This document shows positions 1 to 36,861 of a stretch of DNA of 36,861 nucleotides, one piece after another. The stretch comes from Pirellulaceae bacterium. Lineage in GTDB: Bacteria; Planctomycetota; Planctomycetia; Pirellulales; Pirellulaceae. The notes under the pieces are model-generated. The model was not told where the DNA came from and did no database searches. It saw only the letters and a program-made list of their open reading frames with translations. Positions within the stretch are counted from its first letter, which is position 1. Each line of letters begins with the position of its first letter. Position numbers and translations under genes: made by a program. The stretch lies in assembly GCA_022448645.1 (NCBI GenBank), contig JAKVBZ010000012.1, forward strand, positions 1 through 36,861. Direction: 5' to 3'.

Positions 1-377
1 ATCTGTACCAAGGCTTTGGCCACATGTCCGGCTCCGAACACAACGACTTGCCAGCGTTGGTGATTGTACGTTTCGAAAAATAATTTGACGGTGCCACCGC
101 ACGTCATGCCGATGTCGGTTTGCAGGTTCCATTGTATGAAGGACGTTTCGGGACTGTCGTCCTGGGATAACAACTCCTGTGCATATTGAATGGACCGATG
201 TTCGATGCGGCCTCCGCCCACGGTCCCAAATTCCAATCCTCCTGTCGACACAAGCATTTTGCTGCCGGCGTCTTGAGGGGTACTGCCGATGGCTTCCACT
301 AGCGTGACTGCGACGAAAGGCCTTCCTTCTTGGGTCAGCTCGGCGAGTTTCTCGATGTATCCGTGAGGCGCAGGCAT
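1..377 (-). CDS. xdhC: XdhC-type xanthine dehydrogenase accessory protein (partial, cut at window edge)
   Basis: XdhC proteins bind molybdenum cofactor, promote its sulfuration and insert it into xanthine dehydrogenase. I translated the minus strand from an ATG at 377. The frame stays open to base 1, so about 125 N-terminal residues are visible and the C-terminus lies outside the window. Visible family signatures are the early GSTPQDAGSKMLV block, the glycine-rich GTVGGGRIE block, the GMTCGGTVKLFFE block (the conserved Cys region of XdhC/CoxI), and FGAGHVAKAL at the break, which starts the C-terminal Rossmann domain. The gene begins 8 bases after the xdhB stop on the same strand, so it is the third gene of an xdhA-xdhB-xdhC operon. 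I see no convincing Shine-Dalgarno, so it may be translated by coupling to xdhB. Family assignment is firm. Confidence 0.88.
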   Translation of the reverse strand, partial: MPAPHGYIEKLAELTQEGRPFVAVTLVEAIGSTPQDAGSKMLVSTGGLEFGTVGGGRIEHRSIQYAQELLSQDDSPETSFIQWNLQTDIGMTCGGTVKLFFETYNHQRWQVVVFGAGHVAKALVQ

Positions 378-385
378 AGTGATCG

Positions 386-2737
386 TCAATGAGGCGGAAT
401 CTTAGCAGTCTTGGAATGTAACAACTCTTCTAATGTTAGCAAGACAGTCTCGGCATTTGCGGGAACAGGCAAATCAAACGGTTGTTGATCTGCCACACAT
501 GATAATGCATGGCGAATCGCGCTCCAGACGGAGATTCCCAACATGAGTGGTGGTTCACCGACAGCTTTACTCTTACGGACCGTATCGCGGTTGTCATTGC
601 TCGAAAACATTTCACAACGGAAGTCCAGGGGCACGTCGGTGATCGCTGGAATCTTGTAGGTGGTCGGTGAGTGGGACAAAAGGTCGCCCTGTTCGTTGTA
701 GACTAACGTCTCGGCAGTTACCCAGCCCATGCCTTGGATGAAACCGCCAGTAATCTGGCCCATGTCCACACCTGGATTAATTGACTGGCCGATGTCTATC
801 AGTAGGTCGACTCGAGGCACACAGACTTCGCCGGTAAACTGATCCAATTCTATTTCGGCAACTGCGGCACCCTGTGTGTAGTACAGGAACGGTGTGCCCC
901 GTCCGGTTTCCCGGTTGAAATCAACTCCTGGTGTGGCATAGAAGCCACGAGCTCCCAAATCGACACGGTCGCGTCGAGCTGCTGCCACTAGATCTGCAAA
1001 CGATATGTTCAGTTTGGGATCGCGCCGGTCAGTGACAAACCCTTGTTGGAAACGAACGTCACGTGGTGATCGGGCCAGTCCGTCCAGTTCCGAAGCGAAC
1101 TCGCCTGCGGCAAATTGACGGAGACGTCTTTTTAACTTGCGACAGGCTGCCACTGCGGCGGCGCCGTTTAAATCGGTTCCCGCAGAAGCGGCTGTGGGAG
1201 ACGTATTGTTGTTCTTTTCTGTCGAAGTTGGCATTACGTTGACATCTACGTGAGGTATAGAGAACTCATCAGCAACTAGTTGCTGGACCTTTGTTTGGAG
1301 TCCCTGTCCCATTTCAGTGCCGCCAGTAGAGACTTGTACGGTTCCATCCGTGTAGAGATTGACGAGCGCATTGGCTTGGTTAAGGAACCGTGTCGTGAAC
1401 GAAATCCCAAATTTAACCCCTGTCATCGCAATTCCACGCAGTCGCAAAAGGTCGCTTGCGTTCGCCTCGACAATTTGTTGTCGTCGCTGTTTGTATTGAG
1501 ATTTTGAGGCAAGGGTGGTAAATATTTCCGGAAGGTGATTTTTTTGGAATACCTGTCCGTAAGGTGTCACGTTTCGTTTGCCTACACCGTAAAGATTACG
1601 TCGTCGAACGTCATAGGCATCCATGTCAAGTGATTGGCTGATGTTATCGATGATGTTTTCCATCGCCACGACTGCTTGCGGCCCGCCGAAGCCTCGGAAT
1701 GCTGTATTCGGTGGCAGGTTGGTAAAGCAGACTTGTCCGAGAATCTCGACATGTGGGACGAAGAATGTATTTTCGGCGTGCATCATCGAGCGTTCCATGA
1801 CGGCCAGCGAGAGGTCCGTTGCGGCACCACCGTTCGAGTGGAATTGAAGTTTTAACGCTTCCAAAGTCCCTTCGGCGTCGAAACCGACCTCCCAAGTGAC
1901 ACGGTACGCGTGGCGTTTACCGGTGACCCGCATGTCGTCTTCTTTGTCGTAAATGACCCGTGCCGGGCGCTGCGTGCGCTGTGCGACCAAAGCCGCCATG
2001 ATAGCCGGCAGAGCGGCCTGGGTTTCTTTCCCGCCAAAGGCTCCGCCCATCCGACGACACTCACATGTCACCTGATGATGTTTCCAGCCGAGCACTTCGG
2101 CGACAACCGCCTGGATCTCTGTGGGGTTTTGAGTTGAACTGTGAATGACCAGTTGATCACACTCAACTGGATAAGCGATGGAAGCTTGCGATTCGAAGTA
2201 GAATTGCTCTTGCCCACCACTGTGAAAGACTCCATTTTGTCGATGGGTGGTTTGAGAAAGTGCCTGATCCGGGTTTCCTCGGCAAATACGCCGCAACGGG
2301 CCCAGGAAACGTTTGTGTTCCAGTGCCTGTTCGATGGTAAGGATCGGTGTGTCCGGTTCTGCTTCGATGCGGACTTTCTGACGGATTGATTGTAGCGAGT
2401 CTATTGTTTCTGCCACGACGATGACGACGGGTTGGCCGAGGTAGAGAAGCTTGCCGTCGGATAGGAACGGTTCATCGGGAACGACTGGACCAAAATGATT
2501 GTCACCAGGTACGTCGTTCGCAGTGAATGCTGAGACAAAACCGGGGACTTGGCGAGCCGTTTCCAGGTCAAGATGCGTTATTTGTCCGGAGGCAACCGGA
2601 CTACCGACGAACGACACGAATACTTCGTCGACGGCTGGAGACCAATCATCCATGTAATTGGCCGCTCCGGTGACGTGACCACCGGCCGAATCGTGAGGAA
2701 TGGGTTGTCCAACCGATTTGCCAGGATGAGAAACCAT
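386..2737 (-). CDS. xdhB: Xanthine dehydrogenase, molybdopterin-binding subunit
   Basis: This is the large catalytic subunit of the molybdenum hydroxylase that oxidises hypoxanthine to xanthine and xanthine to urate. At 783 residues it has the usual XdhB length. The three active-site blocks known from bovine and Rhodobacter enzymes are intact: GGAFGGKET at 231-239 (purine-binding Glu238), NTAFRGFGGPQ at 344-354 (substrate Arg348), and VGEPPLML near 726 (catalytic Glu728). EMGQGLQTKV is a further cofactor-binding block. The ATG at 2737 lies 16 bases after the xdhA stop, and the stop is 8 bases before xdhC, so the three genes form one minus-strand operon. Arg348 together with Glu238 favours a purine substrate over the aldehyde or CO substrates of related hydroxylases; that substrate assignment is inference. 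Confidence 0.95.
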   Translation of the reverse strand: MVSHPGKSVGQPIPHDSAGGHVTGAANYMDDWSPAVDEVFVSFVGSPVASGQITHLDLETARQVPGFVSAFTANDVPGDNHFGPVVPDEPFLSDGKLLYLGQPVVIVVAETIDSLQSIRQKVRIEAEPDTPILTIEQALEHKRFLGPLRRICRGNPDQALSQTTHRQNGVFHSGGQEQFYFESQASIAYPVECDQLVIHSSTQNPTEIQAVVAEVLGWKHHQVTCECRRMGGAFGGKETQAALPAIMAALVAQRTQRPARVIYDKEDDMRVTGKRHAYRVTWEVGFDAEGTLEALKLQFHSNGGAATDLSLAVMERSMMHAENTFFVPHVEILGQVCFTNLPPNTAFRGFGGPQAVVAMENIIDNISQSLDMDAYDVRRRNLYGVGKRNVTPYGQVFQKNHLPEIFTTLASKSQYKQRRQQIVEANASDLLRLRGIAMTGVKFGISFTTRFLNQANALVNLYTDGTVQVSTGGTEMGQGLQTKVQQLVADEFSIPHVDVNVMPTSTEKNNNTSPTAASAGTDLNGAAAVAACRKLKRRLRQFAAGEFASELDGLARSPRDVRFQQGFVTDRRDPKLNISFADLVAAARRDRVDLGARGFYATPGVDFNRETGRGTPFLYYTQGAAVAEIELDQFTGEVCVPRVDLLIDIGQSINPGVDMGQITGGFIQGMGWVTAETLVYNEQGDLLSHSPTTYKIPAITDVPLDFRCEMFSSNDNRDTVRKSKAVGEPPLMLGISVWSAIRHALSCVADQQPFDLPVPANAETVLLTLEELLHSKTAKIPPH

Positions 2738-2753
2738 GAGATTCGTACACCAA

Positions 2754-4184
2754 TCAGTGGATCTGTTCGTAATAGAACTTCAAAAAAGTATTTTTTGTCA
2801 AAAGTTGACGGTATTGGGCCGAACCGCGAACATCAGAAATCGGTGATATCTCTTGTATGGCAACATTACCCGCACCTCGCATGGTGTCTGTAGTGAAAGG
2901 CTTTCCTGTTAGGTATTGCTCGGTTTGTCGAGCACGCAATACGTTCGGACCGACGGCTCCAAACGCAACGCGCGCCTGGCGTATTTCGTCACCCTCTCGC
3001 TGTAGCATGATGCCAGCGGTAAAAGTAGCGATGTCCAGGTCTCGGCGTCTGGCAACGCGATATAATCCGATCGTCTGATTCGGCTGTGGGATCGGAACCT
3101 TGACAGAAATTAACAACTCACCAGGTTTCTGGTTAAACTTTTTATATCCTGTGTAAAAATCGTTCAAAGGTACGGTGCGAGGGCCGTCCGGGCCCAGCAG
3201 CTCAAGACTCGCTTCGGCAATCAGGAAAAAAGGTAACGAATCGGCGATAGGAGAAGCATTAAAGATGTTTCCACCAACCGTTCCGACGTGGCGAATGTGA
3301 GGTGAACCAAAGACTCGTAGGATCTTGGCAAATTCTGGAAGCCGGGTTTGGCAGAGCTGCAGCACCTGAGTCCAAGTGGCGCGACTGCCTAAGATCAGCT
3401 GTTTCTCAGTACCGAAAACGTCGGTCAATGCTGAGATGCGGTTTAGATCAATTAGGATTTCCGGAGTAAACGATCCCTTGTTGATCTGAACGCCAAGATC
3501 GGTGCCGCCAGCGACAAGTGTGGCAGTGGGATATTGAGCGTAAAGCCGCACACATTCGTCGATCGTCGTTGGGCTGAACAACTGACGAGACGGCTGACCA
3601 TTGGCTGGTGACGAGATGGCGATCGTGTCGGTTGTGTGTGCCCCAATGTTCTGGACCATGTCCCTATCAGGATACAAGTCGCCGAGGCGTTCATGGGCAG
3701 CTTGTTTCAGCTCCTCGGCCGCTTCCAGGATGGGAGCATAACCCGTGCAGCGGCAAAGGTTTCCGGTCAATCCGTCACGCCATGCTGTGGAGGAAATGGG
3801 TGGTTCTCGCTCAAGAATCCCTGTTATTGCCAGTACGAATCCAGGTGTGCAGAAGCCACACTGAGAGCCATGACACCGGACCATTGATTCTTGTACGGCG
3901 GTCAAGTTACCGTGGGACTCGATTCCTTCGACGGTCACAATGTGGCAGCCGTCCAGTTGATACACGAAACGGATGCAGGCAAGGAGTGTCTGATATTGGA
4001 CCTGTCCATCAACCAGTTTTCCACAAAGGACTGTGCAGGTCCCACAATCGCCTTCGCTGCAGACCACTTTGGTACCAGTCAGTCGCAGTTTTCGACGCAA
4101 GAAATCTGCCAGGGACCAGAATACCTCGCTACCTCTCAGTTGGTACTGCCGTCCGTTAACGTACAGTAGCACAAAGTCGCGCAT
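2754..4184 (-). CDS. xdhA: Xanthine dehydrogenase small subunit (2Fe-2S and FAD domains)
   Basis: XdhA carries electrons from the molybdenum centre of XdhB through two 2Fe-2S clusters to FAD and NAD+. Residues 1-75 are a plant-type ferredoxin domain with cluster cysteines C42, C47, C50 and C70. Residues 80-160 are the helical second-cluster domain with C109-x2-C112 and C144-x-C146 (QCGFCTPG, CRCTGY). From about residue 195 there is a FAD-binding domain of the CO-dehydrogenase-flavoprotein type, with VAGGTDLGVQ and TVGGNIFNASPIADS. The 476-residue length fits the bacterial XdhA form. The ATG at 4184 has an AAGGGG Shine-Dalgarno with a good spacer, and a sigma70-like promoter lies just upstream. 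It is first in the operon, followed by xdhB and xdhC. Confidence 0.95.
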   Translation of the reverse strand: MRDFVLLYVNGRQYQLRGSEVFWSLADFLRRKLRLTGTKVVCSEGDCGTCTVLCGKLVDGQVQYQTLLACIRFVYQLDGCHIVTVEGIESHGNLTAVQESMVRCHGSQCGFCTPGFVLAITGILEREPPISSTAWRDGLTGNLCRCTGYAPILEAAEELKQAAHERLGDLYPDRDMVQNIGAHTTDTIAISSPANGQPSRQLFSPTTIDECVRLYAQYPTATLVAGGTDLGVQINKGSFTPEILIDLNRISALTDVFGTEKQLILGSRATWTQVLQLCQTRLPEFAKILRVFGSPHIRHVGTVGGNIFNASPIADSLPFFLIAEASLELLGPDGPRTVPLNDFYTGYKKFNQKPGELLISVKVPIPQPNQTIGLYRVARRRDLDIATFTAGIMLQREGDEIRQARVAFGAVGPNVLRARQTEQYLTGKPFTTDTMRGAGNVAIQEISPISDVRGSAQYRQLLTKNTFLKFYYEQIH

Positions 4185-4230
4185 GGTAGCCCCTTAGGCT
4201 AATAACAGTTTTTTAATCCCTGATTTTTTC

Positions 4231-4258
4231 ATTATAGCGTTCTGTTGGTAAATGTCCG
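4231..4258 (-). promoter_or_regulatory. Putative sigma70-type promoter of the xdhABC operon
   Basis: Read on the minus strand, CGGACA (4 of 6 to TTGACA) is followed after 16 bases by a perfect TATAAT. The -10 ends 46 bases before the xdhA ATG, leaving a short leader that contains the AAGGGG ribosome site. This is motif matching only. Confidence 0.45.
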
Positions 4259-4463
4259 TGCCGAGTTTTTCGCTTGATTGTTTCGTTTGTGGAAACGTCG
4301 TGATAGAGTGGGCGATGCGGGCTAGACGCGGGTAAGCGAAAGAGCGTACGATGCATGAAATGCAGTAGGAGACGGTTGCCTACCTTTCTCGGCAGGATGC
4401 CTTCGGTTTCCTTCCTCGCGGCTCCTTTCCGCTTCGTTACGAACTCTTCTGGTGGTAGCATCC

Positions 4464-5624
4464 ATGCACTCGACAACTTTTGATGATTTGGACGTTACCA
4501 TTACGGGTGACGGCGATCAGGTCGATGAATCGTTCAACGAACTTCAGCCAGAATATTTTTCCATTGTCGACAAGCGAAAATTTAATTGGACGACTCACTA
4601 TCACTTGATCCGACCGGTTGGTTCGGGTGGCCAGGGCATTGTTTTTCTAAGTCATCGTCGCGGTGCCGATTCGTTTACGGTGCCGATTGCCGTCAAGGTG
4701 TTTTCGCCCGAACGCTATCGTGATGCTTTGAATTATGAAGTGGACATGCAACGGATCGGAAATATCGCAGCTTGCGTCGCTCAGATCCAACAGGAGCATC
4801 TGCTAACGGTACACGACTTTGTCGACCGCAGTAGAATTCGGATGATGGTGATGGAATGGATCGACGGATACAATCTTTCCGAATTGTTGCGTGATAAGAC
4901 TTTGGAACGCATTCGTGACCGAGTGAGCATCAAGCGTTGGAAGTACATCAACGAAGTCATTGTTACTCGTGGTGCGGTACAGCATCGTTTGAAACCAGGG
5001 ACGGCGGTGGCGATTGTTCGAGAGTGCTTAGCTGCACTGGCAGCGTTACACCGAGAAGGAATCGTGCATGGCGACATTAAACCGGCCAACATCATGGTAA
5101 AGCGGACCGGAAACACAAAGATTGTCGATATCGGTTCAGCTTTTGAAATCGATGACCCTCCGCCGCACCGGACTTGTACGCCGATGTATGCGGCACCGGA
5201 AGTTTTGGATGGTGCCGAATGCACGCCTCGAAGCGATATTGCAAGTTTGGGCTATGTCTTGATCGAAATGCTGTCCGGCCGTTCGCCTTTTGTGGCCACC
5301 GATTCTTTGCGTGACTTGCTAGAAGCCAAGCGTTTACTGCCTCAACGGTTAGATAGTATCTTGCCCCAAGAAGTCACGTGCAATTCATTGTTGATGAGCT
5401 TCTGTCGAGGGTTGATCGCCCCGGATCCCATGCGCCGTTTTCCTACCGCAGAGGATGCCGATTTACGGCAAGAAGGTGCGGCAGCGTTTCACCGCCAGTT
5501 GGTGAAGGGCAATTTGGCTTCGGAATATGTCAACGATTTGCGCATCTGGCTCGAAGAACTGCGTGAATTGGACGATCTCGAAAACGGCGAATCGCCCGGT
5601 GAGCTGGGTACATCTGACTGGTAG
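4464..5624 (+). CDS. Serine/threonine protein kinase (Hanks type, soluble)
   Basis: The protein has a eukaryotic-type kinase fold over most of its length. With the start at ATG 4464, the glycine loop GSGGQG is at about 53-58, the ATP lysine (IAVKVF) at K78, the catalytic loop reads HGDIKPAN at 192-199, the metal site is DIG (D212) instead of DFG, and APE is at 234-236, followed by the SDIASLGYVLIEMLSGRSPF helix. It is a non-RD kinase because Gly replaces the Arg of HRD, so activation-loop phosphorylation may not be needed. I see no transmembrane segment or extracellular sensor; an acidic tail ends the protein. An in-frame GTG at 4452 is possible, but the ATG has a GGTGG-like ribosome site at a better distance. 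It is transcribed divergently from xdhA. Substrate and signal are unknown. Confidence 0.88.
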   Translation: MHSTTFDDLDVTITGDGDQVDESFNELQPEYFSIVDKRKFNWTTHYHLIRPVGSGGQGIVFLSHRRGADSFTVPIAVKVFSPERYRDALNYEVDMQRIGNIAACVAQIQQEHLLTVHDFVDRSRIRMMVMEWIDGYNLSELLRDKTLERIRDRVSIKRWKYINEVIVTRGAVQHRLKPGTAVAIVRECLAALAALHREGIVHGDIKPANIMVKRTGNTKIVDIGSAFEIDDPPPHRTCTPMYAAPEVLDGAECTPRSDIASLGYVLIEMLSGRSPFVATDSLRDLLEAKRLLPQRLDSILPQEVTCNSLLMSFCRGLIAPDPMRRFPTAEDADLRQEGAAAFHRQLVKGNLASEYVNDLRIWLEELRELDDLENGESPGELGTSDW

Positions 5625-5771
5625 TACTTTGCAGAGGAGCATTGTCTTTGTGAGCACCGGTCGGCTCCTACGGCTGGACGGTAAACTATGGACATATGGA
5701 GACCTTTCGCTGCGCTTTGGGGGATAGTATTTTGTGAATCATGGGGCCCGATAAACAAAATCCGGGGAGTG

Positions 5772-5799
5772 TCTTCAGAGCTTCTAGCAGCCCTATAAT
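5772..5799 (+). promoter_or_regulatory. Putative promoter upstream of addB, inside a small palindrome
   Basis: A perfect TATAAT at 5794-5799 is preceded by TCTTCA (3 of 6 to TTGACA) after 16 bases. The -10 sits in the 13-base palindrome CCCTATAATAGGG (5791-5803), so a dimeric regulator could overlap the promoter. The -35 is weak. It lies about 55 bases before the addB ATG. Confidence 0.35.
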
Positions 5800-5855
5800 A
5801 GGGAGGCGGTTTTTGGGCCGCGGGTTTAGGTAACTTCATCACGACGGATGGCACG

Positions 5856-8696
5856 ATGGGCATCACACGGAAGTTTGTTGGATGGGATGGGCCTATTCTT
5901 CCACGTGTGGTGGAGTGGCTGCGTGTTGAGTACGGGGATGGTTCCAGACTCGATTTAAGCGGGGTCTGTGTTGTGGTTCCAGGCGCGCGTGCCGGTCGCT
6001 GTTTGCTGGAACTGCTGGTCGCCGAAGCAGAACGGATCGGGCTCGCTTTTTTACCTCCACGGATACGCACTGTCGGTGACCTGCCGGAATTTCTGTACCA
6101 GCCTCGACAGCCTTTCGCAGATCGCTTGACTCAGCAGTTAGCCTGGACCCGAGCCATTCGTGATAGCGATCCATCCCGCTTGCGCAGATTTGTGGCGCAG
6201 GTTCCGGATGATTCGTCAGCGGGCCATGGCACGGTGGATGTAGACGTCGATGATTGGCTGAGACTGGGCCAAATGTTGTGGCGGCAACATCGGGATTTGG
6301 CTGCCGACGGTCTTAACTTCCAGCACGTCGTGGATTTCGGTAGGCAGGCAGCGACTTTTCAGGAAACAGAGCGCTGGCAGTTTCTCAGAGACCTGCAGTT
6401 AACCTACTGGGCTCAATTAGATCGTTGTCACTTATGGGATCGTCAGACGGCGAGACTTCATGCTCTCGAAAACCGTGAATGTCACGTGGATTTTGATATT
6501 GTGCTCGTGGCGATGGTGGACATGAGTCAAGTCGTACGGCAGATGCTCGATCAGGTAGCCGATCGTATTGTGTCGTTGATCGCTGCGCCAGCAGAATGGG
6601 AACCTCGTTTTGATGAATTCGGGTGCCTTGTGCCAGCGGCTTGGGCCGACATGAGTGTCGACCTTCGAGACGAACAGATTCAAGTGGCCGATGGACCAGA
6701 GGCTCAATCCAACGTGGTGGTAGAGACATTGGTGGCATACGGCGGGCGCTATCGTGCTGACGAAATTACCGTTGGCTTGCCCGATCCATTGTTGTCACCT
6801 TGGATTGAGCATGTTTTGGAAAGCCGCGGATTGGTGGTGCAGCGGACGGCGGGACAAGCTATCCAACAAACTGGCTTGTTTCGCTTGGTGCAGGCAATCG
6901 CTGAATACCTAGTGCAAGAAAGCTACCAAGCGTTCGCTGCTTTAGTGCGCCACCCGCGAATCGTGGAGTGGCTCGATAGGCAATGGTCATCGCTGCCTGT
7001 TTCAGAAACTGATTCGATGTCAGTTTCGGCATTGCATCCCGAGTTGGACCGATTTCAGAATGACCGATTACCGATTCGAATGGACTTAAACGCTGTTTCC
7101 GCCAAACGGTATCCGTTGGTGAGATGGACATTGGACGCTTTGCAGCAGGTCCTGGACCCTTTACGGACCGTCGGTTCTGAGGTGCGCCTGCAGCCACTGC
7201 CCGTTTGGGGCGAGTCCATTGCTGGGGTGGTGTATCAATTCTACAGAGACGTCATGGTGACAAGCGATGAGATGACACTGCATCCCGATGTGACGGCGCT
7301 ACGCAGATTTCAAGACGCTTTGGCGGAACTGGGAGGTATACCGACAGAACTATCCCCTCAAGTTTCTGGGACTCAGGCAGTGAACTGGTTCATGCAACTG
7401 ATGGAAAACCATCATGGCTACGTCGAGGAGCAATCGGACGCCGTCACGATGACGGGTTGGTTAGAGCTGCCACTCGACACGTCCCCAGCACTCGTCGTGA
7501 CCTCGTTCAACGAGGAATTTTTACCGGAGTCATTGAATTCGGACGTTTTCTTGCCAAATCGAATTAGACAGGAATTGGGGCTGGTCGACAACGCGCGACG
7601 ATACGCACGAGACGCTTATGCGCTTTCTGTATTAGTGCACAGCCGAGAAGATTTGACTGTTATCGTGCCCCGCCGTGATACAGAAGGAAATCCATTAAAA
7701 CCGAGTCGGCTGATGTTCGCGACCGACGACGATGGAATGTTGCGTCGTGCACTGCAGGTCTTTCGTGATCGTGATAATGATGGTCTGGGGAAAGCGACCG
7801 TATTGTTTGACCATGGTGTCGAGTCGATAGTAGAGCCTGCCTTTTCTGTCCCTCGTCCGGAGCCACTGGACGAGCCCGTGACGACCATGACGGTGACTTC
7901 CTTTCGTGACTATCTGGCATGTCCTTATCGTTTTTACCTGTCGCACGTTGCCAAACTGGAGGTGACCGACGATCGGGCTTGTGAGTTGGACGCGCGATTT
8001 TTTGGCAATATCATTCATGAAGTGGTTTCTCGTTTTGGCAAGCACTCGATTCGTGATTCGGATGACGAGGATGCCGTGCGCGAATTCTTGCGTGAGGAAC
8101 TCAAGCGATGTGCCAGAGAGTGGTTGGGTGGCGAGCGTCTACCAGCCGTTAACTTACAGATATCTCAGATAGCGAAACGGTTGGATGCACTTGCCTCCTG
8201 GCAAGTGGGGTGGGTTCGGCTCGGCTGGCGCATTCGACACACAGAAGTCCCGGACGATGATCGCACGGTTGCTTGGAAGACTGACCAAGGGACCATGCAG
8301 ATTCGTGGACGGATCGATCGCATTGATTACCACGAGGCAACCAAGCGGTGGATGGTTTTCGACTACAAGACGAGTGACCACGTCAAGCCTCCTGAGAAGA
8401 CACATCGTGCGGAGCAAGGTTGGATTGATCTTCAACTGCCACTCTATCGACACATTGTGAAGTTGTTAGATATCCATGAGCCAGTTTCTCTGGGATACAT
8501 TCTCCTGCCTAAAGAAACGGAGAAAACGAAAGAATATTGTGCCAAATGGACGGATTCCGATTTAGAAGTGGCCGATGATCGTATCGGCGAAGTGATCGAG
8601 GCGGTGTTAGCGGAGCGTTTTTGGCCGCCTACGACACCGGCCCCGCGCGTGCTCCGAGAATTCGCGTCACTTTGCAATGAAGGGGTCTTGTCGTGA
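5856..8696 (+). CDS. addB: AddB-like subunit of the AddAB helicase-nuclease, with C-terminal PD-(D/E)XK nuclease
   Basis: AddB partners AddA to resect double-strand breaks for RecA-dependent repair. At 946 residues the protein is shorter than Firmicute AddB. The N-terminus has the helicase-like first strand VVVPGARAGR, but the Walker A lysine and the GKT/S signature are absent. The C-terminal nuclease domain begins near residue 677 with TSFRDYLACPYRFYL, then GNIIHEVV (about 717), GRIDRID (about 817) and VFDYKTSD (about 835), giving the H, D and DxK residues of the RecB family. The cysteine pattern after the nuclease core that holds a 4Fe-4S cluster in Bacillus AddB is not there; only one late Cys remains (SLCNEG). 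It overlaps addA by 4 bases, which supports the assignment strongly. The ATG at 5856 has only a weak ribosome site. Confidence 0.85.
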   Translation: MGITRKFVGWDGPILPRVVEWLRVEYGDGSRLDLSGVCVVVPGARAGRCLLELLVAEAERIGLAFLPPRIRTVGDLPEFLYQPRQPFADRLTQQLAWTRAIRDSDPSRLRRFVAQVPDDSSAGHGTVDVDVDDWLRLGQMLWRQHRDLAADGLNFQHVVDFGRQAATFQETERWQFLRDLQLTYWAQLDRCHLWDRQTARLHALENRECHVDFDIVLVAMVDMSQVVRQMLDQVADRIVSLIAAPAEWEPRFDEFGCLVPAAWADMSVDLRDEQIQVADGPEAQSNVVVETLVAYGGRYRADEITVGLPDPLLSPWIEHVLESRGLVVQRTAGQAIQQTGLFRLVQAIAEYLVQESYQAFAALVRHPRIVEWLDRQWSSLPVSETDSMSVSALHPELDRFQNDRLPIRMDLNAVSAKRYPLVRWTLDALQQVLDPLRTVGSEVRLQPLPVWGESIAGVVYQFYRDVMVTSDEMTLHPDVTALRRFQDALAELGGIPTELSPQVSGTQAVNWFMQLMENHHGYVEEQSDAVTMTGWLELPLDTSPALVVTSFNEEFLPESLNSDVFLPNRIRQELGLVDNARRYARDAYALSVLVHSREDLTVIVPRRDTEGNPLKPSRLMFATDDDGMLRRALQVFRDRDNDGLGKATVLFDHGVESIVEPAFSVPRPEPLDEPVTTMTVTSFRDYLACPYRFYLSHVAKLEVTDDRACELDARFFGNIIHEVVSRFGKHSIRDSDDEDAVREFLREELKRCAREWLGGERLPAVNLQISQIAKRLDALASWQVGWVRLGWRIRHTEVPDDDRTVAWKTDQGTMQIRGRIDRIDYHEATKRWMVFDYKTSDHVKPPEKTHRAEQGWIDLQLPLYRHIVKLLDIHEPVSLGYILLPKETEKTKEYCAKWTDSDLEVADDRIGEVIEAVLAERFWPPTTPAPRVLREFASLCNEGVLS

Positions 8697-11600
8697 GCCA
8701 CTCTGAATCCTTGGTGGATATTGTCATTCGAGCTTCGGCGGGAACCGGAAAAACGTTCCAACTGTCAAATCGCTTCATCAAATTGTTGCATCGTGGAGCC
8801 CTGGTGGAACGTATTCTGGCATCGACATTTACTAGGAAAGCGGCCGCAGAAATCCTGGATCGTATCGTCGTTCGTTTGGCCGAGTCCGCAGGCGATCGCG
8901 ACGAGTGTGCCAAGCTAAGTCAATTTGTCGATTCAGCGACGATGTCACCGAATTTGACTCCGCAACGGTGTTTGGAGATGTTGCGACAAGTTCTCAGTCA
9001 GTTACACCGGCTGCAGGTTGGCACATTGGATAGTTTTTTTGGGCAGGTTGCTGGTAGCTTGAGCTTGGAAATGGGGCTTCCCACCGGTTGGCGGATTGTG
9101 GACGAAATTGAAGACGCACGCATGCGAGATGTGGCCATCGGCCACATGCTTCGTTCGCAATCCGGTGCAGAAATGGCTCGCATACTTCATTTAATGGCCA
9201 AAGGTGAAATTCGACGGTCTGTGGCCGAACAATTGCGTCAAACGGTCGACAACCTATACAACGTTTACCTGGAATCAGATAAAGATGCCTGGTTCAAGAT
9301 TCCTCGGCCTCCTTTATTGTCGGGCGATGAACGTAACGACCTGTTAGACGAACTTGAATCACTCGACCTACCCCAGGATAAACGATTTGTCAGTGCCCGG
9401 AAGGCAGACATTGGGAGGTTCTTGCAAGAAGATTGGTCCAATTTTCTAGATAAGGGACTTTGTGGTAAGAGTCGCGGAGACGCCCCCGTTTACTATGGAA
9501 AACCGATTCCTGGAGACGTGATCGCCGTTTACCAGAAATTAAGCAAGCATGCGCGCGCGATGCTGCTCCATGAATTAGCTGGCCAGACAGAAGCCACTTA
9601 TGAAATGATTCATCGTTTCGACCAGTGTTTCCAACAGCTCAAATTTGATGCGGGAACTGTTCGCTTCGAAGACATTACACGGCGTCTGGTCGACTACGTA
9701 TCTCAGGACGCGTTGCCACGGTTGGAATACCGGTTGGACCGTCGGATCCAACATATTTTGCTCGACGAGTTTCAAGACACTTCTCCGGTCCAGTGGCATG
9801 TTCTTCGCCCTTTCGCTCATCGATCTGTACAGTCGGCTGAAGGAGGAACTGTCGTTGAAAACAGCCAGGGTGTGACGTCGTTGGAGGAACAGAAAAGGCT
9901 GTTGGATCCTAGCTTTTTCTGTGTGGGTGATGGAAAGCAGGCCATTTACGGTTGGCGGGGGGGTGCTGCGGAGATCTTGGCAGCGATCGATGCGGAATTA
10001 CCGAGGCTCGACCAGCTTGATCTGAATGAAAGCCATCGTTCGGCGCCGCCTATTATTGATGCGGTGAATCAGGTGTTTAAAGGGTTAGCTCGGCATGGAA
10101 ACCTTGAAAAGCATCAGGAGACGATTCAGGCGTGGAGTGAGGATTTTCCACCCCACACAACGGCGAAACATGCCTTGGATGGCTATGTCGTCTTACAGAC
10201 AGGGCCACCCGTGGACGATGCGGAAGATAGCAAGATATTTCATATGCGCTATGCAGCCGAACAGATTGCCCATTTGGTCGATTCCCATCCAGGAAATACG
10301 GTCGGGGTATTGGTTCGGACGAACGACAAGGTGGCGCAGCTGATATTCGAGCTTCGGCAATTAGGTGTGCCGGCGAGTGAAGAAGGTGGCAATCCACTTG
10401 CAGATTCGGCGGCCGTGCAAACGATCTTGTCCTTATTGCGGTTTGCAGATCATCCGCATCACAGTGTCAGCCAAACTCACGTATCTCGATCACCGTTGCG
10501 AGATTTGATCGGCAAGCCATTACCGAATGATTCGCGTGGTCGAGAATCTTTGGCTAACGACTTGCGACGACAGCTGGTAGACGGTGGATACGGCCCTGCA
10601 GTTCGGCAATGGGCAGAAATGCTGTTTCCACATGCGGGTGAGCGTGATCGTCGTCGCCTCCAACAGCTTGTGGCGCTAAGTTATGCGTATGAACCACGGG
10701 CAACACTACGCCCCTCTGATTTTGTCCACCATGTTGAACAACATCGCGTCTCGGACCCGGTGACGACAGATGTGCGTGTCATGACGGTACACCAGGCTAA
10801 AGGGCTGCAGTTTGATACCGTCGTCCTACCAGATCTGGAGTATGATATTCCAGGACGCACTCCCTCGTACGTGGCTGGTCGGCCTGGACCTCTGGATGCT
10901 ATTGATTCAGTTTGCATTTACCGTAATCAAACCATTCAGGGGTTGTTGCCAGCATCATTGCAACAAACTTTCGAGATAGCACGTCGACAAGAAGTTGAGG
11001 AGTGCTTGTGCCTGCTCTACGTCGCTTTAACGCGGCCAGTACATGCACTGCACATGATTATTTCACCGTCAGACGCCAAGGAAACTAAGTTGCGTCGTTG
11101 TGCTTCTCATCTGTTGCGAGCTGCGTTGACAGCGGGTGCGCCAGCGCCGCCAGAAACGGTTCTGTATGAAACAGGCAACCGTGATTGGTGTTCGGTACAA
11201 CGGAATGTCGACAAGTCTCAAGGACAATCTAGAGAAACGGCAGCGGAACCGATCGGTGTTGGAAAACGACCAAAGCATTCCATCCCATTGGCTCCCACAA
11301 GTTCGCAGCAACGAACCGGCAAGAATCGAGTGTTTCCGTCACAATTACAGGGCACGTCCGACGTTACGTTGGGAAGTTTCTTTCAATGGCAGAAGTCAGA
11401 TGCCTTACATCGAGGTACCTTGATGCATGCTTGGTTGGAACAGATTGGCTGGTACGAAGATGGTTTTCCGAACGAAGAAGAATTACGTCGGATTGCTGCG
11501 CCACTTGAATTGGGATCGCTTCGTCTGGATCGAGAGCTTACGGCGTTCCAGCGTGCCTTGGAGCAGCCTGCCATACAAGAATTTTTGTCTCGTTCGCACT

Positions 11601-11968
11601 ACATGGATGCTGCTATCGGTGTGACACAGGTGAAAGTCTATCGAGAACAAGCGATTGCGGCTCATGTGAACGACGAACTTGTCATGGGAACCATCGATCG
11701 ACTTGTTGTCAGCCAACGGGGCAATCAGGTTGTGGCAGCCGAAGTGCTCGACTTTAAGACGGACCGGTTGCCGGAATCTGCAGTGGACGAGTCCGTAATC
11801 ACAATCGCAGAGCGATATTTGCCTCAGGTGTCAGCATATTGTGATGCCGTTCGCCGAGCATTTCGTTTGGAAGCTTCGGTTGTCCGTGGCCAATTAGTAT
11901 TTCTAACCGCAGGGAGCGTCGTGCCTGTGACAACGGGAATGGTGGTTGAAGAGCTAACGGAGCGCTAG
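8693..11968 (+). CDS. addA: AddA-like UvrD-family helicase with C-terminal nuclease
   Basis: This is the motor and second nuclease subunit of an AddAB-type enzyme, 1091 residues. Superfamily 1 helicase motifs appear in order: Walker A RASAGTGKTFQLSNRF near 13-28; motif II LLDEFQDTSPVQW near 355; motif III GDGKQAIYGWRGG near 411; motif V VMTVHQAKGLQFDTVVLPD near 695; motif VI LYVALTRP near 776. The C-terminal RecB-type nuclease has LHRGTLMHAWLE, GTIDRL (Asp about 1002) and VLDFKTD (Asp about 1020, Lys about 1022). The GTG start overlaps the addB stop as GTGA and has an AAGGGG Shine-Dalgarno inside addB, so the two subunits are translationally coupled. The AAA-type ATP site is intact here and degenerate in AddB, so ATP-driven unwinding should fall to this subunit. 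Confidence 0.92.
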   Translation: MSHSESLVDIVIRASAGTGKTFQLSNRFIKLLHRGALVERILASTFTRKAAAEILDRIVVRLAESAGDRDECAKLSQFVDSATMSPNLTPQRCLEMLRQVLSQLHRLQVGTLDSFFGQVAGSLSLEMGLPTGWRIVDEIEDARMRDVAIGHMLRSQSGAEMARILHLMAKGEIRRSVAEQLRQTVDNLYNVYLESDKDAWFKIPRPPLLSGDERNDLLDELESLDLPQDKRFVSARKADIGRFLQEDWSNFLDKGLCGKSRGDAPVYYGKPIPGDVIAVYQKLSKHARAMLLHELAGQTEATYEMIHRFDQCFQQLKFDAGTVRFEDITRRLVDYVSQDALPRLEYRLDRRIQHILLDEFQDTSPVQWHVLRPFAHRSVQSAEGGTVVENSQGVTSLEEQKRLLDPSFFCVGDGKQAIYGWRGGAAEILAAIDAELPRLDQLDLNESHRSAPPIIDAVNQVFKGLARHGNLEKHQETIQAWSEDFPPHTTAKHALDGYVVLQTGPPVDDAEDSKIFHMRYAAEQIAHLVDSHPGNTVGVLVRTNDKVAQLIFELRQLGVPASEEGGNPLADSAAVQTILSLLRFADHPHHSVSQTHVSRSPLRDLIGKPLPNDSRGRESLANDLRRQLVDGGYGPAVRQWAEMLFPHAGERDRRRLQQLVALSYAYEPRATLRPSDFVHHVEQHRVSDPVTTDVRVMTVHQAKGLQFDTVVLPDLEYDIPGRTPSYVAGRPGPLDAIDSVCIYRNQTIQGLLPASLQQTFEIARRQEVEECLCLLYVALTRPVHALHMIISPSDAKETKLRRCASHLLRAALTAGAPAPPETVLYETGNRDWCSVQRNVDKSQGQSRETAAEPIGVGKRPKHSIPLAPTSSQQRTGKNRVFPSQLQGTSDVTLGSFFQWQKSDALHRGTLMHAWLEQIGWYEDGFPNEEELRRIAAPLELGSLRLDRELTAFQRALEQPAIQEFLSRSHYMDAAIGVTQVKVYREQAIAAHVNDELVMGTIDRLVVSQRGNQVVAAEVLDFKTDRLPESAVDESVITIAERYLPQVSAYCDAVRRAFRLEASVVRGQLVFLTAGSVVPVTTGMVVEELTER

Positions 11969-12529
11969 CCTGAATGTTTCTAGAAGGCTGAGTGGGGCGT
12001 TGTTGGAATGGCGAATTGGCCTGCATGCAGTGCTTCGTCAAATCTGGCGGAAATCGACGTTCCTTTGCGGATGTCGTGCTGCTTCACGCCAAACATGAAG
12101 TTCGTGGTCAATGGATGATTCGTTGTTAGGCCCTGGTCCTTTTTTGAGATGCGACAAGTTAGTCTGCAAGCGGGCAAGTCACTTACGTAAGACGCCAGTA
12201 CGATAAGTGATTCTACGACGATTAGATCCATTTCGTTCAGAAGACATGGACCGCTTCGACCTTAAACGATCAGTGACTTAACGTAAAAACCTAAACAGCT
12301 GACAGGCATGTAGACCGCGCTGGTAGTACTGTTGCGTCATACTCCGGGTTCGTTGGTTTGTTATGGCTATGCCGGTTTTGTCGAAGTTAGGCATTTCTTG
12401 CTAGGGATTTGCAATAAACGTTTGGTGATCCCCAGTTTTCGGCTGTTCGTGACATGACAAGCTGGTCGATAAATGTAAGAAGGCAGTAGTCTTTTTGGGG
12501 ATCGCGCGACGAGATGGGGGCGAGTCACG
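11969..12529. other. Intergenic region without supported gene
   Basis: This is a 560-base gap between addA and the LysM gene. I found no convincing coding frame on either strand. An 8-base inverted repeat, GATCCCCA at 12427-12434 and TGGGGATC at 12496-12503, sits about 60 bases apart just before the LysM gene. A weak AGCCT/AGGCT hairpin follows the addA stop with no T run. No recognisable promoter stands out. Confidence 0.5.
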
Positions 12530-13108
12530 GTGTGTTTGCCGAAATCCTACGTTGTGGTGCTTACAGTTCTTTTCCTGGGTTTTTTGGCGTCAATGCCATT
12601 TCGGCATTCGCAATCTCAACGAAAGACCGTCGACCGTTCTGGTGGTCGTGGGGTGCCTCAGTTGCGGGCAGTACCTTTAAACGTGCCACCGGGGAACGTA
12701 GGGGTCAGAAATCTGCCGACATCTGTGTGGAGTGAAACAACTGACGAAGCGTCCACAGAGGTACCGGATCCGGTAGAAGTGGAAGGTGAGCAGGAAGGAG
12801 TAAGCTTAGCCCCCGAATTTGTATTGCCGCCACCGAATTCAGAGGACGTGTCAGTCCAGCAATTTGTGACGCCAGGAGAAATGGTCGACACATTGTCCTT
12901 GGAGGAATCGTTCGTTTGGCATACGATCCGCGATGGAGAGACGCTAGAGTCGATTGCCCTTGAATATTCTGATGATGAGCAGCTGGCCGCCAAGATCCTG
13001 ATTTCCAATGGAGATCAGATTTCTGATCCAGAATTGTTGCCCATCGGAGCCGAAATCCGGATTCCGACAGCCACGATTCGAGAGGATGATCAGGACCCTT
13101 CAGATTGA
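12530..13108 (+). CDS. LysM-domain protein with N-terminal membrane anchor
   Basis: The 192-residue protein has a hydrophobic segment at about 7-23 (signal anchor or uncleaved signal peptide). A long, acidic, proline-rich low-complexity linker (about 30-125) follows, then one LysM domain at about 129-180 (WHTIRDGETLESIALEYSDD ... LLPIGAEIRIP). LysM domains bind N-acetylglucosamine-containing glycans such as peptidoglycan, so the domain should face the periplasm; that topology is inference. The GTG start at 12530 follows a GGGGG tract with a 9-base spacer. It is convergent with the hydrolase gene, whose stop is 20 bases away. No enzymatic domain is visible; a structural or scaffolding envelope role is likely. 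Confidence 0.75.
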   Translation: MCLPKSYVVVLTVLFLGFLASMPFRHSQSQRKTVDRSGGRGVPQLRAVPLNVPPGNVGVRNLPTSVWSETTDEASTEVPDPVEVEGEQEGVSLAPEFVLPPPNSEDVSVQQFVTPGEMVDTLSLEESFVWHTIRDGETLESIALEYSDDEQLAAKILISNGDQISDPELLPIGAEIRIPTATIREDDQDPSD

Positions 13109-13128
13109 CGGATTAGCCGCCTGTCAAG

Positions 13129-14133
13129 TTACTCCCGTTTCTTCCAAGGAAACTCTTCTCTTTGCGAAGCGACTCGGATTTCAATGAAGCGCGCGATCCA
13201 TTCGTGAGGATTGAGCTTGCGGTCGCGAACCTGCGCGTCAAGCAGCTTAGTGCCTTGCAGGCTAGTGGGAAACGAGGCCAGGAACAGTGATCGTGGACTC
13301 GATCTTTTTCCGCCACGTGTGTTTGTTGTGTGAAAACGTTTGAGTTTTGTGTGGATTCTTTTGGCTTCGCTGAGCGACCGTCTTTGGTCGGCACCGGTCA
13401 TAATAAGTGTCGAGAGTTTTCGTATGTCTTCGTGCTGAAATGCAGGCTGCAGCTTGATGCCTTTGAAAGCGGATTTGGGAGATACGAGCACCATGGCCTG
13501 CACGTCCTGGCCTTGTTTCAGGGACGGTAACACAGGCCAGCTCCAATCGAGGACGGCCCAATTTGCTGCCACGATCGCTCCCATTTCACTGCCAACCAGC
13601 GTTAGCAATTCGATGTTTAACTTACCCGCGTTATGCTCCGTTAGCAGTTTCTTTTTTACTGCCTCTAAATCATAGCGATACATGCCGTGGAAATCATTCG
13701 TGCGCATCTTGTCAGCGTCGATCGTATGGGTGTTACCATCGCGACCATGTTGTCGGATACTTTCTCCATGGCCCCTTAGATCAGGAACGACTACTGCGTG
13801 TCCCTCGTTTTGCAGGAACAGGGCCAAACGGGTGAACTCACCGCCGACGCCGTCGAATCCGTGAAGCAGAATCACGGGGATCGTGTTTTCTCCGTCGGTA
13901 CCAGCCAAGTAGATACACGCCAGGCTGACGCCGTCCTTGGTTTTGACCGTCCATGATTTTGGCGCTGGGAGTTTCTTTTCTTTCTTGTTCTTGGTTTCCT
14001 GGCCAGAGATCGGCTGTGACACCGATAGGATGATAGCCAACATCATGCAGAATCTGCCCGTGGTTCTGTACGAACGGGCTAACAGCATATGGAGCGTTGA
14101 GCATGAAACGGACAACACCTTGAAAGGAAACAT
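13129..14133 (-). CDS. Exported alpha/beta-hydrolase-fold protein with Glu at the nucleophile elbow
   Basis: The start is set at ATG 14133, which has an AAGAGG ribosome site; a TTG six bases upstream is too close to it. Counting from there, a basic stretch and hydrophobic segment (about 29-44, ending ISGQE) look like a long signal peptide. The hydrolase core follows: oxyanion strand PVILLHGFDG at 86-95, VVVPDLRGHGES at about 114-125, and the elbow LVGSEMGAIVAANW at 179-192. In ordinary members the elbow reads G-x-S-x-G. Here G181-S-E183-M-G185 places Glu at the nucleophile position, with the Ser one residue earlier. A late strand, LIMTGADQR, is where the acid residue usually lies. Substrate is unknown, and it may be non-hydrolytic or use an altered mechanism. 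Confidence 0.78.
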   Translation of the reverse strand: MFPFKVLSVSCSTLHMLLARSYRTTGRFCMMLAIILSVSQPISGQETKNKKEKKLPAPKSWTVKTKDGVSLACIYLAGTDGENTIPVILLHGFDGVGGEFTRLALFLQNEGHAVVVPDLRGHGESIRQHGRDGNTHTIDADKMRTNDFHGMYRYDLEAVKKKLLTEHNAGKLNIELLTLVGSEMGAIVAANWAVLDWSWPVLPSLKQGQDVQAMVLVSPKSAFKGIKLQPAFQHEDIRKLSTLIMTGADQRRSLSEAKRIHTKLKRFHTTNTRGGKRSSPRSLFLASFPTSLQGTKLLDAQVRDRKLNPHEWIARFIEIRVASQREEFPWKKRE

Positions 14134-14164
14134 GTTCAAGCCTCTTCATGTAACGTTCAGGTGG

Positions 14165-14199
14165 CCAGTGAATTGGTTAGGACCCAGTGAATTGGTTAG
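14165..14199. repeat. Two 16-bp direct repeats with 19-bp period
   Basis: The 16-mer CCAGTGAATTGGTTAG occurs at 14165-14180 and again identically at 14184-14199. The pair lies inside a 9-base inverted repeat, CGTTCAGGT (14154-14162) and ACCTGAACG (14280-14288). The position between the hydrolase start and the vWA start would suit a regulator-binding site or a small inserted element. Confidence 0.7.
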
Positions 14200-14478
14200 A
14201 ACACTGCCGTCCAGGCCGATGAGTCAGCCTTCATCGTAGGCATCGTCATGAAGTTGGTCAATTGAAGTCTATACCGCCTACCTGAACGGAATCGTCCTAT
14301 GGCCAATGTATTGAAATGGTTGGTTTCACAGCAACGAATGGCTACCTTACATTCTACGCTCTAACGGTCAAAAAAAAGCCTTGCCTTGCATTGTATGCCG
14401 GAAATACGGAAAATAGGGGATAGTATGAGAAATAGATTCAAGGCATTCGAGAGTTACCATTTGTAGCCAATCGCGACA

Positions 14479-16524
14479 GTGGGTGACAAATTGATGATGA
14501 AACTAATGCTCCAAAAATGGTTTCGGGTAGCAGACACTTCGGAAGAGGAAGGTCTGGACTTGCGCGGTTCGTTGGATGCATTCGACAGTGATTCCATGGC
14601 GTGGGTGATCAGTTTTGCCTGCCATCTGTTAGCACTGCTGGCTGTGGCGTTGGTCTTTATACCTTTGCCGCTTTCCCAGGATGAGATTGCCTTGGTGATT
14701 CCTTTGACCGAAGATCTCACTCTGGAAGAAACGGTTGAATTCGATTCAAGTCACGATGTTGTCGACGAAGTTGGTGCTGCGACGGTGCGTGGTGATGAAT
14801 CGGCTTGGAGTGAGGCTCCGATCCAAGCCGATGCATCGGTGGTTCCGACGCTCGATATTCTTCCCGAATCCGATGCGGCGACGGTGGCTCTGGTCGAAGA
14901 TATTCAAGAAGCGACTGGTGAACATTTTAACGAAACACTTACTGTGCCCGGTGCATCTGGTGTGGGCACGACCGGGGCTATGGGGGCGATCGATCGAATC
15001 ACCCATGAGATTCTGCTGAATCTAGAACGACGTAAAGTTTTAGTGGTCTGGCTGTTTGACCAATCTGGTAGCCTGCAACAGCAACGCGATCGGTTAGTGC
15101 AACGTTTCGATCGAGTCTATGCAGAGCTGGGTGTCGTGGCTGCTGCTAAGAACTCTTATGCTCGGCGCTACAAAGACAAACCCTTATTGACTTCCATCGT
15201 GTCTTTTGGAAAAGAAGTTACTTTGCGGACGGAAATCCCGACCGACGATCTGGGGCAGTTGAAGGAGGCAATTGCAGGTATCCAGTGGGATGATTCGGGG
15301 GTGGAACGTGTGTTTTCGGCAATCTATACGTCGGCGGACGCCTACAAGAAATTCCGACGTATTGAACGAAAGACTGGCGAGCCCATGCGTAACATCATGT
15401 TCGTTGTCATGACCGACGAAGTGGGTGACGATCAAGAGATGTTGGAGAGGTCGATTGAGATTTGCCGTCGTTGGGCCATACCTGTGTATGTCGTGGGTGT
15501 GCCGGCTCCATTTGGTCGACAGGACACTCTGGTGAAATGGGTAGATCCTGATCCGAACTATGATCAGTCGCCTCAGTGGGGCCAGGTTGCTCAAGGTCCC
15601 GAATCCTACCTGTTGGAACGGATCAAATTACACATTCCAGGACTTCACGAAGAGACTGCTCCACTTGATTCCGGCTTCGGTCCGTTTGCACTGACACGAT
15701 TGTGCTATGAAACTGGCGGTATCTTTTTTGCCGTCCATCCCAATCGAAATTCGCGGAGACACGTGTCCCGTGGAGAAACGGAAAACTATTCAGCTTACCT
15801 CCAGCGATTTTTTGACCCTACTGTCATGCGTAAATATCGTCCCGACTATGTGTCTGAGCAAGTTTACCTTCGACGTCTACAGGATAATGCTGCACGATCT
15901 TCCCTGGTCGAAGCGGCCAGGATGAGCTGGGTGGAATCGTTCGAACGCGCTCGGCTTCGTTTCCCCAAACGATCCGAGGCGGATTTGGCCAATCTGCTGA
16001 CGGAAGCTCAAAAGCAAGCAGCCAAGCTGGAGCCCAAAGTGAATTTATTGTACGAACGGTTGAAACCTGGTGAAGTAGCTCGCGACAAGGAGTCAAGTCC
16101 TCGATGGCAAGCGGGATACGACTTGGCGATGGGACGTGTTCTTGCTGTGAAGGTACGCACCGAAGCATACAACGCGATGCTTGCTAAGGCCAAACGAGGA
16201 ATGAAATTTCAAAACGAAGTCAATGATACTTGGATTCTACGGCACGATGACGAGGTTTCTGTGGGCAGCCAATTACGAAAGTTGGCAGACAAATCTCGTA
16301 TGTATTTGCAACGTGTCGTGAACGAACATCCGAGTACGCCTTGGGCGATGTTGGCTGAAAAAGAATTGTCCGTTGCTTTGGGGTGGAAATGGGCCGAGCA
16401 GCATACCGGCGTGAACGATCCGCCTCGACAGCCCGCCAACAACGGAAATGCACCGCCTCCAAGAGACGATCAAATCCGGAATCTTCCTCGGCCCAAGCCT
16501 CGACGGGCACCGCCGCGATTATAG
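14479..16524 (+). CDS. Membrane-anchored von Willebrand factor A domain protein
   Basis: The 681-residue protein has one membrane segment at about 41-63 (WVISFACHLLALLAVALVF) after a short N-terminal tail, and an acidic spacer to about 170. A vWA domain begins at KVLVVWLFDQSGS, with the MIDAS triad D194-x-S196-x-S198 and a later MTDEVGDD block. Beyond about 400 comes a long Lys/Arg/Glu/Ala-rich helical part and a Pro/Arg-rich tail. vWA domains bind metal and partner proteins; no catalytic motif is visible. The GTG at 14479 is the longest start, but the ATG at 14494 has a GGTGA ribosome-site candidate 8 bases upstream and may be the real one. It is convergent with the lipoprotein gene. Related vWA membrane proteins are common in planctomycetes; the partner is unknown. 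Confidence 0.8.
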   Translation: MGDKLMMKLMLQKWFRVADTSEEEGLDLRGSLDAFDSDSMAWVISFACHLLALLAVALVFIPLPLSQDEIALVIPLTEDLTLEETVEFDSSHDVVDEVGAATVRGDESAWSEAPIQADASVVPTLDILPESDAATVALVEDIQEATGEHFNETLTVPGASGVGTTGAMGAIDRITHEILLNLERRKVLVVWLFDQSGSLQQQRDRLVQRFDRVYAELGVVAAAKNSYARRYKDKPLLTSIVSFGKEVTLRTEIPTDDLGQLKEAIAGIQWDDSGVERVFSAIYTSADAYKKFRRIERKTGEPMRNIMFVVMTDEVGDDQEMLERSIEICRRWAIPVYVVGVPAPFGRQDTLVKWVDPDPNYDQSPQWGQVAQGPESYLLERIKLHIPGLHEETAPLDSGFGPFALTRLCYETGGIFFAVHPNRNSRRHVSRGETENYSAYLQRFFDPTVMRKYRPDYVSEQVYLRRLQDNAARSSLVEAARMSWVESFERARLRFPKRSEADLANLLTEAQKQAAKLEPKVNLLYERLKPGEVARDKESSPRWQAGYDLAMGRVLAVKVRTEAYNAMLAKAKRGMKFQNEVNDTWILRHDDEVSVGSQLRKLADKSRMYLQRVVNEHPSTPWAMLAEKELSVALGWKWAEQHTGVNDPPRQPANNGNAPPPRDDQIRNLPRPKPRRAPPRL

Positions 16525-16567
16525 GCCGCTAAATCGCTTTCAAGCATACCTGGCGGTTTGAGAGAGA

Positions 16568-17236
16568 TTATCGTCCTGCACCGATGAGTGTTTTGTCGAC
16601 GGCGAGGTCTTCGTGAATGTCATAACCATAGAACGTCGTAGCGATGCGCCGTGACAGTGCGTTGATGAACAGGCGGCGAAACTGTTTTTCTGGCATGTCG
16701 GTTGTCGCCAAAGGAGCATTGTTTGGATAGCTGAAACGAAACGGATCTGTCCTGAAAAGAACTTTGTCCTGTTGGGAGACGTCATAGACAACGATACTCA
16801 GATCCGCTTGTCCGTGAAACATGGTCATACCGTCATACAGGCGAAGGGATTCCAATTCGATGGCAACAACAACCTCTGCGCCTACACCTTCGCCAATTTG
16901 CGAAAAGTCGAGTTCGTTCCAGTTGTTTTCATCCAGCCAACGGTAGACTTCACGCTGAGGCACTGTTTCGATCTTCGGGACGTTCGACTCGAGCAACTGC
17001 TCGACGGCCTGAGAAAGTTGTCCTGCATACATGGAGGAATCAGACAAACAAACCACTGCCACACGTTTACCTTGCAGGCCTTCGTATTGTGCTGGGACCG
17101 TTTCGCCCTTCCAGGCGTATGCTAGTACACTAGCCAATTTAAATGCGGCGCATCCTGACGAAGTCGATAATACGACGATCGCGATGAGCAACAGCAGGCC
17201 GTGTCCTAACCGGCGACAGTTTTTCTGATCCATCAT
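16568..17236 (-). CDS. Conserved-looking lipoprotein of unknown function
   Basis: The N-terminus is a lipoprotein signal: basic start, hydrophobic run LLLLIAIVVLST, then SSGC with the lipidated Cys at residue 29. The mature part of about 190 residues has alternating strands and helices and motifs such as GKRVAVVCLSDSS, VPQREVYRWLDENNW, GEGVGAEVVVAIELESL and MPEKQFRRLFINALSRRIA. This layout recalls the CsgG/GNA1162-like or TolB-N-like periplasmic fold, but I do not recognise the family firmly. Two start ATGs are adjacent; the second (17233) is better placed after GAGG. Upstream on the same strand lies a decayed DUF2752-like gene. The stop is 43 bases from the convergent vWA stop. Confidence 0.7.
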   Translation of the reverse strand: MMDQKNCRRLGHGLLLLIAIVVLSTSSGCAAFKLASVLAYAWKGETVPAQYEGLQGKRVAVVCLSDSSMYAGQLSQAVEQLLESNVPKIETVPQREVYRWLDENNWNELDFSQIGEGVGAEVVVAIELESLRLYDGMTMFHGQADLSIVVYDVSQQDKVLFRTDPFRFSYPNNAPLATTDMPEKQFRRLFINALSRRIATTFYGYDIHEDLAVDKTLIGAGR

Positions 17237-17248
17237 CTGCCTCGCAGT

Positions 17249-17599
17249 TCAGTCGAGCGGTAAACGTATTTCCCAATTTTCAAGTGTCAACGCAACGATC
17301 GTGACAGTGATCACCAGGGCCCGCGTTTCACTAAATGGACACCCTTAGTAACGTCCGCGGATTCCGTAGATTTGAGGAACGGAACATGGTGGTAGTCCCA
17401 ATTGTTTGTGAGTGCCTATGCCACGTGGGTCTGGTAACAGCCACACGGCGACCCCCAGTAACAAAAGTAAGGTACTGCCTAACGCAACGAGCGCAGAACA
17501 TTGGTACCAGAAAAGTGTTTGCGGATGAGGCGTGGGAGGATAGCTGCTAGTTGCGATACGAGCAATAGCGAAACCATGCAGGACCCGACAGTGGAGCCG
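17249..17599 (-). pseudogene. Decayed DUF2752-like small membrane protein gene
   Basis: A minus-strand frame open from 17599 to a TAA at 17345-17347 encodes a hydrophobic segment (ALVALGSTLLLLLGVAVW) followed by LLPDPRGIGTHKQLGLPPC. That matches the DUF2752 signature, in which a membrane helix precedes PDPxGxGTHxQLGLPPC. No ATG, GTG or TTG lies before the membrane segment; an in-frame TAG closes the frame upstream. Family members continue with a CPxCGxT-like block. Here the frame stops, but the +1-shifted frame just beyond reads GCPFSETRALVITVTIV, resembling CPFCGLTRAL with a lost residue, and ends at TGA 17249-17251. I infer start loss plus a frameshift. It ends 13 bases before the lipoprotein start and may once have shared its operon. 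The rest of the gap up to 17848 shows nothing supportable. Confidence 0.6.
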
Positions 17600-17848
17600 C
17601 TAGCTGGGGAATGTGTTCACAAGTACTTTTAGTAGTCCCTTGATTTTGGGAGCGAGCTGTTGGCTTTAGACTGCCCGCGGCTAGCATCGTCAGCTCGCTA
17701 TTCACAAAGACAAAGTTGAATCAGCAGTAGGAGAACGTGGCTTTGGGAATGCGGTATCTCGCAGGTGAGAGCTGTGAACATAAGTCCGAGAGGTTGGATG
17801 AACACTTTCCAGATTTCAATGCTCTCGGAAATAGAGTGATCATCTCCG

Positions 17849-18643
17849 TTAATCCGGAAAGTCTTCTTGGGTTACCACCAATCGTCGAATGCCGCTGGCC
17901 TGTCCGGTGGTCGCATCAGTGTCGATGATGCTTCCTGACACGCGCACATCTTCGGTAGCCACGTCGAATGGAGTTGGTCGAAAATGAAGCGTTGTTTCCA
18001 ATACTCGGTCGATGCGGCGTCCTAGGATACTATCATAGGGTCCCGTCATTCCCACGTCACATTGGAACGCAGTACCACCTGGAAAGATACATTCATCGGC
18101 AGTCGGTACGTGTGTGTGGGTTCCGAGCACGGCGGTTACCTTGCCGTCCAGATAGCGACCCATCAACTGTTTGTCACTAGTCGCTTCGGCGTGAAAGTCG
18201 ACAATGCGAACACGTATTGTTTCAGGGATCTCTGCTAGTACTCGGTCAATGGCTTTCCAGGGACAGTCGACCGGCTTCATAAAGACCCGACCCATCAAGG
18301 AAATGACAGCTACGGAAACCCCTTGAGTGGTCTGGACAGTCGTCCAACCTTGCCCAGGTGCATTGTCAGGGTAGTTGGCCGGTTTGATTATGTTCGGTTT
18401 TGTTTCAAGGATCGGAATGATCTCGGCACGACGATAAATATGATCACCCAATGTGATGCAATCAACTCCTGAGTCGATCAGTTCGCGATAGATGGCAGCC
18501 GTGATTCCCGAACCTGCGGCTGCGTTTTCGGCGTTGGCGATGACCAGATCGAGGTTTTCTCGTTGACGTAGCTCGGGAATGGCTCGCATCACAAGGCTAC
18601 GACCAGGTTTGCCTACGATGTCGCCGATAAATAGGATGCGCAT
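17849..18643 (-). CDS. ymdB: YmdB/TIGR00282-family metallophosphoesterase
   Basis: This family hydrolyses 2',3'-cyclic nucleotide phosphates and in Bacillus affects RNase Y, biofilm and motility decisions. The start is ATG 18643, giving 264 residues, the family size; a longer frame would run back into rny. Metal-site blocks are MRILFIGDIVGKPGR at the start (Asp8), IANAENAAAG (Glu and Asn), DFHAEATSDK (His) and VLGTHTHVPTAD (two His). The block usually written LGNHxW reads LGDHIYRR here, so the metal-ligand Asn is Asp. It follows rny by 25 bases on the same strand, so the two are probably co-transcribed, as in many bacteria where rny and ymdB are neighbours. Confidence 0.9.
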   Translation of the reverse strand: MRILFIGDIVGKPGRSLVMRAIPELRQRENLDLVIANAENAAAGSGITAAIYRELIDSGVDCITLGDHIYRRAEIIPILETKPNIIKPANYPDNAPGQGWTTVQTTQGVSVAVISLMGRVFMKPVDCPWKAIDRVLAEIPETIRVRIVDFHAEATSDKQLMGRYLDGKVTAVLGTHTHVPTADECIFPGGTAFQCDVGMTGPYDSILGRRIDRVLETTLHFRPTPFDVATEDVRVSGSIIDTDATTGQASGIRRLVVTQEDFPD

Positions 18644-18668
18644 GAGAAGGTTGACTCTAAGGAAATCG

Positions 18669-20216
18669 TTACTTTGCCAGTTCCGTAAATCGAGCTTCGC
18701 GCACAACGGTCACCTTGATTTCACCTGGATAAGTCAAACTTTCTTCGAATGCCTTAGCGATGTCCCGGGCGATTTTAGAGGCTGCTCCATCGTCCGTCTG
18801 TTTCGCGCTGGCGATGACACGCAACTCGCGCCCGGCTTGGATGGCGAACGCCTGCTCGACGCCATTAAAACTCTTTGCAATCGACTCCAGCTCTTCCATG
18901 CGTTTGATATAACGTTCCAAGGTTTCTCGGCGAGCCCCAGGTCGAGAAGCGCTACACGCGTCGGCCGTCGCTACCAACATGGTATAAGGATATTCGGTGA
19001 CGATTTCGTCGTGGTGACCAAAGGCTGCGTGGACGACTTCGGGGCCTTCACCGTGTCGCTTGAGCAAGTCTGCACCGATCTTGGGATGTCCGCCTTCCAT
19101 GTCGTGGTCGGCCGCTTTTCCAATGTCATGTAGTAGTCCACAACGGCGAGCAAGCACACCATCCAATCCGACAATTTCAGCTAACATTCCGCTTAGGTAG
19201 GCGACTTCGATTGAATGACGCAACACGTTCTGGCTGTAACTGGTTCGGAAATGCAGCCGTCCCAACATGTGTACGATCCGATCGTTTAAACCGTGGATTT
19301 CCGTCTCTTGAGCGGCTTCTTTGCCGTACTTCTGGATGAGTTGTTCTGTTTCGCTTTGAGTTTCTGTGACAATTTCCTCAATCCGTGACGGATGAATCCT
19401 GCCATCAGCGATAAGTTTATTGAGGGACAGTCGGGCGACTTCTCGACGCACAGGATCGAATGCACTCACAATGACGACCCCTGGAGTGTCGTCGATAATG
19501 ACGTCGACACCAGTGGCTTTCTCAAAAGAACGAATGTTTCTTCCTTCGCGACCAATAATCCTGCCCTTCATTTCGTCGTTGGGAATGTCGACGGTGCTCG
19601 TCGTATGTTGAGCTGTGTGGGCTGCTGCATAACGTTGCAATGACGTCAGTAATGCTTCTCGAGCTTTGGTGTCGCAAACTTCAGCGATGGCCTTTTCGTG
19701 CTTGGCAATCACAGCACCGGTTTCTTGTGTCAATTCGCGATCTAGCATTTCTAAGAGCCGTTCGGTCGCTTCCTCTTTTCCTAAACCGCTCAATTCATGC
19801 AGTGTCTGGCGCTGTTTGTCCAATAGTTTACCGAGCTCTTCATTTCTGCGGTTGTTGTCATCAATTCGCTCGGCAAGTCTTCGTTGGTTGCTTTCGACCA
19901 TGCGCTCTTGTTTGCGCAAATGATCCGCCTGTTGTTCGATCGTTTCTTGGCGCTTGTCCAACGATCGTTCACGTTCGCGTAATTCGTCACGAATCTTCCC
20001 CAACTCTTTTTCGGTTTCGGTCTTGTGGTGTAAAACCGTTTCCTTGGCTTCCAGCTCAGCTTCTTTTCTGCGATTTTCGGCGTCCTGCTGGGCGCGCTCG
20101 AGAATCATTTTCACCTGTGTTTCCGCATCTTTCCTGCGCAAACGGTCCCACAACTTGATCAGAATAAATGCCAGTACGGCAGCGACGACGGCGGTGATAC
20201 CTATATATAGATTCAC
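18669..20216 (-). CDS. rny: Ribonuclease Y
   Basis: RNase Y is the membrane-bound endoribonuclease that starts mRNA decay in many bacteria lacking RNase E. At 515 residues it matches the family. Domains in order are a single membrane helix at about 4-23; a long charged coiled coil at about 28-190; a KH RNA-binding domain with [12 protein letters not shown] at 218-229; and an HD domain with H333 (LRHSIEVAY) and LLHDIGKA, whose HD pair is H363-D364. The C-terminal block ends in [15 protein letters not shown]. The start is GTG 20216 with an AGAGGAAA ribosome site. Downstream is ymdB. Upstream is a long, inverted-repeat-rich gap, part of which may form the rny 5' leader. Confidence 0.96.
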
Positions 20217-20350
20217 GAGATGTTTCCTCTCGATAGATGATTCGTTCCAGGATGGCGTATGCTACTCGAGAGCTACTGCGTTAGGAGTGCAAAACTCCCA
20301 ACCGGCGATCAACCGACGTTTGATGAAACGAAAAAACGTGCACCACTAGT

Positions 20351-20748
20351 GCCAACCGGAATGTTGGCGGAACGCCGTTTTTCGACGTCGAGAGCAAGAT
20401 AGACAACGTGAAATTCAAGGTGTTTGTGCTGTAGTTCGCGCCCGTGGCACGGTGGAACCATACAAGCTCAAATCACGATGTGTTGAACTACAGAGCAAAA
20501 CTCTTGTCAGTTCGGTTCCGGTAACCGACCTGGATTCCGTACCTCTTGACGCTAGTCGGTACGGAAATGACGGTTGCCACACCGGAACCATCCTCAAGTC
20601 ATGCTTCAGGACAGCAGTCCAGCTGACTTGGTTCAACAACAACGTTACAGATTCCTTCAGGCACCATGACCCTAGGTCATGAAGACCTATCAACAGATCC
20701 GCCTTAGCTGACTGAAACGTCAGTTGACTGCTGGTCCAACCAGCAGTC
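20351..20748. repeat. Dense cluster of inverted repeats between rny and tilS
   Basis: About 400 bases without a supported gene are packed with stem-forming pairs. GCCAAC/GTTGGC is at 20351-20368. CTGTAGTTC/GAACTACAG is at 20429-20437 and 20485-20493. A three-part long stem spans 20514-20589: GGTTCCGGT/ACCGGAACC, AACCG/CGGTT and TTCCGTACC/GGTACGGAA. A bulged hairpin spans 20595-20630: CAAGTCA/TGACTTG, GCT/AGC and GGAC/GTCC. CATGACC/GGTCATG is at 20665-20681. CTGAC/GTCAG is at 20708-20723. A perfect GACTGCTGGT/ACCAGCAGTC with 3-base loop is at 20726-20748. None ends in a clear T run on either strand. It could be a structured RNA, the rny leader, or a remnant of a palindrome-rich element. No strand can be assigned, since stems fold on both. 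Confidence 0.6.
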
Positions 20749-20982
20749 ATGGAACAGCACACGACACGCGGCACTACTACAATCATAGCACCGATGGTCA
20801 CTGCGTATTGCCAGATCCAGTTTTTCCTCGCCAAGGCATGTAACATTGACTCACGTTTGTCGATCTCTACACTCTGATTCATCAAACAGTCTAACGGTTT
20901 CAAGCCCACAGATCTGTGTCCGCAGACGCTCACCCTAATCGTAAAACGTATTGGTAACTTCTAAACGTTTCCTCACAGCCAA

Positions 20983-21072
20983 TTTAAGGTTCAACAACAA
21001 TTTAAGGTTCAACAACAAATTAAGGTTCAACAACAAATTAAGGTTCAACAACAAATTAAGGTTCAACAACCA
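20983..21072. repeat. 18-bp tandem repeat, five units
   Basis: Five head-to-tail 18-base units of the form (T/A)TTAAGGTTCAACAACAA run from 20983 to 21072. Units 1-2 begin with T, units 3-5 with A, and the last unit ends in CCA. The 13-base core GGTTCAACAACAA also occurs alone at 20630-20642, directly after a hairpin. A GTCGGT/ACCGAC hairpin with loop GTGT follows at 21075-21090. Because 18 is divisible by three, frames through it stay open on both strands, which explains spurious repetitive peptides here. Confidence 0.9.
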
Positions 21073-21090
21073 GTGTCGGTGTGTACCGAC

Positions 21091-21480
21091 CAGTGGGTGT
21101 GACACTTCGCCAACTGTCTCCAGCCCCGAAGGGTGAAAGAGTACCGTTGCCGCGAAGTTTATCAAAACCTATGCTAACTGATCATATGGGGATTGGCGAC
21201 GAGAGGGAAGAGGGCCTGTTGTTCGTTTTGGATAAACGTAGGTTCAAAGGCTTCCGAAATCCGATTCTTCACAAAAACATCACATTAGCCCAATTCTGGG
21301 GCTGCCGATGAGTTGGTTGTTAGCAGTTGGCAAATGCACGATGGCGACGTGTGCAGAAAGTGATGTCATTGGCGCTGGGCATGAAGCATGTCTAGCAAAT
21401 GGCACCATTCTGTTTCGCCTAGGTGATCACCTCATGGCTCAGCTCTAGTTCGTTAATTTGAGTGGCTTGGGTAAGCCTCA
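21091..21480. other. Intergenic remainder before tilS with a 12-bp perfect palindrome
   Basis: The only feature I can point to is AGGTGATCACCT at 21421-21432, a perfect 12-base palindrome 48 bases before the tilS start, which could be an operator. I see no convincing coding frame and no clear -35/-10 pair. Confidence 0.4.
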
Positions 21481-22554
21481 TTGACTGTGGCGGAGGACAT
21501 CGCCTGGAGTGATACAGAGTTGACTTGTTTGTTGGAGGCGAAAATTTGTGCGGCTTGGCCCCCAGAAGTGTGGCAGTCTGTCACCGTTTTGGTTGCCGTT
21601 TCAGGAGGGGCCGATAGCGTAGCCCTGTTGCGCGCTTTGTCTAGGTTAAAAACCTCCGGAGAAGGAAGCCTGCATGTGGCTCACCTGAACCATGGGTTAC
21701 GGTCGGATGAGGCAAATGCCGATCAACACTTCGTTCAAGAATTAAGCCAGATACTCGGGCATTGCTGTCACGTGAAACAAGTCGATGTCAATCGTCTGGC
21801 CAGCGTTCGTGGGGAGGGCATCGAAGAAGTTGCGCGAGAAGTTCGATATGATTTTTTCATTGAAACGGCGCAGCGAATCGGTGCGAGATTCGTTGCCACC
21901 GCACACACGAGCGATGATCAGGCAGAAACGGTGCTTTACCGAGTCTTGCGAGGAACAGGTATTGCCGGGCTGCGTGGCATACCCGTTTATCGGAGCTTAA
22001 ATGATTTAACGACCCTGGTACGCCCGATGCTCAACGCTTCTCGTGACGAGGTTCTCGCTTATTTGGCAACATGGAATCAAGATTTTCGCAGCGATTCCTC
22101 AAATACTGACACCCGTTACATGAGGAATCGGATTCGCCACGAGTTGTTACCTCGGCTGATGAGCGACTATCATCCACGAACGCGCGAGTCTCTGTTGCGA
22201 CTGAGCGATTTGGCAGAAGGTGCACAACGTATTGTGGATGACAGAGTAGATGAACTAGCGAGCCAGGCCATCCGGACTCAAGCTCCCAATCTAGTGGAGT
22301 TGTCTTTGGAGGCTGGGTGTGCAGCAGATCCCTTTCTTTTGCGAGAATTGCTGATCCGTATCTGGCGCGAACAGGATTGGCCTCGCCAATCCATGGGCTG
22401 GGAGCAGTGGAGCTCGACGGCGTCCTTTATCCAAGGAGATCACCGTTCACAGACATCGCTAAACTTGCCAGCTGGAATTCAAGTGCTGCGAAGAGGCGAT
22501 GTGATCAAAATTGAATTCACACCGATCGTAGGCTCCAAGAGAAGCTCAGAATGA
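21481..22554 (+). CDS. tilS: tRNA(Ile)-lysidine synthase
   Basis: TilS attaches lysine to C34 of the CAU-anticodon tRNA-Ile so that it reads AUA. The N-type ATP pyrophosphatase P-loop SGGADS is at 41-46, followed by HVAHLNHGLRSDEA (about 70-83), EEVAREVRYDFF, and FVATAHTSDDQAETVLYRVLRGTGIAGLRGIP, the last being the most diagnostic TilS block. DFRSDSSNTDTRYMRNRIRHELLP follows near 200. At 357 residues it has the core and substrate-binding domain but probably lacks the full C-terminal domain of Escherichia coli TilS. The start is uncertain: TTG 21481, or GTG 21487 two codons later; neither has a strong ribosome site. It is convergent with leuB. Confidence 0.93.
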   Translation: MTVAEDIAWSDTELTCLLEAKICAAWPPEVWQSVTVLVAVSGGADSVALLRALSRLKTSGEGSLHVAHLNHGLRSDEANADQHFVQELSQILGHCCHVKQVDVNRLASVRGEGIEEVAREVRYDFFIETAQRIGARFVATAHTSDDQAETVLYRVLRGTGIAGLRGIPVYRSLNDLTTLVRPMLNASRDEVLAYLATWNQDFRSDSSNTDTRYMRNRIRHELLPRLMSDYHPRTRESLLRLSDLAEGAQRIVDDRVDELASQAIRTQAPNLVELSLEAGCAADPFLLRELLIRIWREQDWPRQSMGWEQWSSTASFIQGDHRSQTSLNLPAGIQVLRRGDVIKIEFTPIVGSKRSSE

Positions 22555-22678
22555 TCCCGACTTGTCATCAGGATCCGAAAACAGGATTCAGGTTTTGTGT
22601 TAAACCCAAATTCTGTCTCCGTTGCTCTTCCTTAAACGAGCTATACGACTTCACCCCCGTCGAAGTGAAGCTGTTGAC

Positions 22679-23743
22679 CTAAAGGGCTTCGCACACCAAA
22701 TCTCCAATGGCCTGTGTACTGTGTCCCATTCTACCGGCCGCCTGGCTCTTCATTTTTTCTGCGGTGACGGTTTGAATAGCATTCAAAACTCGAGCGGCAG
22801 CCGATACCTGACCTGATTGTTCCAGTAGCATTTGCATGGCGGCAATGGCTGCGATCGGGTTAATGACGTTTTGGCCCGTGTATTTCGGTGCACTTCCCCC
22901 CATAGGTTCAAACATGCTGGTACCTCCGTCGTCCGGATTAATATTTCCGCCGGCGGCAACTCCCATGCCACCTTGGATCATGGCACCGAGGTCCGTAATG
23001 ATATCGCCGAACATGTTTGTAGTAACAATCACGTCGTAGTACTCGGGATTCTTGACCATCCACATGCAACAGGCATCCACGTGGTTATAATCCGCTTTGA
23101 CATCGGGAAAGTCCTGGGCAACCTCCTGAAACGTTCGCCACCAGAGATCGTGGCCATAAGTGAGCACGTTCGTCTTCGCGACTAGTGTCAACATTTTTCC
23201 TCTGGGATTGTTCCGACGTTGGGTGAATTCAAATGCCCAACGCAGGCAACGTTCACATCCTTTGCGACTGTAAAGGGCAGTTTGGCTGGCTACCTCGTCT
23301 GGAGTACCCTTTTTCATGAACCCCCCTACTCCACAGTAGAGGTCTTCGGTGTTTTCACGGACTACGACGAAGTCGATGTCGTCAGGACCTTTGCCTGCCA
23401 GTGGGGTTTCGACACCAGGATAGAGTTTCACCGGGCGGAGATTGATGTATTGATCCATCTGAAATCGTAGCTGTAGTAAAAGCCCTTTCTCCAGTATTCC
23501 CGGTGCGACATCGGGATGGCCGACGGCGCCAAGAAAGATAGCATCATATTTACGTAATTCATCGACTGCTGTTTCAGGAAGAATTTCTCCGGTCTTGAGA
23601 TAGCGTTCGCCACCAAAATCAAAGTCCTGTAACTCAAATCCGAACCCTTCCAGCTTGGATACTGTGTCGAGCACCTTTAAGGCTTCGGCTGTAACCTCAG
23701 GGCCGGTACCATCCCCCCCGATAACCGCAATCTTTATTGACAT
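22679..23743 (-). CDS. leuB: Isocitrate/isopropylmalate dehydrogenase family, probably 3-isopropylmalate dehydrogenase
   Basis: These enzymes oxidatively decarboxylate a beta-hydroxy acid with NAD+. The ATG at 23743 has an AGAGGA ribosome site and opens with [17 protein letters not shown], giving 354 residues, the LeuB size. Family blocks are [19 protein letters not shown] (about 92-110, with substrate arginines), [15 protein letters not shown] (about 127-141), the Lys region [14 protein letters not shown], and [21 protein letters not shown] with the metal aspartates, then [31 protein letters not shown] and the size favour LeuB over isocitrate dehydrogenase, but tartrate or homoisocitrate activity cannot be excluded. 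It lies downstream of the nuclease-fold gene after a 139-base gap, so it may have its own promoter. No other leu gene is near. Confidence 0.8.
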
Positions 23744-23882
23744 GCTACGTGTTTCCTCTTTCCTCGATGTGTTTCTTCGATCGTCGCTTCCCAGTGAGAC
23801 TTGTCTAAATCCGAAGAACGCCACCATACCACATGGCTTACCCAATGGACACCGTTCCTCGTCTTTGTCCGAGCAGTTTTTG

Positions 23883-24440
23883 TTATTCGGACCACATTCC
23901 CCGCTTGGCAACTTGTGCTTCTCGCTGGGCATTCTGAAGTATCCGACCAAGGGATAGCGAATTACCCTGCTGGATCTCGACTTGGGCCAGTCCCTGTCGA
24001 ACGAGTGACTCGTTTAGCATGTCTTCTTTCACGTAGACATAAGCCAACCAGTCACCGTTGCGGTTCTGTCGATTCTTGTCGAAGCGGAGACGAACTTTCC
24101 CGCCATTGACGAACGACTGAGTGAAGGATGCAGCTTGTCCCTGCCACTTGTCTGTGTTCGTCGGCCAGCTACTTTGAGTGGGAAGCTGGACACTCAACAA
24201 GTGGACTCGTGACTGCTTTGGGGCGGTACTGGGGACAGACGATTGTGACTTCGACACGATCAGTGTCGTTCCATCAACAACTTGCACGACCTGGTAAGCA
24301 CCTTCTACTTGTTCCTCAATGCGCCGAGGGGCCTGGTTTTGTTGTACGAGTCGTTGCCAGACGCGGAAACTCACAAGCAACAAAACAAACAGCAGCACTA
24401 GGGAGGCGAAAGATGGTCGGCGACGAAATCGACGACGCAT
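23883..24440 (-). CDS. Membrane-anchored SNase-fold protein lacking nuclease active-site residues
   Basis: The 185-residue protein has a very basic N-terminus (MRRRFRRRPS), a membrane helix at about 12-26, and then a staphylococcal-nuclease (thermonuclease) fold. Matching stretches are VVQVVDGTTL at 51-60, LLSVQLPTQ at 81-89, QAASFTQSFVNGGKVRLRFD at 102-121, GDWLAYVYVKEDMLNESLVR at 129-148 and NAQREAQVAKRGMWS at the end. Against Staphylococcus nuclease, Asp21 becomes T58, Arg35 becomes H80, Asp40 becomes Q85, Glu43 becomes T88 and Arg87 becomes D130. All catalytic and calcium residues but one are therefore changed, and I infer no nuclease activity. The ATG at 24440 has an AGGA ribosome site spanning the upstream gene's stop, only 6 bases away, so it is coupled to the zinc-ribbon gene. 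Confidence 0.75.
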   Translation of the reverse strand: MRRRFRRRPSFASLVLLFVLLLVSFRVWQRLVQQNQAPRRIEEQVEGAYQVVQVVDGTTLIVSKSQSSVPSTAPKQSRVHLLSVQLPTQSSWPTNTDKWQGQAASFTQSFVNGGKVRLRFDKNRQNRNGDWLAYVYVKEDMLNESLVRQGLAQVEIQQGNSLSLGRILQNAQREAQVAKRGMWSE

Positions 24441-24446
24441 GGCATC

Positions 24447-24758
24447 CTAATTCTGGCTAAAGCCAAACTGCGGAGCGCGCTCTTTCGCAATAGGATTCTT
24501 CAAAAACTTACGATGGCACTGAGGACACAAATCGTAGTGCTTTTTTTGATAGATTTTATCGTCCAGATTGAGATTAATGTCGTCGTCAGCTCGCTCCAGG
24601 ATTTCATGAACTTCCAGAAGATGATCTCGATCATCCTCTGGAGCGTTCTCGTCATCCACGGCATCCATGACCGCATATACTTCCATCTTGACGACGTATC
24701 GCAGATCCTCTGCCGGATCCAATACCCGCCGGCAACGGTCACAAGTGTAATGAATCAT
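24447..24758 (-). CDS. Small zinc-ribbon protein with acidic insert
   Basis: The start is ATG 24758 (103 residues), preceded by a GGGGGAA ribosome-site candidate; the frame can be extended upstream but the extension has no family-like content. Two CxxC knuckles, C6-C9 (YTCDRCRR) and C78-C81 (DLCPQCHRKF), can hold one zinc. Between them lies a strand-forming part (LRYVVKMEVYAVMDA) and a very acidic stretch with HLLEVHEILERADDD. The tail is polar. No enzymatic motif is visible. It is the first gene of a pair with the inactive SNase-like membrane protein, the two being separated by 6 bases. Function is unknown, and a nucleic-acid or protein adaptor is only a guess. Confidence 0.72.
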   Translation of the reverse strand: MIHYTCDRCRRVLDPAEDLRYVVKMEVYAVMDAVDDENAPEDDRDHLLEVHEILERADDDINLNLDDKIYQKKHYDLCPQCHRKFLKNPIAKERAPQFGFSQN

Positions 24759-25291
24759 CAGTGCATTCCCCCGAGATCTTGTTCGTGCTGGCCGGGCTGT
24801 AGCTCTAACGACAACCCACCATCTAGGGTTCATCGTAATGACAAAGTACGAATTAGGACAAGACATCGGCACAAATTTTCTAAAAATCTGTGGAAGCCAT
24901 GTTGAACCTGCCAGGGGCCGCCACGGTCATCCCAGGATGGCTACCGAGGTAATATTCTTGCTTGTGCCAGAGGAAAACCGATCAAGCAACCACATCAGCT
25001 AGCGTCAAAACAGAAGGAATTCCGGGCGAATCGACTGATTTTGTCAAATAATTGGCTGCAACGGGCAAGTGCTAAATGTTGATGATCATTTTAAATACAG
25101 CAACTCTGCGGCTTGGTGCTTCACGCCTCTTGTGACGCTAATTAAAATGAACCAAGCGAAGATGACATGTATTTTGGGTTGATTTGCCGTCGAGCTAAGG
25201 TGCTATTGGCCAAGCATTTCAGGCTCTTGTGTCATCTCTCTAGCTGGATGTTCTCGCGTGTCAGGATGTACTTTGAAGGCGAGAGGATTTC
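24759..25291. other. Divergent intergenic region, no supported gene
   Basis: This is about 530 bases between the divergent zinc-ribbon and HNH genes. It holds A/T-rich patches around 25070-25160, but I see no coding frame with family content, no RNA gene and no strong promoter pair. It must contain the promoters of both flanking genes. Confidence 0.4.
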
Positions 25292-25951
25292 GTGAAATCG
25301 ACCGACAAGAAGCGTTGGCATGAGTCGACCGACTACCGGCAAGGGAATCCGTTGTCGGCGAATGTTCTTGTTTTGAATCGCTGCTACGTCGCCGTCCACG
25401 TCGTGAACGCTCGTCGTGGCCTCGCGCTACTATATCGTGACCATGCCGAAGTCGTGCATTTGGAAGATGACCAATTTGCCAACTACGATTTCGAATCGTG
25501 GCGTATCTTGAATGAACTTCAGGTTAATCTGAAGCGGCCGTATGAAGATTGGGTCCGTGCGGTCAATTTTGAATTTCAAGTTCCTCGAATCCTGCGACTG
25601 TTACGCTACGACCGTATTCCACGGACAACTTTGCGGTTCAACCGACGCAATTTGTTCGCGCGAGACGGATACCGCTGCCAATACTGTCGCAAATCTTTTG
25701 CAGCCAACCAACTTAGCATGGACCACGTGATGCCACGGAGTCGTGGTGGAGAGACGAGTTGGCAGAATGTGGTTTGCTGTTGCTTACGGTGCAATGTCAA
25801 AAAAGGTGGTAGGACGCCCAAAGAAGCCAGGATGTCGCTTTTGAAAAAACCAGCACGACCGAAAGTTAGTCCCTGGTTGGTCCGAAAACTTGATAATCCG
25901 AAGTATGTAAGTTGGCGAAAATTTCTGCCTCGTCACGGTGAGGTCGCTTGA
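25292..25951 (+). CDS. HNH endonuclease family protein
   Basis: The 219-residue protein has an N-terminal alpha/beta part opening with ANVLVLNRCYVAVHVVNARR (about 23-42), a layout seen in stand-alone HNH proteins of bacteria and cyanobacteria. The C-terminal HNH domain has first knuckle C129-x2-C132 (RCQYC), the catalytic pair D144-H145 in LSMDHVMPRSRGG, N159 in SWQNV, and second knuckle C164-x2-C167 (CLRCN) with N168. The core is intact. There is no methyltransferase, specificity gene or phage gene nearby, so it is not visibly part of a restriction system or prophage. The GTG start has a GAGAGG ribosome site. The gene is convergent with the hydrolase, with 16 bases between stops. The cellular role is unknown. 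Confidence 0.87.
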   Translation: MKSTDKKRWHESTDYRQGNPLSANVLVLNRCYVAVHVVNARRGLALLYRDHAEVVHLEDDQFANYDFESWRILNELQVNLKRPYEDWVRAVNFEFQVPRILRLLRYDRIPRTTLRFNRRNLFARDGYRCQYCRKSFAANQLSMDHVMPRSRGGETSWQNVVCCCLRCNVKKGGRTPKEARMSLLKKPARPKVSPWLVRKLDNPKYVSWRKFLPRHGEVA

Positions 25952-25967
25952 TTACCTGTAGGGTTCC

Positions 25968-26894
25968 TCATTCGGATGGCTTGGTGCGCCAATACCGTGC
26001 CAACCCATGCCATGACAGATGCGTGGCTGCTCCTTGTTCATACGCCAGGGTCTGGTCAACGGTGAGCGATTGCTCCAGGTCGGCGTGTACCCAAGCAAAA
26101 AAGCGATCTGCCAAAGCCTGGTCGTCTTCTTCTTGCTGTCGTAAAGCGTCTTTGACGTATTGCGACCAAGCGTCAAGTTTGCTGAGATGCCGAGACATGT
26201 GTTCTGCAACGTTGGTGGCCGGTCCAAAATGAGTCAGGAATAGGCGCTCGGGATTCCATGAGAGGATACGTTCGGCCGAAGTATGGATCGCTTGCAAATC
26301 AATATCTGGCGCTGGGGTGGTAGGCAGTACCAAAGCGGCATCACAGATTCGGGCACCCGTCGAATCGCCGACAAACGCAAGGCCGGTGGTTTCGTCATAG
26401 TAGCTCACGTGGTGCGAAGCGTGCCCGGGGGTGTAGGCAATGTCCAGTCGTCGGCCAGCCAACTCCAGATGAATCGAATCACCTTCGTTGACACGGCGTA
26501 AGTTTGCCGAAGGAACAGGTAGGAAATCTCCCCAAAGCCTTTCCAGATCATTGCCGAACACGCGCTGGGCGCTCGACATGAGTCGCGTAGGATCCTCCAA
26601 GTGGCGAGCACCTTTCTCGTGTACAACGACTTGAATTCCAGGATGTTGACGGACGATTTCACCGCAGGCGCCGGCGTGGTCCAGATGCACGTGAGTGACC
26701 AGCAACCAGCGCACGTCGACAAGACTCCAGCCGCCGGCTGCCAAGCCAGCCCTTAGTGCAGGGAGCGTGGAACTTGGGCCTGGGTCGACAATGGCAATGC
26801 CATCATCAAGCTCGATAATGGCGGAGGCAATGACGTTGAGTCTTCCCAGGTGCGCCAAATCGATTTGGTAAATTCGCTCGGCGATGCGTTCCAT
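25968..26894 (-). CDS. Metallo-beta-lactamase-fold hydrolase (glyoxalase II-like)
   Basis: The 308-residue protein starts at ATG 26894 with the first strands IYQIDLAHLGRLNVIASAII and IAIVDPGPSSTL. The metal motif THVHLDHAG has H68, H70, D72 and H73. Later ligands are His in AYTPGHASHHVSYY, Asp in AFVGDSTG and His in LFLTHFGPA, so the binuclear site is complete. Residues beyond about 220 form a helical C-terminal domain. This pattern is common to generic hydrolases of the GloB/YqgX type; I cannot name the substrate. There is no linked gene on its strand. Confidence 0.88.
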   Translation of the reverse strand: MERIAERIYQIDLAHLGRLNVIASAIIELDDGIAIVDPGPSSTLPALRAGLAAGGWSLVDVRWLLVTHVHLDHAGACGEIVRQHPGIQVVVHEKGARHLEDPTRLMSSAQRVFGNDLERLWGDFLPVPSANLRRVNEGDSIHLELAGRRLDIAYTPGHASHHVSYYDETTGLAFVGDSTGARICDAALVLPTTPAPDIDLQAIHTSAERILSWNPERLFLTHFGPATNVAEHMSRHLSKLDAWSQYVKDALRQQEEDDQALADRFFAWVHADLEQSLTVDQTLAYEQGAATHLSWHGLARYWRTKPSE

Positions 26895-27160
26895 GGGTCT
26901 TTGGTGTCGTGCAAGGATACGGATTTTTGAGGATTTTTAGGTGGTCCGACCCCCGCTAACTCGGAACGGACGAGTTTACATGGTTCTAACCATCGGAACC
27001 CTAGGAATAGTTTAAAATCTCTTCTTTACGAAGCGCTAGCCCAGGACTGCTCACTTTGTGACAATACGGCGCAAGCCTCCAAGCATGGTGTCAAGAGTTT
27101 TTTCCGGTTCTTAGGAAAAACCAGACGCTAATCGTTTCGCTTCTTTTTTTGAAGCCGCTT

Positions 27161-28660
27161 CTAGGTTCGGCCACAGCGTTGTTCAGTCAGTTCGATCGCT
27201 TTCAATAAACCACGTGCCTTATTGAGAGTTTCCTGGTACTCGTTGGTCGGAACACTGTCTGCCACAATGCCTGCCCCTGCCTGGACGTAGGCCGTTTGTC
27301 CTTGGATGACCATGGTTCGAAGAGCGATGCATGTATCCATGTTGCCGTTGTAGTCTATGTATCCCACGGCACCCGCGTACGGTCCTCTGCGGTGAGGTTC
27401 TAATTCGTCGATGATTTCCATCGCGCGTACTTTGGGAGCCCCGGAGACCGTACCGGCCGGCAAGCAAGCTTTGAGCGCATCGAACGCGTCGAATTCGGGC
27501 CGGAGTTGCCCTTTCACGTTGGAGGTAATGTGCATCACATGGCTGTAGCGTTCGATGGACATGACGTCGGTGAGTTCTACGGTACGGTATTCTGCAACTC
27601 GCCCCACGTCGTTCCGACCCAAATCGACCAGCATCACGTGTTCCGCTCGCTCTTTGGGATCGGCAAGCAGTTCTTCGGCTAGTTGCTGGTCGTGCTCGTC
27701 GTCGTCTCCGCGAGGGCGTGTGCCAGCCAGCGGACGGACTGTAATTTCTCCATCCACGACTCGACACATGATTTCCGGTGAGCTGCCGACGAGTGTCACG
27801 TCGGGCGTGCGCAGGAAGAACATGAATGGGCTGGGGTTAACGACGCGCAGAGTGCGATAGATCTCAAAGGCATTCGCTGAAATGTTGACCGCCAGACGTT
27901 GGCTGATGACGACTTGAAAGATATCTCCTGCCCGAATGTAGTCCACGCACTTTTCGACCGCGTTTTCAAACTGTGACTGTTCGAAATTTGAACGGAATTC
28001 AATTTCGGGTTGGCTGCTCAATTCAATGTCTGCGGGCAGCAAGTTGTGATTGGTGGAGGACAATTGGTCGACGGTCTGGTCGACAAGGTCACAAGCCTCC
28101 TGATATTGCGACGACCATTGTGATTCGTCGCGGCCAACTCGGGCCATGACCACCACTGTCATTGTTTTCGAAACGTTATCGAAGATGACCATGCGGTCAT
28201 AGAAGGCAAAAGATAGATCCGGAAGGTCTCGGTCATTGGGGGGGGCATCGGATAACTGTTCGGTGTATCGAACCACGTCGTAGCCAGCATAGCCAATAGC
28301 GCCGCCGACAAATGGTGGCAAGGCATCCAGCCGGGCAGCACGAACCATACTAAGCTGCTGCCGGATAATGTCCAACGGATCATCGACCGAACGTTGGGTG
28401 GTACCTTCCGCTGACTGGATGGTGACGTCGTGGCCCTTCGCGCATATTTGGAGGAATGGATCTGCCGCCAAGAAGCTATAACGACCTACTTTTTCGCCAC
28501 CAATGACGCTTTCGAACAGACAAGCAGTCGATGATGTTCCCCATTTGTGAAACGCTGATACGGGTGTGAGTGAATCGCTGACCAGAACACGGTAGACCGG
28601 GACCATGTCATAATTCTCAGCACAACGGCGAAAGGTCTTCAAGTCGGGGCAATGTGTCAT
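27161..28660 (-). CDS. trpE: Anthranilate synthase component I
   Basis: TrpE makes anthranilate from chorismate, using ammonia delivered by TrpG, in the first step of tryptophan synthesis. I use ATG 28660 (499 residues, the usual length); the frame is open further upstream only from a TTG with no ribosome site and no family content. Family blocks are FESVIGGEKVGRYSFLA near 42 (the tryptophan-inhibition region, usually LLES), FVGGAIGYAGYDVVRY, NPSPFMFFL, GSSPEIMCRV, TVRPLAGTRPRG, DLGRNDVGRVAEY, SNVKGQLR, LPAGTVSGAPKVRAMEII and QAGAGIVADSVPTNEYQET, covering chorismate and magnesium binding. The PLAGTRPRG block favours TrpE over PabB, though PabB-like activity is not excluded. It stands alone, with no trpG or trpD in the window, and is divergent from mcsA. 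Confidence 0.92.
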   Translation of the reverse strand: MTHCPDLKTFRRCAENYDMVPVYRVLVSDSLTPVSAFHKWGTSSTACLFESVIGGEKVGRYSFLAADPFLQICAKGHDVTIQSAEGTTQRSVDDPLDIIRQQLSMVRAARLDALPPFVGGAIGYAGYDVVRYTEQLSDAPPNDRDLPDLSFAFYDRMVIFDNVSKTMTVVVMARVGRDESQWSSQYQEACDLVDQTVDQLSSTNHNLLPADIELSSQPEIEFRSNFEQSQFENAVEKCVDYIRAGDIFQVVISQRLAVNISANAFEIYRTLRVVNPSPFMFFLRTPDVTLVGSSPEIMCRVVDGEITVRPLAGTRPRGDDDEHDQQLAEELLADPKERAEHVMLVDLGRNDVGRVAEYRTVELTDVMSIERYSHVMHITSNVKGQLRPEFDAFDALKACLPAGTVSGAPKVRAMEIIDELEPHRRGPYAGAVGYIDYNGNMDTCIALRTMVIQGQTAYVQAGAGIVADSVPTNEYQETLNKARGLLKAIELTEQRCGRT

Positions 28661-28790
28661 TTGCTGACTAGCTTCGAAACCAGCACAAAACGGGGAAAAC
28701 AGGGTGCCACAGCTTACCAACGGCTGCGACTTGTCACAACGCCGCCCACTTCGTGCCGAATTACGTTTTCCCTGGGCACAGCCTTCAATC

Positions 28791-28818
28791 TTGACACACT
28801 TCAAGCCGTTGTTAGAAT
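28791..28818 (+). promoter_or_regulatory. Putative sigma70-type promoter of mcsA-mcsB
   Basis: A perfect TTGACA at 28791-28796 is followed after 16 bases by TAGAAT (5 of 6 to TATAAT) at 28813-28818. It is the best promoter match I saw in the window and leaves a leader of about 80 bases before mcsA. A second, weaker TTGACC/TACTAA pair starts at 28823. Confidence 0.6.
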
Positions 28819-28904
28819 CCAGTTGACCTTTGATTAGTTCTTGATACTAAACAGTTTGCACCAAAATTTTCACCAAAAAGACGTTGGTTATTGCGAGTCC
28901 GCGG

Positions 28905-29429
28905 ATGAAGTGCCAACAGTGTGAGAAACCTGCTACCTTTCACATTACCGAGCTTACGGGACCTGACGTTGAAGAGTTGCACCTGTGTGAGGAACACGCA
29001 CGCAGCTATTTGACACCAGGCGAGTCGGTCGATCCTTCCACGTCTCAGTCGTTCGCTGGTGTGCTTGCGCAGCAAATGCAACTCGGACAAACGGCCGAGG
29101 ATTTGGCTCGTTTGGACCAACAATCCTGTCCTGTTTGCGGCATCACGTTTTACGAGTTTCGTAACCAAGGACGTTTGGGGTGCCCTCACGATTACGTATG
29201 CTTCGAAAGTGAGCTGGAACCACTGGTCATTAATATCCACGGGTCTAATGAGCATTTGGGAAAACGTCCACGCAGAGAATCGGGGGCTTCCCAGCGAAAA
29301 ACAGAGTTGATTCGATTGCGACGCGAAATGAAGGAAGCAGTCACGCAAGAAAATTATGAACGCGCTTCCGAGTTGCGGGATGAAATACAACAACTAGAAG
29401 ATGCTCAGACAAAACCTAGTGATGAATAA
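28905..29429 (+). CDS. mcsA: McsA-like activator of protein arginine kinase (UVR domain)
   Basis: In Firmicutes McsA binds zinc and activates the arginine kinase McsB. The 174-residue product (ATG 28905) shows the McsA layout: C3-x2-C6 (MKCQQC) with C28 (HLCEEHA) as one metal site; C75-x2-C78 (SCPVCG) with C93 and C99 (RLGCPHDYVCF) as a second; then the basic link HLGKRPRRE and a C-terminal UVR helix pair (LRREMKEAVTQENYERASEL) near 138-165. The next gene is mcsB, about 105 bases on. No ctsR or clpC accompanies the pair, unlike in Bacillus. No strong ribosome site precedes the ATG. Confidence 0.9.
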   Translation: MKCQQCEKPATFHITELTGPDVEELHLCEEHARSYLTPGESVDPSTSQSFAGVLAQQMQLGQTAEDLARLDQQSCPVCGITFYEFRNQGRLGCPHDYVCFESELEPLVINIHGSNEHLGKRPRRESGASQRKTELIRLRREMKEAVTQENYERASELRDEIQQLEDAQTKPSDE

Positions 29430-29535
29430 TCTTTGCGTGCGTAGATGAATCTTGTGTGGCGGTGAATGACTGTGTTTTGTGTGCGAGTTCGGAAGCGAGT
29501 TCTCTGTAGCCCTATTAGTTGGACGGAATGTAGCG

Positions 29536-30615
29536 GTGAAATTAGAAGATTTAACTGATTCCAGTGGCGAATGGCTCCGTGGTTCGGGCCCTGAGTCTGA
29601 TATTGTCATCAGCAGTCGGATTCGCCTGGCGAGGAACCTCGCCGACTATCCGTTTATTCGCAAGGCCACCGATCATGATCGGACGGCCATCGAAGATGCG
29701 ATTCGAGGACGTGCGCTGGTCGACAAGAAACTTGAGGAAGTGCTCTATTTGAACGTCGGAGAATTAGAGACAGTCGACCGTCAGTTTCTTGTGGAACGGC
29801 AACTGATCAGTCGGGAACACGCGGAAAGTGATGGAGCACGTAGCGTTGCTATTGATCATGGAGAAACCTATAGCCTGATGATCAATGAAGAAGATCACCT
29901 ACGCATCCAAGTCATGCATAGTGGACTTGATCTTGAATCTGCTTGGAACAAAATCAGTGACATCGACGACGTTGTGGAATCTCACCTCACTTACGCTTTT
30001 CACGATCGTTTGGGATATCTGACCGCTTGCCCAACCAATGTGGGGACCGGAATGCGGGTGAGTGTCATGCTGCACTTGCCGGCACTGGTGATAACGCGAC
30101 AAATCGAAAAAGTCTTTCGAAGCTTGCACAAGATTAGTTTGGCCGTTCGAGGATTGTATGGTGAAGGCTCGCAAGCGATGGGAGATTTTTATCAGATCAG
30201 TAACCAAATCACTTTGGGAAGGTCTGAATTGGATCTTATCGGTCAAGTAAGCGATGTGGTTCCCGTATTGATCGATTATGAGCGGCGGGCGCGTGAATTC
30301 TTAATGAAAGAAAGTCAAAAGGATCTGCATGATCGCGTCAGTCGGGCTTTTGGAATTCTCAGCTCGGCCAAAACAATAAGTAGCGAAGAGACCATGCACC
30401 TGTTGTCGAGTGTCCGCATGGGAGTCAATCTGGGACTCATTGATAATCTGTGCATTCCTGATGTGAATAAGTTATTTATTCACACTCAGCCAGCTCACCT
30501 GCAAAAGCTGCGTGGTATCGAATTGGACACGGCTGATCGTAATGTCGAACGCGCCAGTTACCTGCGAAGGTACCTTGGGGAACTAGGCCGTGGAGATAGC
30601 AGTGAGGTGAACTAG
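29536..30615 (+). CDS. mcsB: McsB protein-arginine kinase
   Basis: McsB phosphorylates arginines on proteins, marking them for ClpCP in Bacillus. From GTG 29536 the protein has 359 residues, like Bacillus McsB; a longer frame from 29479 adds residues unlike the family. Phosphagen-kinase blocks are GPESDIVISSRIRLARNLADYPF (nucleotide arginines), MINEEDHLRIQVM (catalytic Glu pair), GYLTACPTNVGTGMR (active-site Cys) and VRGLYGEGSQAMGDFYQISN with QITLGRSE. Near the C-terminus the phospho-arginine pocket RDxxRA of Geobacillus McsB reads RNVERA, with Asp changed to Asn. It pairs with mcsA upstream. Its TAG stop shares bases with the stop of convergent coaD. Confidence 0.94.
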   Translation: MKLEDLTDSSGEWLRGSGPESDIVISSRIRLARNLADYPFIRKATDHDRTAIEDAIRGRALVDKKLEEVLYLNVGELETVDRQFLVERQLISREHAESDGARSVAIDHGETYSLMINEEDHLRIQVMHSGLDLESAWNKISDIDDVVESHLTYAFHDRLGYLTACPTNVGTGMRVSVMLHLPALVITRQIEKVFRSLHKISLAVRGLYGEGSQAMGDFYQISNQITLGRSELDLIGQVSDVVPVLIDYERRAREFLMKESQKDLHDRVSRAFGILSSAKTISSEETMHLLSSVRMGVNLGLIDNLCIPDVNKLFIHTQPAHLQKLRGIELDTADRNVERASYLRRYLGELGRGDSSEVN

Positions 30616-31112
30616 TCGGTAATCCTTTTTCGTAGTTCTCCGATGATCTCACGAGGTACGAAACGGGCCAACTTTTCGTCGCTCGCCAAAGGTGTGATTT
30701 GTTTGATCAGCGAGCTGGACACGTGTGCGAATTCTTCGTCCGCCATTAAGAATACGGTTTCGATGTCCGAGTCCAGGTGACGATTTGCCATCATCATCGT
30801 GAATTCGGCAGCGATGTCTGTCAATGGTCTCACGCCCCGTATCATCACGCGTGCCTCACACTCTCGTACAAACTCGACGGCAAGGCCAGAAAATGTCTTG
30901 ACTTCCACATTGGGATAGGCCCGAGTGACTCGCCGCACAAGGTCGACTCGTTCCTCTGGCGAAAACAGAGATGGTTTCTCGACATTGATACCGACTCCTA
31001 CGACCAGTTTGTCCAGTAGCCGGCTGCTGCGAACGATCACGCTCAAATGTCCAAGCGTAATCGGATCAAAAGATCCAGTGTAGACGGCGATACGTGGTTC
31101 GGAGTCAGCCAT
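30612..31112 (-). CDS. coaD: Phosphopantetheine adenylyltransferase
   Basis: CoaD makes dephospho-CoA from 4'-phosphopantetheine and ATP, the fourth step of CoA synthesis. The product from ATG 31112 has 166 residues, normal for the family, and opens with ADSEPRIAVYTGSFDPITLGH, containing the nucleotidyltransferase HxGH-like block (TLGH). Further family signatures are RGVRPLTDIAAEFTMMMANR, DIETVFLMADEEFAHVSSSL and IKQITPLASD. The start has GGAGA about 9 bases upstream; a longer frame from 31142 adds only 10 residues. The stop TAG (complement of 30612-30614) overlaps the mcsB stop in the tetramer CTAG. It is not linked to coaBC or other CoA genes here. Confidence 0.96.
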   Translation of the reverse strand: MADSEPRIAVYTGSFDPITLGHLSVIVRSSRLLDKLVVGVGINVEKPSLFSPEERVDLVRRVTRAYPNVEVKTFSGLAVEFVRECEARVMIRGVRPLTDIAAEFTMMMANRHLDSDIETVFLMADEEFAHVSSSLIKQITPLASDEKLARFVPREIIGELRKRITD

Positions 31113-31294
31113 AGCAGGTTCTCCATTTTCCTTGTACCACAACTTGCTCCAGAATTACCAAGTCGATGCTTCCCCACAAAGTAAATTCGACCTTGAATGA
31201 CCGTAGTCTAACATGAGAGACGGGTGTGTGTGCAGACTTCTTCGGCATGATCGCAAGTTGGGCCGTCAACACTGCTCTAAATTCTGTTGGTAGA

Positions 31295-32521
31295 TTAGGT
31301 TAAATCGAGCGAAGAGATAAGCCGCTCGATGTCTTCTTCGTTATTATAGGCATGAGGACTAATACGCAAACGACCTGCTCGACAACTGAGGATCACTCCA
31401 GCGTCCAGACACCTCTTGCGAAGCACCTGTGGATCTTGTCCCGGGAATTCAAAGGAAATAATACCAGATTGATGAGATGGCTGTCGGTCACTGGCAATGG
31501 TTGCACCAGCTTTTGTTAGCTGCCGACACGCTTCTTCACTAATTTCTAAAATTCGATCTGCCAAGGGTGACTTGGACTTTGTTAAACCGTAACGAACCAA
31601 AGTATTTACGCTGGCTGCCAGGCCCAAGTATCCCACGACGTTTGCCGATCCGCCTTCATACCGAGATGCTTCTTCGCGCAGGTCGAGACGTATGTCCTGG
31701 TAGTCAAATCGCTGACGAACACTATTCCAGCCCACACGACTTGGTTTCAATAAGTCGAGATGGTTGTGGCGAATGTACAACAGCCCTGCACCTTCTGGGC
31801 CTAGTAGCCATTTGTGGCCATCGGCAGCAGCGAAATCAACGTTTTCGCGTTCTACATCGAGTGGAAACACGCCCAAGCCCTGGATCGCATCCAAAAAGAA
31901 TAACGCTCCATGATCATGAGCGATTTGGGCTAGTTCTGCGATATTGCTGCGAAACCCTGTCGCGTATCCCACCCAGCTTACAGAAACGATACGGGTTCGT
32001 TTGTCACATGCCTTTGAAATACGGTTGGCATCTACCGTGACCCCCTCGGTCGGAACTTGCCGAGTTTCCACGCCGATCTGGCTGAGGTTCATCCAGGGAT
32101 ACAGATTCGACGGAAATTCATTTGAAAGCGTGACCACGTTGTCCCCAGGCTCCCAGGGGAAATTTTCCGCAACCAGGCTAATGCCTGACGTTGTGTTGGG
32201 AATAAAGGCGATTTCCCGGGTCTTGGCTCCCATTAGGGTTGCTGCCGCTTTTCGAAGCTGCTCTAGTTGACGCATCCAATGGGACCACTTGATGATTCCG
32301 TCACGGCAAGCTTCTGTGGACCATTCTTGGATGGCTTGCCGAGAAGTTTGAGGCAACGGAGCCACGGCAGCGTGGTCTAAGTAGACCCAACGGTCTGTGA
32401 TAGGCATTTCCCGGCGAAAAATGGACCAGTCCGGCGGTCCTGCCTGAGAGGGTTTGGTGGTCATTGGAAGCTTGGTCGTATTGACTGTAACGCTTGGGAG
32501 GCGCTGATGTGGCTCTTCCAT
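31295..32521 (-). CDS. Class V aminotransferase-fold PLP enzyme
   Basis: The 408-residue protein belongs to the cysteine-desulfurase/isopenicillin-N-epimerase branch of fold-type I PLP enzymes. Visible blocks are [12 protein letters not shown] (about 46-57), [14 protein letters not shown] (cofactor phosphate), [11 protein letters not shown]211 in [12 protein letters not shown] (pyridine nitrogen), and the Schiff-base Lys K237 in [13 protein letters not shown], followed by [16 protein letters not shown]. The SufS catalytic Cys loop (RxGxHC) is missing; the region reads [15 protein letters not shown]. It is therefore probably not a desulfurase, and a lyase, epimerase or transaminase role is likely. 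Two starts are possible, ATG 32521 or ATG 32464; neither has a strong ribosome site. No suf or isc gene is near. Confidence 0.85.
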
Positions 32522-32551
32522 GTAGAGTCACCATCGGGCTACGGCACGCCG

Positions 32552-32579
32552 ATGACAAGGCAAGGCTTTGAATTATACT
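32552..32579 (+). promoter_or_regulatory. Putative promoter of the small membrane-protein gene
   Basis: ATGACA (5 of 6 to TTGACA) at 32552-32557, a 16-base spacer, and TATACT (5 of 6 to TATAAT) at 32574-32579 lie 84 bases before the 65-residue gene. They support that gene being real. Confidence 0.5.
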
Positions 32580-32663
32580 AGAACTTCAGCTCACCGTTAG
32601 TACAACAGTTGGTAACATGTGGGCGAAACACCCTAAACGCGTGCCCCGATTAAGAATTCGAGG

Positions 32664-32861
32664 ATGCCCAAGCTTTTAACGATAACTGGAATGGCCGTCT
32701 CATTGGTCATCCTACTGATTTTTTTGCTCGACCTGATTGGATTATTTGTCCCGGCAATCGCTCCATTTCAGGGTGCTAGCCCTCTCATGGATACGGCATT
32801 TGTCGTCTGTGCAGTTGTGTTGGCATACCTTAGTTGGTCGACTTATCAAGAAGTCAAATAA
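32664..32861 (+). CDS. Small two-helix membrane protein
   Basis: The 65-residue product has two predicted membrane helices: about 8-31 (TGMAVSLVILLIFLLDLIGLFV) and about 43-58 (MDTAFVVCAVVLAYLSW). A short loop containing PFQGAS joins them and the tail is polar (STYQEVK). It has a good upstream promoter match; the ATG follows GAGG with almost no spacer, which is odd for a ribosome site. Its sequence looks like small conserved membrane proteins I associate with planctomycetes, but I cannot name a family. It is convergent with the next gene, with 21 bases between stops. Confidence 0.65.
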   Translation: MPKLLTITGMAVSLVILLIFLLDLIGLFVPAIAPFQGASPLMDTAFVVCAVVLAYLSWSTYQEVK

Positions 32862-32882
32862 GCAATGCCCGCAAGAAACGTT

Positions 32883-33623
32883 TTAAGCTGCGCGACGAAG
32901 AATGGACTCGGTGGAGCGTGCTTTTCGTCCTAATGTCAACTCGTCGGCCAAAGACGACAAGGACTTATGGACCAGTTTGTTCATGGCGATCAAATTGGCA
33001 GCCTTCAGCAAAACGTTGTTCACGGCCCTGCATGTATCCCGTCCAGTGAGCTCGATCTGCAGGTGAATGGTCGCTTGATCCGCCAAAGGGCCAAACACAT
33101 GACGCGCCGACGAATGACCTGCACGCAAAGGGAACCAAGTCGCACCGTTGCGAATGACTGACGTTGGTTGTAGCTTCCACAATCCCCAACGGATCGAATG
33201 AGCCGAAACTTCGGCGCGGCCGCCATTGTCGCCGCACGTCATGACTACCGAGATGCCCTTTTTTACCAATAGGTCGGCATGGCGTTGTGCGACGTTCGGT
33301 TCTGCGACGATTGAGGCCACTTGAACTTCGTGTGAGGCCGCCAGGGATCGTTCGGAACCAAGCCATTCTACGAACTTTGCCCGCGCCATTTCCTGTTGAT
33401 CTTGCCCATCCGGTAACAGTGCCAGTTCGTTCCCCACAGATGGAGTGACCGAAAGGAAATCTTTGGTGGGAATTCCCCAAGTTGCGACAAACTTGTATGC
33501 ATCTAGAAGTTTGGCGACCTGCATGGCTTGAGCTTCTAGCGTCCACAACGACCCCAGAGCACGTTGCTCGAGTGAGGGCACCACGGAAATGACAAAGTTT
33601 GATGCCGTACTTGAGACGGTCAT
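32883..33623 (-). CDS. Hypothetical protein, possibly NodB/polysaccharide-deacetylase-like; N-terminus may be frameshifted
   Basis: I do not recognise this 246-residue product with confidence. It opens MTVSSTASNFVISVVPSLE, then has alternating strand/helix units (LLDAYKFVATWGIP, NELALLPDG, SHEVQVASIVAEP, LLVKKGISVVMTCGD) as in a beta/alpha barrel. It ends in ARSTESILRRAA, a tail I associate with planctomycete deacetylase-like proteins. No metal triad is evident. The start is ATG 33623 with AAGG about 10 bases upstream; a TTG at 33662 is also possible. Just upstream, a different frame encodes what looks like a signal peptide (MLLVVVAVIPTAPAKKAP from ATG about 33678). It runs into the gene across runs of five A and five C, so a frameshift or sequence error may separate leader from body. 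Confidence 0.6.
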   Translation of the reverse strand: MTVSSTASNFVISVVPSLEQRALGSLWTLEAQAMQVAKLLDAYKFVATWGIPTKDFLSVTPSVGNELALLPDGQDQQEMARAKFVEWLGSERSLAASHEVQVASIVAEPNVAQRHADLLVKKGISVVMTCGDNGGRAEVSAHSIRWGLWKLQPTSVIRNGATWFPLRAGHSSARHVFGPLADQATIHLQIELTGRDTCRAVNNVLLKAANLIAMNKLVHKSLSSLADELTLGRKARSTESILRRAA

Positions 33624-33889
33624 AGGGGGCCTTTTTCGCGGGAGCGGTGGGAATGACGGCAACGACGACTAGTAACATCCATCGACGAGATCTTCTGATG
33701 GCCTGAAAAGTGTCCGCAGAGGCGTGATTTTCCGGACAATGCGTACGGTCATAGGGGTGGCTCTAGGGAAACTTGGCTGCTTTTTCTCAAAATCGGAATG
33801 GACGGAATCTGTCAAAATGCGAAAAATGAAAAAAGAATTCATATTGCAGCGATCATAGGAACCGTCGTACTTGCCTAAGGATGTCTTCC

Positions 33890-34945
33890 ATGTCTTTCCA
33901 AATGTGCCGCCGAAATTGGCTCGGCATGGCTGCCGGCTCAGTAGCTGCAGGTACGGGGCTATTAGGTCCCTTGAATCCTCCTCTTCGTGCTGCTAACTAC
34001 GAACCAGCATGGGACAAGTCGATTGACCAAGGTTTACAGTGGATCGCAAACACTCAGTCGCGGTTGGGGCACTGGACTGCTGGGAACTATCCTGCCGCGA
34101 TGACGGCTCTAGCCGGAACCGCTTTGCTCTGCTCAGGATCTACGACGACGCAAGGACCATACGCCAAGTACATTCGTCGAGCTGTCGATTATTTGTCAAG
34201 TAAGGCTCGAAAGAATGGGTTGATCGGCAATCCATTGCGGGATAACCGATATACCTACGGGCACGGATTCTCCATGCTGTTTCTTTCGCAAGTTCTCGGT
34301 GAAGAGGAAGATTTGGAACGACGTCACGAACTGATTGACTTGCTCACCCAAGCAGTTCAATTCAGTGGGCAGGCCCAGACATCTTCGGGGGGTTGGGGTT
34401 ATGTAAGCGCCAAAGACGGTAGTAATTTTGACGAAGGGTCAACCACCATTACTCAGGTGCAAGGATTAAGAGGTTGTCGTAATGCTGGGATACCTGTTTC
34501 GGCGGAGGTTATCGAGAAAGCTAGGAAATATATCTATCGCTGTAAGAACGCGGATGGAGGCATTTCTTACAGTTCTCGAAATCGTGGGACGTCGCGACCA
34601 GCCATCACGGCAGCTGCGTTGGCGACACTTTACAATGCAGGTGACTACGACAGCCAGCACGTGCCCGACATGTTCGCCTATTGCAAGAAAAACCTTTATC
34701 CCATCACGGATCAAAATCGGTCCTTCGGGCACTGGCATTATACTTACTTGTACTATTCCCAAGTAGTTTATCGTCAAGGAGCCAGTGAGTGGGAGGTTTT
34801 TCGGAATAAATTGTATAACCGGATTGTTAGTGAACAACAAACCAATGGATCCTGGTTGGGCAACATCGGTCCCATCTATGTGACCGCAATCAATTTGATC
34901 GTCTTACAGCTCGATCGTGCGTACCTGCCGATTTTTCAACGATGA
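33890..34945 (+). CDS. Tat-exported alpha/alpha-toroid protein (prenyltransferase/squalene-cyclase-like repeats)
   Basis: I choose ATG 33890 (351 residues) because AAGGA lies 8 bases upstream; an ATG 9 bases earlier touches that site. The leader MCRRNWLGMAAGSVAAGTG has a twin-arginine pattern (RRNWLG) and then a hydrophobic run, so export in folded form is likely. The mature part repeats helix pairs with QW-like glycine blocks: GHWTAGNYPAAMTALAGTAL, GGWGYVSAKDGSNFDEGSTT, GGISYSSRNRGTSRPAITAA and GSWLGNIGPIYVTAINLIVL. These match the prenyltransferase/squalene-oxidase repeat superfamily. The catalytic DxDD of squalene-hopene cyclases is not visible and the protein is half their length, so a binding role is more likely than cyclisation. 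It is convergent with cobA-hemD. Confidence 0.8.
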   Translation: MSFQMCRRNWLGMAAGSVAAGTGLLGPLNPPLRAANYEPAWDKSIDQGLQWIANTQSRLGHWTAGNYPAAMTALAGTALLCSGSTTTQGPYAKYIRRAVDYLSSKARKNGLIGNPLRDNRYTYGHGFSMLFLSQVLGEEEDLERRHELIDLLTQAVQFSGQAQTSSGGWGYVSAKDGSNFDEGSTTITQVQGLRGCRNAGIPVSAEVIEKARKYIYRCKNADGGISYSSRNRGTSRPAITAAALATLYNAGDYDSQHVPDMFAYCKKNLYPITDQNRSFGHWHYTYLYYSQVVYRQGASEWEVFRNKLYNRIVSEQQTNGSWLGNIGPIYVTAINLIVLQLDRAYLPIFQR

Positions 34946-34959
34946 TCGATAGCGTAGAT

Positions 34960-36480
34960 TCAATCTTCTGCTTGTAAAATTGCTTTTACCATACCATCAA
35001 TGGTGTAGTCGGCTGCTTCGGCTGTCGGTTCGATGTGCAGTTCACGCAATGTATTGCTCGTCACTGGGCTGATGCTTGCCAGACGAGCCTTTTGCAGGTC
35101 TTCACCGAATAGTGCGACGAGGCTTCGTGCGATCGCGGAACTGGTAACCGTCACCCAGTCAAACCGACCAGCTGCTATGTGATCGGCAATCTGCCGGTCC
35201 GGCGTTTCAAGGTCCGTGCTGCAATAGACGACAACCTGCTTTACTTCGGCTGCAACCTGTTGGAGCCGCTCGGCCAATACTTCGCGACCTCGACTGGCAC
35301 GCAACAACAAGACCCGTTTGTCTGAGACTTCCTTTGATAATGATTCTGCGAGAGCCTCGGCGCGGTATTCGTCAGGGATAAGATCGCAACGCAAATGAAA
35401 TCGGCGTAATTCATTGGCAGTGCTGGGGCCAATGCAGGCGAGTTGTGTGTGTCCCAACCGTCGCAAATCGTGGCCTAAATCGGAGAGCCGTTGCAGGAAA
35501 AAACGAACGCCGTTGGCACTCGAAAATACAAGCCAGTCGAAATCACAAAGGCGTTCAATGACTTTGTCAACCTCGTCCCAATCATCAGGTGGATGGATGG
35601 CAATCGCTGGTTGGACGAATACGTTAGCACCCAATGAAGTAAGGCGTTGACGTAGCGGAGTGGCTTGGTCTGCGGGGCGAGTGATCAAGATTCGTTGGCC
35701 GAAAAGCGGTCGTTCCTCAAACCAGGATGTCGCCGAGGGGAGTTGAGCCACTTCGCCAATGATGACGATGATAGGGGGACGAAGTTTTCTCGGAGTCTGC
35801 AGGAGTTCTGCTAATTCAGACAATTGGCAACGAACGATTATTTGGTCCGGCCAACTGCAGCGGCGAATGATCGCGACAGGCGTGTCTGGAGATTTGCCTG
35901 CCTTCAGTAGTTCGCTTGTCCAATCTGGTGCAGTGGTAACTCCCATGTAGATGACCAACGTGCCTGGGAACTTGGCCAATGCAGCATAGTCGACCCGTGA
36001 CGAAGGCTTCCCTGACTCTTCGTGCCCCGTGACTAGAGCGACGGCAGAAGCCAACTGGCGATGAGTTACCGGAATCCCCGCGAAGCTGCTGGCTGCCAGA
36101 GCAGCTGTAATTCCAGGTACGATCTCCAAGGGAATCCCAGCAGATTCGAGCGCCTCAATTTCTTCCGTCGCTCTTGCAAATACGGCAGGGTCCCCACCCT
36201 TCAAGCGAACCACCGTCCGGCCTGCCTGGGCGGCGTCGATCATTTGTTGATGGATTTCAGTTTGAGTCCAGATCCGGCCCTGACCGTGCCGCCCTAGACA
36301 GATTCGTTCAGCCTCACCCGCTGCGTGGACAAGAATCTCGGGATTGACCAAGTAGTCGTACAATATCACGTCGGCTTGGCGCAGGCATTCCACGGCCCGT
36401 AAAGTCACCAGTTCTGGGTCACCAGGACCCGCGCCAACCAAATAAACCGTTCCAGGTGGTCTTTTCGGGTGAGTAGCCAT
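34960..36480 (-). CDS. cobA-hemD: Fused uroporphyrinogen-III C-methyltransferase / uroporphyrinogen-III synthase
   Basis: The single 506-residue protein joins two tetrapyrrole enzymes. Residues about 8-250 are SUMT (CobA), which methylates uroporphyrinogen III at C2 and C7 toward sirohaem and cobalamin; blocks are VYLVGAGPGDPELVTLRA, LYDYLVNPEIL, VVRLKGGDPAVFAR and IVPGITAALAASSFAGIPVTHR. Residues about 262-506 are HemD, which closes hydroxymethylbilane to uroporphyrinogen III; blocks are RILITRPADQATPLRQRL, DWLVFSSANGVRFFL, LACIGPSTANELR, KRVLLLRASRGREVL and DWVTVTSSAIARSL. Such fusions are known in Firmicutes, planctomycetes and others. The ATG at 36480 begins MATHPKRPPG. No hemC or hemB lies beside it in the window and no cobalamin riboswitch was recognised upstream. 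Confidence 0.95.
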   Translation of the reverse strand: MATHPKRPPGTVYLVGAGPGDPELVTLRAVECLRQADVILYDYLVNPEILVHAAGEAERICLGRHGQGRIWTQTEIHQQMIDAAQAGRTVVRLKGGDPAVFARATEEIEALESAGIPLEIVPGITAALAASSFAGIPVTHRQLASAVALVTGHEESGKPSSRVDYAALAKFPGTLVIYMGVTTAPDWTSELLKAGKSPDTPVAIIRRCSWPDQIIVRCQLSELAELLQTPRKLRPPIIVIIGEVAQLPSATSWFEERPLFGQRILITRPADQATPLRQRLTSLGANVFVQPAIAIHPPDDWDEVDKVIERLCDFDWLVFSSANGVRFFLQRLSDLGHDLRRLGHTQLACIGPSTANELRRFHLRCDLIPDEYRAEALAESLSKEVSDKRVLLLRASRGREVLAERLQQVAAEVKQVVVYCSTDLETPDRQIADHIAAGRFDWVTVTSSAIARSLVALFGEDLQKARLASISPVTSNTLRELHIEPTAEAADYTIDGMVKAILQAED

Positions 36481-36641
36481 AAGGGTACGCTCATCGGCTC
36501 GGTAGTGTTAAATACCGTTGGCCTTGGAGGGTCAACATAAGTAGAATTCCAGTATCAGTGTAGCTAAAAACGAATGCCTCATGGGGGGCGTCACGTCGAT
36601 ACCTCAAAGAATTCATTAAGTTCGGTTTAGAAATTTTAACG

Positions 36642-36861
36642 ATGTCAGACGAAGTTCCATTGAACGAAATTGACGGTCCTATAGTACCACCGGTCTCTCC
36701 GACTCTTCGCAAACGCTTGCAGAAGTGTTTTGACCATGGCCAAAATCTGATGCAGCAGGATAAGTATGACCACGACTACGCGAACACCATGTTTACCGAA
36801 TGCGTGGCTAACGATCCCGGAAATCCTGTCTACTTGGACGCTTTTCTCGAAAACCTGCAGC
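36642..36861 (+). CDS. N-terminal part of a probable TPR-type protein (cut at window edge)
   Basis: From ATG 36642 the frame is open to the window end (73 codons). The product begins MSDEVPLNEIDGP, then LRKRLQKCFDHGQNLMQQ, DKYDHDYANTMFTECVANDP, GNPVYLDAFLENLQ. The helix-turn-helix spacing with ANDPGNPVYLDAF is typical of a tetratricopeptide repeat, and the start resembles TPR proteins I associate with planctomycetes. The rest is missing, so domains beyond the first repeat are unknown. It is divergent from cobA-hemD. Confidence 0.6.
   Translation, partial: MSDEVPLNEIDGPIVPPVSPTLRKRLQKCFDHGQNLMQQDKYDHDYANTMFTECVANDPGNPVYLDAFLENLQ

What the first reader, a model, noticed from the sequence alone, without database searches (positions are those of the whole stretch)
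20351..21090. Unusually dense inverted-repeat region between rny and tilS
At least eight hairpins can be drawn by eye. From 20514 to 20748 much of the sequence lies in a stem, including a three-part stem spanning 76 bases and a perfect 10-bp stem with 3-base loop. None has the T run of an intrinsic terminator, and no coding frame has family content. Possible readings are a structured non-coding RNA, a long regulatory leader of rny, or a palindrome-rich mobile remnant. A leader would be notable because RNase Y mRNA is self-regulated in some bacteria (inference).
Basis: seen in the sequence. Interest (0 to 1): 0.7.

Follow-up and report, generated by a model that had tools for sequence, protein, structure and literature searches.

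The report
Hairpin-rich leader of RNase Y gene
Upstream of the gene for the RNA-cutting enzyme RNase Y, this planctomycete has a strongly hairpin-rich stretch that is real but has no match in its relatives; it sits where many relatives carry a small, fast-changing, membrane-protein-like gene of unknown function.

Summary
20501-20750 is the most strongly folding of 293 windows on each strand (z -6.9 and -5.7), and three perfect inverted repeats (arms 8 or more) crowd into 235 bases (1 of 1000 shuffles). No Rfam family matches, and relatives' genomes, plasmids and phages give only short chance-level pieces or nothing, so compensatory change could not be tested properly. The place is not empty in relatives. 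Between divergent tilS and rny, 53 of 64 carry a shared promoter-like motif 0.5-0.9 kb before rny (fitted on the same gaps). Most leaders hold an ORF of about 100 codons, often with a hydrophobic start, under purifying selection in close species (pN/pS 0.27-0.50). The window's 155-codon ORF (20882-20415, minus) is its probable counterpart by place and by likeness to the nearest relative, but codon usage and a profile comparison do not support that. The hairpins lie inside it. Best reading: a lineage-specific palindrome-rich part of the rny 5' transcript. Relatives' leaders fold only slightly better than controls.

The parts
20514..20589 (-). Three-part long hairpin (9-bp outer stem, inner 9-bp stem 20535-20543/20558-20566)
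   Evidence: strand assigned by inference (rny strand), it also folds on +
20594..20631 (-). Second hairpin (8-bp outer stem with inner stems)
   Evidence: fold; strand inferred
20665..20681 (-). 7-bp hairpin, loop 3; an inferred change in the P0002 relative at 20680 keeps a G-U pair on the minus strand and breaks the pair on the plus strand
20707..20724 (-). 6-bp hairpin, loop 6
   Evidence: fold; strand inferred
20725..20749 (-). Perfect 11-bp hairpin, loop 3
20415..20882 (-). 155-codon ORF (ATG at 20882) with a hydrophobic segment near its start; probable counterpart of the small ORF that precedes rny in relatives; contains all the hairpins above
   Evidence: for; others (codon usage; profile comparison) against
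20823..20949 (-). Stretch colinear with the rny leader of the nearest relative L001, start codons aligned
   Evidence: local score 22 against shuffled 12.1 (sd 2.0), P 0.004; best of 64 leaders, the second (L007) scores 20
20980..21070 (.). 18-bp tandem repeat, 5.1 copies; by the L001 alignment the rny promoter would be expected about here
   Evidence: position inferred
18669..20216 (-). rny (RNase Y: RNase_Y_N, KH, HD)
21481..22554 (+). tilS (PP-loop ATPase family)

Best explanation
The hairpin-rich stretch is part of the 5' transcribed region of rny, inside the window's version of a small fast-evolving ORF that precedes rny in the Pirellulales. Shown: the hairpins; the recurring tilS<>rny arrangement; a shared promoter-like motif and a small ORF under purifying selection in relatives. 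Inferred: that the window's 155-codon ORF is the same gene, that it is transcribed with rny, and that the palindromes arose in this lineage, perhaps by duplication of palindromic words in a tolerant, fast-evolving tail. Likely mechanism (inferred from RNase Y biology): the leader is a target of RNase Y itself. Unpaired stretches between the stable hairpins give cleavage sites, the hairpins hold back 5' exonuclease, and translation of the small ORF opens or shields them, so that the life of the rny mRNA depends on RNase Y activity.
For: tilS and rny neighbours in many of the fetched loci. Promoter-like motif in 53 of 64 relatives above every one of 130 shuffled gaps (matrix trained on the same set; of 26 further leaders only 3 exceed that bound and 11 exceed the best of 26 reverse-strand controls). 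Longest ATG ORF before rny: 79 of 91 leaders with 80 codons or more on the rny strand against 48 of 91 on the other strand; hydrophobic start in 52 of 79 against 1 of 51. pN/pS 0.27-0.50 in ten close pairs (not independent), 1.04-7.07 in the two wrong frames of the five of these pairs that had a control. Window-L001 leader alignment and start-anchored protein similarity, shuffle P about 1e-4. The ORF is kept open in a 95%-identical relative, P0002. Relatives' leaders fold slightly better than another intergenic region: locus means -0.77 (n 53) against -0.31 (n 28), P 0.007. B. subtilis RNase Y autoregulates by cleavage in its own 164-nt 5' UTR and ORF start (PMC10303841; start of abstract, passages).
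Against: The window ORF's codon score is 0.010 (0.014 from ATG 20882) against 0.072-0.226 for 17 genes. Profile comparison with the small-ORF family finds nothing. The L001 similarity was noticed by eye first, so its P values are optimistic. The fold is not shared by L002, L003 and L092, and structure is not concentrated in the small ORF in general. Nine other gaps also have 200-nt windows at z -5 or below, at differing places, some of them multicopy palindromes. No convincing promoter in the window: the best motif hit (16.0, just above the shuffled maximum) has a long spacer and lies inside the ORF. No RNA data.
Confidence: 0.5

Rival explanations
1. A palindromic mobile or repeat element (MITE- or REP-like, or a cluster of them) inserted in the tilS-rny region, with no role in rny expression.
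For: Folds strongly on both strands; two other relatives' gaps carry palindromes that recur within their own locus (L071, L015); no homolog found in relatives; the window's ORF is longer than the leaders' median of 107 codons.
Against: No second copy in the 36.9-kb window; no match beyond short pieces in 241 family genomes and none in plasmids or phages; the stretch is kept in a 95%-identical relative. Copy number in the genome was not testable.
Confidence: 0.25
2. An independent structured non-coding RNA (either strand) or a cis-regulatory RNA with its own conserved fold.
For: Best-folding stretch of the window on both strands; of three changes inferred from P0002 inside the fold, the two paired ones keep pairing on the minus strand and one breaks on the plus strand (far too few to decide).
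Against: No Rfam match at gathering score, and the two at E <= 1 lie outside the stretch; no homologous DNA found; leaders of L002, L003 and L092 unstructured; one promoter-like site found, on the plus strand, against 1.2 expected.
Confidence: 0.15
3. Chance or relict: a degenerate small ORF and intergenic DNA with palindromes and no function.
For: No coding signal in the window ORF; hairpins not found in relatives; strong folds occur in nine other gaps without a common place.
Against: Fold and inverted-repeat statistics beat the shuffles (one of 1000 equals the repeat count) and every other stretch of the window, so pure chance is unlikely, though relict palindromes are not excluded.
Confidence: 0.1

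Closest known systems
Autoregulated rny 5' UTR of Bacillus subtilis (PMC10303841; start of the abstract, passages)
   Same: A 5' leader of the RNase Y gene as a target of the enzyme; RNase Y is thought to cleave single-stranded AU-rich RNA near secondary structure.
   Different: That leader is 164 nt, with its strongest cleavages in an AU-rich 5' part holding a single stem-loop; no upstream small ORF is mentioned in the passages seen. Here the leader is 0.5-0.9 kb by prediction in relatives, hairpin-dense in this lineage, and overlaps a small ORF.
[quoted passage not shown] further details recalled)
   Same: A structured leader before the gene of a main decay endonuclease.
   Different: Unrelated enzyme and sequence; a defined stem-loop is bound there, none is shown here.
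Palindromic repeats (REP, MITE; PMC3733652 and PMC10969869 seen in a search listing only; in-frame Rickettsia palindromic elements recalled)
   Same: Dense inverted repeats, possibly inside an ORF.
   Different: No second copy found in the window; copy number in the genome not testable.

Membership tests
Autoregulatory rny leader | Transcribed upstream of and joined to rny | not testable with these tools
   Position fits; promoter-like motif in 53 of 64 relatives, none convincing in the window
Autoregulatory rny leader | Cleavage or binding by RNase Y changes rny mRNA level | not testable with these tools
   Needs RNA experiments
Conserved structured RNA | Match to a known family | tested here: not met
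   none at gathering score; two below it (21384-21432 and 20899-21041), both outside the stretch
Conserved structured RNA | Structure kept with compensatory changes in relatives | tested here: inconclusive
   No alignable DNA of the stretch; three inferred changes from P0002 only
Small ORF upstream of rny | ORF on the rny strand ending 57-294 nt before rny, of 80 codons or more | tested here: met
   155 codons, ends 198 nt before rny; the range is that of the 25 ORFs printed
Small ORF upstream of rny | Hydrophobic segment near the start | tested here: met
   max 13-aa hydropathy 2.28 in the first 45 residues
Small ORF upstream of rny | Sequence similarity to the family profile | tested here: not met
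   hhalign probability 0.1 percent, E 0.52; similarity tested only to L001
Small ORF upstream of rny | Coding signature | tested here: not met
   codon score 0.010-0.014 against 0.072-0.226 for 17 genes
REP/MITE-like repeat | Several copies in the genome | tested here: inconclusive
   One copy in the window; whole genome not held

The most novel reading that the evidence does not exclude
In the Pirellulales, RNase Y is made from a long leader that first encodes a small membrane protein; this protein or its translation controls RNase Y (as a membrane partner or as a leader peptide that opens structured cleavage sites). In the window's lineage the leader has become an array of hairpins that serves as the sensor of RNase Y activity.
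Probability: 0.2. Interest if true: 0.75.

Novelty: new variant of a known kind. Interest (0 to 1): 0.42.

Why it matters
RNase Y sets mRNA decay in many bacteria and sits at the membrane for reasons still debated. A small membrane-type ORF kept next to rny in most sampled Pirellulales leaders, with a long predicted leader, gives a concrete, testable candidate for how these bacteria control it. The hairpin stretch itself matters only if a transcript and an effect on rny are shown.

Tried and rejected
Rfam at gathering score and at E <= 1: nothing relevant. tRNA/tmRNA: none. Family genomes, plasmids, phages and viral contigs for the region or the ORF: nothing beyond short chance-level pieces (best E 0.004). 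Protein search with the 172-codon reading of the ORF: one relative, P0002, among 51 candidates; I had no tool to fetch its DNA. Sliding fold of 65 gaps: nine other gaps also have 200-nt windows at z -5.0 or below, at differing places; two gaps carry palindromes that recur in their own locus. So no one shared element. The small ORF as the general site of the structure: rejected, mean z on the rny strand is alike before (-0.79), at its two ends (-1.03, -0.90) and after it (-0.89). A general hairpin over the rny ribosome-binding site: rejected, mean z -0.28 over 91 leaders against -0.58 for the 60 nt before it, and 0.53 in the window, although single lineages show one. Window promoter: two candidates (motif scores 16.0 with a long spacer, and 2.5), neither convincing. 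Paper searches on planctomycetes with RNase Y (2 papers), Pirellula with structured or small RNA (12 of 216 listed) and planctomycetes with start-site mapping (10 of 233 listed): judged by titles and abstract starts only, none is about this leader.

Full report
What was checked. The window is from a planctomycete near the Pirellulaceae: its RNase Y is 82% identical to that of a Planctomycetaceae MAG (L001) and 77-78% to the next two (best 80 of 274 loci kept). rny (minus, 18669-20216) and tilS (plus, 21481-22554) diverge, with 1264 bases between. The claimed stems exist at the stated places; the stem with the 3-base loop is 11 bp rather than 10. I count about five clear hairpins in 20514-20749, not eight. 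The stretch 20501-20750 is the most strongly folding of 293 windows on each strand, z -6.85 and -5.72; 200-shuffle tests of 20500-20760 give -6.36 and -4.93 with no shuffle as good. Three perfect inverted repeats with arms of 8 or more compare with a shuffled mean of 0.18 (1 of 1000 shuffles reached three) and are the top of 611 windows; at arms of 7 or more the excess is weaker, 5 against a shuffled mean of 0.73 and maximum of 6.

Is it a known or conserved RNA? No Rfam family reaches its gathering score in the window. At E <= 1 two sub-threshold matches lie outside the hairpins. The intergenic DNA gave only chance-level matches in the 80 loci first fetched. In 241 family genomes, 43 gave short pieces at E <= 0.1 (best 0.004; at most two candidates were scored in each genome listed). 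The plasmid and phage collections gave none. Leaders of L002, L003 and L092 show no significant fold; that of L001, the nearest relative, is moderate, lowest z -3.3. So the sequence is lineage-specific as far as can be seen, and compensatory change could not be tested properly. The one close relative found is a protein, P0002, 95% identical to the ORF on the minus strand. Besides its start residue it shows seven changes, of which three fall in the folded stretch: one unpaired, two paired. Both paired ones keep pairing on the minus strand and one breaks on the plus strand. That is too few to weigh.

What lies there in relatives. Of 110 loci considered, 64 relatives gave distinct tilS-rny gaps of 523-1103 bases (the others lacked one of the genes, the orientation or a gap of 300-2000 bases, or were duplicates). 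Pairwise alignments showed a shared block that reads as a promoter, GTTGCAGT-n12-TGnTAnnATACT. A two-block matrix fitted to these gaps scores 53 of 64 relatives above the maximum of 130 shuffled gaps (15.7) and of the reverse strands (12.4); their predicted leaders are 513-933 nt. This is in-sample. In 26 further leaders only 3 exceed 15.7, and 11 exceed their reverse-strand maximum of 8.8; one group of eight shares a variant with CTGTTAATATA in 8 of 8. For the 26, 40 regions were fetched; 8 gave no rny start and 6 were duplicates.

A small ORF. Profile searches from a few leaders, run against open stretches of both strands, found 18 and 5 peptides of the types MHLLLIILRFLLG...VRxDGRT and MFEICQLLLISLVR, all on the rny strand (the weakest at E 0.006). 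Of these, 21 were printed with their ORFs (L092 and L118 were left out), and four were added by eye (L002, L005, L006, L008): 25 ORFs of 80-129 codons from an ATG, ending 57-294 nt before rny. Over 91 leaders (65 with the window, 26 new) the longest ATG ORF in the last 800 nt is 80 codons or more in 79 of 91 on the rny strand, 48 of 91 on the other strand and 35% of shuffles; a hydrophobic start is found in 52 of 79 against 1 of 51. Some leaders fail the ATG test (L148 and L149 among them); the alignment suggests that their group may start at GTG. In ten pairs of close species, which share members, pN/pS is 0.27-0.50, and 1.04-7.07 in the wrong frames of the five of these pairs with equal lengths. 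Nine more diverged pairs give 0.50-0.73, with 0.93-1.22 in the wrong frames of four; nine pairs give 0.51-0.75. So this is very probably a real, fast-evolving gene. Twelve aligned members (A1) match no Pfam or NCBIfam family at E <= 0.05; eight database proteins match, called hypothetical where named at all (three of eight), for instance in Blastopirellula marina.

The window's copy. The 155-codon ORF at 20882-20415 is in the right place and strand and has a hydrophobic segment. Its first 41 residues match those of the L001 ORF from the start codon on (10 identities, shuffle P about 1e-4). The DNA at 20949-20823 aligns with the L001 leader (score 22, shuffled 12.1, P 0.004) with the start codons aligned; L001 is the best of 64 leaders, the next (L007) scoring 20. 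I noticed the likeness before testing it, so these P values are optimistic. Against: its codon score is like that of non-coding frames (0.010-0.014; genes 0.072-0.226) and the family profile does not find it. I put the chance that it is the same gene at about 0.6. All five hairpins lie inside this ORF. By the alignment the promoter would be expected near 21010, inside an 18-bp tandem repeat at 20980-21070; no convincing promoter is seen.

Structure in relatives. Leader windows on the rny strand average z -0.86 (the window's included) against -0.27 and -0.28 in two coding controls. By locus they average -0.77 (53 relatives) against -0.31 for another intergenic region (28 loci), P 0.007. The excess is spread evenly before, in and after the small ORF. 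So the rny leader tends to fold a little more than its surroundings. The window is one of the stronger cases but not the only one: at 200 nt and 16 shuffles, it reaches z -5.0, and nine other gaps reach -5.0 or below at differing places, several of them at the tilS end; two gaps carry palindromes that recur in their own locus.

How it may work. In B. subtilis RNase Y down-regulates its own mRNA by cutting in the 164-nt 5' UTR and at the start of the ORF, and it is thought to cut unpaired AU-rich RNA near secondary structure (PMC10303841, passages). By analogy, the long leader here could be where RNase Y meets its own message, with hairpins spacing cleavage sites and slowing exonucleases, and translation of the small ORF opening them. 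This is inference; nothing here shows transcription or an effect on rny.

Verdict. Observation confirmed. The more general find is the unnamed small gene before rny in the Pirellulales. Interest 0.42.

Noticed in passing
20980-21070: 18-bp tandem repeat, 5.1 copies; its words GGTTCAACAACAA recur once inside the hairpin stretch near 20630. Tandem Repeats Finder lists other, different arrays in 11 of 90 relatives' gaps.
   Followed up: partly
L138, L140, L144, L145, L148, L149, L151, L152 (leaders before rny): The rny ribosome-binding site could sit in a small hairpin; in L145 and L149 the outer stem changes on both sides (TCCA/TGGA to TTTA/TAAA, with the outermost pair lost in L149). A second palindrome, TCGTTC-GGGG-GAACGA, lies between the small ORF and rny and is intact in 7 of 8 (L152 differs). 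Read by eye from the alignment, not counted with a pair test.
   Followed up: partly
20216-20232 (minus strand): CGAGA-GGAAACA-TCTCG, a possible hairpin over the ribosome-binding site and start codon of rny in the window; its 60-nt context folds no better than shuffles (z 0.53).
   Followed up: partly
21384-21432 (minus strand): Sub-threshold Rfam match to the COG3860 cis-regulatory RNA, 24.1 bits against a gathering score of 42.5, E 0.0057.
   Followed up: no
L071 9026-9225, 11561-11730; L015 5643-5842, 9793-9875: Large palindromes in the tilS-rny gaps of two relatives that recur within the same locus (MITE- or REP-like).
   Followed up: partly
2876-3125 and 22376-22625 (minus strand): Two further stretches of the window with strong folds, z -4.3 and -4.1, one within an ORF, one at the end of tilS.
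   Followed up: no
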